A stretch of DNA of 64,000 nucleotides from Synergistaceae bacterium (GTDB lineage Bacteria > Synergistota > Synergistia > Synergistales > Aminobacteriaceae). The DNA lies in the NCBI GenBank assembly GCA_017540085.1, contig JAFYBQ010000013.1, positions 1 through 64,000 of the forward strand. Direction: 5' to 3'. The translations under genes were made by a program, and so were the position numbers. Below, in pieces: positions 1 through 64,000 of this stretch; positions within the stretch are counted from its first letter, which is position 1; each line of letters starts with the position of its first letter. The notes below the pieces were generated by a model. It was not told the origin of the DNA. It worked only from the letters and a program-made list of their open reading frames with translations, and made no database searches.

Positions 1-760
1 AATCCCGTTTGCTACCCTGGCTTTCGCGCCTCAGCGTCAGTTTATGGCCAGCAAGCCGCCTTCGCCACCGATGTTCTTCCCAATATCTACGCATTTCACC
101 GCTACACTGGGAATTCCGCTTGCCTCTCCATCACTCCAGTCCTGTAGTTTCAACTGCATAATACAGTTAAGCCGTACCATTTAACAGCTGACTTGCAGAA
201 CAGCCTGCGCGCCCTTTACGCCCAGTAATTCCGGACAACGCTCGCCCCCTACGTATTACCGCGGCTGCTGACACGTAGTTAGCCGGGGCTTATTCATGCG
301 GTACCGTCACTTCCTTCTTCCCGCATAAAAGAACTTTACGACCCGAAGGCCTTCTTCGTTCACGCGGCGTCGCTGGGTCAGGATTTCTCCCATTGCCCAA
401 TATTCCCCACTGCTGCCTCCCGCAGGAGTCTGGACCGTATCTCAGTTCCAGTGTGGCCGGACACCCTCTCAGGCCGGCTACCCGTCGTTACCCTGGTGGG
501 CCGTTACCCCGCCAGCTAGTTGATAGGATACGAGCACCTCCTACAGCGCGTTGCCGCTTTAACCTTTCGGCCTATGGGGTATTAGCAGAAGTTTCCCTCT
601 GTTGTCCCCCTCTGTAGGACAGCTTCTCATATATTACTCACCAGTCCGCTGCTCCGTAAGCACTTCCCTGTCTCCAGTTCCGTAGCTCCGTCGCTCAACT
701 TGCATGTGTTACGCACGCCGCCAGCGTTTATCCTGAGCCAGGATCAAACTCTCAGTAATA
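1..760 (-). rRNA. rrs: 16S ribosomal RNA, 5' part, truncated by the window edge
   Basis: The small-subunit rRNA gene runs leftwards out of the window, so only its 5' half is present. On the minus strand the conserved AGAGTTTGATCCTGGCTCAG block lies near 735-755, and the universal CAGCAGCCGCGGTAA (530 loop) block lies near 257-275. The 5' boundary at about 760 is approximate. The 515-region reads GTGTCAGC rather than GTGCCAGC, a known natural variant. The sequence style, such as GGGCGCGCAGGC after the 530 loop, fits Synergistota, but this was judged from memory only. The many open frames across this segment are not genes. Confidence 0.97.
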
Positions 761-936
761 ATTTTGTGAGATTTCTGATTCTTGGCTTCAACAAATCGCA
801 AAACAAAAACTTACATCTCATCTGTAAAATTGCTCTGTCAATATGCTCGAAATAATGTTACCATTTCGCTCGTTGTCTTGGTTTCGGAGGTCTTTAGCTC
901 TCTGAGCGTTTGCCTCTCTCAAGCGCAACAGGGAAA

Positions 937-964
937 ATTATACACCTTTTTTTCACCCTGTCAA
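937..964 (-). promoter_or_regulatory. rRNA promoter with consensus -35 and -10
   Basis: On the minus strand a perfect TTGACA (964-959) and a perfect TATAAT (942-937) are separated by 16 bases. The upstream stretch is A/T-rich, as an UP element would be. Transcription would start near 930 and give a leader of about 170 nt before the 16S 5' end. Position, orientation and two consensus hexamers make this the promoter of the rRNA operon. Confidence 0.9.
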
Positions 965-1043
965 CAAATTAATTTTTCCCCGCTGTTTTCTCGTTGCCTA
1001 CAGCGTTTATTTCATCAGCACATAGCTGTCTCAAAGCCCAGAA

Positions 1044-1455
1044 TCATATAATCTCGATAATCAATCCGGGCGGAATGTCCTGTGCGTGTTCGATAAGATA
1101 TTTCACAGCGTTCATGTCAGCTCCTGAGTCGGCAATAACCTGAATTGATTTTCTCCGGCATGAAGTAGTAATTAGTGTTACCGTACATGGCTATGTATGC
1201 CTTTCCGGCTGACATCGCTATATACAGCGGAGACATTTTCGGGAATGGATAGAAATAGGCTCATCCCCGCATATCTCAAAATCGAGGCCGTTATTCACAG
1301 CATTGATTAATGCCTCAGCGGCATCCTCTAACGTGATGTCCGTATTCAAATCGACATCGGGGGCAAGCCGACAGAATTTCAGACAAAGCCTCACACGCTA
1401 AAGCATGACGAACGCGGGAAATTGTATCGTCCTTCAGCGGCAGTGATGTTATCTC
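1044..1455 (-). pseudogene. Decayed gene of unknown function
   Basis: Between the rRNA promoter and the CorC-type gene the minus strand shows protein-like reading that jumps frame several times. One frame reads EITSLPLKDDTISRVRHAL, the next reads DITLEDAAEALINAVNNG, a third reads KMSPLYIAMSAGKAYIAMYG, and the last ends GADMNAVKYLIEHA with a TGA at 1046-1044. No frame is open throughout, and the jumps coincide with stop codons, so at least three frameshifts have accumulated. I do not recognise the family. The start is not identifiable, so the right boundary is approximate. The remaining bases to 1528 hold nothing else I can name. Confidence 0.6.
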
Positions 1456-1528
1456 TTTACGATTAGTCCCCCGTTTTCATGACATGGCCGACACCCGTAA
1501 GGGGCGGGGCTTGCACCGGGGATTTTTG

Positions 1529-2791
1529 TTATTCTGTTACAGGCTCTTCCTTTTTCGACAGGTTAAGCAGGGTTATTCTGTGATCCTCAAGTCCCATAAC
1601 GCGAATCGTCCAGCCCTCGTAATGGAATATTTCCCCCTCGTCAGGAAAACTCCCCGAAATCGTCAGCACTAATCCCCCGACTGTCTCAGCGTCATCGCTC
1701 CTGAAGTCCGTCCCTAATTCATCGTTCAGCGCGTCAAGACTCATTATCCCCTGCACTAGATATGACCCGTCATCGAGCTTCTGTATTTCGGGCGACTCCT
1801 CGTCGTATTCGTCCTGAATCTCGCCGACTATCTGCTCTAGTATGTCCTCCATCGTAACAATACCCGCGACTCCGCCGTACTCGTCAACAATCACCGCTAT
1901 ATGTATATGCTCACGCCTCATGTTTTCGAGAAGCTCCGCCGTCCTTATCGTCTCAGGAACAAATATAGGCTTCCTCAGCAAGTCTTTCACTCCTGACGAC
2001 AAATCACCCGCGCTGAGATTCTTTAGCGTGTCCTTCACGTAAAGTATTCCGATTATGTTGTCGGGACTCTCCTCGTAAACAGGAATCCGCGAATGTCCCT
2101 CGTCAATAAACACCTTCACGGCTTCTTCAAGAGTCGAGGCGGCCTCAATCGCTATCATGTCCGTCCGGGGTATCATGATTTCGCGGACTCTCGTCTCGTC
2201 AAAATCTATTATCCCGTCAATCATTCGCCGCTCGTTTGCCTCCAATGCGCCGGACTCCTCGCCGATTTTCACAAGCTGCTCTATCTCGTCTCGCGTAACA
2301 AAAACCTGCTGGCTTCCCAAATTTATATGGAGAACAAAGCCGATTGCCGTAACACATTTTTTCATGAGCCACGCGATAGGGGATATTACCACCGCAAGCA
2401 CCCTCAGAATCGGAGCCGCAACAATCAAAACATTCTCGGAGTAAACCATTGCCGCGCTCTTTGGCAGAATCTCCCCGAATATCACTATAAGCACCGTCAT
2501 TACAGGCACAACCGCCACAACTGCACCCGCCCCGAAAATCTCAAGCGCAATCCCGGAAGCTAAAGCACTCGCGGAAATGTTCACGACATTGTTCGCGATT
2601 AGGCAGACGGTGAGAGCCTCCTGCGTGTCATTGATGAGCCACTGAAATGTTGACGTGAGATAGCGATACTTCCCCGTATCGATGAACGTCCGCAATTTTC
2701 CCGTGCCTGTCGCCGTGATTGATGTCTCCGCACCGCTGAAGAACGCCGAAAGAAGAAACAGCACTATGAATCCTATGATGATTTCCGGCAT
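1529..2791 (-). CDS. CorC/HlyC-type CNNM transporter-associated protein (DUF21, CBS pair, CorC_HlyC)
   Basis: This is a 420-residue membrane protein of the hemolysin C/CorC group, implicated in magnesium or cobalt efflux. The N-terminal region (about 1-190) is a DUF21/CNNM membrane domain starting with a strong hydrophobic segment. A CBS pair (about 205-320) contains PRTDMIAIE and VDEYGGVAGIVT, and an acidic CorC_HlyC domain closes the protein. I chose the ATG at 2791 because it overlaps the ybeY stop as TAATG; the longer frame begins inside ybeY. It is the last gene of a five-gene minus-strand operon. The ybeY-corC pairing is conserved in many bacteria. Confidence 0.9.
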   Translation of the reverse strand: MPEIIIGFIVLFLLSAFFSGAETSITATGTGKLRTFIDTGKYRYLTSTFQWLINDTQEALTVCLIANNVVNISASALASGIALEIFGAGAVVAVVPVMTVLIVIFGEILPKSAAMVYSENVLIVAAPILRVLAVVISPIAWLMKKCVTAIGFVLHINLGSQQVFVTRDEIEQLVKIGEESGALEANERRMIDGIIDFDETRVREIMIPRTDMIAIEAASTLEEAVKVFIDEGHSRIPVYEESPDNIIGILYVKDTLKNLSAGDLSSGVKDLLRKPIFVPETIRTAELLENMRREHIHIAVIVDEYGGVAGIVTMEDILEQIVGEIQDEYDEESPEIQKLDDGSYLVQGIMSLDALNDELGTDFRSDDAETVGGLVLTISGSFPDEGEIFHYEGWTIRVMGLEDHRITLLNLSKKEEPVTE

Positions 2792-3288
2792 TATCTCAGT
2801 GCCTCCAAGAGTCTGCGCGAAATTTCGTCCTGCTTCTGCCACATGGCCGACTGCTTTTCGTCAGTGTCATGATCATATCCCAGCAGGTGAAGGAACGAGT
2901 GAGCTATCATCAGGCAAATTCCTTCCTCCCGCGACAATTCCGGGTGAAGGCGGGCGGTTTCCTCCGGGCAAATCACAATGTCGCCAAGCATAAGAACAGG
3001 CAATCCGGGCGGAATGTCGTCCATCATAGGGAATGACAAAACGTCTGTAGCCTCGTCAACATCCCTGTACTGTCGGTTGAGGGCGCGTATTCCGCCTGAG
3101 TCCGTGAATGACAATGAGACTTCCGCAGAGGCATAATTTTTGCTGGCCGGATAAATTTCCCGGAGGCATTCTTCTAGGACGTGTGATATTTTTTCGGAGC
3201 TGTAAAATTCTGTGCCGGTACAATCTGAATTTGCGCCGCTGCCGTCTGATGAATCTTCAGGGGCATCAATTGTTACTGATAACTTCAA
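2791..3288 (-). CDS. ybeY: Endoribonuclease YbeY (16S rRNA maturation)
   Basis: YbeY is a zinc endoribonuclease acting in 16S rRNA 3'-end processing and 70S quality control. The metal-binding motif appears as HSFLHLLGYDHD near the C-terminus, matching the HxxxHxxGxDH pattern. An internal TDVLSFPM block is also typical of the family. At 165 residues it is slightly long because of a short acidic and serine-rich N-terminal stretch. It overlaps the next gene by the TAATG junction and lies 30 bases downstream of the 7TM-HD gene, so it is co-transcribed with phoH and the HD-domain gene, a classical arrangement. Confidence 0.95.
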   Translation of the reverse strand: MKLSVTIDAPEDSSDGSGANSDCTGTEFYSSEKISHVLEECLREIYPASKNYASAEVSLSFTDSGGIRALNRQYRDVDEATDVLSFPMMDDIPPGLPVLMLGDIVICPEETARLHPELSREEGICLMIAHSFLHLLGYDHDTDEKQSAMWQKQDEISRRLLEALR

Positions 3289-3318
3289 GCTGTAACTGAC
3301 CTCTTTCGTGTTTCGTGA

Positions 3319-5415
3319 TTATTTCCTGCGCTCTATCTTCTTCACTTTGCGCGTGTGGTACATTGACTGAAGGACTGATATTAACGTCCGCTTTATCACG
3401 GTAAAATCCTTCATAGTCAGTGCTGCGTTCTCGAACTGGTTTTCGTTGATCTTGCTCCGTATTACCTGGTCTACTATCTTTTCGATTTTGCTGACTGCCT
3501 GAGAGCCGGACTGCTCTTCTTCAATCTCGCGTATGTTTGCCGCCCTGACCGCCGCTTCAACTGAGTCCGTTATCATGAGGAGGGCTGTTTCTCTTGACTG
3601 CGGTTTAGGGCCGGGATAACAGAACTGCGCCCACTCTACATTTTTTCCCTCAGCTACGGCTTTGTTGTAGAAATATCTTGTGCTTGTGTCCCCGTGATGC
3701 TCGGCGATAAAATCCCGTATCCGCTTGGGTAATTTTGCCTCCCATGCAAGTTCGAGGCCGTCTTTCACGTGGGCAATGATTGACATTGAGCTTAGTGTAG
3801 GATTCATTGAGTCATGAATGTTGACTCCTCCGCCCTGATTCTCAACGAAAAATTCAGGGTGTCTCATCTTCCCTATGTCGTGATAATATGCCCCTGCCCG
3901 CAATAAATTCGTGTCCATTCCCAGCTCCATGCCGACAGCCTCAATCAGCGTGGCAATCGTCAAACTGTGCTGGTACGTTCCCGGTGCCTGCCTCTGAAGG
4001 TCGCGCAAAAGAGGGCTTGAAGGATTGCTGATGTCCCGTATTGTCATGATTGAGATTTCGCCGATATATTCCTCGAAATATTGAAGCACTCCCATTATGA
4101 CGTTTGACGACACCGCCTCATACAGGAAAAACAGCAATGCCCCCCGCGAAAAGCTCGCCCATGAGTACGGAGTCCCCTGCATGTATCGCAGAGCCATTCG
4201 CAGAGCCGTCAATATGAACGCCATCAATATCATCCTGTAGGACGCTTTCCGACTCGACTCAAGATTCCGCATGAGGTAGAAACATGCCGTAGCCGTAAAT
4301 ACCGACAAGGCCGACAGTAATATGATGTTCGTTACAGCTTGCCCCGTAACAACAAAAACGCCTGACGCTGAAGCCGTAACAGCTATGCAGAACGCTAAGT
4401 AGTCCTGAATGCAGAGGAATGACGCGCACGAGGCCGCCAATGTTCCCGCACCGTAAATTCCGAGCTTGGCCGCTACTGTCTCAGAAATCCACGCCGTTAT
4501 GATGATGAAGACAATGCACCACTGAGTCGGCTTATGCTCGCCCGCTCCCCTGCTTAGTATGCTTATCCACAAAGGCAGGCACATCACGCACAGTATCACC
4601 GAGAATATTTCAGCGACAGGAAAAACATCCTCCGTATATCCCTGAAGCCGGAGAAGTATGGCTGTCTGCTCCGTAACTGTCTCGCCCTCGCTGATTATCA
4701 CGTCGCCGGGGTCAAATTTTCGGTCTATTGTCGGAACCTCATCCATAACTGCCCGCCGCGCAAAAGTCGTAAGCCGCTCGTCATGCCTTATGTTGAGATT
4801 TCCGAACACCGCTAAAATCTGGTAGACAAAATTCGCATCACTGCCCGGAATATTCGCACGGTGAATCTCTTCCCACAGTATAGAGTTTATTACAGTGCTG
4901 TTTGACGTGTAAATTTTATCCTGTTCGAGACGGTCAAGAAACGCCGCCCCGACTGTGTATGAGGAGGTTAATATCCGCGTTCTGTTATCGTTTTCAAGCC
5001 GGAGAAACGCCGAAATAAATTCCTCCGGGAACGCCGACAGGTATTCGGAAGTTTTTGCAGACTGGACATCCTGAATATTTCCGAGAGCCTCAAGCCGCCG
5101 CATTAGCCGTGATTTTGCAGTAACATCATGGACATTCACGCCCGCGACACTTTCACCGACCATAGCGCGCAGCTTTGTGGCCGACTCCCGGTCGTCATAT
5201 CTCATCTGTGTGATTACCCTGTAGGTTTCGGGGGCAGGGCTTCCGACTTTGAAGGAGTCCCCGCGGCTGTTCAGCACCGCCCACTGAGCCAAGACGATGG
5301 CAATTCCGGCAATCAGCAAGAATACTGTAGGGCCTGCGTACTGAAACAATGAGGAGAAATTCACGCGCTCCCAAAATCCCCGCTCTGACGGGATTATTAT
5401 TCTGCCGCGCTTCAT
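3319..5415 (-). CDS. 7TM-HD family membrane phosphohydrolase (YqfF/PgpH-like)
   Basis: A 698-residue membrane protein with one N-terminal transmembrane segment, a large extracytoplasmic region, a cluster of about seven transmembrane helices (roughly 265-465), and a C-terminal cytosolic HD domain with YYHDIGKMRHPEFF. PgpH in Listeria is a relative that hydrolyses cyclic di-AMP, so a c-di-AMP phosphodiesterase role is plausible but inferred. The start ATG overlaps the phoH stop as ATGA. The gene order phoH - 7TM-HD - ybeY is widely conserved and supports the assignment. Confidence 0.92.
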   Translation of the reverse strand: MKRGRIIIPSERGFWERVNFSSLFQYAGPTVFLLIAGIAIVLAQWAVLNSRGDSFKVGSPAPETYRVITQMRYDDRESATKLRAMVGESVAGVNVHDVTAKSRLMRRLEALGNIQDVQSAKTSEYLSAFPEEFISAFLRLENDNRTRILTSSYTVGAAFLDRLEQDKIYTSNSTVINSILWEEIHRANIPGSDANFVYQILAVFGNLNIRHDERLTTFARRAVMDEVPTIDRKFDPGDVIISEGETVTEQTAILLRLQGYTEDVFPVAEIFSVILCVMCLPLWISILSRGAGEHKPTQWCIVFIIITAWISETVAAKLGIYGAGTLAASCASFLCIQDYLAFCIAVTASASGVFVVTGQAVTNIILLSALSVFTATACFYLMRNLESSRKASYRMILMAFILTALRMALRYMQGTPYSWASFSRGALLFFLYEAVSSNVIMGVLQYFEEYIGEISIMTIRDISNPSSPLLRDLQRQAPGTYQHSLTIATLIEAVGMELGMDTNLLRAGAYYHDIGKMRHPEFFVENQGGGVNIHDSMNPTLSSMSIIAHVKDGLELAWEAKLPKRIRDFIAEHHGDTSTRYFYNKAVAEGKNVEWAQFCYPGPKPQSRETALLMITDSVEAAVRAANIREIEEEQSGSQAVSKIEKIVDQVIRSKINENQFENAALTMKDFTVIKRTLISVLQSMYHTRKVKKIERRK

Positions 5416-6371
5416 ATTCTGTTTTCCTCCTCGTAGCGTGTATATGCCTGTACAATTTTCTGCACAATCTCATGACGGACGACATCGGCGTGTGTCAGGT
5501 CAATGAAGCCGATCCCCTTAATGCCTCCGAGAATTTCGCGGACGCTCCCAAGTCCTGACGGCGAATTTCCGGGAAGGTCAACCTGCGTAATATCCCCCGT
5601 AACAACAGCTTTTGACCCAAATCCGAGACGGGTCAGAAACATTTTCATCTGCTTGGGCGTTGTGTTCTGCGCCTCGTCAAGAATAATGAAGCTCTCGTTG
5701 AGCGTTCTCCCTCTCATGTAGGCAAGCGGGACTATCTCAATGACTCCCTTGTCGGCGTAACGCAGGAATTTCTCAGGCGACAATAAATCGTAAAAGGCAT
5801 CATATAACGGCCTCACGTAAGGCTCTACCTTCTCGCGCAAATCTCCGGGCAAATATCCGAGACTCTCTCCTGCCTCTACAGCGGGGCGCACTAATACGAC
5901 TCTGTTGACTTTCCCGGCTTTGAGCATTGAGACGGCCTCACAGACAGCGAGATACGTTTTGCCTGTTCCTGCCGGGCCTGTGGCGAAAAGTATGAAGTTG
6001 TCGCGTATGGCTTTGATGTATGAACGCTGGCCGGGAGTCTTTGCGCGTATGGGCTTGCCTCTTGCGGTTGTGCAGATGATTTCCGAGTAAAGCGCGGTGA
6101 GGTTCAGTTCACGGCCTTCCGCAAGTGCGTCCATTGCGGCACGTATGTCGTCTGTGTGGATGTCGTGTCCTTTTTCGGCGGCTGAAACAATTTCGCGGAT
6201 GATTATTCCTGCGAGCCTTGCGGGTTCAGGGTCAGGGCCGCTGATGTGAACGGCCCCGCCTCTTACTGACAGTGATACGGGATAACGCGACTCAATCGCC
6301 CGGAAATTCTCATCATTAACGCCGAGTAACCTGGCCTGCGTGAGAGCGTCCCCCGTGAAAGGTATATCCAT
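5412..6371 (-). CDS. phoH: PhoH-like ATPase (YbeZ family)
   Basis: This 319-residue cytosolic P-loop protein has a Walker A motif GPAGTGKT near residue 138 and a Walker B region FIILDEAQN near residue 229, followed by the TGDITQVDLP block typical of PhoH/YbeZ. The N-terminal 100 residues resemble the small RNA-binding-like domain of this family. YbeZ partners YbeY in ribosomal RNA metabolism, and both are in this operon. It starts one base after the stop of the upstream carboxyltransferase gene and overlaps the next gene by four bases, so translation is probably coupled. Confidence 0.94.
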   Translation of the reverse strand: MDIPFTGDALTQARLLGVNDENFRAIESRYPVSLSVRGGAVHISGPDPEPARLAGIIIREIVSAAEKGHDIHTDDIRAAMDALAEGRELNLTALYSEIICTTARGKPIRAKTPGQRSYIKAIRDNFILFATGPAGTGKTYLAVCEAVSMLKAGKVNRVVLVRPAVEAGESLGYLPGDLREKVEPYVRPLYDAFYDLLSPEKFLRYADKGVIEIVPLAYMRGRTLNESFIILDEAQNTTPKQMKMFLTRLGFGSKAVVTGDITQVDLPGNSPSGLGSVREILGGIKGIGFIDLTHADVVRHEIVQKIVQAYTRYEEENRI

Positions 6372-6372
6372 A

Positions 6373-7770
6373 TTACGCCGGGTAAGCCTCCGGGGCTGCC
6401 TGCGCCTGTAGCCCTGTGTCGCGCTTGTGGAGTCTGGCGTACTTCTTCGGGAGGAAGTCTTTTGCGACCTGCGGGAACATTATCCACGTAAGAGCGTCTT
6501 CCGGCTCTGTCATCCACGGCTGTGCGTCCTTTCGGGCCTGCTCCATTTCGGGGGCAATCTTTTCGCCCGGCCTGCATGTGATTGGCTCCTCATTGCCGAT
6601 TGCGAGCTTCTGGACTTCGGGATCCATCGGTGCCGGGGGCTGACCGTAGTAGCCGAGGAAGTACTGCCGGATTTCTTTCGGGAAACTCTTCCACCTTCCG
6701 CGCAGAACGTTCACGGTTGCCTGAGTCCCTACCATCTGTGAAGACGGCGTAACGAGCGGAGGATAGCCCATAGCCTTGCGGACAACGGGAACCTCATTCA
6801 GCACGGCTTCAAGTTTGTCGAGCGCGTTCATTTCGCGGAGCTGGTTGACCATGTTGGAGTACATTCCGCCGGGGATCTGGTAGCGCAAAATGTTGATGTC
6901 GACTCCGGCGATTTCGGGCAATAAGTCTTTGTACTTCTCGCGCAGTTTCTTGAAGTGGTTTGTGATGGGCAGTAATTTTTCGATTTCGATTCCCGTGTCA
7001 TATTCTGACCCTGCGAGAGCCGCGACAATTGACTCCGTCGGGGGCTGGCTTGTGCCTAATGCGAACGGTGAAATTGCTGTGTCTACGATTTCCGCGCCTG
7101 CTTCGATTCCCGCAAGGTATGCCATGCTGGCGAGTCCTGTCGTGTAGTGGCTGTGAAGCTCTATAGGGATGTCGACTTTCTCGCGGATTGCCTTCACGAG
7201 TTTGGCGCAGTCCATCGGCCCGATGAGTCCGGCCATGTCTTTAATCGCGATTGAGTCCGCACCCATTTCCTGCATACGCTTGGCCATTCCTGAGAACGAG
7301 TCCAGCGTGTGAACAGGCGAAAGAGTGTAGCTCATGCAAAGCTGAAGGTGTGCGCCCTCTTTCTTTATCTGATCTGCGGCGACTTCAACATTCCGCAGGT
7401 CATTGAGAGCGTCAAAGCAGCGGATTATGTCAATTCCATTACCGACAGCTTTCTTGACGAACTCGCGAACGACATCATCAGCGTAGTGCCTGTAGCCCAC
7501 GAGATTCTGACCGCGCAGAAGCATCTGAAGTTTTGCGTTCTTGACACGGGCGCGGATGAGTCGCAGTCTCTCCCAGGGGTCTTCGTCTAAGAATCTCATT
7601 GCCGAGTCGAAAGTTGCACCGCCCCACATTTCGAGTGCCCAGTAGCCAGCCGCGTCCATGTACTCAAGAACCGGGAGCATGTCAGCAGTCCGCATTCTTG
7701 TCGCGATTAATGACTGGTGAGCATCGCGCAGGCCGGTTTCAGTTATACGTACCTTCTTTTCTCCTGCCAT
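6373..7770 (-). CDS. Oxaloacetate decarboxylase alpha / pyruvate carboxylase subunit B-type carboxyltransferase
   Basis: A biotin-dependent carboxyltransferase of 465 residues with the TIM-barrel signature ETGLRDAHQSLIATR at the N-terminus, the metal-site HSHYTTG and the IKDMAGL lysine motif, followed by the PYC_OADA domain. It lacks the C-terminal biotinyl domain, so it must use a separate carrier protein not seen here, and no membrane beta or gamma subunit is nearby. The start is the ATG at 7770, which has GGAG nine bases upstream; an earlier in-frame ATG would contain that ribosome binding site inside the gene. It is the first gene of the phoH-ybeY-corC operon, an unusual metabolic leader for that set. 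Confidence 0.9.
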   Translation of the reverse strand: MAGEKKVRITETGLRDAHQSLIATRMRTADMLPVLEYMDAAGYWALEMWGGATFDSAMRFLDEDPWERLRLIRARVKNAKLQMLLRGQNLVGYRHYADDVVREFVKKAVGNGIDIIRCFDALNDLRNVEVAADQIKKEGAHLQLCMSYTLSPVHTLDSFSGMAKRMQEMGADSIAIKDMAGLIGPMDCAKLVKAIREKVDIPIELHSHYTTGLASMAYLAGIEAGAEIVDTAISPFALGTSQPPTESIVAALAGSEYDTGIEIEKLLPITNHFKKLREKYKDLLPEIAGVDINILRYQIPGGMYSNMVNQLREMNALDKLEAVLNEVPVVRKAMGYPPLVTPSSQMVGTQATVNVLRGRWKSFPKEIRQYFLGYYGQPPAPMDPEVQKLAIGNEEPITCRPGEKIAPEMEQARKDAQPWMTEPEDALTWIMFPQVAKDFLPKKYARLHKRDTGLQAQAAPEAYPA

Positions 7771-7809
7771 AAATTTTTTCTCCTTCATATTGTTGTGGAA
7801 TTTGACTGT

Positions 7810-7838
7810 ATTATACTTTATTTGCGTGGAAAATTAAT
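7810..7838 (-). promoter_or_regulatory. Candidate promoter for the carboxyltransferase-phoH-ybeY operon
   Basis: On the minus strand a perfect TATAAT (7815-7810) lies about 40 bases upstream of the carboxyltransferase start, with a poor -35 (ATTAAT) at 17-base spacing. Only the -10 is convincing. Confidence 0.4.
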
Positions 7839-7944
7839 GCGCTCCGTTATCGATGGGCTTATAAATCTTTATCCGTGAAAAACTGATATATAATTCTCTC
7901 ATCTCCTCACACGAAACAAAAGAAAGAAGGTTCAATTTTCCGCA

Positions 7945-9168
7945 ATGTTATCATCCTCACTGTCAGCAATATGGAACGAAACCGCCGCTGTATTCACTAA
8001 TGCGGGATACTCATTCTTCAAGATTGAGGCTCATGTAGTATGCGCCGCAGTCGTTGTGATTCTTCTGTACCGTCAGCAAAATTCCTCAGACCAGACAGAA
8101 GCCCGCATAGTGTGGAGTCGGTTATTGTCCGTTCAGATTCTGTACTGCATCGCCGGAATAATTAGAGTCCTCGTTGACGTTGCCATTATTCCCAAGAATT
8201 ACGCGACAAGATACACTGCCGCCGCTTTCACGTTCGGGCTTTTCGGGGCTATGTGCTGGCTTGTGTTCGAGTATATAGAGTTCTACCAGCATTCCGAGAT
8301 GATGAAGTCAAAAGGCAAAAGGTTCATGGCCGCGCTTCCGTTCATATTCAACACTGCTATGCTTGCGGTAGCGGGGTTCTTTCCGGGACTGTTCGCGGAT
8401 TTTTCCGGGAGGACTTACACGCGGGGGATACTTTATCCCGTCATGATGCTGATAAATTTTGCCTACCCTGTGGCCGCCGTGATTCTCTCAGTCAGACGCA
8501 GAAGCAGAATGACACGCTACGAGCGCGACACAGCCCCCGTCATGGCGACATACCCGGCTTTCTTCATGATCTGCGGGCCTCTTCAGGATCTCAACTGGCG
8601 TATACCGTTCCTGTGCTACGTGATTGTTGTCTCGGACATTTTCGTGTACATGTCGTATGCTGACAGCCTCGTGTCTGTTGACCCCCTCACGAGAATCGCC
8701 AACAAAAACGCCCTCATGCGGAATTTGTCGGAACGCTTCAAGACGGGCGAGCCTGTAACGCTTCACGTTTTCGCGGTTGATGTCGACTCGCTTGGGAAAA
8801 TCAACGGGACTTACGGACGTACGGAGGGCGACAAGGTATTAATCCTCGTGGCCAACGCCCTGCGGAAATTCAGCGCAGACGAACATACCTGCGACATATT
8901 CAGGTACTACGGCGACGAGTTCATTATCACGGCTGACATTGAGACCGACGAGGAGCGGGAGCTTTTCACCGAGCATATACGCAACTACGTAAGCAACGCG
9001 GCAATGTCGGCAAAACTTCCCTTCCACGTGAAAATCTCAATAGGCAGGGCAAAATATGAACCCTACAGCAAGACAGAGACAATATCAGGACTGATTGACG
9101 AGGCGGAGAAAACTCTTTACGAGGGGCGCGAACAAAGGAGCTTCCAGCAGATATGGAAAAGCGCGTAG
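7945..9168 (+). CDS. Membrane GGDEF-domain protein with degenerate signature
   Basis: A 407-residue protein with about six hydrophobic segments in the first 235 residues and a C-terminal GGDEF domain (about 245-395). The domain has the metal-binding AVDVDSLGKIN motif, but the active-site loop reads RYYGDEF instead of R-x-GGDEF, so the first glycine is tyrosine. The nucleotide-binding ND/GH region is also altered (INGTYGRTEGD). This suggests weak diguanylate cyclase activity or a c-di-GMP/GTP-sensing role. It stands alone and is divergent from the carboxyltransferase operon. A purine-rich site (AGAAAGAAGG) precedes the ATG. Confidence 0.85.
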   Translation: MLSSSLSAIWNETAAVFTNAGYSFFKIEAHVVCAAVVVILLYRQQNSSDQTEARIVWSRLLSVQILYCIAGIIRVLVDVAIIPKNYATRYTAAAFTFGLFGAMCWLVFEYIEFYQHSEMMKSKGKRFMAALPFIFNTAMLAVAGFFPGLFADFSGRTYTRGILYPVMMLINFAYPVAAVILSVRRRSRMTRYERDTAPVMATYPAFFMICGPLQDLNWRIPFLCYVIVVSDIFVYMSYADSLVSVDPLTRIANKNALMRNLSERFKTGEPVTLHVFAVDVDSLGKINGTYGRTEGDKVLILVANALRKFSADEHTCDIFRYYGDEFIITADIETDEERELFTEHIRNYVSNAAMSAKLPFHVKISIGRAKYEPYSKTETISGLIDEAEKTLYEGREQRSFQQIWKSA

Positions 9169-9252
9169 GCCGTAAAAATTTGGCTTATGGCGTAATTCGC
9201 TTAATGGTGTAAACTTTCAGCATCACCAAAAATTTTGGCAGGAGGTTTCAGC

Positions 9253-10470
9253 ATGAGCAGTAAAAGTTTCATGAGTTCGCTTCCTTTCCGGCTGATAGTC
9301 GCGCTCCTATTGGGTATGGGCATAGGTTTGTGGCTGTCATCAATTCACGGCTCCGCATTGAGTACCGCGCTGTTGAACATCATAGTAACGGTGCACTATA
9401 TCGCCGGGCAGTTCTTGAATTTCTGCGTCCCACTCATCATTATAGGCTTTGTTGCACCGTCAATAACACGAATGGGCGCGAACGCTTCAAGGATGCTCCT
9501 TCTTGCGCTGACTCTGGCTTACGTGTCATCAATCGGCGCGGCGTTCTCGGCGACTGCGGCGGGGTATGCGATAATTCCCATGCTCAATATTGCTACAGCG
9601 GTGGAGAGCCTGAAATCACTTCCGGAAGTCGTCTTCAAGCTCTCTATTCCGCAGGTCATGCCGGTAATGTCGGCTTTGTTCGTGTCGGTTCTTGTGGGAC
9701 TGGCGGCGGCGTGGAACAGAAGCAAAACGGTTATCGCCCTTCTTGAGGAATTTCAGCAGATAGTTTTGAGCATAGTAACAAGATTCCTGATTCCCGTTCT
9801 GCCGTTTCTGATTGGTACGACATTCTGCCAGCTCGCGTATGAAGGCTCAATCACCGAACAGTTTCCCGTTTTCCTAGCGGTGATTCTAATCGTCATGGCG
9901 GGGCATTATATTTGGATTGCTCTGCTTTACTTTATCGCGGGCGTTTACTCCGGGCGCAACCCGTGGAACGTCATCAAGAATTACGGCCCAGCATATATGA
10001 CCGCTGTCGGAACAATGTCGAGCGCGGCGACTCTCTCTGTGGCACTCACATGCGCGAAAAAGTCAGAACCGACTCTCCGTGATGACATGGTAAATTTCGG
10101 CATTCCACTTTTCGCGAATATTCACCTCTGCGGAAGCGTAATGACTGAGACATTCTTTGTCATGGCCGTGTCGAAAATACTTTACGGGGTATATCCGACT
10201 GTCGGGAACATGATACTGTTCTGCTTACTGCTGGGAGTTTTCGCGATAGGCGCACCCGGAGTCCCCGGCGGGACGGTGATGGCATCGCTCGGACTGATTA
10301 CGGGCGTTCTTGGGTTTGACGCTACTGGGACGGCGTTAATGCTGACGATTTTCGCGCTTCAGGACTCATTCGGGACTGCCTGCAACGTTACGACGGACGG
10401 AGCTTTGACGCTTATACTTACGGGGTACGCTGAGAAGCACGGAATCGGCGCGGAGAATCTGACGGCCTGA
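9253..10470 (+). CDS. Sodium:dicarboxylate/amino acid symporter (SDF/DAACS family, SstT-like)
   Basis: A polytopic membrane transporter of 405 residues of the sodium:dicarboxylate symporter fold. Visible features are the N-terminal helix with LLLGMGIGLWL, the VPLIIIGFVAPSI segment, a serine-rich reentrant region (GTMSSAATLSVAL) and the C-terminal LQDSFGTACNVTTDGA region, equivalent to the family substrate and sodium site. The likely substrates are serine/threonine or dicarboxylates, and the exact one cannot be read off. I chose the ATG at 9253 because AGGAGG lies seven bases upstream. It is transcribed alone and converges on the LysR gene. Confidence 0.9.
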   Translation: MSSKSFMSSLPFRLIVALLLGMGIGLWLSSIHGSALSTALLNIIVTVHYIAGQFLNFCVPLIIIGFVAPSITRMGANASRMLLLALTLAYVSSIGAAFSATAAGYAIIPMLNIATAVESLKSLPEVVFKLSIPQVMPVMSALFVSVLVGLAAAWNRSKTVIALLEEFQQIVLSIVTRFLIPVLPFLIGTTFCQLAYEGSITEQFPVFLAVILIVMAGHYIWIALLYFIAGVYSGRNPWNVIKNYGPAYMTAVGTMSSAATLSVALTCAKKSEPTLRDDMVNFGIPLFANIHLCGSVMTETFFVMAVSKILYGVYPTVGNMILFCLLLGVFAIGAPGVPGGTVMASLGLITGVLGFDATGTALMLTIFALQDSFGTACNVTTDGALTLILTGYAEKHGIGAENLTA

Positions 10471-10480
10471 TGATATTTTC

Positions 10481-10520
10481 CCCGGAGTTTTAGCGAATGA
10501 CTCACGCCTGAAACTCCGGG
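10481..10520. terminator. 10-bp hairpin between convergent symporter and LysR genes
   Basis: CCCGGAGTTT (10481-10490) and AAACTCCGGG (10511-10520) form a perfect 10-bp stem with a 20-base loop. The right arm lies within the last codons of the LysR gene. There is no strong U-tract on either strand, so termination may be shared or weak. Confidence 0.5.
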
Positions 10521-11389
10521 CTGTTCCTGTAAATTTCCTGCAATAATTTCACGAAGTCCGAAACACTTTCCCTTTTGTCGCCCGAATGTGTACACAACAC
10601 ACAGCATATTTTCTCCGGGCAGTCGAATAACGTCCATGCAAATTCGCCGTTATGATCATTCAGGAATCCCGGCGCAAGGCATACTCCGCGGTGAGCTTTT
10701 ATGTTCGTCAATGTAGTCTCGCGGTCATGGCTGTTGAAGTAGTCCACGCGAACCGACTCTATGATTCTCTGCTGTACTGCTTTAAGCTCAGGAGGAGAAC
10801 CGCCCCCGACCATCAGCACACGCCCGCGCAAATCTTCAGCGTAAACAATATCCCTTCCGGCTAATTCGTCATCCTTCAGCGTAATCAAGTATATTCTGCT
10901 GTCGAAAAGAAAATGAAGCCTTATCCCCGGAATGTGCTTGACGTCATTGCGCCGTGCGAACAAAATATCCTCCTCGCCTTTGAGGAATGACGCGGAGTCG
11001 TAAAGTGTAAGGAAATGCGGAGTAACTGAGACTCCCCCGTGCGATTTGCTGAACGTCTCTATAGCTTCAGGAAGGAAATATATTGCTGACCTCATCGGTA
11101 GTCCGATTGTGATATTCGCCCGGTAACGTGTGCCGTAATTCTGCCCCTGCTCGATTGCGCGTTTCAGCTCATCGCGAATGTTCCTGAGAGTCACGCAGAA
11201 CTGTTCACCCGCCGGAGTCAGCACCGCTCCTTTCGGCGAACGTTCAAAGAGTGGGAATCGTATTTCCTCTTCAATCTGCTTAATTTGGTACGTTAAAGCT
11301 GGCTGTGAAATGAAAAGTTTTTCCGCAGCTCTGTTGAAATTTTTTGTCTTTGCAAGCTCAAGAATGTAATCAATCTGTTTAGTGTCCAT
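10502..11389 (-). CDS. LysR-family transcriptional regulator
   Basis: A 295-residue LysR regulator. The first 60 residues form the winged helix-turn-helix (FNRAAEKLFISQPALTYQIKQIE), followed by LFERSPKGAVLTPAG, and the rest is the periplasmic-binding-like effector domain. I start it at the ATG at 11389, where the canonical LysR N-terminus begins; the longer frame adds residues without similarity. It is divergent from the exported hydrolase gene across about 100 bases, so by the usual LysR logic it probably controls the hydrolase/aldo-keto reductase cluster. The inducer is unknown. Confidence 0.93.
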   Translation of the reverse strand: MDTKQIDYILELAKTKNFNRAAEKLFISQPALTYQIKQIEEEIRFPLFERSPKGAVLTPAGEQFCVTLRNIRDELKRAIEQGQNYGTRYRANITIGLPMRSAIYFLPEAIETFSKSHGGVSVTPHFLTLYDSASFLKGEEDILFARRNDVKHIPGIRLHFLFDSRIYLITLKDDELAGRDIVYAEDLRGRVLMVGGGSPPELKAVQQRIIESVRVDYFNSHDRETTLTNIKAHRGVCLAPGFLNDHNGEFAWTLFDCPEKICCVLCTHSGDKRESVSDFVKLLQEIYRNSPEFQA

Positions 11390-11490
11390 AAAAATTTTCC
11401 GGCCATGATAAAAATTTGTGATTTGAATATTATATCGCCTGTGATTTAGGATTAGCCCGTCCAAAAATTTTAGTGCAGGAGGTTTCGAGA
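11390..11490. promoter_or_regulatory. Divergent LysR/hydrolase regulatory region
   Basis: On the minus strand there is a TATAAT at 11434-11429, suitable for the LysR gene, and the complementary A/T-rich block can serve the plus strand. Two direct copies of TGTGATTT (about 11417 and 11440) flank it and are candidate LysR contact sites. AGGAGG (11476-11481) is the ribosome binding site of the hydrolase. The operator assignment is inferred. Confidence 0.4.
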
Positions 11491-12552
11491 GTGAGAAAAA
11501 TTTTTCTTTGTCTCGCGCTTTTGTTATACCCTTTTGCGGTGAATGCCTCAGAGCCGATTTTGATTCAGGAGCAGGGGAGCTTCACGGCAGGAGGGAAGAC
11601 TCTCAAAAACGGCGGGGAATTTATTTTCTCTGACTTGTGGAATCAATCGGGGCAGACTGCTTACGGTGATAATGCTTTTGTCCGCTATCAGATTCCCGTA
11701 AACGCAAAGAAATTCCCGCTTGTCTTTCTTCACGGGGGCGGGCAGTCAATGAAGACGTGGGAGACAACCCCGGACGGCCGGGAAGGATTCGCGAATATAT
11801 TTTTACGGCGGGGCTTCAGCGTTTATCTTGTGGATCAGCCGAGAAGGGGCGATGCAGGCTTCACGCTTTCTTCAGGGGACGCGATTACACCGATGTATTA
11901 CGACCGCACAATGTTCACGCTTTTCAGACTCGGACGATGGCCGGAATATTACGATGATACGCAGTTCCCGAAAGACCCCGCGAGCCTCGAAAATTTTTAC
12001 CGCCAGGGGACTCCCAACACAGGCCCGCTTGATTTCGGCGTAATCTCTGACGCAATGTCCGCTGTTCTGTCGAAAACAGGCCCGGCGATTCTCGTTACTC
12101 ATTCGCAGGGAGGCGGTGCAGGATGGTACACGGCTCTGAAGTCTGAGAATATCCGCGCGATTGTCGCATATGAACCCGGAGGAAGTCCGCGCCTCTTCCC
12201 TGAAGGTGAAGTGCCTGACGCAATCCCGACATCATTCGGACTCATTGAGGGTACAGCGATTCCACTTGAGGAGTTCAGGAAGTTCACGAGATTCCCAATC
12301 GTCATATTTTACGGAGATCACATAGCCGACAAACCTACAGATAATTACGGCGCAGATCAGTGGCGCGGAGAACTGGCAATGGGCAGAAGATTCGCCGAAC
12401 TCGTCAACAAATACGGCGGGGACTGCAAAGTGATTCACCTTCCCGAAATCGGCATAAAGGGAAATACTCACTTCATGTTCTCCGACCTGAATAACATTGA
12501 GATTGCCGACCTTCTGTCGAAATGGCTCAAAGAGAAAGGACTTGACGAATGA
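11491..12552 (+). CDS. Exported alpha/beta hydrolase (esterase-like)
   Basis: A 353-residue secreted alpha/beta-hydrolase. The start is the GTG at 11491, with AGGAGG nine bases upstream, and the protein begins with a signal peptide (MRKIFLCLALLLYPFAVNA). The oxyanion region VFLHGGGQS and the nucleophile elbow THSQGGG are visible, and a histidine near the C-terminus (GNTHFMF) may complete the triad. The substrate is unknown. Its stop overlaps the next ATG (ATGA), so it begins an operon with the lipoprotein/aldo-keto reductase gene and the hydrolase-reductase fusion. Confidence 0.85.
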   Translation: MRKIFLCLALLLYPFAVNASEPILIQEQGSFTAGGKTLKNGGEFIFSDLWNQSGQTAYGDNAFVRYQIPVNAKKFPLVFLHGGGQSMKTWETTPDGREGFANIFLRRGFSVYLVDQPRRGDAGFTLSSGDAITPMYYDRTMFTLFRLGRWPEYYDDTQFPKDPASLENFYRQGTPNTGPLDFGVISDAMSAVLSKTGPAILVTHSQGGGAGWYTALKSENIRAIVAYEPGGSPRLFPEGEVPDAIPTSFGLIEGTAIPLEEFRKFTRFPIVIFYGDHIADKPTDNYGADQWRGELAMGRRFAELVNKYGGDCKVIHLPEIGIKGNTHFMFSDLNNIEIADLLSKWLKEKGLDE

Positions 12553-13545
12553 GAGTCAGAGTCATTCTTTTTGTGATTGCAGGTGTGATTCTGTCTTCAG
12601 GGTGCGGGGGATCATCTTCAAGCGTTTCAATCCCGCAAAATTCGCCCGACATTACAGCACCGAGTCCCGAAAATGAACCGCCGACTCAATCCCGCGACAT
12701 CACAGAGCCGAATCCGAGTCCCGAAAATGAATCACAAGATACGAATCCGACTCCCGAAATTTTGACATACTCCCCATGCCTAAAGGCAGGCGATTCTGGT
12801 ATCAACGAACCTTGCGCTCTTGCGAGTGTCTTACGGATTCTCCTCCGATGGCTGATGCCCCAACCATTTTTACTTCTTTTACTGCTATAGGCCAGCGGAT
12901 TTCACCCTTGCTTAACCTGCAAAAAATTATACAGACGAAAGGAATGAAATACAACATAATAAATTAACTTCTGATTACTCGAACGGAGCGCAGGCAATCG
13001 ACTCATCACTGCAAAGGCTTGGGCTTAATTACGTTGACTTGATGATACTGCACCATTCACAGCCGGCTAATGAGGTCGAGGCGTATAAATCGATGGAGGA
13101 AGCATTGAGCGCGGGAAAACTCCGGGCTGTCGGTCTGTCAAACTATTACACGCCGGAAGATTTTGACCGTCTCGCAAGTTCCGTAACGATTCCCCCGGCA
13201 GTCTTGCAGAATGAGACTCACCCGTACCATCAAAGCGGAACAATGAAGTCTCACATATCGCAGTACGGGACAATATTGGAGTCGTGGTATCCTCTCGGCG
13301 GTCGCGGACATACTCAGGAGCTTTTCGCAGACCCGGTAATCTCATCGATCGCAGAAGCTCACGGAAAAACATCGGCGCAAGTCATCCTGCGCTGGCATCT
13401 TCAGGCCGGGAACATAGCAATCCCCGGAAGCAGCAACGAGCAGCACATAATCGAGGACTTCAGCATTTGGGATTTCAGTTTGACAGCTGACGAAATGAAT
13501 CAGATAGCCGGACTTAATCAGGATAGAAGGAACTCAACATATTAG
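12549..13545 (+). pseudogene. Lipoprotein - aldo/keto reductase gene broken by an IS-end remnant
   Basis: The gene begins with a lipoprotein signal (LSSGC lipobox) and a proline/serine/asparagine-rich linker containing repeated PSPENE-type units. The frame then runs into foreign sequence at about 12762 and stops at 12890. Aldo/keto reductase coding resumes at about 12961 (KLTSDYSNGAQAID) and runs to 13545. This C-terminal part retains the ILHH histidine block, WYPLGG and IPGSS, but the N-terminal third with the catalytic Asp, Tyr and Lys is gone. It was probably an outer-surface or periplasmic lipoprotein version of the reductase fused in the next gene. A TTG at 13039 could start a short fragment, but function is unlikely. 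Confidence 0.8.
12762..12960 (-). mobile_element. Remnant of an IS200/IS605-type (IS1341-like) right end
   Basis: Read on the minus strand, this segment ends in a small hairpin followed by GGGGAGTATGTCAA, the hallmark of many IS605-family TnpB element right ends. Just upstream on the same strand an open stretch (EIRWPIAVKEVKMV, then a stop) resembles the poorly conserved C-terminal tail of TnpB. No transposase core and no left end are visible. The segment sits precisely where the lipoprotein-reductase frame is broken. Boundaries are taken from where host coding stops and resumes. Confidence 0.6.
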
Positions 13546-13557
13546 GAGGCATTAATC

Positions 13558-15324
13558 ATGAAAGAAATCATAACGGCAGCACTAATCATCATGGCATTCA
13601 CGGCGTGCGCGTTTGCAGAGGAAGTGAAGTATATTGACGCTCCGAAATTCGCGGGAGAAATATATCTTTACGGCCAGCCCTCAAAGGAAGATGTAGATTT
13701 TGAGCAGTGGTACGAGATTCCCGGGCGGGGTCAGTTCGTTCGGAATGTGAAAGTCCCGACTCTGATTCCGTATCTCCCTTCCCCCGAAAACTCTAACGGT
13801 GCTGCAATCATCATCGCGCCGGGCGGAGCGTTCCTCCATCACACTTTCGGGAGCGGAGGCTATGAGGCTGCGGAGTGGTTCAAGTCTCAGGGGTTCGCGA
13901 CATTCATACTCAAGTACAGAGTCGAGATTACACCGAGAGAGGAGTCAGAGTATCAAGCGTACGTAGCGAAAATGATGGAGGGCTACAGGGCTGGAGGCAG
14001 AAGCGGAAATTACGCCCCTGCGACTCCTGATTACGCATACGAGGACATTAACGCGGCTGTGAAATTGATTCGTGAACGCGCTAATGAGTTTCACGTGAGG
14101 CCGGACAAAATCGGGATCGTAGGATTCTCGGCGGGGGCGTTGATGGCGGTCTACAATGCAGAGTGCGCGCCGTCAGAGTCAAAAGCTGACTTTATCGCGT
14201 CAATTTACGGTCAGTTAGTCCTGCGTGAGATGAGCGGGAAACTTCCGCCGATGTTCGCGGCCATGTCATCAGATGACGAATTATCCGGGCAGAGCGGATT
14301 CGAGGTCATACAGGCGTGGCAGAAGCGCGGAATCGTTGAGCTGCATTTGTACGGTCAGGGCGGTCATAATTTCGGCATGGGTCATAAGCCGTTCACTAAT
14401 TATCTTTGGCCTGAAGAGTTTTTAGCGTGGCTCCGAATGCTGAAGATCATTAATGAGCCGGCATCATCCGCAAAAATCAGACTCAACAACGGACTCGACA
14501 TTCCGCAATTCGGGATAGGCACGTTCCGTTCAGACGTTCAGCAGGCACATGACGCAGTTGTTACGGCGTTGCGGGCGGGTTATCGTCATATTGACACGGC
14601 GCACGCGTACCAGAACGAGCGCGGAGTCGGTTCGGGCGTGAAAGACTCAGGAATCCCCCGCGGCGAAATATGGATTACGAGTAAATTATGGCCGACGGAT
14701 TACAATTCGGGCAACGTGGAAGAGGCCATCAGCAAAATGCTGCAGCGACTCGGAACGGATTATATTGACCTCGTATATTTGCATCAGCCTGTAGGTGATT
14801 ACATGGCCGGGTATCGCGGTCTTGAAGCAGCAGTGAAGGCGGGAAAAGTCCGGGCTATAGGGCTGTCGAATTTTGACCTCAACGAGAAATTATTTGATGA
14901 CGTTCTCGCAAAGGCCGAAATTAAGCCGGCGATTGTTCAGATTGAATTGCACCCCTACGCGCAGAGAAAAGCATTCCGCAAGAAGTGCGCCGAACATAAT
15001 ATAGCGGTTGAAGGCTGGTATCCTCTCGGCGGGACTCACGGCGGGAATAACGTCCTTTTCGCTGACCCTGTGATTAATGAGATTGCCGGGCGTTACGGGA
15101 AGACTCCTGCTGAAATAATTTTGCGCTGGCACGTTCAGGAAGGCTTCAGCACGATTCCCGGATCACGAAACGAGAATCACATACGGCAGAATATCACGGT
15201 TCTTGATTTCGAGCTGTCAGAAGATGACATGAACAAGATTCGCGCTCTTGACGGTGAGAAGAGATTCTACACTGGCGATTTTGAGTCGTCGCAGAGATTC
15301 TTAGACTGGACTCCTGAAGACTAA
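13558..15324 (+). CDS. Exported alpha/beta hydrolase - aldo/keto reductase fusion
   Basis: A 588-residue two-domain protein with an N-terminal signal peptide (cleavage after about residue 20, CAFA). Residues 30-300 are an alpha/beta hydrolase of the acetyl-esterase/xylanase type with IIIAPGGAF, the nucleophile elbow GFSAG (Ser191), and GGHNFG (His270). Residues 305-588 are an aldo/keto reductase with the complete tetrad visible: Asp346, Tyr351, Lys376 and His409. An NAD(P)H-dependent reductase outside the cytoplasm would be unusual, so the cofactor supply is unclear. AGGAGG lies eight to nine bases upstream of the ATG. It lies 12 bases after the broken paralogue. Confidence 0.85.
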   Translation: MKEIITAALIIMAFTACAFAEEVKYIDAPKFAGEIYLYGQPSKEDVDFEQWYEIPGRGQFVRNVKVPTLIPYLPSPENSNGAAIIIAPGGAFLHHTFGSGGYEAAEWFKSQGFATFILKYRVEITPREESEYQAYVAKMMEGYRAGGRSGNYAPATPDYAYEDINAAVKLIRERANEFHVRPDKIGIVGFSAGALMAVYNAECAPSESKADFIASIYGQLVLREMSGKLPPMFAAMSSDDELSGQSGFEVIQAWQKRGIVELHLYGQGGHNFGMGHKPFTNYLWPEEFLAWLRMLKIINEPASSAKIRLNNGLDIPQFGIGTFRSDVQQAHDAVVTALRAGYRHIDTAHAYQNERGVGSGVKDSGIPRGEIWITSKLWPTDYNSGNVEEAISKMLQRLGTDYIDLVYLHQPVGDYMAGYRGLEAAVKAGKVRAIGLSNFDLNEKLFDDVLAKAEIKPAIVQIELHPYAQRKAFRKKCAEHNIAVEGWYPLGGTHGGNNVLFADPVINEIAGRYGKTPAEIILRWHVQEGFSTIPGSRNENHIRQNITVLDFELSEDDMNKIRALDGEKRFYTGDFESSQRFLDWTPED

Positions 15325-15330
15325 TATTTT

Positions 15331-15366
15331 TTCCCCTTCATGTGAAAGTGTGAGGGGGATTTATTT
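15331..15366 (+). terminator. Terminator after the hydrolase-reductase fusion
   Basis: CCCCTTCA and the facing TGAGGGG arms form a hairpin, followed by a T-rich run (GATTTATTTT). It lies directly downstream of the fusion gene. Confidence 0.6.
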
Positions 15367-15455
15367 TGCTTATCACTCATAGAATATTACGATTTGATAA
15401 ATTAATCTTATCCCGCTAATATAATTCCATTCCACAAAGCAAGGAGAACAAATCA

Positions 15456-16451
15456 ATGAAGTATGTGAAACTCGGCAATTCAGGCGTAGATGTGTCGCGT
15501 ATATGTCTCGGCATGATGAGCTTCGGCAAGCCCGGAACAGAGAACGGCGTTTTTCCGTGGGCAATGGAATTTGAAGACGCAAAGCCAATTTTCCGCAAAG
15601 CAATCGAGTCGGGGATAAACTTTTTTGACACAGCAAATGTATACCAGCTCGGAAGCAGTGAGACAATCACCGGGAAATTGATTCGCGAGTTCGGACTCAG
15701 CCGTGATGAAATTGTTGTTGCGACAAAAGTAAACTTTGAGATGAGAGCAGGAAGACTTAACGGCGGCGGATCTTCACGCAAAAATATCATGGCCGAGATA
15801 GATCACAGCCTCGAAAGACTCGGACTCGATTACGTAGACCTGTACCAGATTCACAGGCTTGACCCTTTCACGCCGATGGAGGAAATATTAGAGGCACTCC
15901 ACGATATCGTCAAAAGCGGGAAGGCTCGCTACATCGGAGCCTGCACTATGGACGCATGGCAGTTTGAGAGAATGCAGAACCTTGCGGAGCGTCATGGCTG
16001 GACGAAATTTATCACTATGCAGAATCAGTACAACCTGATTTACCGCGAGGAGGAACACGAAATGATGCCTTTGTGCCTCGACAGGAAAGTAGGCGTAAAC
16101 CCTTGGAGTCCTCTTGCGGGCGGTCGCTGCGCTCATCCCTGGGGGACGGTTACAGCACGCACGAAAATTGACGCGGTTTCCCCGGCAGTTTGGACGGAGA
16201 AGACAGCAGAGCAGGACAAAGCAGTAGTCGACAACCTCGAACGTGTAGCGCGTGAACATGGCCGGACTATGGCGCAGGAGTCTTTAGCGTGGATGTTGAG
16301 CAAGCCTTTCATATGCTCGCCCGTCGTGGGTACTACAAGCGTTAAGCACGTTGAAGAGGCTGTGTCAGCAGTTGACATTGAGATTACGCCGGAAGAAGTC
16401 GCCGCCCTCGAAGCACCGTACACAGCTCACACGAAACAGCACGCATTTTAG
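15456..16451 (+). CDS. Cytosolic aldo/keto reductase
   Basis: A 331-residue NAD(P)H-dependent aldo/keto reductase without a signal peptide. The tetrad is visible as FFDTANVY (Asp, Tyr), VATKV (Lys) and DLYQIHR (His). The C-terminal VVGTTSVKHVEE block is the usual cofactor-binding loop. It belongs to the AKR11/12-like subgroup of about 330 residues. AAGGAG precedes the ATG, and a TATAAT at 15420-15425 may be its own -10. It forms the third reductase of this cluster and is followed closely by a broken acetyltransferase. Confidence 0.93.
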   Translation: MKYVKLGNSGVDVSRICLGMMSFGKPGTENGVFPWAMEFEDAKPIFRKAIESGINFFDTANVYQLGSSETITGKLIREFGLSRDEIVVATKVNFEMRAGRLNGGGSSRKNIMAEIDHSLERLGLDYVDLYQIHRLDPFTPMEEILEALHDIVKSGKARYIGACTMDAWQFERMQNLAERHGWTKFITMQNQYNLIYREEEHEMMPLCLDRKVGVNPWSPLAGGRCAHPWGTVTARTKIDAVSPAVWTEKTAEQDKAVVDNLERVAREHGRTMAQESLAWMLSKPFICSPVVGTTSVKHVEEAVSAVDIEITPEEVAALEAPYTAHTKQHAF

Positions 16452-16454
16452 GCC

Positions 16455-16771
16455 ATGAGCGTTTTTGACGACCTGCGGAACGGAATCCCTTACGACATTA
16501 GAGACCCGGAATATTTGCGCGAGGCTCACGGAGAAATGAGCCGATGCCGTAATCTTTGCTGGCGAATCAACAGCACTAACCCTGACGACAGAGACTCAAT
16601 CCTCACACTTGAGCGCGAATTGTTCGGCGGACTCCCTGAAGGCACATTCATTACACCGCCTTTTCAGGTTGATATAGCCCGCTGCTTTCATCTCGGTCAA
16701 CAGTAACTCATGACATCCCGGACAACTGCATAGCCGTTGGAGTCCCTGCGAGAATAATAAAGGAAGTGTGA
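16455..16771 (+). pseudogene. Sugar O-acetyltransferase (maltose acetyltransferase type) with internal deletion
   Basis: The first 75 codons encode the N-terminal Mac domain of galactoside/maltose O-acetyltransferases (ERELFGGLP, then PPFQVDIARCFHLG, which normally leads into the left-handed helix). The frame then stops at 16706. In another frame the very C-terminus of the same family follows immediately (VTHDIPDNCIAVGVPARIIKEV, stop at 16769-16771). About 85 residues carrying the hexapeptide-repeat catalytic domain have been deleted between the two parts. The gene is therefore non-functional. It sits three bases after the reductase stop and would have been co-transcribed with it. Confidence 0.85.
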
Positions 16772-16819
16772 TTAATGGCAGAATAGGCGCATTGACTGAG
16801 GAACAAACGCCCAAAATTT

Positions 16820-16853
16820 ATCCCCCTGACTTTTTGCCGGGGGGATTTTCTTT
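16820..16853 (+). terminator. Terminator between convergent transcripts
   Basis: ATCCCCC (16820-16826) pairs with GGGGGAT (16840-16846) and is followed by TTTTCTTT. It ends the plus-strand reductase transcript, and its stem can also act for the FtsB/DivIC-like gene coming from the right. Confidence 0.8.
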
Positions 16854-16856
16854 GCG

Positions 16857-17150
16857 TTAATATTCTATTTCATGGTCAGGACTCTTCAGCAGTATGACTC
16901 TTTCGCCGTCTCCGATTAAGTTATACTGCTCACGCGCAAGATGTTCTATGCCTTCCTGCGTCTTGTAGAACTCCACTTTCTCTTTGTAGTCCCGGACTGA
17001 CTCGCGCTTTTCCTTCAATACAGCCTCGCTTTTTGCTATCTGCGTTCGGATTTCGGCTATCCTGTCAAGCTCGAACCTGTAATAGCTCCATGTTATAGCC
17101 AGTCCCAAGAGTCCCAGCGCGAAAAATATTATCTGCTTGAGGGATGGCAT
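16857..17150 (-). CDS. FtsB/DivIC-like septum formation initiator protein
   Basis: A 97-residue bitopic membrane protein with one N-terminal transmembrane helix (about residues 7-23), an extracytoplasmic coiled coil (about 28-65) and the conserved YKTQEGIEHLAREQYNLI block, closing with GERVILL. This matches the FtsB/DivIC/TerC family that bridges FtsQ and FtsL in the divisome. It follows argS with a one-base gap and is at the end of the secA-argS transcript. Confidence 0.88.
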   Translation of the reverse strand: MPSLKQIIFFALGLLGLAITWSYYRFELDRIAEIRTQIAKSEAVLKEKRESVRDYKEKVEFYKTQEGIEHLAREQYNLIGDGERVILLKSPDHEIEY

Positions 17151-17151
17151 C

Positions 17152-18825
17152 TCACATTCTTTCAGGAGCGTTTACACCCAGAAGCCCAAGGCATGACGCT
17201 ATCACTATTTTTGCGGCGCGGACAAGATTAATTCTCCCGGCCTGAATATCAGGGTCATTCTCGCCCGCAATCCTGTTAGTGTTGTAGAACGAGTGAAATA
17301 TCCCCGCCAGATTCAGCACATACCCCGTCAGCACCTGCGGAGCTAACTCGTTCGAGGCTTCTCGCACAGCGTCAGGCCAACGGGATAACGAGTCGGCCAG
17401 CTCCCTCGCGTCTTTGTCCGTGAAAATTTCAGGCGGAATATTATCGGGTGAAAGGCTGTCGATATTTCCTCCCCTGGCGGCGTATTCGCGCAGAATCCCG
17501 GAGATTCTCGCGTGGGCATATTGGACGTAATACACGGGATTTTCGCTGCCCTGCTTTTTCGCCAAGTCCAAATCAAAATCAAGCTGTGAGTCGCTCCGCC
17601 TCATGAGGAAAAAGAATCTTGCCGCGTCGACTCCGGCCTCGTCAAGAACTTCACGCAAGGTGATAAATTCCCCGGCTCTTGTCGACATTGTTACTATTTT
17701 CCCGTCCCGCAATAAATTCACAAGCTGTATCAATAACACGGTGAAATCGTCAGGATTTTTGCCCATCGCCTTAATTGCCGCCTTCATTCGTGCTATGTAG
17801 CCGTGATGATCTGCTCCCCAGACATCAATGACGCGCTCAAAGCTCCGCGTGATAAATTTATCCCGGTGATATGCTATGTCGGAGGCGTAGTATGTCGGGA
17901 TTCCGTTCGCACGGATTAGCACCCTGTCTTTGTCGTCGCCGATTGTGTCCTCTGTTCTGAACCATAGTGCGCCGTCCTGCTCGTATGCGTAGCCGTTAGC
18001 TTTAAGCTCATTCATTGCTGACTGTACGAGTCCGTTGCGGTGCAAATATCCTTCCGGGAAAAAGTTATCGAACTTCACACGGAACAATTCAAGATCATCG
18101 CGAATCCCGGCCATGATTTTGTCGGCGGCGTATTTCTTGAAGTATACGAGGCTGTCATCTAACGGAACACCGAGAAATTTATCGCCCTCAAGATTTATGA
18201 TTTCCCGCGCAATGTCGTAGAGGTACGCGCCCTTGTAGCCGTTTTCCGGGAATGGGACATCATTTTTTCCGAGAAGCTCAAAGTAACGCGCCTGTGTCGA
18301 TTTTCCCAAGTTCGTGATTTGCAGTCCTGAGTCATTCACGTAATACTCCCGCTGAACGTTCCAGCCCGTAAACGAAAGAATACGCGCTACACTGTCGCCC
18401 ACAGCCGCCCCCCGGCCATGTCCTATATGAAGAGGCCCTGTAGGATTCGCGCTGACGAACTCGACCTGAATGCGCCTGCCCCGGCCGAGATTGACTCCGC
18501 CGTAAGACTCTCCCTGCCTGAGAATGTCCGCGGCTGCCTGAGCGTAGAATTTCCCGGAGAGAAAGACATTCAGGAAGCCAGGCCCTGCGATTTCTGTCCT
18601 TTCTATCACGTCAGACTTCAGAGCCTCCGCGATTCTCTGCGCTATCTCACGGGGATTAGCTTTGAGGGTTTTGGCCAGCCTCATCGCTATATTTGCTGCC
18701 CTGTCTCCCTGCCCTTCATGTTTGGGACGCTCAAATTCCGCCGGAACATCATTAACGCCGAGAGATCTCACTGCGTCATTTAGTGCCTCATTGAGTTTTG
18801 CCGCCGCTGTATTTTCTCCTGTCAT
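17152..18825 (-). CDS. argS: Arginyl-tRNA synthetase
   Basis: A class I aminoacyl-tRNA synthetase of 557 residues that charges tRNA-Arg. The HIGH motif appears as GPLHIGHGRGAAVGD near residue 130, the KMSKS region is reduced to IVTMSTR as is usual for ArgRS, and the N-terminal Arg-tRNA-synt-N domain and the C-terminal DALR anticodon-binding domain (NLAGIFHSFYNTNRI) are both present. It lies 10 bases after the secreted unknown protein gene. The length is normal for bacterial ArgRS. Confidence 0.97.
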   Translation of the reverse strand: MTGENTAAAKLNEALNDAVRSLGVNDVPAEFERPKHEGQGDRAANIAMRLAKTLKANPREIAQRIAEALKSDVIERTEIAGPGFLNVFLSGKFYAQAAADILRQGESYGGVNLGRGRRIQVEFVSANPTGPLHIGHGRGAAVGDSVARILSFTGWNVQREYYVNDSGLQITNLGKSTQARYFELLGKNDVPFPENGYKGAYLYDIAREIINLEGDKFLGVPLDDSLVYFKKYAADKIMAGIRDDLELFRVKFDNFFPEGYLHRNGLVQSAMNELKANGYAYEQDGALWFRTEDTIGDDKDRVLIRANGIPTYYASDIAYHRDKFITRSFERVIDVWGADHHGYIARMKAAIKAMGKNPDDFTVLLIQLVNLLRDGKIVTMSTRAGEFITLREVLDEAGVDAARFFFLMRRSDSQLDFDLDLAKKQGSENPVYYVQYAHARISGILREYAARGGNIDSLSPDNIPPEIFTDKDARELADSLSRWPDAVREASNELAPQVLTGYVLNLAGIFHSFYNTNRIAGENDPDIQAGRINLVRAAKIVIASCLGLLGVNAPERM

Positions 18826-18835
18826 GATTTCGCCT

Positions 18836-20689
18836 CTATCTTATAGGTATGTGCCTCGATGAGAATATCCGCCAATTTTCCAGACACCGCCGCAACAATG
18901 ACATATTCCCGGCTGATATGCTGCCCATGTTAATCTCAAGCCGCGATTCAGCTAGAAGCCTGTGCCGCCTGTTCTGGTAACTGTCGCTGTAATTTATCTT
19001 GTCGGGATTCTTCTGCGTCTTTCCTGAAACAAGTGCTTCTGTCGCGTTTTTTGGGAACGAGAGCGTTATATTCTGGTCGGCTATGAACGGGAATTTTATT
19101 TCTACAGGAGGCTCAGAAAGTCCAAGCCTGCGAATAAAAATCGGCTCGAAAAATGGAAGTATCGCCAGAATCCCCCGGCCTGTTCCGCCTATGCCCGGCC
19201 TGTTGTCAACCGTAAACTCTATTTCCCGGACTCCCTTCACTGTTTTGAGCTTCACATCACTGTAGTTAGTCAGCCCCGGAAAAAGCGACAATACCGCACC
19301 CCTTGCCGCGCCGTCTGTCGGATTGTTTCCGAGAAGGTACGCGCTCCATGCCCCGCGCAGAATCAGCCGTACACTTCCGTTCATTATACCCTGTTCGGTG
19401 AGGCTCAAATCCATTACTGCGCTAAGTCTGTTGTCAGATGATTTTGACTGTGGGATACGCCGCGAGATTAATATCCCTTTGTCGCTGAGTGAGAAAATTT
19501 TAGCTCCCCCGATAAGCTCAGGGCTATTCATGTCATGGAACGTTACGCCGCGTATACCCTGCACATCAAGCACAGGGCTTGCGAACATGGCCGGGCATAT
19601 GGGAGTCTTTTCGTCCGGGTCAAACGGCAGAATCCACGACAATGAAGCATTCACTTTCCGCGAATCGAGCCACGATTTTGCCAGCAGTAATTTTTCGCGC
19701 TTAGTCCACGCTCCTGAAGACGGAATTTTACGGGGGGTGCCTTCCGCCAAAACAATTTCGGGCTGGGACATCAGCCACTCTATGACCCTGAGAGTCCCTG
19801 CCTCGTCTGAGTGCCTGAAGGCTGACACAGCGTCATAGGGTGCGGAGATATTGCCGGCGTTCTCGGCTTCTTTCAGCATTCCCTGAAGGCCAGTTTTGCC
19901 CTGCCTCCCGCTGAAGGCGACTCCCGCCCGCTGTACCCGCGCAAATTCGGACGGGTCATTATGCGGGTCAATATTAAGCCGCCGCCAAGTGTAAACAGTC
20001 TCCTCGCCGAGCGCGTCAATCTGAGGGGATAAGGGTGCGGGAAATGTCCTGTACGTGATTTTCTGCGGTGAATGAACCTCCGTAACAGCCTCCCAGACTC
20101 GCAAGTCCTCCTGAAACCATGAGATACCCTCCATTCCGAGCATGTCCGGGAGAGTCTCGCGCCAAGAAATTGTGATAATGAAAGTGTCAGGCAAGCCCAT
20201 GAATCTCACGGACTTAACGCCCGACTCAGGGTCATTTTCCGGAGTTACTGCGCTTATCCTCACAAGGCTGTTGAAGTCGTATATATTTGCCTCGATGATT
20301 TCGGTGCTTCCTTTGGCGGGAGTCTGAATGTTCCAGTTAAGCCACTTTGACGAAAGCCCCCGCCGACCGAGTATCACATAAAGCCGTGTTATGTCCATTC
20401 CGCCGGATTCTGAGCGGGTGAATGTCGTGCGCTTGAGCCAGATTATTCCCTGCGATTCGGGGTAAGTGCTGAAGTCCGGGTTCATCTGCCTCATTCGCCG
20501 GAGGTTGTAGCCGTTTGTGTCAGGCTCAATGAATACCCCTGTCCCCGTGTAATCTTTGAGAATGTCGCCCATATCCATTTCCTGTATGTCGGGCATTCGG
20601 ATTTTTGAGCGGTCAATCAAATCTTTGGCATATGACGCTGAAGCCGCAAACAACACCGCAATTATCATCATCAGGAATTTTCTTGCCAT
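18836..20689 (-). CDS. Exported protein of unknown function, possible DUF3857/transglutaminase-like descendant
   Basis: A 617-residue protein with a clear signal peptide (MARKFLMMIIAVLFAASASYA). The first 250 residues, with YVILGRRGLSSKWLNWNIQTP and the W-R-x-x-P pattern, vaguely resemble DUF3857 domains that precede periplasmic transglutaminases. The SWLDSRKVNASLSWILPFDP and PVLDV stretch resembles the end of a transglutaminase module. I see no Cys-His-Asp triad, so catalysis is unlikely. It lies between secA (three-base gap) and argS, suggesting constant expression. The family assignment is weak. Confidence 0.6.
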   Translation of the reverse strand: MARKFLMMIIAVLFAASASYAKDLIDRSKIRMPDIQEMDMGDILKDYTGTGVFIEPDTNGYNLRRMRQMNPDFSTYPESQGIIWLKRTTFTRSESGGMDITRLYVILGRRGLSSKWLNWNIQTPAKGSTEIIEANIYDFNSLVRISAVTPENDPESGVKSVRFMGLPDTFIITISWRETLPDMLGMEGISWFQEDLRVWEAVTEVHSPQKITYRTFPAPLSPQIDALGEETVYTWRRLNIDPHNDPSEFARVQRAGVAFSGRQGKTGLQGMLKEAENAGNISAPYDAVSAFRHSDEAGTLRVIEWLMSQPEIVLAEGTPRKIPSSGAWTKREKLLLAKSWLDSRKVNASLSWILPFDPDEKTPICPAMFASPVLDVQGIRGVTFHDMNSPELIGGAKIFSLSDKGILISRRIPQSKSSDNRLSAVMDLSLTEQGIMNGSVRLILRGAWSAYLLGNNPTDGAARGAVLSLFPGLTNYSDVKLKTVKGVREIEFTVDNRPGIGGTGRGILAILPFFEPIFIRRLGLSEPPVEIKFPFIADQNITLSFPKNATEALVSGKTQKNPDKINYSDSYQNRRHRLLAESRLEINMGSISAGNMSLLRRCLENWRIFSSRHIPIR

Positions 20690-20692
20690 GAT

Positions 20693-23353
20693 TTACAGCC
20701 CCCTTCCATGACAGTATTTGTACTTCTTGCCGGATCCGCAGGGGCATGGGTCATTGCGTCCGACTTTGGCGGCTTTCTTGATGGGTTCGCGGACTCCCTC
20801 GCCGCCTCCGCCTGATGACATCTGAAACTCTTTTTTCTCCATGTTCATTTTGCGCTCTCTTTTTGCCGACTCACTCATTATACGAATCCTGAATATCTGA
20901 CTCGTGAATGTGTCCTTTACCCTGTCCATCATGTCGGTGAAAAGATTGTACGACTCGAACTGGTATTCGATGAGCGGATCTTTCTGCCCGATTGCCCGCA
21001 GTCCGATTCCCCGCCTAAGCTCGTCCATTCCCGTAAGATGTTCGCGCCACGCTGAGTCTAGAGTCTCAAGCAATATATAGCGAATGATTGAGCCTGCAAT
21101 ATTCGCGCCGTCCTGATTCGCGTTAAGCTCGGCAATTTTGGAGTCGTAGCGGGATTTCACGCCGTCTAAAATTTCCTCCCTCATTCCCTCCATATCGAGA
21201 CGGGTATCAATCTCGGCGACTCTCCCTTCAGCCCCCGGCCCGAACAAAGCACGGAGTCTTGCCGCGGCTCTTGAGGGGTCCGGCTCTGTCTCGTGGCCTT
21301 CCGGGAAATATTTGTCGAGAATATCATTGACGACTCCGCGTATCACTTCCCAGCCGTATTCGGGCATATCATCGTCAGCAGTTGACAGAATTTCGCCCCG
21401 CTCGGAATACACCGCTTCACGCTGCTGATTCATAACGTTGTCATACGCAAGGAGCTGCTTCCTTATGTCAAAATGTAGCTCCTCAACTTTTTTCTGCGAG
21501 TTCTCGATTATCCTGCTTAACATTGACGACTCTATAGCCTCGCCGTCTTTCAGCCCTAACTTTCCCATGAGCGGCTGAATCTTTTCTGACCCGAACAAAC
21601 GCAGCAAGTTATCTTCAAGCGACAAATAGAATCGCGATGTACCCGGATCCCCCTGACGGCCTGAACGCCCCCGCAGCTGATTATCGATTCGGCGGGACTC
21701 GTGCCGTTCCGTTCCGATTATGGCGAGTCCTCCGGCCTTCACGACTCTTTCATGCTCTGCTCCGCATGTGTCTGTGTATTCTTTGAGGAGGCGTGAATAT
21801 TCGTCGGGATTTCCCTGCGCTTTGTCCTTTGCGAGAAATTCGGGGTTTCCGCCCAACATAATATCCGTACCGCGCCCGGCCATGTTTGTGGCGACTGTTA
21901 CGGCACCTTCCCGGCCTGCCTGCGCGACTATGTACGCTTCTTTCTCGTGATACTTTGCGTTGAGTACCTGATGAGGAATCTTGCGGGCTTTGAGGAGTTT
22001 GCTTACCCTCTCGGAGTTCTCGATTGACGTTGTGCCGACTAAAACGGGCTGGCCTGCCTTGTGCCGCTCTGTAACCTCGTCCGCAACCGCGCTGAATTTC
22101 TCGTGCTCTGTGGCGTAAATGACATCGGGATTATCCGTGCGTATCATCGGCCTGTGAGTCGGAATGCTCACTACCTGAAGGCCGTAAATTTCGCGGAACT
22201 CTTCCGCCTCAGTTGCCGCCGTTCCTGTCATGCCTGCCAGCTTGTGATACATCCTGAAGTAATTTTGCAGGGTGATTGTCGCGAGCGTCTGAGACTCCCG
22301 GCCTACCTTCACGCGCTCTTTTGCCTCGATTGCCTGATGTAGTCCGTCAGAATACCTGCGCCCTATCATCAAACGCCCGGTAAACTCATCGACTATAATC
22401 ACTTCCCCGTCTTTCACAACGTAATCAATATCACGCTTGTATAGCCTGTGAGCCTTCAGAGCCTGAACGATTCTGTGCGCCAAGTCCGAATGCGCCGCGT
22501 CAGAAAAAAGCCCGGGCATTTTCAGGAAGTCTTCACATTTCTGTATGCCTGCTTCCGTCATTGATATGCTGCGCTCTTTCTCGTCCTTCTCGTAGTCAGT
22601 GCCTTCCGTGAGATTTCTGGCGGCTGAGTCTGCCTTCACGTAGAGTCCTGCGTCATCATCTGACGGCCCGGAAATGATTAGCGGTGTCCTTGCCTCGTCA
22701 ATGAGAATCGAGTCAACCTCGTCAACAATGCAGAAGTTATGACCTCTCTGTACCATCTCAGCCGGGGACATGGCCATGTTGTCGCGCAGGTAGTCGAACC
22801 CGAACTCCGCATTTGTCCCGTACGTAATATCAGCCCTGTACGCCGCGACTCTCTCGTCCGGGGGCATGTAGGGGTAAATCACGCCCGCAGTGAGTCCCAA
22901 GAAGTTATAGACAGGCGACATCCATTCGGCATCGCGCTTGGCGAGGTAGTCATTCACCGTAACGAGATGGACTCCGTTCCCGCTCATGGCATTTAGGACT
23001 ATTGCGAGGGGGGCAACGAGAGTCTTTCCTTCGCCGGTCTTCATTTCCGCTATTCGCCCGTCATGCAGGGACATTCCCCCGATTAGCTGAACGTCATAAT
23101 GCCGGAGACCTATTGCCCTGTCGCTGACTTCCCGGACAATCGCGAATACTTCTGGGAGTACGTCATCAAAACCTGCTCCGCTGTCGGCAACCTGGGTCCG
23201 CAGTTCGTTGAAGCGCGACTGAATTTCGCCGTCTGATTTTGCGTGTATGCTGTCTGAATATGAGTTGACGATTTCGACAAGGCCGGAATATTTCTTTAAT
23301 GCCCGGTCGTTAGGGTCAAGACCCATTAATTTCTTTATGCTGTCTAGGAACAT
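20693..23353 (-). CDS. secA: Preprotein translocase ATPase SecA
   Basis: SecA is the motor of the Sec translocon. The 886-residue protein has the Walker A MKTGEGKTL near residue 101, the DEVDSILIDEARTPLIISG Walker B block, VATNMAGRGTDI and QLRGRSGRQGDPG helicase motifs, and a C-terminal zinc-binding SEC-C tail (CPCGSGKKYKYCH). I start it at the ATG at 23353, preceded by AAGGAG with suitable spacing, which gives the canonical MFLDSIKKLMG N-terminus; the longer frame adds 13 unrelated residues. It leads the transcript through the unknown exported protein, argS and the FtsB-like gene. Confidence 0.98.
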   Translation of the reverse strand: MFLDSIKKLMGLDPNDRALKKYSGLVEIVNSYSDSIHAKSDGEIQSRFNELRTQVADSGAGFDDVLPEVFAIVREVSDRAIGLRHYDVQLIGGMSLHDGRIAEMKTGEGKTLVAPLAIVLNAMSGNGVHLVTVNDYLAKRDAEWMSPVYNFLGLTAGVIYPYMPPDERVAAYRADITYGTNAEFGFDYLRDNMAMSPAEMVQRGHNFCIVDEVDSILIDEARTPLIISGPSDDDAGLYVKADSAARNLTEGTDYEKDEKERSISMTEAGIQKCEDFLKMPGLFSDAAHSDLAHRIVQALKAHRLYKRDIDYVVKDGEVIIVDEFTGRLMIGRRYSDGLHQAIEAKERVKVGRESQTLATITLQNYFRMYHKLAGMTGTAATEAEEFREIYGLQVVSIPTHRPMIRTDNPDVIYATEHEKFSAVADEVTERHKAGQPVLVGTTSIENSERVSKLLKARKIPHQVLNAKYHEKEAYIVAQAGREGAVTVATNMAGRGTDIMLGGNPEFLAKDKAQGNPDEYSRLLKEYTDTCGAEHERVVKAGGLAIIGTERHESRRIDNQLRGRSGRQGDPGTSRFYLSLEDNLLRLFGSEKIQPLMGKLGLKDGEAIESSMLSRIIENSQKKVEELHFDIRKQLLAYDNVMNQQREAVYSERGEILSTADDDMPEYGWEVIRGVVNDILDKYFPEGHETEPDPSRAAARLRALFGPGAEGRVAEIDTRLDMEGMREEILDGVKSRYDSKIAELNANQDGANIAGSIIRYILLETLDSAWREHLTGMDELRRGIGLRAIGQKDPLIEYQFESYNLFTDMMDRVKDTFTSQIFRIRIMSESAKRERKMNMEKKEFQMSSGGGGEGVREPIKKAAKVGRNDPCPCGSGKKYKYCHGRGL

Positions 23354-23382
23354 GTTATCTCCTTTGTCTGTGAAATGTGCAA

Positions 23383-23411
23383 AGATTATCACGAATCAAA
23401 ACATGCCACAA
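23383..23411 (-). promoter_or_regulatory. Promoter of the secA transcript
   Basis: On the minus strand TTGTGG (23411-23406) and TAATCT (23388-23383) are spaced by 17 bases, about 30 bases upstream of the secA start codon. Confidence 0.55.
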
Positions 23412-23433
23412 CTTTGCGCGGAAAAATTTTTGC

Positions 23434-23462
23434 TTGACGTTAAACAGTCGGGCGTGTAAAAT
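23434..23462 (+). promoter_or_regulatory. Promoter of the tRNA gene
   Basis: TTGACG (23434-23439) and TAAAAT (23457-23462) are separated by 17 bases. Transcription would start around 23469, twelve bases ahead of the mature tRNA 5' end. Confidence 0.85.
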
Positions 23463-23480
23463 CTCTTGTTGTTGCGAGCC

Positions 23481-23554
23481 GGGCCCATAGCTCAAGTGGT
23501 TAGAGCCACCGGCTCATAACCGGAAGGTTCCTGGTTCGAGTCCAGGTGGGCCCA
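23481..23554 (+). tRNA. tRNA with CAU anticodon (Met, or Ile2 after lysidine modification)
   Basis: A complete 74-nt cloverleaf without an encoded CCA. The acceptor stem is GGGCCCA/TGGGCCC, the D stem GCTC/GAGC, the anticodon loop CTCATAA and the T arm CCTGG-TTCGAGT-CCAGG. The anticodon stem has four G-C pairs and an A-A mismatch at its outer pair (27-43). CAU may be elongator methionine or the isoleucine AUA decoder; sequence inspection alone does not separate them. It is not an initiator, because it has a normally paired acceptor end and no run of three G-C pairs next to the loop. Confidence 0.95.
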
Positions 23555-23567
23555 TGAGAGAATGAAG

Positions 23568-23598
23568 ACTCCTTGATGTTATGTCAGGGAGTTTTTTG
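23568..23598 (+). terminator. Terminator of the tRNA transcript
   Basis: ACTCCTTGA pairs with TCAGGGAGT across a seven-base loop, followed by six T residues. Confidence 0.85.
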
Positions 23599-23617
23599 TT
23601 GACCTTGTGCGGTGAGG

Positions 23618-23652
23618 CTCCCGGAGATTTTCACACCGCCGGGAGATTTTTT
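23618..23652. terminator. Second terminator between tRNA and methylase gene
   Basis: CTCCCGG (23618-23624) pairs with CCGGGAG (23639-23645), followed on the plus strand by ATTTTTTG. It faces the end of the minus-strand methylase gene and backs up the first terminator. Confidence 0.75.
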
Positions 23653-23662
23653 GCGGGGACTG

Positions 23663-24721
23663 TTAAATGACGTCTGCTATCTTTCGGATTAATATTCGTG
23701 CGTAAACTTCCCTGCCGTTAATCGTAAACCTGCGGCCGGGGTTTGGGTTGTCTTCTATGTACCTGTCGAGTCCGAGAATCTCAAACTGTTTCGGGTTGTA
23801 CTTGTCGAGAAAAGTTATCGGGACTCCCATTATGCCGTCATAGTCATACGGAATTTCAACGGTCTTGCTGACTTCTATTGCGTCGTAGTTGTCGTAGCGG
23901 GGAAATTTTGACGGGTCTTTGCGGTAGCTCTTCACAAGAATCATTGTCTCATTGTGGCGGTGATGTTCGAGATTCGTAAACCAGCAAATATTACCGAGAC
24001 TGCGGAATTTCTGAACATGGCCGGAGTCGTCTTCTTCCTCCCGGTATCGAGTCTCGCGGGGTTCGTAGTAGTCCGGGACTCTGAAATGTTTATCGCCGTT
24101 GCCGAGTCCGAGCCACATTTGATTACGCATAAACAGCGGGAAAATTTCCTTGTAGGTGATGGCGTTCATGTTTGCGAGAACGATAAATTTCTTGCCGTAT
24201 TTCGTGAGGAGAAAAATATATTCGCGCAGGAGCGAGTGAGGCGGATTAGTCGCTACAATGTCGGCTTCCTGCAGGAGCTTCACGCATTCAGGACTCCGAA
24301 AATCCCCGTCCCCCTCAAGAACCCGGAGTCCTCCGCCTACACCGTGCTGCAAAATATATTCAGCGTCAAGCAAGTCCGTGCGTCCATCGCCGTTGTAGTC
24401 CTTCATGCACTCAATCACCGCGCAATAGGGCTTGCGACTCGGAGTCGGGGTCTCATCGTCAAAAAGCGATAACTGTCTCTGCGCTATCGGGCTTCCTGCG
24501 TAACATGTCGCGATTAATTTCTTTAGGCCGATTGTGTTGAAGAACAGCGAGAAATACTTGAAGAACTCACTTTCATACGGATCATCGCAATTACACAGCA
24601 CAGTTTTTCCCCTGAAGTGTTCCCAGTAATACCGCATTTCGTTTTCGATGTCGCTGCGTGAAGTGTAAAACTCATCCTGCCTTGCGCGAGCCGCTTCCTG
24701 CAATGCAAAATTTTTCGCCAT
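23663..24721 (-). CDS. EcoRI-type adenine-specific DNA methyltransferase, variant NPPH motif
   Basis: A 352-residue protein with the organisation of M.EcoRI-like N6-adenine methylases: a CNCDDPYESEF block near residue 43, GDGDFRSPECVKLL, then the catalytic motif and MNAITYKEIF. The catalytic tetrapeptide reads NPPH (159-162) where this family has NPPF; the aromatic residue normally stacks on the flipped base. A DxNxDGxxDxxD calcium-loop-like segment lies at 108-119. No endonuclease gene is adjacent, so it is an orphan methylase in this window. It overlaps the malQ stop by TGATG, so it is probably co-transcribed with malQ. Confidence 0.85.
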   Translation of the reverse strand: MAKNFALQEAARARQDEFYTSRSDIENEMRYYWEHFRGKTVLCNCDDPYESEFFKYFSLFFNTIGLKKLIATCYAGSPIAQRQLSLFDDETPTPSRKPYCAVIECMKDYNGDGRTDLLDAEYILQHGVGGGLRVLEGDGDFRSPECVKLLQEADIVATNPPHSLLREYIFLLTKYGKKFIVLANMNAITYKEIFPLFMRNQMWLGLGNGDKHFRVPDYYEPRETRYREEEDDSGHVQKFRSLGNICWFTNLEHHRHNETMILVKSYRKDPSKFPRYDNYDAIEVSKTVEIPYDYDGIMGVPITFLDKYNPKQFEILGLDRYIEDNPNPGRRFTINGREVYARILIRKIADVI

Positions 24722-26220
24722 CAGATTCGCCCGTATAACCTGCAGGCCGCCCTTATCCTGTCAGCAAGCCCATCAGGAATCGCGTCCGCCGTCATCCTCC
24801 ATGCCCAGTTTCCTGAAGCTGTTGACGGAATATTGACCCGCGACTCAGCTCCGAGCCTCAGATAGTCCTGCATTGGTATTATTGCCGTGTCAGCAACAGA
24901 ACTCACAGCAAGCCGCGTAACTTCTGACGCAAAAATGAAGCCGTCCATGACTCCGCGCCCAATGTATGACGCAAAATTGTTGATTTCCGACTCTGAGGCA
25001 TCATTCTCGAACCAGCCCCGCGATGTATTGTTGTCGTGTGTCCCCGTATAGACGACAGAATCCCGCGTATGATTGTGAGGGGCATAGGGATTATCCCAGG
25101 GATTGCCGAACGCAAAATGAAGCACCAGCATTCCCGGAAGGCCGTAATCTTTCCTGACCGCTTCAACGTCCGGCGTAATGATTCCGAGATTCTCCGCCCA
25201 GAATGGCATTGACGGGAAATTTTCCTTCAGCACCGCAAAGAATTTCTCATGCGGGACATCAATCCATTCTCCATTTTTGGCGGTCTCCTCGCCGTAGGGA
25301 ACAGCCCAGTACGCCACAAGCCCGCGGAAATGATCTATCCTGATTTTGTCGAACATCGCAAGAAGGTTACGCAGTCTCTTAATCCACCACGTAAAGCCGT
25401 CTTTCTCCATTGCCGCCCAGTTGTAGCAGGGATTGCCCCATAGCTGACCGTCCGCGCTGAAGTAATCCGGCGGGACTCCTGCCACTGTTACGGGATTCAG
25501 GTCTTCCCCTATGTCGAACTGCCCGGGATTCTGCCACACGTCCGCGCAGTCGAGCGTAACATACAGCGGCATATCCCCGACAATCTCAACGCCGAGCGCG
25601 TTCAGATATTCGTGAAGTGCTTTGACCTGCCGGAAAAATATGTACTGCCCGAACTCCTGCCGGGCTATTTCCTCGGAGTATTCAGCCTTAAACTTTCGGA
25701 TTGCGCCGGGGTCTTTGTGCTTTAGGTCATCAGGCCATTCGTACCAGGGGATTCCGCCGTTGACCTGCTTAATGACGCTGAAGAGGGCGAAAGGTTCAAG
25801 CCATTCCGCAGACGCTGTAAACTCCCGGAAGTCTGACGCGCTCCCCTTCATGACACGCTTATAGGCCGCGCTGAGAATTTCTGTCTTGAAGGCTCTTGCT
25901 GACTCGTAGTCGACACGCTCAGGATTTTTCCCGAAATCATATTTTGCCGACAGTCTCGTGAGTTCGTCATCTGTAATCATTCCCTCGTCCGCGAGAATCT
26001 CCGGGCTTATGAGAAGATGATTGCCCGCAAACGCACTCGTAGGGCTGTAGGGGGAATTTCCGCACCCGGGATCTATCGTTGTCATCGGAAGAACCTGCCA
26101 TATCTTTTGGCCTGCGTCATGAAGAAACTTCCCAAACTTTAACGCCTCCGGGCCGAAATCACCAATGCCGAATTTTGACGGAAGAGACGTAACCGGCAGC
26201 AATATTCCTGCACTCCTCAT
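24721..26220 (-). CDS. malQ: 4-alpha-glucanotransferase (amylomaltase)
   Basis: A 499-residue GH77 disproportionating enzyme transferring maltooligosaccharide units between alpha-1,4-glucans. The N-terminal GILLPVTSLPSKFGIGDFG block, the nucleophile region IRIDHFRG, the acid/base region FWAENLGIITPDV and the VYTGTHDNNTSRGWF block are all present. AGGAGG lies nine bases upstream of the ATG. It sits 18 bases downstream of the amidohydrolase-like gene and overlaps the methylase gene. No other glycogen genes are in the window. Confidence 0.97.
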   Translation of the reverse strand: MRSAGILLPVTSLPSKFGIGDFGPEALKFGKFLHDAGQKIWQVLPMTTIDPGCGNSPYSPTSAFAGNHLLISPEILADEGMITDDELTRLSAKYDFGKNPERVDYESARAFKTEILSAAYKRVMKGSASDFREFTASAEWLEPFALFSVIKQVNGGIPWYEWPDDLKHKDPGAIRKFKAEYSEEIARQEFGQYIFFRQVKALHEYLNALGVEIVGDMPLYVTLDCADVWQNPGQFDIGEDLNPVTVAGVPPDYFSADGQLWGNPCYNWAAMEKDGFTWWIKRLRNLLAMFDKIRIDHFRGLVAYWAVPYGEETAKNGEWIDVPHEKFFAVLKENFPSMPFWAENLGIITPDVEAVRKDYGLPGMLVLHFAFGNPWDNPYAPHNHTRDSVVYTGTHDNNTSRGWFENDASESEINNFASYIGRGVMDGFIFASEVTRLAVSSVADTAIIPMQDYLRLGAESRVNIPSTASGNWAWRMTADAIPDGLADRIRAACRLYGRI

Positions 26221-26238
26221 AATATTATTCCTCCTAAA

Positions 26239-27567
26239 CTATATCGCGCCGGAGTCATAGACAGCACAGCCCGCGCAGAATGTCATAGCAATGTCAACAG
26301 ATGCAATTTCTTCCGGCCTCACCCTGAAGGGATCCTGCTCAAGTATCACTAAATCCGCGTCATTTCCCACAGCTATCTCGCCCCGCCGGGACTCCGCGCC
26401 CCCGTTCCATGACGCTGACCACGTATAAACGCTCATAGCCTCCGCCACGCTCAAGCCCTGAGACACGAGAATGCTTGCGGCTTTTACGGGAGACGATAGA
26501 GAGTCGCCGCTTCCTGATGAGATTACGAGTCCATTCTGGAACGCCTCATGAAGAAAATCATTCTCCCCTCCGGCAAGGGCAATACCTCCGAGACCAAGAA
26601 GGCGCATACGGTCAATGAGATTCCCGGCGATGTTCTTCACGACATGGCGGAGATTTTTGCGAGAACGTTTAATGACTCTCTCTAGGGCGTTGAGGCAGGA
26701 TTTATTGTTGTCGCTGATTACCTGACAGCCCGAAAGGTGAGCGGAGTAAATCATATTTTTCTGTTCTTGCTGCTCCAAAGCTCCGTCAACGATAATCCCT
26801 CCGAGTCGGCAGAACGGAAGCCCGTCCCCTGTCCGCAGTCCGTGAGAGAGAAACTCATTCAGCGGATTAACCCCGTCAAAAGCAAAATTACACCTCATAC
26901 GAAACGTGAGACTGTCATAAGCGTCATTAAAGAATATATCCCAGAGTCTTTTAGCGTTTTGGGCGACCCCGTGAAAGTCTGACCATATTTCAGTTATGCC
27001 GAGTGCGTTTGCTTTGGGCGCGTAAGTTTTCACGAGATGGATAATATCTTCCTCGCTGAGGGGCGGAAGGTGAGTCGTAAATTCGTCAAGCTCTACATTA
27101 TCCTGCGGCATGTTAAATTCATTCATGGCCGGGGTATTCAATACGGCGCGGCTCATTTTCGCGTCAATAACAGCGCAGGGCAGGGAAGGTATCACCGAGT
27201 CCAAATCATCGCGGGAAATCATGATGTCATCCGGGAGATTCGCGGCTATGTACCATTCGCGGAGGGGCTTGGGATTGGCGCGTGAGTATGCTGTGAGGGC
27301 TTCGGACATTTCGCGGGCTGAACGGACTCCTGCGAGGCTGAGTCTTTCTTGGGACTCCGCCCATGTCAGGAAGTCGAGCGATGTATCACAGAATCCGGGC
27401 AGAACTGTCCTGCCGTGAAGGTCGATGATTTTTCCGTCAAGGCCGGTGCTTTCGTCGTCAACAGAAACGATCCGGCCATGTTCAAACGTGATATTAGCCG
27501 CCGTCCCTGAAGGTGTGTGAATCCTGCCGTTGATGAGAGAAATTTTTTCGTCTTGGGTATGCTCCAT
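26239..27567 (-). CDS. YtcJ-like amidohydrolase-fold protein lacking metal ligands
   Basis: A 442-residue protein of the amidohydrolase 3 (YtcJ) architecture: an N-terminal beta sandwich (ISLINGRIHTP, GRIVSVDDES), the barrel, and the C-terminal RRGEIAVGNDADLVILEQDPF closing block. The HxH metal site after the VLPGF strand is absent (DTSLDFL at about 61-67), and the later histidine/aspartate positions also look lost (SDNNKS, LRHVVKNIAGN). It is thus probably a pseudoenzyme. The ATG at 27567 is preceded by a G-rich ribosome site and gives the standard N-terminus; the longer frame runs into the preceding small gene. Confidence 0.75.
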   Translation of the reverse strand: MEHTQDEKISLINGRIHTPSGTAANITFEHGRIVSVDDESTGLDGKIIDLHGRTVLPGFCDTSLDFLTWAESQERLSLAGVRSAREMSEALTAYSRANPKPLREWYIAANLPDDIMISRDDLDSVIPSLPCAVIDAKMSRAVLNTPAMNEFNMPQDNVELDEFTTHLPPLSEEDIIHLVKTYAPKANALGITEIWSDFHGVAQNAKRLWDIFFNDAYDSLTFRMRCNFAFDGVNPLNEFLSHGLRTGDGLPFCRLGGIIVDGALEQQEQKNMIYSAHLSGCQVISDNNKSCLNALERVIKRSRKNLRHVVKNIAGNLIDRMRLLGLGGIALAGGENDFLHEAFQNGLVISSGSGDSLSSPVKAASILVSQGLSVAEAMSVYTWSASWNGGAESRRGEIAVGNDADLVILEQDPFRVRPEEIASVDIAMTFCAGCAVYDSGAI

Positions 27568-27646
27568 GTAAAGCAGATTCCCCCCTAATGTGTATAAATA
27601 TAATACAGCCCGCCCGGAGTGTTTCAGGCAGGCCGCGTGAAAAATG

Positions 27647-27910
27647 CTAGTAGAGTCCGCTGTGCTTCTGTCCGATTCCAAAAATCTGAAGCGACGACTC
27701 CATAAGCTCATTCTGCTGCTTGACGAGCCACGAGCCTACAGCCATCTGAACTTTTGCCTGGCTCATTCCCATAGAGGCTTCCGCTATGCTCATGGGATCG
27801 GCTCCGCTTTCGAGTACCTGCGCACTTGCGGCGTTGGCGGTGTTGAGTCCCTGCTGCATCATTGCGAGTCCGTTCTGTCCGAGCGTGTCAAAACTCTTGA
27901 AGTTAATCAT
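27647..27910 (-). CDS. Small conserved-looking helical protein, possible YjfB-type
   Basis: An 87-residue protein rich in alanine, methionine, serine and glutamine, predicted to be all helical and without a signal peptide. The layout, with AMMQQGLNTANAASAQVLES followed by MAVGSWLVKQQNELMESSLQIFG, recalls small putative motility proteins of the YjfB family, but the similarity is weak. It has GGAGG eight to ten bases upstream of the ATG at 27910 and composition like its neighbours, so I accept it as real. An imperfect hairpin near 27608-27638 separates it from the amidohydrolase-like gene. Confidence 0.6.
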   Translation of the reverse strand: MINFKSFDTLGQNGLAMMQQGLNTANAASAQVLESGADPMSIAEASMGMSQAKVQMAVGSWLVKQQNELMESSLQIFGIGQKHSGLY

Positions 27911-27994
27911 GATTTGCGCCTCCCTCCGTTAATGTGATATGTGTTAGTATACTACGAGTGAACGAATTTTCCGGCAAAAGGAGATTGATACCGA

Positions 27995-28687
27995 ATGAAA
28001 TTTTCTGTCATTATTTTCGTCATGGCCTGCGCGATTCTTGGGACTGTGATTCCTCCCTGCCTCGCTGAAACTGAAGACGGCTTCACAATTTCACCGATTG
28101 ACCCGGCGACCTTCGCCCGCATGAAAGGCAAATCCTACAAGGACAACTGTCCCATTCCGCTTGAAGACCTGCGATATTTGCGCGTCCTGCACAAAGACCT
28201 CAACGGCCAAACGCACGAGGGTGAATTAGTCTGCAACGTGTATATAGCTTCTGATGTTCTCGAAATTTTCCGGGGGCTTTACGAGGCAGGTTACCCTGTC
28301 GAAAAAGTCCGGCTTGTCGATGAGTATAACGCGGACGATGAGACATCAATGCGGGACAATAATTCGTCAAGTTTCAACTTCCGTTTCATTTCGCACACGA
28401 CAAGAATATCAAAGCACGGCTTAGGATTGGCGGTAGACATCAACACGCTGTATAATCCCTATGTCAAGACCGTAAACGGAAAACTCATCATCGAACCGGC
28501 CACAGCTGGAGAATACACAGACAGGAGCAAATCTTTCCCCTACAAGATAGAGCGGGGCGATTTGTGCTACAAGCTATTCACCGGGCGCGGATTTGAATGG
28601 GGCGGAGAATGGAAGACCGTCAAAGACTACCAGCACTTTGAAGTTTCCGATGAAGTCGCAAGAAAACTTTACCCGGATTACAGATAA
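27995..28687 (+). CDS. Secreted M15-family peptidoglycan peptidase (VanY/CwlK-like)
   Basis: A 230-residue exported protein with a signal peptide ending near residue 25 (PPCLA). The zinc site of M15 peptidases is visible: SKHGLGLAVDIN (HxxGxAxD) near 145 and DYQHFE near 215. Such enzymes cleave D-Ala-D-Ala or L-Ala-D-Glu bonds in peptidoglycan. It is followed after 19 bases by the TM1266-like genes, though a functional link is not obvious. AAAGGAG precedes the ATG at a distance of ten bases. Confidence 0.88.
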   Translation: MKFSVIIFVMACAILGTVIPPCLAETEDGFTISPIDPATFARMKGKSYKDNCPIPLEDLRYLRVLHKDLNGQTHEGELVCNVYIASDVLEIFRGLYEAGYPVEKVRLVDEYNADDETSMRDNNSSSFNFRFISHTTRISKHGLGLAVDINTLYNPYVKTVNGKLIIEPATAGEYTDRSKSFPYKIERGDLCYKLFTGRGFEWGGEWKTVKDYQHFEVSDEVARKLYPDYR

Positions 28688-28706
28688 CACGAGGAGGAAT
28701 CGCGCA

Positions 28707-28949
28707 ATGGAGACAAGAGTCGCAGTAATGAGCATAATCGTGGAGAACACAGAATCAATCGAGGCACTGAACAATACGCTTCACGAGTACCGCCAGCACA
28801 TAATAGGCCGTATGGGACTCCCGTACCACCAGAAGAATATCAACCTCATAAGCATAGCACTTGACGCACCGCAGGATGTGATTTCGGCACTGTCCGGGAA
28901 AATCGGCAATCTTGACGGGGTAAGCGTAACTATGGCTTTCTCGAAATAG
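28707..28949 (+). CDS. TM1266-like putative iron-only hydrogenase system regulator, copy 1
   Basis: An 80-residue ACT-like ferredoxin-fold protein of the TM1266 family. The conserved block IVENTESIEALNNTLHEYRQHIIGRMGLPY followed by ISIALDAPQDVISALSGKIGNLDGV is clear. The family usually sits beside hydrogenase maturation genes, as here, where hydE follows. The ATG at 28707 has AGGAGG about nine bases upstream; the longer frame overlaps the M15 gene. Its molecular role is not known. Confidence 0.85.
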   Translation: METRVAVMSIIVENTESIEALNNTLHEYRQHIIGRMGLPYHQKNINLISIALDAPQDVISALSGKIGNLDGVSVTMAFSK

Positions 28950-28973
28950 CGAATTACGGAGGCTTTGCGGACT

Positions 28974-29234
28974 ATGGGAACAAAAATTTCTGTGATGAAT
29001 ATAGTTGTTGAAGACAGCAGCTCAGTTGAGTCCGTCAGCAATATTATTCATGATTACAGGCAGTATGTCATCGGGCGAATGGGACTGCCCTGCCGCGTGA
29101 AGGACATAATCATAATCAGCATTGCGCTTGAAGCACCGAAAAATATTGTCGCGGAAATTTCCAGCAAGATAGACGAGATTAACGGCTCCGGCGTAAGAAC
29201 GTATTATCTCGGAACGCTCAAGAAGCCGGAATGA
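28974..29234 (+). CDS. TM1266-like putative iron-only hydrogenase system regulator, copy 2
   Basis: A second, diverged TM1266-family protein of 86 residues (VVEDSSSVESVSNIIHDYRQYVIGRMGLPCRVKDI). It has cysteine rather than tyrosine after GLP compared with copy 1. GGAGG lies eleven bases upstream of the ATG; a TTG three codons earlier is an alternative start. The stop overlaps the hydE start as ATGA, so the two are translationally coupled. The tandem pair may act as a heterodimer or be a recent duplication. Confidence 0.85.
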   Translation: MGTKISVMNIVVEDSSSVESVSNIIHDYRQYVIGRMGLPCRVKDIIIISIALEAPKNIVAEISSKIDEINGSGVRTYYLGTLKKPE

Positions 29235-30319
29235 ATATCAATTCTCTTGCGCTCAAATTATCGGAAAATCATTCGCTGAGTGTTGATGAGTACGAACAGT
29301 TAATCGCCGGATTCAATGACGGAAACGCCGACACGTGCGAGCGGGGACACGAAAGTGTACAGCTTTTGCGTAAACATGCCGTAAGAGTCCGGCGCGAATT
29401 TTACGGCAATGATGTCTACATACGCGGGCTAATCGAAATCAGCAACATTTGCCGGAATGATTGTTACTACTGCGGAATAAGACGGAGCAATTCACACTGC
29501 GAGCGTTACAGGCTGAGTCATGACGAGATTTTAGCGTGCGCTGATGAAGGTTACGGACTCGGCTTCAGGACGTTTGTTTTGCAGGGAGGCGAGGACTCAT
29601 ACTTCAGCGATGAGAGACTCGGCGGTATTGTTCGCGGCATAAAGTCAAAACATCCCGATTGCGCTGTAACTCTCTCGATTGGTGAAAGGAGTCATGACAG
29701 CTACAAGTTCCTGAAGGCTTGCGGAGCTGACAGATATTTATTGCGACATGAGACAGCGAACCCGGAGCATTACGCGAGACTTCACCCGGCTGAAATGTCG
29801 TACTCTCATAGAATGAACTGCTTGAAGAGTCTCCGGGAGTTAGGCTATCAAGTCGGCTGCGGCTTCATGGTTGGGAGTCCGTTTCAGACATCACGGAATC
29901 TTGCTGAGGATCTGAAATTCATTGAGACGTTCAGGCCGGAAATGTGCGGGATTGGGCCGTTCATACCGCATAAAGATACGCCGTTCAGGGATTGCCCCGC
30001 CGGGACTGTTGAGCAGACATGCTATCTTCTCTCAATCATCAGACTCATTCACCCTTCTGTTTTGCTTCCATCGACAACAGCACTCGGAACTATTGACCCT
30101 TTAGGACGCGAGAAGGGCATAATGTCAGGTGCTAATGTGTTAATGCCGAATTTGTCGCCCGTCAGTGTGCGGAAAAAGTACGAGCTTTACGACAACAAAA
30201 TATGCACTGGCGAGGAGTCAGCACAATGCCGGGAATGCCTCAGCAGGAGAATGCGGAAAATAGGGTATGAGATTGTTGTTGACAGGGGAGACATTGCCGG
30301 GCGCGGAATCAGCGCATAA
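29231..30319 (+). CDS. hydE: [FeFe]-hydrogenase maturation radical SAM enzyme HydE
   Basis: A 362-residue radical SAM protein with the 4Fe-4S motif CRNDCYYC near residue 75 and HydE landmarks such as the FVLQGGEDSYFSDE strand, YLLRHETANPEHYARLHP and the terminal MPNLSPVSVRKKYELYDNK block. HydE builds the organometallic precursor of the H-cluster together with HydF and HydG, which are not in this window. It is coupled to the upstream TM1266-like gene. The ending CRECLSRRMRKIGYE is also typical. Confidence 0.94.
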   Translation: MNINSLALKLSENHSLSVDEYEQLIAGFNDGNADTCERGHESVQLLRKHAVRVRREFYGNDVYIRGLIEISNICRNDCYYCGIRRSNSHCERYRLSHDEILACADEGYGLGFRTFVLQGGEDSYFSDERLGGIVRGIKSKHPDCAVTLSIGERSHDSYKFLKACGADRYLLRHETANPEHYARLHPAEMSYSHRMNCLKSLRELGYQVGCGFMVGSPFQTSRNLAEDLKFIETFRPEMCGIGPFIPHKDTPFRDCPAGTVEQTCYLLSIIRLIHPSVLLPSTTALGTIDPLGREKGIMSGANVLMPNLSPVSVRKKYELYDNKICTGEESAQCRECLSRRMRKIGYEIVVDRGDIAGRGISA

Positions 30320-30380
30320 AATTCCGCTCCTCACAATGATATAATGTGCGTTATCCACAAAAATTGAGGAGGTTAAAATC

Positions 30381-30920
30381 ATGGCGAACAAGTACGCGGG
30401 AACACAGACCGAGAAAAATCTTCAGGCGGCGTTTGCAGGGGAGTCGCAGGCGCGGAACAAGTACACCTATTTTGCGTCAGTCGCAAAGAAAGAGGGCTAC
30501 GAGCAGATAGCGGCAATCTTCCTTCACACGGCAGACAACGAGAAGGAACACGCAAAAATGTGGTTCAAGGAGCTTGACGGGATCGGCGACACGTCAGCAA
30601 ACCTCACAGCGGCGGCTGAGGGCGAGAACTACGAGTGGACAGACATGTACGAGGGCTTTGCGAAAACGGCAGAGGCTGAGGGCTTCAAGGCACTTGCGGC
30701 GAAATTCAGAATGGTTGCGGCAATCGAGAAACATCACGAGGAGAGATACCGCGCATTGCTGAAGAATGTTGAGGCACAGGAAGTATTTGCCCGGAGCGAG
30801 GTCAAAGTGTGGGAGTGCAGGAACTGCGGACATATCGTAGTCGGAACAAAAGCCCCGGAAATCTGCCCTGTTTGCGCCCATCCGAAAGCATATTTTGAGA
30901 TTCACGGCGAAAACTACTAA
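30381..30920 (+). CDS. Rubrerythrin
   Basis: A 179-residue peroxide-reducing protein: an N-terminal diiron four-helix bundle ([27 protein letters not shown], and [14 protein letters not shown]) followed by a rubredoxin-like domain with CRNCGHI and CPVCAHP. It protects anaerobes against hydrogen peroxide. AGGAGG precedes the ATG, a TATAAT near 30340 may be the -10, and a strong terminator follows, so it is a single-gene transcript. Confidence 0.97.
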
Positions 30921-30933
30921 GCGTTAATTCAAG

Positions 30934-30969
30934 TCCTCCCCTGTGAGAAATTGCGGGGGAGGATTTTTT
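30934..30969 (+). terminator. Terminator after rubrerythrin
   Basis: TCCTCCCC (30934-30941) pairs perfectly with GGGGAGGA (30956-30963), followed by six T residues. Confidence 0.93.
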
Positions 30970-30991
30970 CACAAAGAGAGGAGATATTATC

Positions 30992-31267
30992 ATGACGCTG
31001 AAAGAAGAAGCATACGCGATTATTGACAGGCTTCCCGAAAAAGTGATGGGAGATATTCTGCAAGTGCTGAAGAAGACGGACGAGAATCCGCGCACATGGG
31101 AGACACCTGAACAGGAGCAGGCAAGGAAAGCGAAAGAGCGTGAAGAAAGCATGGCGGCTTTTCGCTGGATGGAGGAAATGAAAAAGAAGAAGCCTCTGCT
31201 GATTCCTGAAAACTACGAAGAGGCATACGCGGACGCAATAGCAGAAAAATACGGTGTGGCGAAATGA
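30992..31267 (+). CDS. Antitoxin of a PIN-type toxin-antitoxin pair
   Basis: A 91-residue highly charged helical protein that begins LKEEAYAIIDRLPEKVMGDILQVLKK, as in many antitoxins found with PIN toxins; the rest is rich in Glu and Lys and probably binds the toxin. I see no classical DNA-binding ribbon-helix-helix. The stop overlaps the toxin start (ATGATGA), the usual arrangement of type II pairs. GAGGAG lies upstream of the ATG. Confidence 0.75.
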   Translation: MTLKEEAYAIIDRLPEKVMGDILQVLKKTDENPRTWETPEQEQARKAKEREESMAAFRWMEEMKKKKPLLIPENYEEAYADAIAEKYGVAK

Positions 31268-31689
31268 TGAAAGTACTTGTTGACACAAACGTTATAATCA
31301 CGTACCTGACAGAGCACGAAGATAAATATTCAGCAGAATCACGGCAGGTTATGGAAATGTGCGCGGCAAAAAAGATTGAAGGCTACATTGCATTTCATTC
31401 GCTGTCTATAATCTGGTATTCTTCCGGGAGAATGAAGCAGCCTGAAGAAATCCGGCGTGAATGGCTTGACCGTGTGTGCAAGGTTCTCACGACAGCAAGC
31501 GCGGGACATGATTTAGTCGTTGAGGCAGTGCATGATACTGAGTTCCGCGACTTTGAGGACAACTTGCAGGCCATATGCGCCCAGAGCATTAACGCCGACT
31601 ACATCATCACAGCAAACTTGAAGGACTACGAGAACAGCAGGGTTAAGGCGGTTACCCCGGAAGAGTTCGTGAATATCGCCGACAGGTGA
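31264..31689 (+). CDS. PIN-domain toxin (VapC-like ribonuclease)
   Basis: A 141-residue PIN-domain protein. The first acidic residue is in VLVDTNVIITYL, and a later acidic cluster (EDNLQAICAQSINADYIITANLKDY) holds the remaining metal ligands. Such toxins cleave RNA and are blocked by the protein encoded just upstream. Two adjacent in-frame ATGs (31264 and 31267) are possible starts. Length and order are intact, in contrast to the broken hicAB pair further along the window. Confidence 0.85.
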   Translation: MMKVLVDTNVIITYLTEHEDKYSAESRQVMEMCAAKKIEGYIAFHSLSIIWYSSGRMKQPEEIRREWLDRVCKVLTTASAGHDLVVEAVHDTEFRDFEDNLQAICAQSINADYIITANLKDYENSRVKAVTPEEFVNIADR

Positions 31690-31707
31690 GCCGCCCCCCT
31701 CAGAATC

Positions 31708-32958
31708 TCAGCTAAGGAAGTCTAACGCGCTCTGCACAAAGTAATCTATCCCGTAAGCAAAACAATTCTCATCAGGTGAAAATTTCGTGCTGTGGAGTTT
31801 CGGAGCGTCAGAAATCTTCACGCCCGCAGGAGTACACCCAAGCCACGCCATAAACGCAGGTCTCTCCCTCGCAAAGAACGCGAAATCCTCAGCCGCCAAA
31901 TCAGGCTCATCAGCAATTATCACAAACTCAGGATATATTTTCCTCACAGCAGAAGCCGCAATCCCGGCCATGTCAGAGTCATTCACAAGCGGCGGATAAC
32001 CCTTCACGTATTCCACATCACACGAACAGCCAAGCCCCTCCGCGATTCCTTTCGCAGTGCGCGTGATTAGCTCCGGCATCCGGGACTGCACAGAAGGATT
32101 CAGAGTCCGCACAGTGCCTTCAAGTTTCACATTGTCGGGAATAACGTTGTACCTGTAACCGCCGTGTATCGTCCCTATCGTCAAGACAGCAGAGTCCAGC
32201 GGCGAGACTGAGCGCGAGATTACCGCCTGCAATCCCGTAATCACATGAGCCGCCGCGACAATTGCGTCATTACCTTGATCCGGCCTCGAACCGTGAGCCG
32301 TCCGCCCGTGAACTGTGATATATACCCTGTCTGAAGCCGCCATACATGCCCCGGAGCGCACAGCAATTTTTCCCGTCCCGTAGACAGGCCACACATGAAG
32401 CGAAAATATCCCGTCAACCTCCGGCGAGTCTAATACCCCGTCCCGAATCATTCCCGGTGCGCCCCCGGTGGGATTAAGTTCCTCTGACGGCTGAAAGATG
32501 AATTTCACGTTGCCCCGGATTTTGTCGCGCATTCCTGACAGGACGCAGGCAGCCCCTAACAGCATGGCCGTGTGCGTGTCGTGTCCGCAGGCGTGCATAA
32601 CTCCCGGAAATTTTGAGGCATACTGGAGGCCCGTCTCTTCATTCAGGGGAAGAGCGTCCATATCAGCGCGGAGTCCTACAGTTTTTCCCGGCTTATTACC
32701 CTCCTGACCCCCCATAATCCCCCCTAATTTAGGGGGGACACGGCTTGCCGAGAGGGGTAACGACTCTCCCGCGCCTTTTCCCCGCAATAACCCTACAACG
32801 CCGAATCCCCCGACATTCTTCCGCACCTCAATGCCGAGTCCCTCAAGAACATTCGCCACAAGCCCGGCGGTTTTCTCCTCATGCTGTGATAATTCCGGGT
32901 GAGAATGTATTTCCCTCCTCCATGAAATCACCTGCGGCAAAAATTTTTCTGCGTACAA
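31708..32958 (-). CDS. M20-family amidohydrolase/carboxypeptidase with inserted palindromic repeat
   Basis: A 416-residue M20D metallopeptidase (N-acyl-amino-acid amidohydrolase/hippurate hydrolase type). Visible motifs are WRREIHSHPELS, the metal-site MHACGHDTHTAM, the FQPSEE glutamate pair, and AAEDFAFF near the C-terminus. Between VVGLLRGKG and KTVGLRADMD the family normally has only a few residues, but here about 28 extra residues are encoded by a GC-rich repeat that stays in frame. The insertion is at a surface loop position and may be tolerated. No neighbour suggests the substrate. Confidence 0.92.
   Translation of the reverse strand: MYAEKFLPQVISWRREIHSHPELSQHEEKTAGLVANVLEGLGIEVRKNVGGFGVVGLLRGKGAGESLPLSASRVPPKLGGIMGGQEGNKPGKTVGLRADMDALPLNEETGLQYASKFPGVMHACGHDTHTAMLLGAACVLSGMRDKIRGNVKFIFQPSEELNPTGGAPGMIRDGVLDSPEVDGIFSLHVWPVYGTGKIAVRSGACMAASDRVYITVHGRTAHGSRPDQGNDAIVAAAHVITGLQAVISRSVSPLDSAVLTIGTIHGGYRYNVIPDNVKLEGTVRTLNPSVQSRMPELITRTAKGIAEGLGCSCDVEYVKGYPPLVNDSDMAGIAASAVRKIYPEFVIIADEPDLAAEDFAFFARERPAFMAWLGCTPAGVKISDAPKLHSTKFSPDENCFAYGIDYFVQSALDFLS
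32696..32760. repeat. Palindromic repeat inserted in frame in the M20 gene
   Basis: About 65 bases, bounded by TTACCCTCC on the left and GAGGGGTAA on the right, containing an internal hairpin CCCCCCTAATTTAGGGGGG. It replaces a short loop of the M20 protein and is read through without a stop on the minus strand. The structure resembles small mobile palindromic elements known to insert into genes in other bacteria. I found no second full copy in the window. Confidence 0.7.
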
Positions 32959-33035
32959 ATTTCATCACCTTCCGGGATTTTCTTGCGACAATGATATACT
33001 CTCAGCCGTAACTTTCACAGGGGGGATTTAACGAC

Positions 33036-34145
33036 ATGGAACAAAGAGAGAAACAAATAATCCGGGTCAGCATAATCGGAATCATTGCGAATATATTTCT
33101 TGCGGGATTCAAATTTGCTGTGGGATTCTTTGCGCGTTCAGTTGCGATTATGGCGGACGCTGTGAACAATGCCAGCGATGTATTGTCGTCAGTAGTAACG
33201 ATAATCGGCACGAAGCTTGCCGGGAAACCTGCGGACAAGGCGCACCCATTCGGACATGGCCGTGTAGAGTACATTACGGCGGCTGTGATTTCGGGAATCA
33301 TTCTTTACGCGGGAATAACTGCGCTTGTTGAGTCGGTCTCACGAATCATTAATCCTGTTGAGCCTGAGCACAGCGCGGTGAGTCTTGGTGTTGTTGCAGC
33401 TGGCGTAATCGTGAAAATAGTATTAGGGCGTTACGTGAAATCGCAGGGGGAAAAATTATCGTCCGACTCTCTGAAAAATTCGGGTGCTGACGCTCTCATG
33501 GACTCGGCTGTGTCATCAACGACTCTAATTGGTGCGCTTGCGTTTATGTTCGCGGGATTGAATCTTGAGGCGTGGCTCGGAGTGTTTATCTCAATCATGA
33601 TAATCAAAGCGGCTGCTGATATGTTCATGGAGACGACAAGCAAAATTCTGGGCGAACGTGAAGACAGCGAATTGACACGGGCAATAAAGGAGACAATCTG
33701 CGAAACTGAAGGCGTTTACGGTGCGTATGATTTGATTCTGACGAACTACGGCCCCGACAAGCTGATAGGCTCAGTACATATTGAGGTGCCTGACACATGG
33801 ACGGCGGGGAAAATTGACGAGACAAGCCGGAAGATAATGCACAGAGTCGCAATGAAGAATCATATCGCGCTTGCGGCAATAGGTGTATATTCGCACAACA
33901 CTACGGACAAGAGAGCCTCAGAGATTCGCGAGAATGTTACGAGGGCGGCCATGTCGCAGAAATATGTGTTGCAGGTTCACGGGTTCTATTTCAGCGCGGA
34001 CGAAAAGACAATACGGTTTGATGTTGTTGCGGATTTCTCTGCGCCTGATGTTGAGGCTGTACACAAAGAAGTTACTGACGCTGTGAAGAAGCTGTACCCG
34101 GAGTATAAATTAACGGTGCAGGTTGATTCGGATTTTTCGGACTAG
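33036..34145 (+). CDS. Cation diffusion facilitator transporter
   Basis: A 369-residue divalent cation/proton antiporter of the CDF family, with six transmembrane helices in the first 215 residues. Metal-site segments are AIMADAVNNASDVLSS (helix 2) and AHPFGHGRVEY, with a second site around GADALMDSAVSS (helix 5). The C-terminal cytosolic domain is longer than usual and seems to contain two ferredoxin-like units (IHIEVPDTW, then FDVVADFSAPD). The metal could be manganese, zinc or iron. A GGGGGGA ribosome site precedes the ATG. Confidence 0.93.
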   Translation: MEQREKQIIRVSIIGIIANIFLAGFKFAVGFFARSVAIMADAVNNASDVLSSVVTIIGTKLAGKPADKAHPFGHGRVEYITAAVISGIILYAGITALVESVSRIINPVEPEHSAVSLGVVAAGVIVKIVLGRYVKSQGEKLSSDSLKNSGADALMDSAVSSTTLIGALAFMFAGLNLEAWLGVFISIMIIKAAADMFMETTSKILGEREDSELTRAIKETICETEGVYGAYDLILTNYGPDKLIGSVHIEVPDTWTAGKIDETSRKIMHRVAMKNHIALAAIGVYSHNTTDKRASEIRENVTRAAMSQKYVLQVHGFYFSADEKTIRFDVVADFSAPDVEAVHKEVTDAVKKLYPEYKLTVQVDSDFSD

Positions 34146-34161
34146 GGGAGGAGGAATAATT

Positions 34162-34986
34162 TTGCCGTACATAGCGATGAAGGACAACACGAAAATTTAT
34201 TACGAGGAGCGCGGAGAAGGCGAGACAGTATTATTTTTGCACGGACTCAGCTCATCACACTTTGAGCTTCAGCCGTTCATGAAGAATTTTGAGGGCGAAT
34301 ATCATTGTGTCTGCTACGATCACCGGGGACATGCCGCTTCCGAACGTACCCACAAGCACATGAACATTCACACGCTAGGGCAGGACTTGCGCGAGATCGT
34401 CGAGTATCTGAATCTCCGGGACATTCACATAATCGGTCATTCGATGGGAGCGGCAACAATTTTCAGCTACGTGAATCAATTCGGCTGTGAGAGGCTCAAG
34501 ACAATAACGGCGGTTGACATGACTCCGTACATGCGTAATACGGTGTGGCAGGGCGGAATTGGCCAGGGGAAATGGACGGATGAAGACTTCATGACGGACA
34601 TAGATATGATGTTTGACGACATTGGCGCGGCGAACTGGCGGATAATGACTCACTTGATGACCCCGGCAATGTCAGCGACCCCGAAAGAATATACGCCTGC
34701 AATGATGTCAATGTGCCGTGAAAATCTTGACCCGTTCACGGTTGCGGCCATGTGGTACTCGTTATTCCGCACAGATCAGCGGGAAGCCGTCAGCAAAATC
34801 ACAGTGCCATTTCTGTACCTCATGCCTGAAACGCCGCTTTACTCAATGACAACGGTTAATTTCTACCGCGAGAACGTGAAGAATAAATTTGTGCTTGAGA
34901 ATAATTTTCTCGGCACGACTCATTTATTGCTCATGGAGAAACCGAATGAGTCCGCCGAATGCGTGAAAAAATTTTTGAGGTCATAA
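34162..34986 (+). CDS. Alpha/beta hydrolase
   Basis: A 274-residue cytosolic alpha/beta hydrolase. The oxyanion region VLFLHGLSSS, the DHRGHAASE block and the nucleophile elbow IGHSMGAA are clear, and TTHLLLMEKP near the end provides the histidine. I start it at the TTG at 34162, which has GGAGGAGG at good spacing; the longer frame overlaps the transporter gene. The substrate is unknown. It is two bases from the radical SAM gene, so the two are probably expressed together. Confidence 0.88.
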   Translation: MPYIAMKDNTKIYYEERGEGETVLFLHGLSSSHFELQPFMKNFEGEYHCVCYDHRGHAASERTHKHMNIHTLGQDLREIVEYLNLRDIHIIGHSMGAATIFSYVNQFGCERLKTITAVDMTPYMRNTVWQGGIGQGKWTDEDFMTDIDMMFDDIGAANWRIMTHLMTPAMSATPKEYTPAMMSMCRENLDPFTVAAMWYSLFRTDQREAVSKITVPFLYLMPETPLYSMTTVNFYRENVKNKFVLENNFLGTTHLLLMEKPNESAECVKKFLRS

Positions 34987-34987
34987 C

Positions 34988-35869
34988 ATGCACTACACGG
35001 AGCCTTTGTACAGGAGTCCCTACTGGCCTACGCTGCCATTGCTCGAAATCACACAGGGCTGTACGCACAACAAGTGCAAATTCTGCAATATGTACCGTGA
35101 TGTTCAGTTCCGAATGTCCCCGCTTGAATGGGTTGAAGAAGACCTGAAAGAGATTGCCGAAAGATGGCCGAAAGCACAAACGCTTCAGATACTCAGCGCG
35201 AATCCTCTCGCTTTGACGTATGACAGGCTCGCGCCCCGTATCGAACTCATCCGCAAATATCTTCCCGGCCTCAAAGTGATGTATGCACAGACTAGAGTCT
35301 CAGACATCAGGAACAAGACAGTAAACGAACTCGCAAGCCTCCGCGAAATGGGACTCAGCGAAATATCATTAGGCACTGAAAGCGGCGATGATTGGACACT
35401 CTCACGAATCAACAAGGGATATACTTCCTCCGACATTCTCGAACAGTGCGCCAAACTTGACGAGGCCGGGATAAAATACTGGATGTCGTTCCTTAACGGT
35501 GTTGCGGGAAAATCTCACAGCATACAGCACGCTGTGAACTCGGCGAAAATTTACAGCATGTGCCATCCCAAAGTGATTGGCACCGGGGGACTCGTGTTGT
35601 TCGACGGTACAGAGCTGAAAGAGGAAGCAGAGCGCGGAGAATTTGACCCTTGCACCGAGCGTGAATTGATGATTGAGCTTAGGACTTTTATCGAGAACCT
35701 TACGATTGACTTTGAGAGATTCATAACACATCATACAGTCTCAGCTAATCTCAACTGCCGTAACTTTCAGGCAAGCAAGCCCGAAATCCTCGCAGAGCTA
35801 CAATACGCGATTGACAATACAGACCTTGACGAACTAGCCCGAAGCAGAGCCGCAAAGAAAAGACTGTAA
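34988..35869 (+). CDS. Radical SAM protein of unknown specificity
   Basis: A 293-residue radical SAM enzyme with the cluster motif CTHNKCKFC near residue 20. This is C-x4-C-x2-C rather than the classical C-x3-C-x2-C, a form known in a group of small Elp3/HemN-related proteins. The EISLGTESGDD block and the following barrel are typical. There is no additional cluster domain. It lies directly downstream of the alpha/beta hydrolase, with which it may be functionally associated, and ahead of a strong terminator. The substrate cannot be deduced. Confidence 0.85.
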   Translation: MHYTEPLYRSPYWPTLPLLEITQGCTHNKCKFCNMYRDVQFRMSPLEWVEEDLKEIAERWPKAQTLQILSANPLALTYDRLAPRIELIRKYLPGLKVMYAQTRVSDIRNKTVNELASLREMGLSEISLGTESGDDWTLSRINKGYTSSDILEQCAKLDEAGIKYWMSFLNGVAGKSHSIQHAVNSAKIYSMCHPKVIGTGGLVLFDGTELKEEAERGEFDPCTERELMIELRTFIENLTIDFERFITHHTVSANLNCRNFQASKPEILAELQYAIDNTDLDELARSRAAKKRL

Positions 35870-35882
35870 TCCGCAAAATTTT

Positions 35883-35916
35883 TCCCGGTCTCGACATACA
35901 GAGCCGGGATTTTTTC
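35883..35916 (+). terminator. Terminator after the hydrolase/radical SAM pair
   Basis: A TCCCGG...CCGGGA stem is followed by six T residues directly after the radical SAM stop. Confidence 0.88.
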
Positions 35917-35968
35917 TGCCTGTGGTAAGATACTTCACATCACTTTTTCCACAAAGGAATGATTTTTC

Positions 35969-36238
35969 ATGAAGGCCGTAATGACCGTAACAGCTCAGGA
36001 CAGAGTCGGAATTATCGCGGGCGTTTGCTCGTTGCTTGCTGAAATGGGCGTGAATATTCTTGACCTGAGTCAGACAGTAATGCAGGGAATTTTCACGATG
36101 ACTCTTCTTGTCGACACATCAACATCATCACATACATTTGACGAAATACGCACAGCCCTAATGACGAGGGGCGAAAAAGAGTCGCTCAACATTCACATAC
36201 AGCGTGCGGATATTTTCGAGGCTATGCACAGGGTGTAA
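35969..36238 (+). CDS. ACT-domain protein (UPF0237 family)
   Basis: An 89-residue single ACT domain beginning MKAVMTVTAQDRVGIIAGVCSLLAEMGVNILDLSQTVMQG. This family is nearly always encoded directly upstream of a UPF0210 protein, as here with a three-base gap. The ACT domain probably senses an amino acid and controls its partner. The ligand is unknown. Confidence 0.93.
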   Translation: MKAVMTVTAQDRVGIIAGVCSLLAEMGVNILDLSQTVMQGIFTMTLLVDTSTSSHTFDEIRTALMTRGEKESLNIHIQRADIFEAMHRV

Positions 36239-36241
36239 ACG

Positions 36242-37600
36242 ATGCTGAATATTTCTGACATAATGCAGACGGTCAACATGATCGACCATCAGCATTTAGA
36301 CATACGGACAATAACGCTTGGTATATCTTTGTACGACTGCGCCTCATCCGACATTCACAAATGCGCCCGCAAGATTCATGACAAGATTTGCAGGAAGGCA
36401 GAAAATCTCGTGAAGGTCGGCTGTGAAATCGAGAATGAGTACGGGATTCCCATCGTCAACAAAAGAATCTCCGTTACTCCAATCGCCGAAATTGCCGCGT
36501 CATGTGAAAGCGGTGATTATTCCGTAATCGGCCATGCACTGAATGATGCCGCGAAAGAATGCGGGGTAAATTTTATCGGGGGATTCTCTGCGTTAGTGCA
36601 TAAGGGATTCACTGAGTCTGACAAAAGATTAATCGCCTCAATTCCTCAGACACTCGCGGGAACGGAGCTTGTATGTTCGTCCGTAAACGTTGCCACAACG
36701 AAAGCCGGAATCAACATGGACGCAGTTGCGATGATGGGACGAATCATAAAGGAGACGGCAAATCTTACGGCGGACAAAAACGGACTCGGCTGCGCGAAAC
36801 TCGTAGTATTTGCGAACGCTGTAGAAGATAATCCGTTCATGGCCGGAGCGTTTCACGGAGCGGGCGAGCCTGAATGCGTGATAAATGTCGGAGTGTCAGG
36901 GCCGGGCGTTGTGTGGCGTGCGCTGAAAGATGTAAAGGGAGAAAGTTTTGACGTTGTAGCCGAGACTGTGAAGCGTACAGCCTTCCGCATTACGCGAATG
37001 GGTCAGGTTGTGGCTAATGCAGCGTCAGAAAGATTAGGGATTCCTTTCGGGATTGTCGATCTGTCATTGGCACCGACTCCCGCAAAGGGCGATTCTGTTG
37101 CGCGTATTCTTGAGGAGATGGGACTCAAAGTCTGCGGGACTCACGGGACAACGGCGGCACTTGCGTTGCTGAATGACGCAGTGAAGAAAGGCGGAGTGAT
37201 GGCTTCCGGCCATGTCGGGGGATTGTCGGGTGCGTTTATCCCGGTGAGCGAGGACGAGGGAATGATTCACGCGGTGAAGTCGGGGAATCTCTCAGTCGAA
37301 AAGCTAGAGGCTATGACGTGCGTATGCTCCGTAGGTCTCGACATGATAGCAGTACCGGGAGACACGAGCGCGGAGACTATAGCGGCGATAATTGCGGACG
37401 AGTCAGCGATCGGAGTCATCAACAACAAGACGACAGCCGTTAGAATTATCCCTGCTCCGGGGAAGAGTGTCGGAGATTCCGTTGAGTTTGGCGGGTTATT
37501 GGGCAATGCTCCCGTAATGCGCGTGAATAATGCGGGAAGCGGTGAATTTATCGCGAGGGGAGGAAGAATCCCGGCACCGATTCACAGCTTGAGGAATTAA
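36242..37600 (+). CDS. UPF0210 (DUF711) PFL-like family protein
   Basis: A 452-residue protein of the UPF0210 family, structurally related to glycyl radical enzymes but without an established reaction. Typical stretches are [42 protein letters not shown] and [22 protein letters not shown]. It forms a conserved pair with the upstream ACT protein. The length is normal and the start follows the partner stop by three bases. A terminator follows. Confidence 0.93.
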
Positions 37601-37621
37601 AATCGAGCTGTAAAATTTGCG

Positions 37622-37655
37622 TTGCTCCTTTGAAGTTTATGGGAGCGATTTTTTC
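37622..37655 (+). terminator. Terminator after the ACT/UPF0210 pair
   Basis: TTGCTCC pairs with GGGAGCGA across a twelve-base loop and is followed by a T run. Confidence 0.8.
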
Positions 37656-37689
37656 TGTAATGTCTTTGTGATTTACGGCGTATTCTAAA

Positions 37690-37895
37690 ATCATTCCTAT
37701 GAGTTCATTTCTTGAGCGGTTACTTCTGACTTCCCGACAATGTTACGCTCCTCAGCCAACAACACCGCAATACAGGCCTCAATACGTAGCACCCTCAAAA
37801 ACGTGGCGGCAATTCTGGCAGAGCAAATATACTCCGCAATCACATCACCGAAAATTTCCGGGGCTGTCTGAAATATGGCGGCCTCGTTTTGTGTT
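37690..37895 (-). other. Unexplained open frame, possible gene remnant
   Basis: Reading the minus strand just beyond the Rrf2 stop, one frame is open for about 65 codons without a start (IFGDVIAEYICSARIAAT, then VLLAEERNIVG, ending QEMNS and a TAG). It looks protein-like but has no ATG or ribosome site and continues into the Rrf2 gene in another frame. An 86-codon frame on the plus strand also covers it and looks less natural. I see no motif; it may be the tail of a deleted gene. Confidence 0.3.
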
Positions 37896-38309
37896 TCATA
37901 TCCGCGAAATAATGTCGCTGAGTTTCACGGCCTTCAAATTTTCCTCTAACGACTTTTGAATCTCATCAAGAAATCCTCCGAGCGCATGATTAATATTTTT
38001 CCCGACAACGCATTTCGGATTAGGATTCGGATGGAGCCGGAATAGTTTTCCCTTCACGCTTTCGACAGCCGTATAAATATCATAGAGCGTAATATTTTCG
38101 GGCGGCCTTGAGAGTCTCATGCCGCTTACGCCCCGCGAGACATCAACGAGTCCGGCAGCTTTGAGCCGTGATATTATCTGCCTGATGATTACGGGGTTAG
38201 TATTTACGCTTGACGCAATGAAATCGCTTGTTACGTTTTGTGAGTCCTGAAAGTAATCTATGCACGTCAGAATATGAACAGCAACAGCGAATCTTCCTGA
38301 GATCTGCAA
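37896..38309 (-). CDS. Rrf2-family transcriptional regulator (YwnA-like)
   Basis: A 137-residue winged-helix regulator: RFAVAVHILTCIDY, TSDFIASSVNTNPVIIRQIISRLKAAGLVDVSRGVSGMRL and the LFRLHPNPNPKCVVGKNI block seen in YwnA/YwgB relatives. It has one cysteine in that block and not the three-cysteine cluster of IscR, so iron-sulfur binding is unlikely and redox or small-molecule sensing is more plausible. The start is a TTG at 38309 preceded by GAGGGG. It lies downstream of the degenerate metallo-beta-lactamase-fold gene and the NAD(P)-binding gene and may control them. Confidence 0.9.
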   Translation of the reverse strand: MQISGRFAVAVHILTCIDYFQDSQNVTSDFIASSVNTNPVIIRQIISRLKAAGLVDVSRGVSGMRLSRPPENITLYDIYTAVESVKGKLFRLHPNPNPKCVVGKNINHALGGFLDEIQKSLEENLKAVKLSDIISRI

Positions 38310-38325
38310 ATTTTATCCCCTCAAT

Positions 38326-38363
38326 AAAAAAAGACTTCCGGCCATTATAACCGAAAGCCTTTG
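38326..38363 (-). terminator. Terminator between the MBL-fold gene and Rrf2 gene
   Basis: On the minus strand a GGCTTTCGG...CCGGAAG hairpin is followed by seven T residues. Its loop also contains TATAAT, which might serve as the -10 of the Rrf2 gene. Confidence 0.75.
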
Positions 38364-38383
38364 TGATTTGCTGTTTTCTTTGA

Positions 38384-39238
38384 TTACTCGCTGAACAATG
38401 CGCCCGCACTCATCTCAAGATATGCTTCTCCGCTGTAACCCGGGAATGCTTCCTTGACCGCTGAAATAAATTCTGCCCTGTTCTTTGATGTCTTTGCAGT
38501 CTTAAGCACTTTCTCAAGATACGCGATTTTCTCATCAACGGCTTCTTTTCCTTCCGGCGCGTTATGACTCGTGAGGATTAATGAGTAGCCTTTGTCCTTG
38601 TAGCCTTTAAGCTCTGATATTTCGGCCTCAATGTAGGGAATCGCCGGGAGAATGTTATGAGTCTTCGAGCCCATCATATGACGGTAAACAGTATTTATTG
38701 CAGGGATATATATTCCGTAGCCCTCGCCGTCAGACTCATGGAGAATCACGAAATCCATTCCCGCAAGTTTCACCGTGTCGCCTTCCTTGATGATTTCAGT
38801 CTTGACGGGCAAATCTTCCGCAACTTTATCGCCTGCCGCCTTAATGAAGCTCTGAGTCAGATTCCAGACGCTTCCGCCTTCAGCCCAGCTTTTGAGCGCG
38901 GTATCTGTCGCGTAAATCTTCACATCGCCGTATGACTTATAGCCGTTGGGATGATACGAGAAAAGCGCACCCGCTAAAGGTTTTCCCAACGACGCAATAT
39001 ATTCCGCAAACGCTTTGACGTTCTCACGGTATGCAGTCGACTCTACCAGCACGAGTCCTTCAGGAGATTCGACAACGTAGCAGTAATCATTCATGTTGTC
39101 GCCTGTTCCGTATGCATGAAGTTTCACTCCGCCGTCAAAATTCGTTACGCTCATATTCCCGACGCTGACTCCATTTGCGAACGCTGAACCCGAAAGCACC
39201 ATAACCGCCAATAATGCCGCAAAAATTTTCCTCATCAT
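38384..39238 (-). CDS. Exported metallo-beta-lactamase-fold protein without the metal motif
   Basis: A 284-residue protein with a signal peptide (MRKIFAALLAVMVLSGSAFA). The fold is suggested by DYCYVVESPEGLVLVES (strand pair), the helix ENVKAFAEYIASLG, then ALFSYHPNGYKSYG where active enzymes have T-H-x-H-x-D-H. A later TSHNAPEG can represent the last conserved histidine region. Only isolated histidines remain, so hydrolase activity is doubtful. It follows the NAD(P)-binding protein gene by three bases and is under the same promoter. AAGGAG precedes two adjacent ATGs. Confidence 0.75.
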   Translation of the reverse strand: MMRKIFAALLAVMVLSGSAFANGVSVGNMSVTNFDGGVKLHAYGTGDNMNDYCYVVESPEGLVLVESTAYRENVKAFAEYIASLGKPLAGALFSYHPNGYKSYGDVKIYATDTALKSWAEGGSVWNLTQSFIKAAGDKVAEDLPVKTEIIKEGDTVKLAGMDFVILHESDGEGYGIYIPAINTVYRHMMGSKTHNILPAIPYIEAEISELKGYKDKGYSLILTSHNAPEGKEAVDEKIAYLEKVLKTAKTSKNRAEFISAVKEAFPGYSGEAYLEMSAGALFSE

Positions 39239-39241
39239 TAA

Positions 39242-39871
39242 TTACTCCTTCACTACTGAAATTCTCTGCCTGATGTGTTTTCCGCTGACAGCCTCATCAA
39301 TCATAGCGATCGCGTAATCCGCATAGCTTATGACACTCTCGCCCTTTGCGTTGAACGTAAGCTCCTCGCCCGCAAGAATGTATTTCCCGGTCCGTTCTCC
39401 TTCAGCCTGAAAATCTGACGCGGGACTAATGTACGTCCATTTCACATCATCGCGCTTGCGTAACTCGCTCAATGCTTTAGCCGCTGCTGTAGAGACCGGC
39501 ATATATATTTCGGGGAATCCTTCTGTCTGAAAATACTGCTTTGTGTGTTCCTTGTTGACGTAGAGACTTCCTGCCCCGCCGATAATCAGTAACCTTGTCT
39601 CACTCCCTGAAAGAGCATCGCACAAAACCTTCTGCGTGTCGCTGTAAAGGTGAAGCGTTGAAGGCTCCCATGCTCCGAAAGCGTCAATCACAACATCAAA
39701 TCCCCGGAGATCTTCCGCCTTAATGTCAAGAATGTCTTTCTTGATTGTGTGAGGGGCGTTAGTCTTGTTTTCACCGCGCACTACCGCCGTAACATCAAGC
39801 CCGCGCTTTAATGCCTCGTCAACAATAAGCCGTCCCGCTTTGCCGTTCGCGCATACTACCGCAACTTTCAT
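39242..39871 (-). CDS. NAD(P)-binding NmrA/SDR-like protein
   Basis: A 209-residue Rossmann-fold protein starting MKVAVVCANGKAGRLIVDEALKRGLDVTAVVR, an atypical short-chain dehydrogenase of the YwnB/NmrA type. The glycine-rich loop NGKAGRL binds NAD(P), and there is no YxxxK pair in the usual position. The ATG at 39871 has AGGAGG ten bases upstream; a TTG two codons earlier is possible but too close to it. It leads a two-gene transcript with the exported MBL-fold gene. Confidence 0.85.
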   Translation of the reverse strand: MKVAVVCANGKAGRLIVDEALKRGLDVTAVVRGENKTNAPHTIKKDILDIKAEDLRGFDVVIDAFGAWEPSTLHLYSDTQKVLCDALSGSETRLLIIGGAGSLYVNKEHTKQYFQTEGFPEIYMPVSTAAAKALSELRKRDDVKWTYISPASDFQAEGERTGKYILAGEELTFNAKGESVISYADYAIAMIDEAVSGKHIRQRISVVKE

Positions 39872-39911
39872 CCGCAAAATTCCTCCTGTAAATGTGATTG
39901 TTACACTGCAA

Positions 39912-39950
39912 ATTTTACCGCGTCATGATGTAATGTCAACAGTTACATTA
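39912..39950 (-). promoter_or_regulatory. Strong promoter overlapped by a palindrome
   Basis: On the minus strand TTGACA (39939-39934) and TAAAAT (39917-39912) are separated by 16 bases. TAATGT (39931-39936) and ACATTA (39945-39950) form an inverted repeat that spans the -35, a good operator candidate for the nearby Rrf2 or another repressor. It drives the NmrA-like/MBL-fold pair. Confidence 0.7.
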
Positions 39951-40011
39951 ACAGCACACCGAAAATTTCACCGTCAAGAGTCTTCCGCCGCATTCGCTGT
40001 TCATGAAGCAC

Positions 40012-40045
40012 AAAAAAATCCCCTCGGCATTTCACCGGGGGGACT
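40012..40045 (-). terminator. Terminator of the Bax-inhibitor-like gene
   Basis: On the minus strand CCCCGGTG...CGAGGGG forms a hairpin followed by seven T residues. Confidence 0.85.
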
Positions 40046-40067
40046 CTGTTATATTTTTGACGCGCCG

Positions 40068-40784
40068 CTAGTCTCTTCTCTTCCCGAAAATTCTTATCAG
40101 GTACAGGAACAAGTTGATGAAGTCAAGATACAATGCAAGCGCACCCATCACCGCGACTTTTCCGGCGGCCTCATCGTCAGTCATTCCGGCACTGTCAGCA
40201 ATGGATTTGATTTTCGCCGTGTCGTAAGCCGTCAGACCCATGAATATTATGATGCCCATAACACTTATCACTGTCTCAGCCGCTGTTGACCCAACGAACA
40301 TATTAATCACCATCGCGATAATCAGCCCCCAGAGTCCCATGTGGAGGAAGCTCCCCCATGATGTTATGTCGCGTTTCGTGTACATCGCGTAGACGCTCAT
40401 AGCTCCGAACATTCCCGCCGTCGACAAAAACGCCGTGTATACGCTCTCCTGCGTGTAGACAAGAAGCACAGCCGAGCAGGTTATCCCGTTGAGTATGCTG
40501 TAGAGTCCGAACAGTAACAGCGATGTTGAGGCCGAATGCTTTGCAATTGTGGCGGACAGGTACATCACGAGTCCGATTTCAGCAATTGCTACAATAATTA
40601 GCGGGGCGAGTGATGTGTAGAACATCTGAAGCAATGCCGGGACGGAAACTGTAAGCCATGCCGTTAATGATGTGAGGATGAGTCCAAGTGCCATATACTG
40701 ATATACTTTGCGGAAAAGCGCGTTGACTGCTTCGAGGCTTGACGCTCCCGCCGCGTAGGGTGAGTAGCTCTCATACTGCGCCAT
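40068..40784 (-). CDS. Bax inhibitor-1/YccA family membrane protein
   Basis: A 238-residue protein with seven transmembrane helices, starting with the soluble segment MAQYESYSPYAAG, the NALFRKVYQYMALGL helix and ending in the family pattern ALYLDFINLFLYLIRIFG. Members of this family (TMBIM) form calcium leak channels or interact with membrane proteases such as FtsH. A typical AGGGAGATAAC ribosome site precedes the ATG. It is monocistronic. Confidence 0.94.
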   Translation of the reverse strand: MAQYESYSPYAAGASSLEAVNALFRKVYQYMALGLILTSLTAWLTVSVPALLQMFYTSLAPLIIVAIAEIGLVMYLSATIAKHSASTSLLLFGLYSILNGITCSAVLLVYTQESVYTAFLSTAGMFGAMSVYAMYTKRDITSWGSFLHMGLWGLIIAMVINMFVGSTAAETVISVMGIIIFMGLTAYDTAKIKSIADSAGMTDDEAAGKVAVMGALALYLDFINLFLYLIRIFGKRRD

Positions 40785-40865
40785 AATGTTATCTCCCTTT
40801 CGTGTAAAATATTACGGCTATATTCTAGCAGAAATCATAAAATTCTAATGTGAAGGTGAAAAATC

Positions 40866-41372
40866 TTGCCGACAAAGAAAAATGATGTCCGCGAAATGAC
40901 TCGCAGCGGGTACGAAAGATTGTCCGAGGAACTGACTAACCTGCGTACAGTGAGACGGCTTGAAGTCGCAAAACAGTTAGAGGAAGCCCGCGCCTTTGGT
41001 GATTTGAGCGAGAATGCAGAATACGCCGCGGCCAAAGAGGAGCAGGCCAAACTTGAGGACAGGATACACGATCTTGAGGAGACACTCAGCAAAGTAACAG
41101 TAATCGATGAGGAGAAACTCGACACGACAAGGGCAGGAGTCGGACTCAGAGTAACAATCAAAGATTTAGACCATGAGGGAAAACAGTACACATACGAAAT
41201 TGTAGGCTCTGAGGAATTATCCGGGGCTGCTGTGTCAGCGTCAGGCATTCAGAGAATATCACAGAAGAGTCCCGTAGGCCAGGCGGTAATCGGCCATGTT
41301 GTCGGCGATGAAGTTATCGTGAAGATTCCCAGAGGAACAAGACGGCTCAGAATCGCGGCGATAGAGAAATGA
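40866..41372 (+). CDS. greA: Transcription elongation factor GreA
   Basis: A 168-residue GreA: an N-terminal coiled coil (RSGYERLSEELTNLRTVRRLEVAKQLEEA, then GDLSENAEYAAAKEEQ with the two acidic tip residues) and the C-terminal FKBP-like domain ending VKIPRGTRRLRI. It rescues backtracked RNA polymerase by stimulating transcript cleavage. The start is a TTG at 40866 with AAGGTG upstream. The stop overlaps the hemB start as ATGA, an uncommon pairing. Confidence 0.95.
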   Translation: MPTKKNDVREMTRSGYERLSEELTNLRTVRRLEVAKQLEEARAFGDLSENAEYAAAKEEQAKLEDRIHDLEETLSKVTVIDEEKLDTTRAGVGLRVTIKDLDHEGKQYTYEIVGSEELSGAAVSASGIQRISQKSPVGQAVIGHVVGDEVIVKIPRGTRRLRIAAIEK

Positions 41373-42337
41373 TAATACGTCCGAGAAGGCTCCGCGTTAC
41401 TCAGGCAATCCGCGACATGACAGCCGAGACACGTTTAGCCCCGTCAATGTTCGTTTACCCTGTGTTTGTTCGCGAGGGTCATAACATAATCGAGGACATT
41501 CCCGCGATGCCCGGGCAGAAACGCTACAGCCCCGACACTTTGCCCGTGATACTCGAACGAGCTGTGAAGGCCAAAATCGGCGGGGTGTTATTATTCGGAA
41601 TCCCTGAGCATAAAGACCCGGAAGGTTCTTCAGCTTGGAGGGATGACGGCGTAATTCAGACCGCAATACGGACGGCAAAGCGCGAATTTCCCGGCCTGAC
41701 AGTAATCGGCGATGTGTGCCTCTGCGAATATACATCTCACGGCCACTGCGGACTCCTCAACGGCGAGACTGTCGACAATGACTCAACCCTCGAAATTTTA
41801 GCGCGTGTAGCTGTCTCACAGGCTAGGGCGGGAGCGGATATAGTCGCACCTTCTGACATGATGGACGGACATACGCGGGCAATCCGTGAGGCTCTCGACA
41901 ATTCCGGGATGCCTGACACGCTGATTATGTCCTACGCGGTGAAGTATGCCAGCGCGTTTTACGGGCCATTCCGTGAGGCCGCGGGGTCTGCTCCGTCATT
42001 CGGGGACAGGAAAACTTACCAGATGGATCCCAGAAATGTCCGCGAGGCCGTAAAAGAAGCACTGCTTGACGTTCAGGAAGGTTCAGACATTATCATAGTG
42101 AAGCCGGGCCTTCCGTATCTTGATGTTCTGAAGACGGTGAAAGAGGCCGTGAATATTCCTGTAGCGTCTTACTGTGTCAGCGGTGAATACTCTATGATGA
42201 AGGCGGCGTGTTCAAACGGCTGGCTGAACGAGAGAAATATAGCGATGGAGTCGGCGGTGTGTTTGGCGAGGGGGGGAGCGGATATTATTATCACGTATTA
42301 CGCTCTTGACCTTGCCGGATGGATACAGGAAAAATAA
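41369..42337 (+). CDS. hemB: Delta-aminolevulinic acid dehydratase (porphobilinogen synthase)
   Basis: A 322-residue HemB condensing two 5-aminolevulinates to porphobilinogen. The zinc site DVCLCEYTSHGHCG has all three cysteines, so it is the zinc-dependent form. The active-site lysines are in MSYAVKYAS and IIVKPGLPYLD. Length is normal. It is translationally coupled to greA, and no other tetrapyrrole genes are near. In a strict anaerobe it may feed corrinoid or sirohaem synthesis; that is inferred. Confidence 0.97.
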   Translation: MIIRPRRLRVTQAIRDMTAETRLAPSMFVYPVFVREGHNIIEDIPAMPGQKRYSPDTLPVILERAVKAKIGGVLLFGIPEHKDPEGSSAWRDDGVIQTAIRTAKREFPGLTVIGDVCLCEYTSHGHCGLLNGETVDNDSTLEILARVAVSQARAGADIVAPSDMMDGHTRAIREALDNSGMPDTLIMSYAVKYASAFYGPFREAAGSAPSFGDRKTYQMDPRNVREAVKEALLDVQEGSDIIIVKPGLPYLDVLKTVKEAVNIPVASYCVSGEYSMMKAACSNGWLNERNIAMESAVCLARGGADIIITYYALDLAGWIQEK

Positions 42338-42350
42338 CAGACGAAAAATT

Positions 42351-42403
42351 TTGCCCCGGCGCAAGCTCCGCCCCTATGGGTACAGCCGCAAAACCGGGGG
42401 CAA
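42351..42403. terminator. Bidirectional terminator between hemB and the ferredoxin-type reductase
   Basis: TTGCCCCGG (42351-42359) pairs with CCGGGGGCAA (42394-42403) with one bulge. T-rich tracts follow on both strands (TTTCTTTCTT on the plus, AAAATTTTTC on the minus), fitting convergent genes. Confidence 0.8.
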
Positions 42404-42411
42404 TTTCTTTC

Positions 42412-43566
42412 TTACAGTCCGAAAACTTTCCGGGCCTCCGTCATATTTTCGCGTATCTTCACGCCGAAAGGACAACGCTTTTCACACGCCCCGCATTTCA
42501 CGCACTCCCCGGCGTGATGTTCCAACACCCTGTAATGCTCCCTGACTGTTTCGGGGATATTTTTGTTTCCTCCGGCCTGAGCTAGGTTGAGGAATTTTGT
42601 TACGGACGCAATATCTATCTTCACCGGGCAGGGCTGGCAGTGTGAGCAGTACATGCAGTGTCCCTCCCAGCTAATTTTCGGGAATGACGCGAAAGCAACG
42701 GCGTAATCTCTCTCACTCTCTGAGGCTGACTCATACGCGATTGATGTCTGTAACTGTTCGACACTGTGCGCCCCCGCCAAAACGCAAGCCACAGCAGGAC
42801 GGCTCAAAGCGTAGGCTATGCACTGACTGACGGTCAAAGCCGCTCCCGCCGGAGACATTTTCGCGCTCAACAAGTCTCCGCCCCCGAAACATTTCATGAC
42901 GGTGATTCCGACTCCAAGACGCTGGCATGTCTCGTACAATTTCTGCCGCTCCGGGTTCATGTTCGTGAGGTGAACGGCGTAATTCTCATCCCTCCATAGG
43001 TCTTCTACGTCCTCGCTTGCGGGCTGAAGGTCATAGCACGGATTCACGCTGAACATCAGCACTTCAACCGCTCCCGACTCAACTGCCTTCAGTGCAACCT
43101 GCGGATTATGGGAGCTTAGGCCGATATGATGAATTTTCCCGGCGGCTTTCAGTTCGCGGGCGTAATCAAGAATCCCGTTGCGTAAAATTTCGTCCCAGTC
43201 GCTCAAAGCATCGCAGTAGTGAATCATTCCCACGTCAACAAAATCAACGCCGAGAAGCCTTAATGACTCCTCAAATCCTGCTTTCGTCTCAGAAAGATTC
43301 CGAGTCCGCAAATATTGTCCGTCCTTCCACACGGAGCAGATATGAGACTGGATGATGAATTTCTCCCTGCGCCCCTTTAGAGCATGGCCGATCGCTGAAC
43401 GTAACTGCGGGTCTGGCGAGTAAAGGTCAAAATAATTCACGCCGGATTCCTCTGCTGTGTCGAAAAGTTTGGCGCACATGCTGTAATTGTCCTCAGTCAT
43501 TCCCTCACAGCCTAACGCTATTTCGCTGACGGTGAGTCCTGTTGACCCTAATTCGCGGTAAATCAT
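42412..43566 (-). CDS. Aldo/keto reductase with C-terminal ferredoxin-like domain
   Basis: A 384-residue protein: residues 1-270 are an aldo/keto reductase barrel (MIYRELGSTGLTVSEIALGCEGM; the catalytic aspartate/tyrosine region reads NYFDLYSP), and the C-terminus carries cysteine motifs CMYCSHCQPCP and CVKCGACEKRCPFG, enough for 4Fe-4S clusters. The usual HIDTA-Y motif is altered. This type is widespread in anaerobes and probably takes electrons through the clusters. Its ATG overlaps the stop of the acetyltransferase gene. Confidence 0.9.
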   Translation of the reverse strand: MIYRELGSTGLTVSEIALGCEGMTEDNYSMCAKLFDTAEESGVNYFDLYSPDPQLRSAIGHALKGRREKFIIQSHICSVWKDGQYLRTRNLSETKAGFEESLRLLGVDFVDVGMIHYCDALSDWDEILRNGILDYARELKAAGKIHHIGLSSHNPQVALKAVESGAVEVLMFSVNPCYDLQPASEDVEDLWRDENYAVHLTNMNPERQKLYETCQRLGVGITVMKCFGGGDLLSAKMSPAGAALTVSQCIAYALSRPAVACVLAGAHSVEQLQTSIAYESASESERDYAVAFASFPKISWEGHCMYCSHCQPCPVKIDIASVTKFLNLAQAGGNKNIPETVREHYRVLEHHAGECVKCGACEKRCPFGVKIRENMTEARKVFGL

Positions 43567-44147
43567 GAAAATTTTTCCCCCTCTGGAATTTTCCGGCCAT
43601 TATAGCGCGTTTGAGGGGGGATTAAGCAAATGACTACAAATCGTAGCCGTGAAGCGGAAAAGGGAATCTTCATGACTTTCATTTTCTTCACCTGAGATAT
43701 TTCAGAGCCGCCCGTTTTCCTGTAGGCGAATATTGCAGGGCGGTTGTCTGCATGAACGTAAAGCCGGGTCTCTGTGATATTCTTTTCTGTGCTGAGATAC
43801 TTCAGAATTTCGCGGAGCATTTCAGAGCAGAAGCCCCTGCGCCTGTATTTGTCCGATACAAAGACATTGACAATAAGCGCGTCTGTGATGTTTACGCTGA
43901 ACCCACCGTATTTTCCGCCCCTGTATATTATTCCTATAGTGCCTGCAAGATTTCCGTCTTCTGCCCTCAATCCGAAAAATTCACCAGAACCCGGGCTTTC
44001 TATGAGATATTTACGCAGCACACCCACTTGATAAGGAGGAAAATTTTCCTTCTCGAAATCCCTGATACTCTCCGCAGATAATTTTTCTATCCAAATATTT
44101 TCAGCGGAAGCAGGAAGTTTTCTGTAATTCTCCGTGAGAAATGACAT
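43563..44147 (-). CDS. GNAT-family N-acetyltransferase
   Basis: A 194-residue acetyl-CoA-dependent acetyltransferase with motif A NVFVSDKYRRRGFCSEML and motif B around YVHADNRPAIFAYRKTG. I start it at the ATG at 44147 (MSFLTENYRK); the longer frame adds 14 unlikely residues. The last 25 or so residues are encoded across a GC-rich hairpin and a TATAAT that probably belongs to the following reductase gene, so the C-terminus looks like read-through beyond an ancestral stop. The substrate is unknown. Confidence 0.82.
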   Translation of the reverse strand: MSFLTENYRKLPASAENIWIEKLSAESIRDFEKENFPPYQVGVLRKYLIESPGSGEFFGLRAEDGNLAGTIGIIYRGGKYGGFSVNITDALIVNVFVSDKYRRRGFCSEMLREILKYLSTEKNITETRLYVHADNRPAIFAYRKTGGSEISQVKKMKVMKIPFSASRLRFVVICLIPPQTRYNGRKIPEGEKFS

Positions 44148-44348
44148 GATCAGAAATTTATTGTATACGACAATACCGCGCCCGAACACATGAAAATAAA
44201 AGCCGTTTTTCCCGGTAGTCGCAACATGCAGTATTTTGCTGAGGCATTTTTTCAGCCATGAGAGACAATAAGGTGCTGTGCTGATTATGGGTGGCCATTT
44301 TTATTTTTCAAGCTCCTTTCTGATGATTTTTTTGTATGAGTATAACAT

Positions 44349-44798
44349 TCAGCGTTTTGTGCAGTGAAGATGTTTCACGGCCTCGCGGAACTGTTCGGGA
44401 ATTTCTGAGTGCTTCAGGTCTTTGACGGCTGAGTCGCTTCCGGCCTCGCAGGCTTTTTCGTAGTACCAGCATTTATACTCTATCACGCCGAGAATGCTCT
44501 TCAGATTCTCAAGCTCCTGCTTCAGAATCTCGCGGCGTTTTCTGAATATCTCAAGCCTTGCGGGTAATGCTCCTTTTTTGCCGTCCATGTCGATGAACTT
44601 CCTGATGTCCTTTATCGACAGCCCGGAGCGTTTCAGGCAGTCAATCAGCCGCAGCTGTGCGTAATCCTCATCCGTGAATATCCGTATGTTGTTGCCGTCG
44701 CGCTTCAGGTTGGGAAGGAGTCCCTGCTTGTCGTAATATCTCAGTGTTGACGCAGGAAGCCCGGTAAGCTCCGACATGTCTTTAATCGTGTAAGGCAA
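44349..44798 (-). CDS. MerR-family transcriptional regulator
   Basis: A 149-residue regulator with the MerR winged helix at the N-terminus (YTIKDMSELTGLPASTLRYYDKQGLLP) and a coiled-coil dimer helix (LEIFRKRREILKQELENLKS). The C-terminal part includes YKCWYYEKACEAGSD, a form seen in MerR proteins that accompany aldo/keto reductases and flavodoxins. A nearby target could be the ferredoxin-type aldo/keto reductase, by inference. The 150 bases downstream hold no gene. Confidence 0.92.
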   Translation of the reverse strand: MPYTIKDMSELTGLPASTLRYYDKQGLLPNLKRDGNNIRIFTDEDYAQLRLIDCLKRSGLSIKDIRKFIDMDGKKGALPARLEIFRKRREILKQELENLKSILGVIEYKCWYYEKACEAGSDSAVKDLKHSEIPEQFREAVKHLHCTKR

Positions 44799-44844
44799 AA
44801 TTTATCACTCCGATGTTGTGTGAGATGAGATAATTTTAACGCCT

Positions 44845-45024
44845 TCAACTTGACTTGAGGCACTCGCAGATTATCCCGTCAATTTCCGCAGGGCTGTATG
44901 CTGTATCACATACCCATTCGCCATATGTCTTGGGTCTGTCAAGTAAACTGTGTATGAGATTTTTCTATGCCACTTTCGGGAAACGATCAGCGTATGGAGT
45001 AATGTCAAAATTTTTTCTCGCCAT
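44845..45024 (-). pseudogene. 60-codon small gene interrupted by one in-frame TAG
   Basis: A GGAGG site seven bases upstream of an ATG (45024) leads a frame beginning MARKNFDITPYADRFPKVA. Codon 20 (44967-44965) is TAG, and the same frame then continues open for 39 more codons with protein-like composition, KNLIHSLLDRPKTYGEWV and CDTAYSPAEIDGIICECLKSS, ending at TGA. The good ribosome site and uninterrupted frame suggest a small gene recently silenced by one substitution; read-through is a less likely alternative. I do not recognise the family. Confidence 0.5.
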
Positions 45025-45113
45025 TGTTCAGCCTCCTTTAACGCCTGTGATTTGTGCGCGGTGATATTATAATCAAACACATTCCACAACACTAAGGAGG
45101 AATCATCACAGCA

Positions 45114-45656
45114 ATGTACAAGTTAATCTGCAAAATTCTCGCGCTGGCGTTCGTATGTTCTCCGGCATTCGCTGACGAACCCGCCGGGGCAAAACGTCCC
45201 CTAGCGAAATTCGAGACCTCAATGGGAGATTTCACCATCGAGCTATATTCCGACCTTGCGCCCAACACCGTAACCAACTTCATCACATTAGCCCGCAAAA
45301 ATTTCTATGACGGCGTAATCTTCCACAGGGTAATCGACAACTTCATGATTCAGGGCGGAGACCCTACCGGGACAGGCAGAGGCGGACCGGGCTACGCTAT
45401 CCCCGATGAGTTCGGCGAGGGGCTGAAGCATGACGCGCCCGGGATTCTCTCGATGGCCAACGCTGGCCCTAACACAGGCGGCTCACAGTTCTTCATTACG
45501 CTTGTTCCGACTCCGTGGCTTGACGGACATCACGCGATTTTCGGGCATGTTGTTGACGGTATGAAAGTCGTTGAGAAGATCGGCCATGTGAAAACTGACA
45601 GGCAGGACAGGCCGGTGAAGGAAGTAACAATCAAGACAATCACAATTGAGGAGTAA
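45114..45656 (+). CDS. Exported cyclophilin-type peptidyl-prolyl isomerase
   Basis: A 180-residue cyclophilin with a signal peptide (LICKILALAFVCSPAFA). The core motifs are all present: FHRVIDNFMIQGGDPTGTGRGGPGY, SMANAGPNTGGSQFFIT and WLDGHHAIFGHV. It assists protein folding outside the cytoplasm. A TATAAT at 45068-45073 is a plausible -10; AAGGAGG is about 13 bases from the ATG, longer than usual. It begins a long run of closely spaced genes. Confidence 0.95.
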   Translation: MYKLICKILALAFVCSPAFADEPAGAKRPLAKFETSMGDFTIELYSDLAPNTVTNFITLARKNFYDGVIFHRVIDNFMIQGGDPTGTGRGGPGYAIPDEFGEGLKHDAPGILSMANAGPNTGGSQFFITLVPTPWLDGHHAIFGHVVDGMKVVEKIGHVKTDRQDRPVKEVTIKTITIEE

Positions 45657-45659
45657 GCC

Positions 45660-46622
45660 ATGAACAGGAAAGTATACGTAACACGCGCCCTTCACACCTC
45701 CGTAATGAAAGCCCTCGGAAATATCTGCGAGTATGACGTGAACAATGAAGACCGCCTGGCCACACATGACGAACTCGTGAACGCCGTCAAGAATTACGCG
45801 GCCATTATCACAATGCTGAACGATCCCATTGACGCGGAATTGATTTCGCAGGCCGGGCCGGATCTCAAGCTCATCGCGAATTACGGAGTCGGCTTCAACA
45901 ACATTGACGTAAAAGCGGCAACCGAGAAAGGAATCTACGTAACAAACACTCCTGACGTACTCACGGACGCAACAGCGGATACAGCGTTCACACTAATGTT
46001 CGCGGCGGCTCGGCGGGCGATCGAGGGAGATTACATTGTGCGTAATGAGTCGTTCGCGTGGGCACCCAAATACATGCTGGGATATGACATCACCGGGCGC
46101 ACAGTCGGCATAATCGGTGCGGGCAGAATCGGGACTAATTTCGGAATAAAGGCCGCAAGAGGCTTCAACATGAAGGTGCTTTACTACAGCCGGAGGACAT
46201 CGCTTCACCTTGAGTCAGTCGGGGCGCAGAGAGTCGGACTTGAGGAATTATTAGAGCGGTCTGACTTTGTGAGCATTCATTTACCGCTGACAGACGCAAC
46301 ACGCCACATGATAGGCGCAAAGGAACTCGCGAAAATGAAGCCGGACGGAATCCTCATCAACACATCGCGAGGCCCTGTAATCGATGAGAAAGCATTAGCG
46401 GACGCGCTCGCACGTCATGTTATCGCCGGGGCAGGGCTTGACGTTTACGAGAATGAACCCAACGTAGAACCCGCGCTGAAGACTCTGCGGAATGTCGTAT
46501 TGCTTCCTCATATCGGGACGGCTACATTCGGCACCCGCAAGGAGATGGGCTTCATGGTGATACGGAACATTGAGGCCGTATTCGCCGGGAAAGAGCCTCC
46601 GCAGATGGTGAGAGTTTCATGA
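45660..46622 (+). CDS. D-isomer-specific 2-hydroxyacid dehydrogenase
   Basis: A 320-residue NAD(P)-dependent dehydrogenase of the glyoxylate/hydroxypyruvate reductase subgroup. The Rossmann motif GIIGAGRIGTNF, the catalytic arginine in LINTSRGPVID, a glutamate in DVYENEP and the histidine in LLPHIGTAT are visible. It follows the cyclophilin gene by three bases and overlaps the next start as ATGA. The physiological substrate cannot be fixed from sequence. Confidence 0.93.
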   Translation: MNRKVYVTRALHTSVMKALGNICEYDVNNEDRLATHDELVNAVKNYAAIITMLNDPIDAELISQAGPDLKLIANYGVGFNNIDVKAATEKGIYVTNTPDVLTDATADTAFTLMFAAARRAIEGDYIVRNESFAWAPKYMLGYDITGRTVGIIGAGRIGTNFGIKAARGFNMKVLYYSRRTSLHLESVGAQRVGLEELLERSDFVSIHLPLTDATRHMIGAKELAKMKPDGILINTSRGPVIDEKALADALARHVIAGAGLDVYENEPNVEPALKTLRNVVLLPHIGTATFGTRKEMGFMVIRNIEAVFAGKEPPQMVRVS

Positions 46623-47455
46623 ATGCTGAGGAACTGAGGAAATTATTGCTGCCCCGCCCGGAGGACATGCACAAAGGATTCCGGGGAAGGCTGCTTATTG
46701 CCGGGGGGTCATTGCGTTATCCCGGCGCCCCTGCTTTGAGCGCGCTGGGTGCTTTGAGGAGCGGAGCGGGAGTCGTAACCCTTCTGTCGTTGCAGAGTGT
46801 CTGCACTGTATGCGCTGCCCGTCTTCCTGAGGTGATTTACTGCTTTGATGATGACGCGTTCCGCTGGAAGGACGTAGCATTAGCACAGAAAAATATTGAT
46901 GCTCTCGTGATTGGGCCGGGGCTTGACCGCAGTGTAGCCGCTGAGATTTTCACGTCCCGAATGTGGCGGGAATGGCCTGCGAAAATTCTTGTTGACGGGG
47001 ACGGCCTGAACGCTTTAGCCTCATCGCGTGATGACATGAAACACAGGGCGGACGCTGTATTGACTCCTCATGAGGGGGAAGCTGGGCGGCTGTTAGGGAT
47101 TCCAACGGCGCAGGTTCATGAGGACAGAGCCGGGGCAGTCCGTGAATTGTCCGAAAGATGGGGCTGTGTCGTGCTGAAGGGACATCATACGCTGATAGCC
47201 TCCGGGGAAAAGTTCGCAGAGATTCCCTACGGCGGGCCGGAATTGTCGGTGCCGGGGTCGGGCGATGTCCTGTCCGGGTGTATAGGGGCGTTCATGGCCG
47301 GGGGGCTTGAGGCGTTCGAGGCGGCTGTTCTTGGAGCGTCAGTACACGGCCTTGCGGGTGAACTTCTTGCGCGTGAAGGTGTTGACGGTGTATTAGCGTC
47401 AGAAATCGCCAACATGATTCGCAGAGTCATTCATGGCCTGAGAGCTGGAAAATGA
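46619..47455 (+). CDS. NAD(P)HX dehydratase (NnrD/YjeF C-terminal domain)
   Basis: A 278-residue ribokinase-fold protein of the NAD(P)H-hydrate repair family: KGFRGRLLIAGGSLRYPGAPALSA..., VIGPGLDRS, LVDGDGLNAL, LTPHEGEAGRLLG and the closing PGSGDVLSGCIGAFMAGG, in which the final motif replaces the more usual GTGDVL. Only the dehydratase half is present; the epimerase half usually fused or adjacent is absent here. It overlaps both neighbours by four bases. Confidence 0.9.
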   Translation: MNAEELRKLLLPRPEDMHKGFRGRLLIAGGSLRYPGAPALSALGALRSGAGVVTLLSLQSVCTVCAARLPEVIYCFDDDAFRWKDVALAQKNIDALVIGPGLDRSVAAEIFTSRMWREWPAKILVDGDGLNALASSRDDMKHRADAVLTPHEGEAGRLLGIPTAQVHEDRAGAVRELSERWGCVVLKGHHTLIASGEKFAEIPYGGPELSVPGSGDVLSGCIGAFMAGGLEAFEAAVLGASVHGLAGELLAREGVDGVLASEIANMIRRVIHGLRAGK

Positions 47456-47712
47456 CGTACAGACGAAAGCGCGTTGACTGGGACGCAGAAATCCGAAAGA
47501 CTGAGAATATCCGCCGGAAAGGTTTATTGATGAGCGTGCTTAGTTTCGGAATGGCTGTAGCGTTCATATTCGGGATAAGCCGTTCAACGGGGGCTGATGT
47601 CGAAATTCCCCGGACGGTTTTATTTGCCGTGATATTCTGCGTGTCATGCGTTGTACTCCGCGTAATCATGAAGCACCGTGCCGAAAAACGCAGCCGCAAA
47701 AATGATGACTGA
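47452..47712 (+). CDS. Small two-helix membrane protein
   Basis: An 86-residue protein with a basic N-terminus, two transmembrane helices (about residues 25-42 and 56-72, VLFAVIFCVSCVVLRVIM) and a basic C-terminus. I recognise no family. It overlaps the dehydratase stop (ATGA) and the tsaE start, which argues for a real coding gene inside the operon. Confidence 0.7.
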   Translation: MTYRRKRVDWDAEIRKTENIRRKGLLMSVLSFGMAVAFIFGISRSTGADVEIPRTVLFAVIFCVSCVVLRVIMKHRAEKRSRKNDD

Positions 47713-48139
47713 GTCAGGAATCTACATATCCCGCTCGGAGGAGGACACCCGGAAATTCGGCCATGATTTTGCCGGGACTCTTTCGGGCGGTGATGTCGTT
47801 CTCCTTTTCGGGGACTTAGGCGCGGGGAAAACGGTATTTGTGCGGGGAGTGTGCGAGGCTTTCGGGATTTCGGGAGTCCGCAGTCCTTCTTTCACGCTGG
47901 TGAATGAGTATGAGTCGCCGTCCGGGATTTTCGTCATTCATGCTGACTTGTACAGGCTTGACCCTGACGGAGTGAGCGCAACGGGACTCGATGAATACGC
48001 CGGGGATGATGACAGTATTCTTTTTGTCGAATGGCCTGACAGATGGACGAATCCCCCGGCAAATTCGGTGAGGGTATATTTTGAGTCGACAAGCGAGAAC
48101 GAACGCAGAATCAGAGTCGAAAGGGGGATTTCACGGTGA
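47702..48139 (+). CDS. tsaE: tRNA threonylcarbamoyladenosine biosynthesis ATPase TsaE
   Basis: A 145-residue P-loop protein with the Walker A LFGDLGAGKT and the SPSFTLVNEYES and HADLYRLD blocks of TsaE, and VEWPDRW near the end. TsaE works with TsaB, TsaC and TsaD in t6A formation on ANN-decoding tRNAs. Two adjacent ATGs (47702, 47705) overlap the end of the small membrane protein gene. It is coupled to tsaB. Confidence 0.94.
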   Translation: MMTESGIYISRSEEDTRKFGHDFAGTLSGGDVVLLFGDLGAGKTVFVRGVCEAFGISGVRSPSFTLVNEYESPSGIFVIHADLYRLDPDGVSATGLDEYAGDDDSILFVEWPDRWTNPPANSVRVYFESTSENERRIRVERGISR

Positions 48140-48759
48140 ATATTCTTGCGGTTGAATGCTGCCTGAAACTTACGGGGGCGGCGTTGTCTGTTGACGGGAA
48201 AATTTCCGGCAGTGTACAGGAGGATTGCGGACGTAAGCAGACATCAGAGCTTCCCCGGATGTGTGAGTCTCTCATTCACGGCGCGGGACTCACATGGCCG
48301 GACTTGGACTATATCGCCCTCACGAACGGCCCGGGATATTTCACTGGTATACGGGTCGGAGCGGCTTATGCTTCCGGGATTGCTTACGCTTCAGGCGCGG
48401 AGGTTATTCCCGTCTCAACATTAGAGCTTCTCCCGTACACCTACAGGAAGACTCACGGCGGGGGCGGTAAAATTCTGACGGTGATATACGCCGGACACGG
48501 TTTCGTTTATGCCTCGTGTGAAGGATTCTTGAAGGCCGGGGAATATTCACATGAGTCGGTTCTCTCGTGGCTTGGTGAAAATCCTGACGCTGTAACAATC
48601 TCCGATGACCCCGAACGCACAGCCCTTGACGCTGAAATTTTGCGTGTCAAGCCTGATGTAACGGACTTGTGCGAGATTGCCCGCTGTAATCTGAACATGT
48701 CAGTAAGTCCCGGAAGTCTCAAAATCTGCTACTATCGCGCCCCGCAGGGCGTAAATTAA
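48136..48759 (+). CDS. tsaB: tRNA threonylcarbamoyladenosine biosynthesis protein TsaB
   Basis: A 207-residue ASKHA-fold protein starting ILAVECCLKLTGAALSVDG, with the conserved TNGPGYFTGIRVGAAYASGIAYASG block. It is the scaffold partner of TsaD. The start is a GTG overlapping the tsaE stop (GTGA). The canonical D-T-S near the N-terminus is replaced by E-C-C, which is not unusual in divergent TsaB. Confidence 0.9.
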   Translation: MNILAVECCLKLTGAALSVDGKISGSVQEDCGRKQTSELPRMCESLIHGAGLTWPDLDYIALTNGPGYFTGIRVGAAYASGIAYASGAEVIPVSTLELLPYTYRKTHGGGGKILTVIYAGHGFVYASCEGFLKAGEYSHESVLSWLGENPDAVTISDDPERTALDAEILRVKPDVTDLCEIARCNLNMSVSPGSLKICYYRAPQGVN

Positions 48760-48778
48760 CAGGAAGGTTGATACAAAT

Positions 48779-49306
48779 ATGAATGTTGCGTTGATTGTTG
48801 ATTGTGTGCTGGGAATTATCCTGATATTTTTCCTTTACCGGGGACTCATCAACGGTTTTTCCGGCGAGGTTATCGGGCTTGTAGGGTTCTTTGTGAGTAC
48901 GTTCTGCGCGTGGAAATTCTGCGACCCTGCCGCGGAGCTTGCTATGCGCTATATCAATGACCCGAATTTTGACCGCAATATGCTGTCCCTTGTCTGCTCG
49001 CTGGGAATTTTCTTCACGGTTCAGATTATATTCGCGGTTATCAGCTTGATTCTGTCATATGTCGTGAAGGTTACGCGGCTTTCCGTTACGGATCATGTTT
49101 TCGGGATGATTGCGGGCTTCCTGAAGGCCGCTTTTATCACGGTGATAGTGTACGCGCTCCTGTCATCATTCCCGAAATTGATTCCGACTGAATGGATGTC
49201 TCAAAGCTGGTTCATGAAGGGAGCTTCTTTTGTGTGGCCGCCAGTCCGGGACTTGTTGCAGGAACACGGCATAATAGACTTCACTGCGCTGACGGGCGGA
49301 ATGTAG
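48779..49306 (+). CDS. CvpA-family membrane protein
   Basis: A 175-residue protein with four hydrophobic helices and the GLINGFSGEVIGLVGFFVSTFCAWKF start typical of CvpA. Family members are linked to colicin V production and envelope stress. It is immediately followed by mutS2, a very common order (cvpA-mutS2) in anaerobes. AGGAAGGTTG lies upstream of the ATG. Confidence 0.9.
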   Translation: MNVALIVDCVLGIILIFFLYRGLINGFSGEVIGLVGFFVSTFCAWKFCDPAAELAMRYINDPNFDRNMLSLVCSLGIFFTVQIIFAVISLILSYVVKVTRLSVTDHVFGMIAGFLKAAFITVIVYALLSSFPKLIPTEWMSQSWFMKGASFVWPPVRDLLQEHGIIDFTALTGGM

Positions 49307-51661
49307 ATGATAATATCAGACAGCACAGCAGAAATATTAGAGCTGGGAAAAAACTTGCTCCCCTTCCGTGAAAGACTGCGAGGCGGATTAGGGGAGTTAA
49401 TTTTGTCATCGCTGAAACCCGCCGGGGATTTCGACTCTCTCCGTGAACGCTCGAAATTATTGCGCGAATGGCTCGACATGACCGACCACAGCGGGGAGTT
49501 TGCGTTCAGCGCGGGACTTGACGCAGTGTCGGTGATGTTCCCGGGCGCGAAAAGGAGCGGAATTTTGTCGGGCGAGGAACTATTGAAGGTTCGTGCCGTC
49601 CTCAATTGCGCGAAAAGAATCCGTGAAGGACTCGCGGAAGTCTCGAAAGATTACGGGGCTGTTGACGCACTAAGACGGAGCATAGGAGATTTCACGCCGG
49701 AGATTGACGCTCTGAATGTTGTTGAGGACTCCGGCAGACTCTCGGACAACTCATCGCACCGGCTCTCAGTCATCCGGGAGGAACTCGAAAATCTCAAGCG
49801 TACAGGCAGACGAATCGCGCAGAAACTTCTTGAGGACTCCGACATCACCAACATGTTGCAGGAACGCTCGCTGTCATGGCGTGAAGGTAGATTCTTGATG
49901 CTGGTACGTCAGGAATATATCAACCGATTTCCGGGGCTTGCTGTTGAACGTTCAGCGTCAGGAAATTCCGTATACATGGAGCCGAAATCATTATCACGAG
50001 TCAACAACGATTTAATCATCAAGACAAAGGACGAGCAAGACGAGGAAGGATTAATCCTTCTCGAACTCACTCGAAAAATTTTGTCCCGCGAAAATGCCAT
50101 CATCAACGCCGAAAAAGTAATAGGAACGTTAGACCTTCTATGTGTCTGCGATGATTTAATCCGTAATAAACACTGGGTAATCCCGGAGCTGTCAGCAAAA
50201 AAATTCTTCCGTCTCATTGATACCCGTCATCCAATGCTCAAAGATAAGGCCGTCCCTGTTTCAGTGTCATGCGGCGAAAACTTTTCGACACTCGTCATCA
50301 CAGGCTCAAACACGGGCGGGAAAACAGTAACCCTCAAAACTGCCGGGGTAATGATCGCTCTTGCGTGGATGGGACTCCCTTTGCCTGCGCGGGACGGTAC
50401 AGCAATCGGGACATTTGACGCGATATTTGAGGACATCGGCGATGAACAGAGCATAGAGCAGAATTTATCGACATTCAGCGCGCACCTTCAGAAGATCATT
50501 CACATTCTCAGGGAGGCGACAGACTCATCACTCGTTTTGCTTGACGAACTCGGAGCAGGCACAGACCCTCACGAGGGAGCCGCGTTAGGCGTGGCGATTC
50601 TTGAGACGCTGAAGCAAAAAGGCTGTATCACCCTCGCAACAACCCATCACAATCCCATAAAGCAGTATGCATTGACGACAGAAGGAGTCGAGACAGCCAG
50701 CATGGAATTTGACATACAGAAATTACAGCCGACATACAGACTCTTGATGGGCATTCCCGGACGGAGCAGCGCATTATTGATTGCACGGCGTTACGGAATG
50801 CCGGAGGAAGTATTGAGACTGGCGCAGGGGGAATTAGACTCGCGGGAAGTTACAGCTGAGGACATAATGAGCGAGCTTAACGAACGAAAAGCCGCCCTTG
50901 ACACAGCAGAAAGACAGGTACACACGGCCATGAAGGAAGCGGAAGACCTCAAGCGGGCGTATCAGTCAAGAGTGAAGGAGATTGACACTCAGCGCGACAA
51001 AATCATGCAGGCCGCAGACCGTAAAGCCGAAAAATTTATCTCACAGGCTGAGGAAACATCAAAGGAAATTATACGCAGTGTTGAAGAGTCAGCAAGGGAC
51101 ATCGCCCGGAAAGGCTACAACGTGAAAAGAAGAGAGCTAAAAACTTTGCGCGGGGTAATCGACAAACGGCACCAGAAACGCACCGAGCGCGAAATTCAGA
51201 ACAGCCCGAAACCCTTTGAGCCTGCACCCGGAGTTACAGCGATGGTAGCAGGAAGCGGCATTGTAGGAATCATCAACGAGATTCGCAACGGACGCGCCTA
51301 CATGACCGCCGGGCCTATGAGCGTTGACGTTCCATTGAGCCAGCTTATTGCCACCGACAAGAAAGCACAGGTCGCGACTCCTCCTGCTGACACAACGAGA
51401 CTCCCCCGCCCTGAAACAGTCCCGTCGTCCATAATGGTGCGGGGAATGCTCGTAGCTGAGGCACTGCCCCTAGTGGCGAGCTATCTCGATAAGGCGTACA
51501 GGTCGAATCATTCTGTTGTTACTGTGATTCATGGCCGGGGTGAAGGAATTTTGCGGAGAGAAGTACACGCGCTGCTGTCGAGGCTGAATTACGTCAAAAG
51601 CTATCGGCTTGGCTCTGAGGGTGAAGGGGGCTACGGAGTAACAATAGTAGAGTTCAAATAG
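49307..51661 (+). CDS. mutS2: MutS2 family ATPase/nuclease
   Basis: A 784-residue MutS2 with the Walker A TGSNTGGKTVTLK, the LLDELGAGTDPHEGAALG Walker B region, a long coiled coil (about 520-640), a KOW-like segment and a C-terminal Smr domain with IHGRGEGILRREVHALLS. The usual LDLRG at the start of Smr is changed to IMVRG, so nuclease activity may differ. MutS2 rescues collided ribosomes and suppresses recombination. The ATG abuts the cvpA stop. The N-terminus is somewhat divergent. Confidence 0.94.
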   Translation: MIISDSTAEILELGKNLLPFRERLRGGLGELILSSLKPAGDFDSLRERSKLLREWLDMTDHSGEFAFSAGLDAVSVMFPGAKRSGILSGEELLKVRAVLNCAKRIREGLAEVSKDYGAVDALRRSIGDFTPEIDALNVVEDSGRLSDNSSHRLSVIREELENLKRTGRRIAQKLLEDSDITNMLQERSLSWREGRFLMLVRQEYINRFPGLAVERSASGNSVYMEPKSLSRVNNDLIIKTKDEQDEEGLILLELTRKILSRENAIINAEKVIGTLDLLCVCDDLIRNKHWVIPELSAKKFFRLIDTRHPMLKDKAVPVSVSCGENFSTLVITGSNTGGKTVTLKTAGVMIALAWMGLPLPARDGTAIGTFDAIFEDIGDEQSIEQNLSTFSAHLQKIIHILREATDSSLVLLDELGAGTDPHEGAALGVAILETLKQKGCITLATTHHNPIKQYALTTEGVETASMEFDIQKLQPTYRLLMGIPGRSSALLIARRYGMPEEVLRLAQGELDSREVTAEDIMSELNERKAALDTAERQVHTAMKEAEDLKRAYQSRVKEIDTQRDKIMQAADRKAEKFISQAEETSKEIIRSVEESARDIARKGYNVKRRELKTLRGVIDKRHQKRTEREIQNSPKPFEPAPGVTAMVAGSGIVGIINEIRNGRAYMTAGPMSVDVPLSQLIATDKKAQVATPPADTTRLPRPETVPSSIMVRGMLVAEALPLVASYLDKAYRSNHSVVTVIHGRGEGILRREVHALLSRLNYVKSYRLGSEGEGGYGVTIVEFK

Positions 51662-51737
51662 GGCGTAAATCCCGCGCCTAACATGATACAATGACAATCA
51701 ACAAATTAATCCCAGCAAAGGAGGAAAAATTTACCAC

Positions 51738-52931
51738 ATGTACAAACCCATAAAGGTGAACAAAGATACATGGTGGCTCGGAGTGAATGATCATGAGACT
51801 GACTTGTTCGAGTCTCTCTGGCCATTGCCGCAGGGAGTCGCCTACAACGCTTACGCCGTACTAGGGACGACAGCAACCGCCGCGATTGACACGGTGAAAG
51901 GCCCGTACCTTGACGATTACGTGAACAAGCTGACTCAGGCACTGGGACACAGGACGCTGAATTATCTTGTCGTGAATCACATGGAGCCTGACCACGCCGG
52001 ACTCATTTCGCAGCTCAAATCCGTATGGCCGTCGCTGAAATTTATCGGCAACGCTAAAACTATTCCCATGCTCAAAGGCTATCACGGAATAACGGACGAT
52101 GTTATAACGGTGAAGGACGGAGACACATTAGACCTCGGCGGGCATGTCCTGAGATTCTTTACTGTACCTATGCTGCACTGGCCTGAAAGCATGGTTACGT
52201 TTGACACAACAACGGGCGTATTGTTCTCGAATGACTCATTCGGCGGATTCGGGGCGCATGACGGCGGAATCTTTGACGACCAGAAAAACCCGGCCCGCTG
52301 GGAAGATGAGATGCTGAGATATTACGCCTGCATTGTCGCGAAATACTCGAACATTGTCCAAGTCGCGCTAAAGAAACTCGGCGGACTCCCAATCGCAAAC
52401 ATTTTCCCGTCTCACGGTACACTCTTCAGGAAGGACATAAAGAAAGTAATCTCACTTTATGACAAATGGAGCAAATACGAGGGCGAGAAAGGCGCGGTAG
52501 TTGCTTACGGCTCAATGTACGGAAACACGCGGAAAATGGCGGAGGCTGTCTGCACGGGGCTGTCGTCAGCAGGAATTGAGGATGTCAGAGTCTACGATGT
52601 ATCACGCACAGACCCTTCATATATTCTGCGGGACATTTGGCGGTTCAGGGGATTCGCGCTCATGGCCTGCACGTATAACACGCTGCTGTTTCCCCCGATG
52701 GAGGCATTATGCGCCAAGCTGTTAAACCGTATGCCAAAGAACAAGACGCTGGGAATCGCTGGGAGCTACTCATGGAGCAAGGGAGCATTAACCGCCCTGA
52801 AGGATTACGCCGAGAAAAGCAAGCTGACTCTTGTCGGGCCTGAAGTAGAAGTGTATACGTCCCCGACACCTGATGACCTCGACAAACTTTGCGAGATGGG
52901 CGCGAATCTGGGAGAAGCGGTAAAGGCATGA
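51738..52931 (+). CDS. Flavodiiron protein (FprA-type flavoprotein)
   Basis: A 397-residue A-type flavoprotein. The metallo-beta-lactamase-like diiron domain has the ligand block HMEPDHAG, the LHWPESMVTFD and FSNDSFGGFG blocks and a histidine in FPSHGTLF; the C-terminal flavodoxin domain begins AVVAYGSMYGNTRKMA. It reduces oxygen to water or nitric oxide to nitrous oxide and protects anaerobes, working with rubrerythrin-type systems. AAAGGAGG precedes the ATG. It overlaps the speE start by four bases. Confidence 0.96.
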   Translation: MYKPIKVNKDTWWLGVNDHETDLFESLWPLPQGVAYNAYAVLGTTATAAIDTVKGPYLDDYVNKLTQALGHRTLNYLVVNHMEPDHAGLISQLKSVWPSLKFIGNAKTIPMLKGYHGITDDVITVKDGDTLDLGGHVLRFFTVPMLHWPESMVTFDTTTGVLFSNDSFGGFGAHDGGIFDDQKNPARWEDEMLRYYACIVAKYSNIVQVALKKLGGLPIANIFPSHGTLFRKDIKKVISLYDKWSKYEGEKGAVVAYGSMYGNTRKMAEAVCTGLSSAGIEDVRVYDVSRTDPSYILRDIWRFRGFALMACTYNTLLFPPMEALCAKLLNRMPKNKTLGIAGSYSWSKGALTALKDYAEKSKLTLVGPEVEVYTSPTPDDLDKLCEMGANLGEAVKA

Positions 52932-53779
52932 GCGGGTACGTTACGAGGCCGAAGCGCGATAATGAATTGTGGCTGAGTGAGTACAGCTCCGATAATCTCA
53001 AGCTCTCAATGCGCGTAAAGTCTCTCATTCACACGGAGAAAACGCCGTACCAGGATTTATTGATTGCTGACACCTACGAATATGGCCGGACTCTTATGCT
53101 TGACGGCGCGTATCAGCTCACGGAAAAAGACGAGTTCACGTACTCCGAAATGATGTCGCATGTACCGATTTGCGCTCACCCTGACCCGCAGAATGTCATG
53201 ATTATCGGCGGCGGGGACGGTGCAATAATGCGCGAGGTTCTGAAGCATTCGTGCGTGAGGAAATGCACATTGATTGACATTGACGAGAGAGTCATAGAGT
53301 CGTCAAAGAAATATCTTCCTTTCGCGGGCTGCTCGTTCAGTGATTCGCGGGCTGATGTGAAATGTATGGACGCAATGAAATATATCCGTGAGACTGGCGA
53401 ACGCTATGATGTTGTGATTGTTGACAGCACTGACCCTGTAGACTTTGCCGCGGGATTATTTCAGGCGGGGTTCTATGATGATGTCAAACGTGTGATGACG
53501 GACTCGGCCATGCTGACGGAATTAACCGAGTCGCCGTTCACTGACACGGATTTGATGACCCAGGCGATTCGGGAGATGAGGAAAGTTTTTCCCTGTGTCC
53601 GAATGTACTGGGGAGTAGTGCCTACGTACCCTTCCGGGATGTGGACATACGGAATAGCGTCAATGCGTGAGACTGATTTCGCGCCTGCCAGGACAGTAAC
53701 GCCGACAAAGTATTACACGAACGAGATTCACCGGGCGAGCTTTGTGCTTCCTCCGTTTCTTGAGGAGCTTATACGGTGA
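52928..53779 (+). CDS. speE: Spermidine synthase (polyamine aminopropyltransferase)
   Basis: A 283-residue aminopropyltransferase with MIIGGGDGAIMREVLKH, LIDIDERVIESSKKYLP, VVIVDSTDPV and YWGVVPTYPSGMW. The ATG at 52928 overlaps the flavodiiron stop (ATGA); the longer frame lies inside that gene. The acidic D-S-T-D-P site is intact. No adenosylmethionine decarboxylase or arginine decarboxylase is nearby, so the aminopropyl donor pathway lies elsewhere. Confidence 0.95.
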   Translation: MSGYVTRPKRDNELWLSEYSSDNLKLSMRVKSLIHTEKTPYQDLLIADTYEYGRTLMLDGAYQLTEKDEFTYSEMMSHVPICAHPDPQNVMIIGGGDGAIMREVLKHSCVRKCTLIDIDERVIESSKKYLPFAGCSFSDSRADVKCMDAMKYIRETGERYDVVIVDSTDPVDFAAGLFQAGFYDDVKRVMTDSAMLTELTESPFTDTDLMTQAIREMRKVFPCVRMYWGVVPTYPSGMWTYGIASMRETDFAPARTVTPTKYYTNEIHRASFVLPPFLEELIR

Positions 53780-53792
53780 GAACGGGAAAAAA

Positions 53793-53820
53793 TCCCCCTT
53801 GCGGAAAACGTGAGGGGGGA
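53793..53820. terminator. Hairpin after speE
   Basis: TCCCCC (53793-53798) pairs with GGGGGA (53815-53820). The plus-strand side is followed by only a weak T-rich stretch (AATTCTTT); the minus side has a run of T. It ends the flavodiiron-speE transcript and isolates the tnpB element. Confidence 0.6.
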
Positions 53821-53879
53821 AATTCTTTAGGAGCAATAGCTAGATGTCGATAAAGTGCAAATTCGTGTAAAATCATGCT

Positions 53880-55109
53880 ATGAAAAATATATCCCGGCAT
53901 AAAGCATATAAAGTCGAGCTGAAGCCGATAATCGAGCAAATACAAATCATCGAGCGGACTATAGGCGTATGCAGGTATGTCTATAATCTTTTCATAGGCG
54001 TAAACAGGGATAATTACCGTAACAGCACACAGGGATATATGTCCGGTTATGATTTCTCAAAATGGCTGAACAACGATTACAGGAAGGCCAATTCTGATAA
54101 ATTATGGATATGGGAAGTATCGTCCAAAGCTGTGAAGAAATCCATAATGAACGCAGATACAGCTTACAAGAAATTCATGAAAGGCAATGCGGGATTTCCG
54201 AATTTCAAGCGCAGAAACGGACGGCAAGTGAGCATGTATTTACCGCGCAACAATCCCAAAGACATAATGACAGAACGGCATCGGGCAAAAATTCCGACAT
54301 TAGGCTGGGTGCGTATCAAAGAATATGGCTATATCCCGCGTCAGGGCAAAGCAATTAGTGTAACAATTACGAAACGGGCAGGAAGATATTTTGCTTCATT
54401 CCTGTTTGAGACAAATACAGCAATCCCAGTAAGCCCAATGCAATCTGAAAGCATAGGAATTGACTTAGGCGTGAAAAGTTTTGCGGTAATCTCGGACGGC
54501 AGGAATTACCCGAATATCAATAAGTCCCCAAAGGCAAGGAAATTAATCAAGAGGCTGAAGCGTGAACAGCGAAAATTTTCGCGCAAGATACAGAGATTAT
54601 TACAACGAAAGGAGGAAACTGCGAGTAAAAAGTGTAAACGTTCAAACCTAGACAAGCAAAGGCTGAAAGTACAGCGGGCGTATATGAGACTAGCTAACAA
54701 ACGTCATGACTATATAAACAAAACTGTACATGAGATAGTAAGCAGACGGCCTGAATATATCACGATAGAAGACTTGAACGTGTCGGGAATGCTGAAGAAC
54801 CGCCATTTATCACGGGCAATAGCTGAATGTGAGTTTTATTACTTCCGCGCATTGCTTGAACGTAAGTGCCGTGAGTACGGAATAGAGCTGCGAATAGTAG
54901 ACAGATTTTATGCAAGCAGTAAAACGTGTTCCCGATGTGGACATATCAAGAAGGATTTGAAGCTGTCAGACCGTGTATATGAGTGTACAGAATGCGGATT
55001 AGTGATTGACCGAGATTATAACGCCGCATTAAATTTGAGAAGCTGTAAGAAATATAATACCGCTGGCTGGGCGGGAATTAAAGCCTCTGGACTGTCGGAC
55101 AAGCCTTAG
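53880..55109 (+). CDS. tnpB: TnpB RNA-guided nuclease (IS200/IS605 OrfB family)
   Basis: A 409-residue TnpB. The helix-turn-helix N-terminus, RuvC aspartate in GIDLG (D195), glutamate in TIEDLN (E297), a zinc ribbon (C350, C353, C369, C372) and the last aspartate in DRDYNAA (D379) are all intact, so nuclease activity is possible. TnpB proteins are RNA-guided DNA nucleases ancestral to Cas12. The base composition is richer in A/T than the neighbours, consistent with transfer. No tnpA accompanies it. Confidence 0.95.
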   Translation: MKNISRHKAYKVELKPIIEQIQIIERTIGVCRYVYNLFIGVNRDNYRNSTQGYMSGYDFSKWLNNDYRKANSDKLWIWEVSSKAVKKSIMNADTAYKKFMKGNAGFPNFKRRNGRQVSMYLPRNNPKDIMTERHRAKIPTLGWVRIKEYGYIPRQGKAISVTITKRAGRYFASFLFETNTAIPVSPMQSESIGIDLGVKSFAVISDGRNYPNINKSPKARKLIKRLKREQRKFSRKIQRLLQRKEETASKKCKRSNLDKQRLKVQRAYMRLANKRHDYINKTVHEIVSRRPEYITIEDLNVSGMLKNRHLSRAIAECEFYYFRALLERKCREYGIELRIVDRFYASSKTCSRCGHIKKDLKLSDRVYECTECGLVIDRDYNAALNLRSCKKYNTAGWAGIKASGLSDKP

Positions 55110-55181
55110 TAGCATATGCGAAAAGGGACAGGATGAACGAGGAATAATCGAAAGAGTGTTAGCAACACAAAATTACACTTT
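55000..55181 (+). ncRNA. Predicted omega RNA (reRNA) overlapping the tnpB 3' end
   Basis: In studied TnpB systems the guide RNA scaffold is made from the 3' part of tnpB plus the right end, with the guide derived from flanking DNA. The same layout exists here: tnpB ends at 55109 and the right terminal repeat ends at 55181. The guide would then begin TTACGTAGCAGG. The 5' boundary is arbitrary and the prediction rests on family knowledge only. Confidence 0.4.
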
Positions 55182-55200
55182 TTACGTAGCAGGTGAAATT

Positions 55201-56089
55201 ATGAGCATAGCAAGCAACTTCAGGACGTTTCACGGGCTTCTCTCTGAGGGGAAATACGGCGCGTTGTCGTGGAAAATATTATCTAAAATTTTACCGGGAA
55301 GAAGCGCAAGGAACATGATATACTTCTCTCTCCGCAGAAAGTACAGCCCGCTAATATCCGCGCATAAATCAGCAGAATTACTCAGCCCGGGGGGAGGGGT
55401 ATGACGGTAAGATTTAGCGTTTATGGCTTCAGGGAGAAGAGAACGCCCCGGAAGTCTGCAAAGCCTGCCTTAGGTCATTGCGTTACTGGCATTCCGACAA
55501 AAAGATTATCACACTCGACAAGAACAACATCTCAGATTACATTAACCTTCCCGGCTACATCATCGACAAGCACGAAAAAGGCATTATCTCTCACGCACAT
55601 TACAGCGACATAATCAGAGCAGAGCTTCTCACACAGCACGGCGGGACATGGATTGACGCTACTGTTTACTGCACAGGGCGGAAATTCGGGGACATTATGC
55701 GGCTTCCTCTTTTCGTGTACCAGACGAAAAGTTATTCCTGCGTTGCCTCAAGCTGGTTCATTGTCTCGGACGCTCATAACCCGATAATCACTCTCACGAG
55801 GGATTTATTGTTCCAGTACTGGAAGGATTATGACTACCTGATACATTATTTCCTGTTTCACATGTTCTTCAAGATGGCGACAGAAGCATACCCGGACGAA
55901 TGGAGCAAGGTTCCGTATTTCTCAAACCTTCCCCCGCACGAAATGCAGCACTCTATGTATGACGATTATTCTGATGACAGGATGAAATATTTTGCGGGGA
56001 TAAGCGACTTCCACAAGCTGACATATGTCAAGCCGGAAAAGCTGACTCCCTCGTCAATTCTTCAGCACGTCATAGACTCGTACAGGTGA
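55201..56089 (+). pseudogene. Capsular polysaccharide synthesis-type glycosyltransferase, frameshifted
   Basis: The first frame (55201-55404) starts with an AGGTGA ribosome site and reads SNFRTFHGLLSEGKYGALSW. It stops after a G-rich run (CCCGGGGGGAGGGG, 55387-55399). The rest, in another frame, carries the family core: LQGEENAPEVCKACLRSL, then ISHAHYSDIIRAELLTQHGG and TWIDATVYCTG, as in the capsular polysaccharide synthesis (GT32-like) family. A TAG precedes that core in its own frame, so at least one frameshift plus further change near 55390-55430 has occurred. It lies next to the tnpB element. A sequencing error in the G run would fix only part of the damage. Confidence 0.8.
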
Positions 56090-56096
56090 AAAAGAA

Positions 56097-56124
56097 TCCC
56101 CCTTGCGTTTTTTCACAGGGGGGA
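56097..56124. terminator. Bidirectional terminator before hisS
   Basis: TCCCCC and GGGGGGA arms flank a T-containing loop; A/T runs lie on both sides (GAAAAAGAA and AAAATTT). It separates the glycosyltransferase remnant from convergent hisS. Confidence 0.75.
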
Positions 56125-56128
56125 AAAT

Positions 56129-57391
56129 TTATGCCCTTTCCATGATATATTTCACAGTCTCATCAACAGAAATATTCACCTGAGTCCCGTCAGCAAGATT
56201 CTTCACTGTAACCGCATTATTCGCCCTCTCGTCAGCACCGACAATACACGCAAACCTGCAAGCCCCCGCCGCTTTCATCTGAGACTTGAAGCCCCGCCCG
56301 GCAGTGTCGCACTCAGCAGAGACTCCCGCCTTCCTCAAATCGTATGTGAGAGCCTGTATCATTCCCCGCGACTCGTCATCCATCGCGATGCAGTACACAG
56401 CGACTCCGGGAAGCTCGCCGAATGAGCAGCCTTGCTCCTCCATTACCAGCGCAACACGGTCAAGCCCGCACGCGAATCCCACGCCCGGAATTTTCGCCTT
56501 CCCTCCGCCGACTGCCTGCGATAAATTGTCGTAACGTCCTCCCCCGGCTACGGCGTTCTGCGCTCCCAAGTCCCCGGATAATATCTCGTAGGCCGTTTTC
56601 GTGTAGTAGTCGAGTCCCCGCACTAGCCTTTTGTTGATTGTGTACGTGAAGCCGAGACGTTCGAGTCCTTCTTTGACCTGCGCAAAATGCTCGCGGCATT
56701 CATCACAGAGAGAGCCGAAAATGTCAGGGGCAGAGTCGGCGACATGGCCGCATGACTCGTTCTTGCAGTCGAGAATCCGCAGGGGGTTGCGGTTCAGCCT
56801 GTCCCGGCATGTGTCGCAGAGGGAGTCAATATTGGCGGTGAAGTGTTCTATGAGCTTCTGACGGTAAACGGGGCGGCACTTTTCACAGCCAACGGAGTTA
56901 ATGACGACTTCAAGATTCTTGAGTCCCAATCTCCTGAATAATTCTATGCTGAGGGATATTATTTCGACATCTGCCATTGCGCCGGAGACTCCGAGATATT
57001 CCGCGTCAATCTGGTAAAACTGTCTGTAGCGTCCTTTCTGCGGCCTCTCGTAGCGGAACATCGGCCCCCAGCTCCACAGCTTTGCCCCTGCTCCCCTCGC
57101 GCATAAATTATTCTCGACAGCAGAGCGCATTACCCCGGCTGTAGCTTCCGGCCTTAGTGTTATGCTCCGTCCGCCGCGGTCGGTGAACGTGTACATTTCT
57201 TTCTCTACGATGTCTGTAGTTTCTCCCACGCCCCGCGAAAATAATTCCGTATGCTCGAACACAGGCAGGTGAATCTCGCTGAACCCGAAATCCCTCATCG
57301 TTTGCGACGCTGTATTGATTATGTATGACCACTTCCACGACTCTGCGGGAAGTATGTCGCGTGTTCCCCTAGGTGCTGTAATTTCCGGCAT
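56129..57391 (-). CDS. hisS: Histidyl-tRNA synthetase
   Basis: A 420-residue class II synthetase. Motif 1 is around SEIHLPVFEHTELFSRG, motif 2 is MFRYERPQKGRYRQFYQIDAE, the histidine-specific block is RGLDYYTKTAYEI, and motif 3 is GFACGLDRVALVME. The anticodon-binding domain forms the C-terminus. Four paired cysteines in the middle (CEKCRP, CDTCRDRL, CGHVADS, CDECREHF) suggest a zinc insertion as in some bacterial HisRS. CGAGGAGTG lies upstream of the ATG. Confidence 0.97.
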   Translation of the reverse strand: MPEITAPRGTRDILPAESWKWSYIINTASQTMRDFGFSEIHLPVFEHTELFSRGVGETTDIVEKEMYTFTDRGGRSITLRPEATAGVMRSAVENNLCARGAGAKLWSWGPMFRYERPQKGRYRQFYQIDAEYLGVSGAMADVEIISLSIELFRRLGLKNLEVVINSVGCEKCRPVYRQKLIEHFTANIDSLCDTCRDRLNRNPLRILDCKNESCGHVADSAPDIFGSLCDECREHFAQVKEGLERLGFTYTINKRLVRGLDYYTKTAYEILSGDLGAQNAVAGGGRYDNLSQAVGGGKAKIPGVGFACGLDRVALVMEEQGCSFGELPGVAVYCIAMDDESRGMIQALTYDLRKAGVSAECDTAGRGFKSQMKAAGACRFACIVGADERANNAVTVKNLADGTQVNISVDETVKYIMERA

Positions 57392-57476
57392 GATTAATCA
57401 CTCCTCGTTTGTGTGTGCAGTAAAGTATAGCGCAGAGGCAAAATTACTCTCCCTGAAAAAAGTTTTTCCATGCTGG

Positions 57477-57482
57477 TATAAT
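57477..57482 (+). promoter_or_regulatory. Extended -10 promoter for the type IV pilus genes
   Basis: TGGTATAAT (57474-57482) is an extended -10 (TGn before TATAAT), with only a weak -35. It lies about 90 bases upstream of the PilB/GspE-type gene. Confidence 0.5.
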
Positions 57483-57569
57483 TTTCACGCTGGCTTTTGG
57501 GTGGGTACTTCGGAAAATAATCCCATAAATCAATCTCACTAATTATGAATCTCAAAGGGAGGTTTTAAT

Positions 57570-59252
57570 TTGCAGGATATATTCTTCACACAGCGGAAAA
57601 GGTTCGGTGAAATTCTCCGCGAGTACGATCTCGTGAGTCAGGACTCCCTAGACAAAGCATTAATGCTTCAGAAATCTTCCGACAAGCGACTGGGCGAAAT
57701 ACTCGTGTCTCTCGGAGCTTTGACCCCGACTCAGGTGGCCGAGACTCTCGCCGTTCAGCTTGAGCTTCAGTTCATACAGCTTGACCGCTATCAGCCCGAA
57801 GACGAAGCCATCAAGATGATTCCCCGCAACGTAGCAGAAAGACTCCAGCTCATTCCCCTAAAACTTGATGACGATGATACCCTTCTTGTTACCATGTCTG
57901 ACCCCCTCGACCTTCCCGCGCAGGACGAAATAAAGCTCCTCACAGGCCATGACCTGAGAATAGCCACATCCGGCGGAGATGACATTTCCCGAAACCTGTC
58001 GAGAATGTACGACTTCACCGCAAACGTTCAGGGGGCAATGACTGACACATTCGATGCCGGAGACGTATACACCCCGCTTGCCGCCACGACAACGACAATG
58101 AACCCGGACGACGCTCCCCTTGTCGAACTCGTGAACAGTGCCATTCAGCAGGCAGTGAGGGAGAACGCCTCAGATATTCATTTCGAGGCTTACGAGCAGA
58201 TGAGCCGCATAAGATTCCGCGTTGACGGCCAGCTCTATATACATAACCAGTACCCCGCTGTAGTTCAGCCCGCTGTCATATCACGACTCAAGATCATGGC
58301 CGGGATGGACATCGCAGAAAAACGAAAGCCGCAGGACGGCAGAATACTCACGATTATTGACGGGCGGCACATAGATTTGCGCGTAAGCTCACTTCCCACA
58401 ATGAGCGGTGAGAAAGTCGTCCTCCGTATTCTTGACAGGGATCATTCATTCGTTGAGCTTGAACGACTCGGACTCGATGATGACGACATGGAGCATATCA
58501 AGAAATTCTGCGAGACTCCATGGGGCATGATGCTTGCCACAGGCCCGACAGGCTCCGGGAAGTCAACTACCCTTTATTCCATGCTCAGGCAGATAAGCCA
58601 TCCCGACATCAACATCATCACCGTAGAAGACCCCGTAGAGTTCTACATTCCCGGAATAAATCAGGTCAACGTAAACGAGAAAGCCGGACTCACTTTCGAC
58701 TCTGCTCTGCGCTCAATCCTGCGTCAAGACCCCGACAAAATCATGATAGGAGAGATTCGCGACACACCTACAGCGCAGATTGCTATACGCTCGGCACTGA
58801 CGGGACATTTCGTGCTGTCGTCCCTTCACACTAATGACGCTCCGAGCGCGGCGGTTCGTATGATTGACATGGGAGTCGCTCCCTTCCTGCTTGCGGCTTC
58901 TTTGACCGGGGTAATTGCACAGCGTCTTGTGCGGTGCCTCTGCCCTAACTGCAAGGAAGAGTACGAAATTGACGAGGTAATGTGCGACAGGCTCAAAATC
59001 CCTCACGGAACTACGGCATTCAAGCCGGTGGGATGCCCTAACTGCCGGCACGGTTACAGGGGCAGGCGCGGAATATATGAGATTCTCGTGCTGAATGACC
59101 ATCTGCGCGAAATGATAATCAAAGGCGCGGACGCTATGGAGCTTAGGAGCGCGGCAATAGAGGACGGCATGAAGACACTGCGACAGGCCGGAATTAATGC
59201 GGCGATTGCGGGATATACATCACTGGAGGAGATATTAAGTGCCACAATTTGA
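57570..59252 (+). CDS. Type IV pilus/type II secretion assembly ATPase (PilB/GspE family)
   Basis: A 560-residue traffic ATPase. The N-terminal domain (1-150) is the GspE-N type, the motor domain contains Walker A GPTGSGKST near 327, the Asp box and His boxes, and a tetracysteine zinc site CLCPNCKEE...GCPNCRHGYRGRRGIYEIL. The start is a TTG at 57570 with GGGAGG upstream. It powers pilus extension or pseudopilus assembly. Together with pilT, a pilC-like platform and a prepilin it makes a compact pilus operon. Confidence 0.95.
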   Translation: MQDIFFTQRKRFGEILREYDLVSQDSLDKALMLQKSSDKRLGEILVSLGALTPTQVAETLAVQLELQFIQLDRYQPEDEAIKMIPRNVAERLQLIPLKLDDDDTLLVTMSDPLDLPAQDEIKLLTGHDLRIATSGGDDISRNLSRMYDFTANVQGAMTDTFDAGDVYTPLAATTTTMNPDDAPLVELVNSAIQQAVRENASDIHFEAYEQMSRIRFRVDGQLYIHNQYPAVVQPAVISRLKIMAGMDIAEKRKPQDGRILTIIDGRHIDLRVSSLPTMSGEKVVLRILDRDHSFVELERLGLDDDDMEHIKKFCETPWGMMLATGPTGSGKSTTLYSMLRQISHPDINIITVEDPVEFYIPGINQVNVNEKAGLTFDSALRSILRQDPDKIMIGEIRDTPTAQIAIRSALTGHFVLSSLHTNDAPSAAVRMIDMGVAPFLLAASLTGVIAQRLVRCLCPNCKEEYEIDEVMCDRLKIPHGTTAFKPVGCPNCRHGYRGRRGIYEILVLNDHLREMIIKGADAMELRSAAIEDGMKTLRQAGINAAIAGYTSLEEILSATI

Positions 59253-60318
59253 CAACCCAGCATTAGAGGAATTAATCAGGCTTGCGATAAAGGACGGGGC
59301 AAGCGACATTCATTTAAGCTCAGGCTGTTTCCCTGCGCTGAGGATTCACGGAGAACTGAACTACATAGAGTCGTCAGAAATTTTCACGCGGGAAGCACTC
59401 GAAAAGTTTATCAGCGAGATTCTCACGGACGCACAGCTTGAACGCTTCACTAGGACGGGCGATCTTGATTTCGCGTTCGTGTATGAGACTCAGCGTTTCA
59501 GGGGCAGTGCGTACAGGGAAATGAACGGAGTCTCACTGACATTCAGACTTGTGCCGACAGAGATTCGGACTCTCGATGAGCTTGGACTCCCTCCGATTCT
59601 CAAAACGATGTCCCAGAAGCACCGCGGACTTTTCCTCGCCACAGGCCCGACAGGACACGGCAAAAGCTCAACCCTTGCGGCCATAATCAGCGAGATAAAT
59701 CACAACCGCAAAGCCCATATCGTAACCATAGAAGACCCGATAGAGTACGTACATACCCCGGCGATGTCAGTCATACATCAGCGCGAAATCGGCCATGACA
59801 CCGAGAATTTCGCCTCCGGGATTCGGCATGTTCTGAGGCAGGACCCGGATGTTATCATGATCGGAGAAATGAGAGACCTTGAGACTATCGGCGCGGCTGT
59901 TACGGCGGCTGAAACGGGGCATCTTGTTTTCGGGACACTCCATACTCAGGACGCTTCACAGTCGATAGAAAGAATCGTTGACGTTTTCCCCCCTCACCAG
60001 CAGAATCAAATCAGGCTTCAGCTTGCGTATACCCTGCTGGGAATCTGCTCGCAGCAGCTTATTCCCCGCGATGACATAAAGGGCAGAGTTTGCGCTACTG
60101 AAATAATGATTACGACTCCGGCGATAAGGGCAAGCATACGCGAGGGGAAAATCAGCAGTATACGAAATGCCATGCTCACGGGGATGAGTTTCGGAATGCA
60201 CACGATGGAGCAGGATTTAGTGAGATGGATAAAATCCGGGAAGATTTCACGGTCAACAGGAAAAAGCTACGCATATGACCAGGGCGAAATTGATCGGGTA
60301 TTATCGGCAGGGATTTAG
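59239..60318 (+). CDS. pilT: Twitching motility retraction ATPase PilT
   Basis: A 359-residue retraction motor. The Walker A reads GPTGHGKSS, with histidine and serine in place of the common S and T. The Asp box VTIEDPIEYVH, the His box and the PilT-specific C-terminal AIRASIREGK motif are present. The start GTG overlaps the end of the PilB/GspE-type gene by 14 bases. PilT depolymerises pili, driving twitching and DNA uptake, and its presence argues for a retractable type IV pilus rather than a type II secretion system. Confidence 0.95.
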   Translation: MPQFDNPALEELIRLAIKDGASDIHLSSGCFPALRIHGELNYIESSEIFTREALEKFISEILTDAQLERFTRTGDLDFAFVYETQRFRGSAYREMNGVSLTFRLVPTEIRTLDELGLPPILKTMSQKHRGLFLATGPTGHGKSSTLAAIISEINHNRKAHIVTIEDPIEYVHTPAMSVIHQREIGHDTENFASGIRHVLRQDPDVIMIGEMRDLETIGAAVTAAETGHLVFGTLHTQDASQSIERIVDVFPPHQQNQIRLQLAYTLLGICSQQLIPRDDIKGRVCATEIMITTPAIRASIREGKISSIRNAMLTGMSFGMHTMEQDLVRWIKSGKISRSTGKSYAYDQGEIDRVLSAGI

Positions 60319-60335
60319 GGCGGGGGTGATACGGG

Positions 60336-61616
60336 ATGAAGTTCAAGTACCGGGCGAGGGCTTCAAGCGGCGAAATGGTAGAAGGCACTGTTGAGGCGGA
60401 CGACCAGAAAAGCGCACTCAGCCAGCTACGCGGGGAAGGGATGATTGTCATCAACCTTAACGCGCAGGGCGGAGGCTCTTCACAGTCTCAGACATTACAG
60501 GCACCGAAAACGCAGAAGAGTTCCGGCGGAATGTCCCTGAAGGCATTAATGAACATCGACATAGGCGCGATTCTCTCCGGCGGAAAAGTCCCCCTCAAAG
60601 TGTTAATGGTATTCTTCCGGCAGCTTGCCACAATGGAAATGGCCGGACTCAGCCTCGCGACATCAATAGACGTTATAGCGGGCGGGGAAAAGAATCTGAC
60701 ACTCCGAAACGCCCTGCAGAACATCAAGAACAGGTTAGACAGAGGAATGCCCCTGAGTCAGGCAATGAGTCAGGAAAGAGCCTTCAGCACACTGATAATA
60801 TCGCTGATTCAGGCGGGCGAGGAAGGCGGACTCTTAGGTCAGGCACTTGAGCAGTCAGCAACATTGCTTGAGAAACAGGAACAATTACGCAGCAAAATAC
60901 GCAGTGCGATGTTCTATCCGTCATTCGTAATGATATTCGCCGTGGGCATATTGATACTGTTCTTTATGTTCCTCGTACCTAAGTTTCAGGAGACATTCGC
61001 CGCGCTGAACATAGAGCTTCCGCAGATAACTCTGGTAATGTTCGGCATAGGCGAATGGTTTTCTCACAACTGGTACATAGTCGCAGGCGTTTTTGTTGCG
61101 ATAATAGGCGGGCTTATTTTCCTGTCGACAAACAAAGCCACAAAGCCAACGATGGACAGAATAAAGCTGAAGATTCCCGTCATGAAGGATCTTGTCATGA
61201 AGGCGGCAATGGCACGCTCAAGCCGGACTCTTTCGGCACTGACCAGCGCGGGAGTTCCAATCGTGAGAGGACTCGAAATGGCAGAAGGCACAGCGGGCAA
61301 CAAGGCAGTTGAGGATGGCTACAATTCACTGCGGCAGGGGGTAATCAGGGGAATATCATTAGGAGACGCGGCGAGGCAGGCAAAAATATTCCCGGTGTTA
61401 GTTTCGCAGATGATGAGAATCGGCGAGGAGACCGGGCATCTTGACAACATGCTAGAGCGAGTCGCGACATGGTACGACCAAGAATTAGACGAACAAGTGA
61501 AGGCTACAGTGTCATTGCTTGAGCCTATGCTGATTGTGTTTGTCGGGGGAATAATCGCGATAATAGCGATCTCGATATTTGCGCCTGTAACGTCAGCAAT
61601 AGTACAGCTGTCATAA
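60336..61616 (+). CDS. pilC: Type IV pilus inner-membrane platform protein PilC
   Basis: A 426-residue polytopic protein with two GspF domains, each with a cytosolic helical bundle followed by transmembrane helices (QLATMEMAGLSLATSIDVI, GEEGGLLGQALEQSA; second GEETGHLDNMLERVATWYDQELDEQVK, and the C-terminal VFVGGIIAIIAISIFAP). The N-terminal extension and the linker (GGGSSQSQTLQAPK) are typical of PilC. It lies 17 bases after pilT. Confidence 0.94.
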   Translation: MKFKYRARASSGEMVEGTVEADDQKSALSQLRGEGMIVINLNAQGGGSSQSQTLQAPKTQKSSGGMSLKALMNIDIGAILSGGKVPLKVLMVFFRQLATMEMAGLSLATSIDVIAGGEKNLTLRNALQNIKNRLDRGMPLSQAMSQERAFSTLIISLIQAGEEGGLLGQALEQSATLLEKQEQLRSKIRSAMFYPSFVMIFAVGILILFFMFLVPKFQETFAALNIELPQITLVMFGIGEWFSHNWYIVAGVFVAIIGGLIFLSTNKATKPTMDRIKLKIPVMKDLVMKAAMARSSRTLSALTSAGVPIVRGLEMAEGTAGNKAVEDGYNSLRQGVIRGISLGDAARQAKIFPVLVSQMMRIGEETGHLDNMLERVATWYDQELDEQVKATVSLLEPMLIVFVGGIIAIIAISIFAPVTSAIVQLS

Positions 61617-61637
61617 AAATTCATAGAGGTGATAATC

Positions 61638-62129
61638 ATGAAGAATCACAAAGGCTTCTCGCTCGTGGAATTGATAATAGTGATAGTGGTAATCGGCATA
61701 TTGTCATCCATGTTCATGCTGTCAAGCTCTGAGTCACTCTCAAACGCAAGCGCAAACAACATCATAACGAACCTGCGTAATTTCTCGATGGCGGCCATGG
61801 CATATTACACCGACAACATTGACACATTCGGCAAAACTCCGAACAAGACAATTTCCCTGAGCGATGTTACGCCGTACATGCACAACGAAGGCAATGTACC
61901 CGACAAGGACAACTACATAGTTAAGAACAGCTCCGGGACATGGTGGGCCGGGTATAGTGTCGCAGGAATAGCGGACGGCCCGAAAGTCCGCGGCAAACTT
62001 CAAGCCCACGCTGAAGAGTACGGACTCAGAGGAAGCGGCAACGACACTCCCCCCGCAAAGGGCGTAACAGCATACTACAAGAGTACCGACAAATACGTGT
62101 GGATTCAGATACGGTCAAGCAGAAATTAA
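61638..62129 (+). CDS. Type IV prepilin-like protein
   Basis: A 163-residue prepilin: the leader MKNHKG followed by FSLVELIIVIVVIGILSSMFML, the class III N-methylation motif with glutamate at +5. The globular part is 130 residues without cysteines. I start it at the ATG at 61638, which has AGAGGTGA upstream; the earlier ATG at 61629 would be three codons longer. It may be the major pilin or a competence pseudopilin. It ends the pilus operon and is followed by a strong terminator. Confidence 0.92.
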   Translation: MKNHKGFSLVELIIVIVVIGILSSMFMLSSSESLSNASANNIITNLRNFSMAAMAYYTDNIDTFGKTPNKTISLSDVTPYMHNEGNVPDKDNYIVKNSSGTWWAGYSVAGIADGPKVRGKLQAHAEEYGLRGSGNDTPPAKGVTAYYKSTDKYVWIQIRSSRN

Positions 62130-62147
62130 CGCTTTCAGGGAAACGGA

Positions 62148-62182
62148 ATGCCCTCGGAGAAATTTCCGGGGGCGTTTTTTGT
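62148..62182 (+). terminator. Terminator after the pilus operon
   Basis: GCCCTCGG pairs with CCGGGGGC and is followed by six T residues. Confidence 0.9.
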
Positions 62183-62225
62183 GCCGGGTGTTAAAGTATA
62201 ATTAGCCCGGAAGGAGTGAAGACAC

Positions 62226-62345
62226 ATGAGGGAACGCGGAGGCTTCAAAGCGTACAAAGGTGGCGCGGAAATATGGAGGCATTCGGGGAAAGACATACCG
62301 CCGGGGACTTTGCGTAAAATATTCAGGGAGGCAGGAATAAAATGA
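62226..62345 (+). pseudogene. HicA-type toxin remnant with internal deletion
   Basis: A 39-codon frame ends HSGKDIPPGTLRKIFREAGIK, the conserved C-terminal end of HicA double-stranded-RNA-binding-like toxins. The N-terminal helix and the catalytic GSHH-type histidine segment are missing or altered (YKGGAEIWRHSG). The full family length is about 60. It overlaps the following HicB start (ATGA), as in intact pairs. This is therefore a decayed toxin gene. Confidence 0.75.
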
Positions 62346-62619
62346 AATACGAATATCCGGCAGTAATAAGTTATGATTTCAACGATAAAATATACTACGT
62401 TGATTTTCCCGGCATGAGCAACTGTTTCACGGACGGAGAGACTCTGCGCGAGGCTCTCGATAACGCCGAAGTGTATTGAACCTTATGCTTCTTAACGCGG
62501 AAAAACGCGGGCTTGATATTCCTGAAGCCGCAAAAATTGAGGATATACAGCTCAGAGCCGGAGAAATTATAGCTATGGTGAAAGCAGACACGGAATTATA
62601 TTCCCAAATAGCAGTGTAA
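62342..62619 (+). pseudogene. HicB-type antitoxin with frameshift
   Basis: The first 45 codons read MKYEYPAVISYDFNDKIYYV, then DFPGMSNCFTDGETLREALDNAEV, typical of HicB, then a TGA at 62477-62479. The continuation is in another frame, LMLLNAEKRGLDIPEAAKI and on to TAA at 62617-62619. A one- or two-base change near 62472-62480 broke the gene. Together with the truncated toxin it shows a toxin-antitoxin pair at a late stage of decay. Confidence 0.8.
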
Positions 62620-62633
62620 AAGGACGTGGAAAA

Positions 62634-63749
62634 ATGGCAATCGTACAAATAGTGCAGTGGGACGACAGCATAAACTCAAACGATGTACTAGCGTGGCGGT
62701 ATGTCGACAAAAAAAACCCCGCAAAAAGTGATGAGTTAGGCAACTGGACTCAGCTCGTTGTGCGCGAGACTCAAGAGGCGATACTCTTCAGGGACGGCCA
62801 GGCGTTAGACCTGTTCGGCGCGGGGCGGCATACCCTCTCAACAAGCAACATACCCATGCTGGGACGGCTCATCAATCTTGCTACAGGCGGTGAGAGTGCG
62901 TTCAAGGCGGCCGTGTGGTTCGTCAACAAAGTCGACATCCCCGACATAAAATGGGGGACTCAGAATCCCATCATGCTCAAAGATCCCGAGTACCAGATTC
63001 CCATATACGTTCGTGCGTTCGGGCAGTTCGGGATTCGCGTGGACAACAGCCGGCAGTTTGTGCTGAAACTTTCGGGGAACAAGTCATCAATCACACGCAA
63101 TGAAGTCGCAGAATACTTCAAGGGCCTTATACTTTCTCGAATGGGCGACATGATAGCGACATACATAGCCCACAAGAAGATTAACATTTTCGAGATTTCC
63201 GCATATCTTGATGACATGTCAAGAGAAGCTGTTGACAGAATCCGCCCGGAATTGTCGCTTTATGGGATTGAGCCGCTTAATTTCTATTTCGGCTCGGTGA
63301 ATGTTGCGGACGATGACGAGGCCATGAAGAAGCTGAAATCGGCAATGGCTGAACGAGCAAGCATGAATGTTATGGGAACGAGCTACCAGCAGAAACGCTC
63401 CTTTGACGTGATGGAGTCAGCCGCGAAAAACGAGGGCGGCGGCTCACTCATGGGCGCGGGAATGGGACTCGGCGCGGGCATGGGCATGGGCGGCGCGTTC
63501 GGACAAATGGCGGCTCAAATGGGACAGTACATCAATCCGAATAACCCGGCTCCGGCTCCGAATCCGTCAGCACCTTCAGCGGCTCCAACGGCGAATCCTT
63601 CAGGGGCGGTATGCCCTTCATGCGGTCAGGGAGTCCCTGCGGGCGCAAAATTCTGCATGAACTGCGGGGCTAAACTCGTCTGCACAAACTGCGGGAATCC
63701 ATTAGTCCCCGGCGCGAAATTCTGCCCTAATTGTGGCCAAAAGATATAG
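62634..63749 (+). CDS. SPFH/Band 7 domain protein with C-terminal zinc ribbons (YdjI-like)
   Basis: A 371-residue protein: an SPFH domain (1-220, starting MAIVQIVQWDDSI and including RETQEAILFRDGQALDLFGAGRHTLSTSNIP), a glycine/methionine-rich linker and a proline/alanine linker, and two CxxC zinc ribbon units (CPSCGQ..CMNCG, CTNCG..CPNCG). Related proteins (YdjI) assemble on membranes and are linked to phage-shock-like stress responses. GGACGTGGAAA precedes the ATG. It is followed by a small membrane protein gene. Confidence 0.92.
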   Translation: MAIVQIVQWDDSINSNDVLAWRYVDKKNPAKSDELGNWTQLVVRETQEAILFRDGQALDLFGAGRHTLSTSNIPMLGRLINLATGGESAFKAAVWFVNKVDIPDIKWGTQNPIMLKDPEYQIPIYVRAFGQFGIRVDNSRQFVLKLSGNKSSITRNEVAEYFKGLILSRMGDMIATYIAHKKINIFEISAYLDDMSREAVDRIRPELSLYGIEPLNFYFGSVNVADDDEAMKKLKSAMAERASMNVMGTSYQQKRSFDVMESAAKNEGGGSLMGAGMGLGAGMGMGGAFGQMAAQMGQYINPNNPAPAPNPSAPSAAPTANPSGAVCPSCGQGVPAGAKFCMNCGAKLVCTNCGNPLVPGAKFCPNCGQKI

Positions 63750-63765
63750 AGGAGTGATTGTTACG

Positions 63766-64000
63766 ATGGGAAAATTCTTCAGCAAGATTCGCCAGGTCAT
63801 GAATATATTTCTGATTATGGCGTTAATCGGAGTCGCGGCGGCCTTCTTTGCGTACTACCTTACGACCCCGGAGCAGCGCGGGCAAACGTTTTGGATCTCT
63901 GCGGGATTCTTGCTCTTTGCGCTTGTTCTTGAGACGTTAATTTTTGCGGGAATAGCTTGGCGGGGCAACAATGGGAAAAATGTCCCCGTGAGTTTCTCGA
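63766..64000 (+). CDS. Partial membrane protein, cut by the window end
   Basis: The frame starts at the ATG at 63766 (GAGGAGTG upstream) with MGKFFSKIRQVMNIFLIMALIGVAAAFFAYYL, then a second hydrophobic helix WISAGFLLFALVLETLIFAGIAW. It continues beyond the window. No family recognised. The position 17 bases after the SPFH gene suggests that it acts with it at the membrane. Confidence 0.75.
   Translation, partial: MGKFFSKIRQVMNIFLIMALIGVAAAFFAYYLTTPEQRGQTFWISAGFLLFALVLETLIFAGIAWRGNNGKNVPVSFS

Follow-up and report, generated by a model that had tools for sequence, protein, structure and literature searches.

In the stretch of DNA analysed here (the window, 64,000 nucleotides of a Synergistaceae contig), a single gene encodes a predicted signal peptide, an alpha/beta-hydrolase and an aldo/keto reductase (AKR), and sequence comparison places the reductase in a clade whose members have other residues where the clamp for the NADPH 2'-phosphate would be. 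The fusion itself had been observed in the original prediction, which proposed that an ester is cleaved and the released carbonyl reduced outside the cell; we confirm the observation and find the interpretation partly supported, while the assignment to this clade is new. We put at about even the chance that the locus encodes an extracytoplasmic hydrolase-AKR module that uses NAD(H) rather than NADPH. The features of the locus are collected in Table 1.

Table 1. Features of the locus, with positions counted in the window
Feature	Position	Strand	Basis
LysR-family regulator, divergent from the operon; start probably the ATG of MDTKQ, near 11389	10502..11464	-	Pfam HTH_1 and LysR_substrate; orthologues begin at MDTKQ
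Exported alpha/beta hydrolase, 359 aa, first operon gene	11473..12552	+	Abhydrolase_6; predicted signal RKIFLCLALLLYPFAVNA^SE
Pseudogene: lipoprotein signal (Cys19), Pro-rich linker and AKR, broken	12549..13545	+	ORF/translation analysis, homologue alignment
Replacement segment, ~200 bp in place of ~285 bp of AKR coding sequence	~12766..12966		Alignment with L051
Fused gene: signal peptide, esterase and AKR, 588 aa	13558..15324	+	ORF, Pfam domains, orthologue comparison
Signal peptide MKEIITAALIIMAFTACAFA, Sec type, without twin arginine	13558..13617	+	Sequence features, signal rule
Alpha/beta-hydrolase (BD-FAE/DLH-like) half; Ser191, Asp239/240, His270	13627..14457	+	Pfam, orthologue alignment
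AKR half; tetrad D346, Y351, K376, H409; nicotinamide site S437, N438, Q461	14470..15267	+	Pfam, alignment, AF2 model
Cofactor strip IPGSRNENHIRQN, residues 533-545; Gly535 and His541 in place of the NADPH phosphate-binding Lys and Arg	15154..15192	+	Alignment
Terminator-like hairpin, 12-pair stem	15332..15359	+	Consensus match only
Another AKR, 331 aa, without signal, probably cytosolic; conserved neighbour	15456..16451	+	Domain search, relatives
Sugar O-acetyltransferase, truncated; relatives have 183-184 aa	16455..16706	+	Comparison with relatives

The open reading frame and its hydrolase and AKR halves are as first described, and the residues then named (Ser191, in GFSAGA, and the reductase tetrad) are all correct. 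The fused architecture recurs in other genomes: 11 complete copies were counted, from at least 10 independent genomes, which rules out an assembly chimera or chance, and four further copies are incomplete only through contig ends. At least 10 of the genomes with a complete fusion are Fretibacterium-type, at an identity of ~80% or more. The fusion is also found outside the genus, in Pyramidobacter and Victivallales metagenome-assembled genomes (MAGs), and in a rumen Spirochaetales MAG the hydrolase and the AKR are encoded apart, by two genes that both carry a signal. We asked if these more distant copies could be Fretibacterium contigs binned in error. Because AKR identity is 53-56% in the spirochaete and Victivallales copies and 75% in the Pyramidobacter copy, below the minimum of 79% within the genus, and because GC content differs as well, contamination is unlikely, even if MAG binning is not fully trustworthy. 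Measured against the orthologue in L052, the signal has a dN/dS of 0.12, the hydrolase half one of 0.053 and the AKR half one of 0.060, which strongly supports, at the level of sequence, the view that both catalytic centres are kept under strong purifying selection. The signal is present throughout the orthologues, although its sequence has drifted, in contrast to the conserved mature protein.

The hydrolase half scores 36.9 bits against Pfam BD-FAE (PF20434), above the gathering cut-off of 26.8, and BD-FAE and acetyl-xylan and pectin acetyl esterase-like hydrolases are among the closest known proteins; DLH also matches, and similarity to PaeX and AxeA1 in NCBIfam is weak, far under the cut-offs of those families. 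The AKR fusion distinguishes the window protein from BD-FAE-type hydrolases. Its putative catalytic Ser, Asp and His residues are invariant across 12 aligned orthologues. A hydrolase-only version of 299-301 aa, which marks the end of the hydrolase half, is present in three genomes. In several species the hydrolase half is intact but the AKR is missing, and many of the copies are broken, so the coupling of the two halves is not obligatory and the AKR half is dispensable.

The AKR half matches Aldo_ket_red (PF00248) over residues 318-564 (E 7.6e-51). A full-length AF2 model of the fusion had a mean pLDDT of 68, with a poor hydrolase half, and a model of the AKR alone (pLDDT 90.3) was used instead. 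The original prediction was to fall if a structural model lacked the cofactor pocket; the modelled domain is a normal (beta/alpha)8 AKR barrel, with a TM score of ~0.9 to NADP(H)-binding AKRs. DkgA, DkgB and YvgN are cytosolic enzymes. These AKR5-like proteins (PDB 1MZR, 3D3F, 1A80) have the same barrel (TM ~0.9), share 35-42% identity with the window AKR, and have in common with it the complete tetrad and the nicotinamide-site residues. They differ from it in that they retain the Lys/Arg pair for binding the NADPH 2'-phosphate, where the window AKR has Gly535 and His541, and in that the window AKR is predicted to be exported and is fused to a hydrolase. The use of NAD(P)H, as first proposed, can thus be refined, since the clade keeps the nicotinamide side of the site but has lost the NADPH 2'-phosphate clamp. 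From this combination of residues NAD(H), rather than NADPH, is the expected cofactor. The PDB entry that best matches the pocket strip IPGSRNENHIRQN is 1M9H, a man-made variant of 2,5-DKG reductase A (F22Y/K232G/R238H/A272G). When the K232, R238 and F22 positions are compared, two of the four engineered changes are natural here (G535 and H541), whereas at the F22 position the window protein has Phe, and clade members have Phe, Tyr or Trp.

The export of this protein is a prediction that draws on several kinds of N-terminus. The fusion begins with the signal-like MKEIITAALIIMAFTACAFA^EE, and a simple signal rule was positive in 13 of 15 fused orthologues, in agreement with the signal peptide first proposed; the two that it missed look signal-like by eye. 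The same rule was positive in only one of 55 other AKRs. We considered whether the fusion might itself be a lipoprotein and rejected this; the Cys is missing in most orthologues, and because it is unconserved we read the site as one for signal peptidase I rather than a lipobox. Tat signals transport folded, cofactor-loaded protein. A twin arginine (RR) is absent from the fusion N-termini and from the signal-bearing AKRs of this genome, so that Tat export with a pre-bound cofactor is unlikely despite a TatC encoded in the genome. Two export signals on one domain type had been taken as a sign that export is real; we find AKR export predicted in at least four arrangements, namely signal peptide-esterase-AKR, signal peptide-AKR, lipoprotein-AKR and lipoprotein-flavodoxin-AKR.

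Judged by sequence, the exported esterase, the lipoprotein-AKR (now broken) and the esterase-AKR fusion are probably a three-gene operon, with the hairpin as its probable end. The PDB sequence matches of the first product include 4Q34 (E 4e-102) and the bacterial esterase 1QLW (E 1e-41). The broken neighbour is, as first read, a lipoprotein anchor joined to an AKR: a lipobox ending in SSGC is followed by the linker and then by the frame break, and the AKR remains readable over its C-terminal two thirds. Alignment to L051, a close relative whose fusion is 98% identical, shows that part of the AKR N-terminus has been swapped for foreign DNA, 106 bp of which match C21:98813-98918, elsewhere in the genome, at 85%; that site lies immediately downstream of what is left of a TnpB C-terminus. 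The replacement segment is thus IS605-like, with about half of it matching DNA that flanks an element of the IS200/IS605 (TnpB) type. The L051 copy of the lipoprotein-AKR gene is itself frameshifted; an intact homologue of 321 aa is found at L057:3182-4147. LysR control, as first proposed, would fit the gene order: a LysR gene is divergent to this operon, and the second AKR locus of the genus has a divergent LysR gene as well. An Rfam search of positions 9000-17000 gave no match.

Among 65 sampled members of the AKR clade, 57, across three phyla, are predicted to be exported. The pocket Gly is present in all 65 and the His in 64, and the tetrad, S437 and Q461 are found in 65/65 and N438 in 63/65. 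On the tree the pocket changed only once, so that its link to export amounts to one event, too few for a statistical test, and is not independent support. One cytosolic subclade has the same pocket. In spirochaete genomes a cytosolic K/R-type AKR and an exported G/H-type AKR stand in tandem, which offers an internal control. The exported AKRs repeatedly adjoin or are fused to exported hydrolases or flavodoxins, hydrolases being the usual neighbours: in the genus, at least 13 loci have a PETase/DLH-like exported hydrolase beside an exported AKR, frequently together with a divergent LysR, and in the spirochaete L123 an exported AKR adjoins an esterase-713-like lipoprotein. Five plasmid-borne AKRs examined in named bacteria included none that is exported and none with a G pocket. 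A literature search of titles and abstracts, outside subscription journals, returned no paper describing an exported AKR or an esterase-AKR fusion.

How might such a module work? The products of the operon would be exported by their Sec-type signals, and the periplasmic hydrolase half would cleave an acyl ester, perhaps from rumen plant material. The tethered AKR could then reduce a carbonyl, or oxidise an alcohol, on the released product. A small pool of NAD, scavenged or held by the enzyme, might be recycled between two substrates or through a partner, for example an exported flavodoxin, and the divergent LysR may induce the module. The supply of NAD(H) outside the cytoplasm counts against this reading.

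Alternatively, an exported AKR could hold its nicotinamide tightly and shuttle hydride between two substrates, as a dismutase or epimerase, with no need of external NADH. Retention of all nicotinamide-side residues fits such a closed cycle, and glucose-fructose oxidoreductase (GFOR) and the Caulobacter aldose-aldose oxidoreductase (AAOR) offer a precedent as exported, nicotinamide-dinucleotide-dependent oxidoreductases that act on carbonyls (PMC4628093). These enzymes, however, belong to the Gfo/Idh/MocA family and have Tat signals, whereas the window protein has an AKR fold and a Sec-type signal; a domain search of the fusion gave AKR and hydrolase domains only, with no Gfo/Idh/MocA fold. Loss of the phosphate clamp should also weaken cofactor binding rather than tighten it, and we consider a closed cycle unlikely. 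Slightly less probable again is that the exported AKR domain has ceased to act as a redox enzyme and now binds substrate for, or scaffolds, the hydrolase. The problem of cofactor supply, the loss of the clamp Lys and Arg, and the species that lose the AKR half while the hydrolase stays all favour this, but the four catalytic residues and the amide-binding Ser, Asn and Gln vary little or not at all within the clade, and the low AKR dN/dS (~0.06) also speaks against it.

An exported flavodoxin (FMN) might instead supply the AKR with electrons, forming a flavin-nicotinamide extracytoplasmic reductase. We hold this to be improbable, as the window locus has no flavodoxin and a flavodoxin is not known to reduce NAD+ by itself. 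Among the ORFs adjoining the locus, no ApbE or FMN-binding partner gene was noticed. In its favour are lipoprotein flavodoxin-AKR fusions in the samples of two phyla (L126, L156), an exported flavodoxin next to an exported AKR in L110 and near one in L068, an exported Flavodoxin_4 encoded at another place in the window's genome, and the extracytosolic Flavodoxin_4 proteins known in ApbE systems (PMC11334425). ApbE flavinylated systems, including those with Flavodoxin_4, carry out redox chemistry outside the cytosol, as proposed here; the main text of surveys of extracytosolic flavinylated systems (including PMC11334425) contains no word starting with "aldo". Finally, export rests on prediction and the N-terminal helix could be an uncleaved segment of a cytoplasmic or membrane-anchored protein, but this is very improbable given the signal-like N-termini, variable in sequence and with cleavage-like motifs, on fused, unfused, lipoprotein and flavodoxin-fused versions, the near absence of such signals from other AKRs, and the signal peptide on each half of the unfused spirochaete pair.

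Beyond the extracytoplasmic NAD(H)-dependent module proposed for this locus, the clade as a whole might, more speculatively and with a low probability, represent an undescribed extracytoplasmic nicotinamide system of gut anaerobes, in which exported NAD(H)-specific AKRs are combined modularly with exported hydrolases and flavodoxins and carry out extracytoplasmic reductions of diet-derived compounds, sustained by a periplasmic NAD pool or flavin-driven recycling. Nicotinamide-dependent reductases are generally regarded as cytosolic, since that is where NAD(P)H is found. A clade of AKRs that are predicted to be exported, that keep their catalytic residues and that have lost the NADPH phosphate clamp challenges this cytosol-only view, and makes it possible to test whether gut anaerobes have a usable or recycled pool of NAD(H) outside the cytoplasm. 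If so, this would be a new route by which plant esters, dietary carbonyls or drugs are transformed in the gut lumen.

We found that the 588-residue fused protein opens with a signal-like start (MKEIITAALIIMAFTACAFA^EE), so that the signal peptide named in the original prediction is again predicted here. Its first half is an alpha/beta hydrolase: BD-FAE clears the Pfam threshold, DLH matches as well, and similarity to PaeX and AxeA1 is weak. By profile search its C-terminal half is a DkgA-like aldo/keto reductase (AKR). The two halves meet over a short stretch (about residues 300-305), and hydrolase-only proteins in three related genomes end at 299-301 residues, which marks the domain boundary. 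Modelled alone, the AKR half was predicted confidently (pLDDT 90.3, pTM 0.88) and resembles NADP(H)-bound AKRs (TM about 0.9); the full-length model was unreliable across the hydrolase half. The coordinates and residues originally given for this gene and its broken neighbour, including the reductase tetrad (D346, Y351, K376, H409), were all correct on re-checking. In one fused orthologue (L028, genome G029), GFSAGA has become EFSAGA beside the nucleophile serine, which possibly impairs it. The genome (2.17 Mb; the window is part of contig 13) has rumen or gut MAGs labelled uncultured Fretibacterium as its nearest named relatives.

Features of the fusion locus and related loci
Position	Feature
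9235-10470	sodium:dicarboxylate symporter gene, in many relatives likewise found beside LysR; may import the product
11473-12552	exported hydrolase, 359 aa
12549-13545	lipoprotein-AKR pseudogene: signal with lipobox ...SSGC (Cys19), Pro/Ser/Glu-rich linker, frame lost
13558-15324	fused gene
16455-16706	sugar O-acetyltransferase (Mac/hexapeptide), cut down to 83 aa; relatives encode 183-184 aa, and there the full-length gene commonly adjoins the cluster
42412-43566	AKR, 384 aa, with C-terminal 4Fe-4S dicluster domain
53880-55109	TnpB gene, 409 aa, apparently intact
L015:2678-6203	own genome, contig 6: second locus, in which an exported AKR accompanies LysR and an exported hydrolase
L014:1615-5429	own genome, contig 10: flavodoxin, ABM-cupin, carboxymuconolactone decarboxylase-like and FGE-like proteins, signal peptide on every one
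L126:790-2307	lipoprotein flavodoxin-AKR fusion, 505 aa
L156:1483-3126	lipoprotein flavodoxin-AKR fusion, up to 547 aa

The three exported proteins are probably encoded on one transcript, because the hydrolase gene and the start of the lipoprotein-AKR gene share 4 bases, 12 bp separate the lipoprotein-AKR stop from the fused gene, and the fused gene is followed by a hairpin of 12 pairs whose tail is T-rich. A LysR gene lies divergent to this operon and may control it; the 331-aa AKR encoded downstream lacks a signal. That the broken neighbour joined a lipoprotein anchor to an AKR is upheld by its lipobox and by an intact 321-aa counterpart immediately upstream of the fused gene in another genome (L057). 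Relative to the closely related locus L051, whose own copy is frameshifted too, about 200 bp (12766-12966) stand in place of about 285 bp encoding the AKR N terminus. Within them, 106 bp match (85%) the DNA that immediately follows the remnant of a TnpB C terminus on contig 21, which indicates that part of this debris derives from an IS200/IS605-type element.

Among 43 Fretibacterium-type genomes, 10 have the whole fused gene (11 copies), 4 more have it interrupted by contig ends alone, and at least 6 have it broken. The hydrolase half alone is left in 3, perhaps 4, and no intact AKR-only remnant was found among the 43. The operon has decayed repeatedly: at L036, L039 and L040 (genomes G045, G050 and G031) the hydrolase half and signal are intact and the AKR half is gone, the AKR being the half that is lost and the hydrolase the one that stays. 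Where retained, both halves are under purifying selection, as judged by dN/dS against the related locus L052 (hydrolase 0.053, AKR 0.060, signal 0.12). A hydrolase scan of 84,980 species returned 27 loci, three of them outside the genus. There the two halves occur fused in a Pyramidobacter MAG and a Victivallales MAG (AKR identity 56%) and as two adjoining genes, each with a signal peptide, in a Spirochaetales MAG (L068). No other single observation argues as strongly as this natural unfused pair for the AKR half being destined for export.

The exported AKR on contig 6 (MKKLILFAVMISAMTAGCSFAD...) neighbours a LysR gene and an exported PETase/DLH-like hydrolase, a pairing kept throughout the genus (at least 13 loci have the hydrolase next to the AKR). 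The contig-10 cluster, by its predicted signals, appears to be a further case of normally cytosolic enzyme types being exported. We enlarged the AKR sample from two groups that we infer to be Spirochaetota and Verrucomicrobiota. Spirochaete genomes (L130-L151; GC about 27-31% in those checked) encode tandem AKRs, one a cytosolic 281-aa protein with an NADPH-type strip (VIPKSVHKERIIEN; PKS....R), the other an exported protein of about 300 aa with a Gly/His strip (VIPGSSNREHIIEN). The two flavodoxin-AKR fusions, from different phylum samples, share the Gly/His strip. A rule-based search called signals in 39 of 48 stand-alone AKRs of this clade versus 1 of 55 others, in a sample biased by its exported-AKR queries.

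In a tree built without pocket columns, all 65 Gly-strip AKRs group together on a single branch (SH-aLRT 98): 57 are predicted to be exported, 7 cytosolic ones make up one subclade, and one more (L160) is ambiguous. The pocket changed once on the tree and therefore gives no independent statistical link to export. Lys is replaced by Gly535 in 65/65 and Arg by His541 in 64/65 (Tyr in the other); in Corynebacterium 2,5-DKG reductase A the equivalent residues are K232 and R238. Among PDB entries, the window strip best matched the engineered mutant 1M9H (5.8e-8; wild type 1A80, 1.5e-5). This mutant reportedly also carries A272G (F22Y/K232G/R238H/A272G) and was engineered to accept NADH. The title of PDB entry 1M9H names at least F22Y, K232G and a substitution of Arg238, and in a design paper K232G and R238H, which lead from 1A80 to 1M9H, are handled as changes of specificity (PMC4580623). 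Of the originally supposed need for NAD(P)H, the general part may well stand, as the tetrad (65/65) and the carboxamide-binding Ser/Asn/Gln are retained across the branch; the NADPH clamp, judged from Gly535 and His541, is lost, so NAD(H) would be the cofactor.

Read from sequence, these proteins combine predicted export signals, intact catalytic sites, clamp loss and recurrent pairing with exported hydrolases, and the hydrolase and AKR may act in sequence. The flavodoxin-AKR fusions and adjacent flavodoxin genes suggest flavodoxin as a partner of exported AKRs; the window locus lacks a flavodoxin gene. Glucose-fructose oxidoreductase and Caulobacter aldose-aldose oxidoreductase are exported by Tat with cofactor already loaded (PMC4628093). 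Those enzymes carry Tat signals, whereas the AKR signals here lack a twin arginine, and Tat export of a cofactor-loaded AKR is therefore disfavoured, despite a TatC encoded in the genome. We found no earlier description of such exported AKRs. Conservation and the broader set bear out the view of the exported esterase-AKR fusion as real: it is a conserved member of a wider group of exported AKRs, and a variant of known enzyme families rather than something categorically new.
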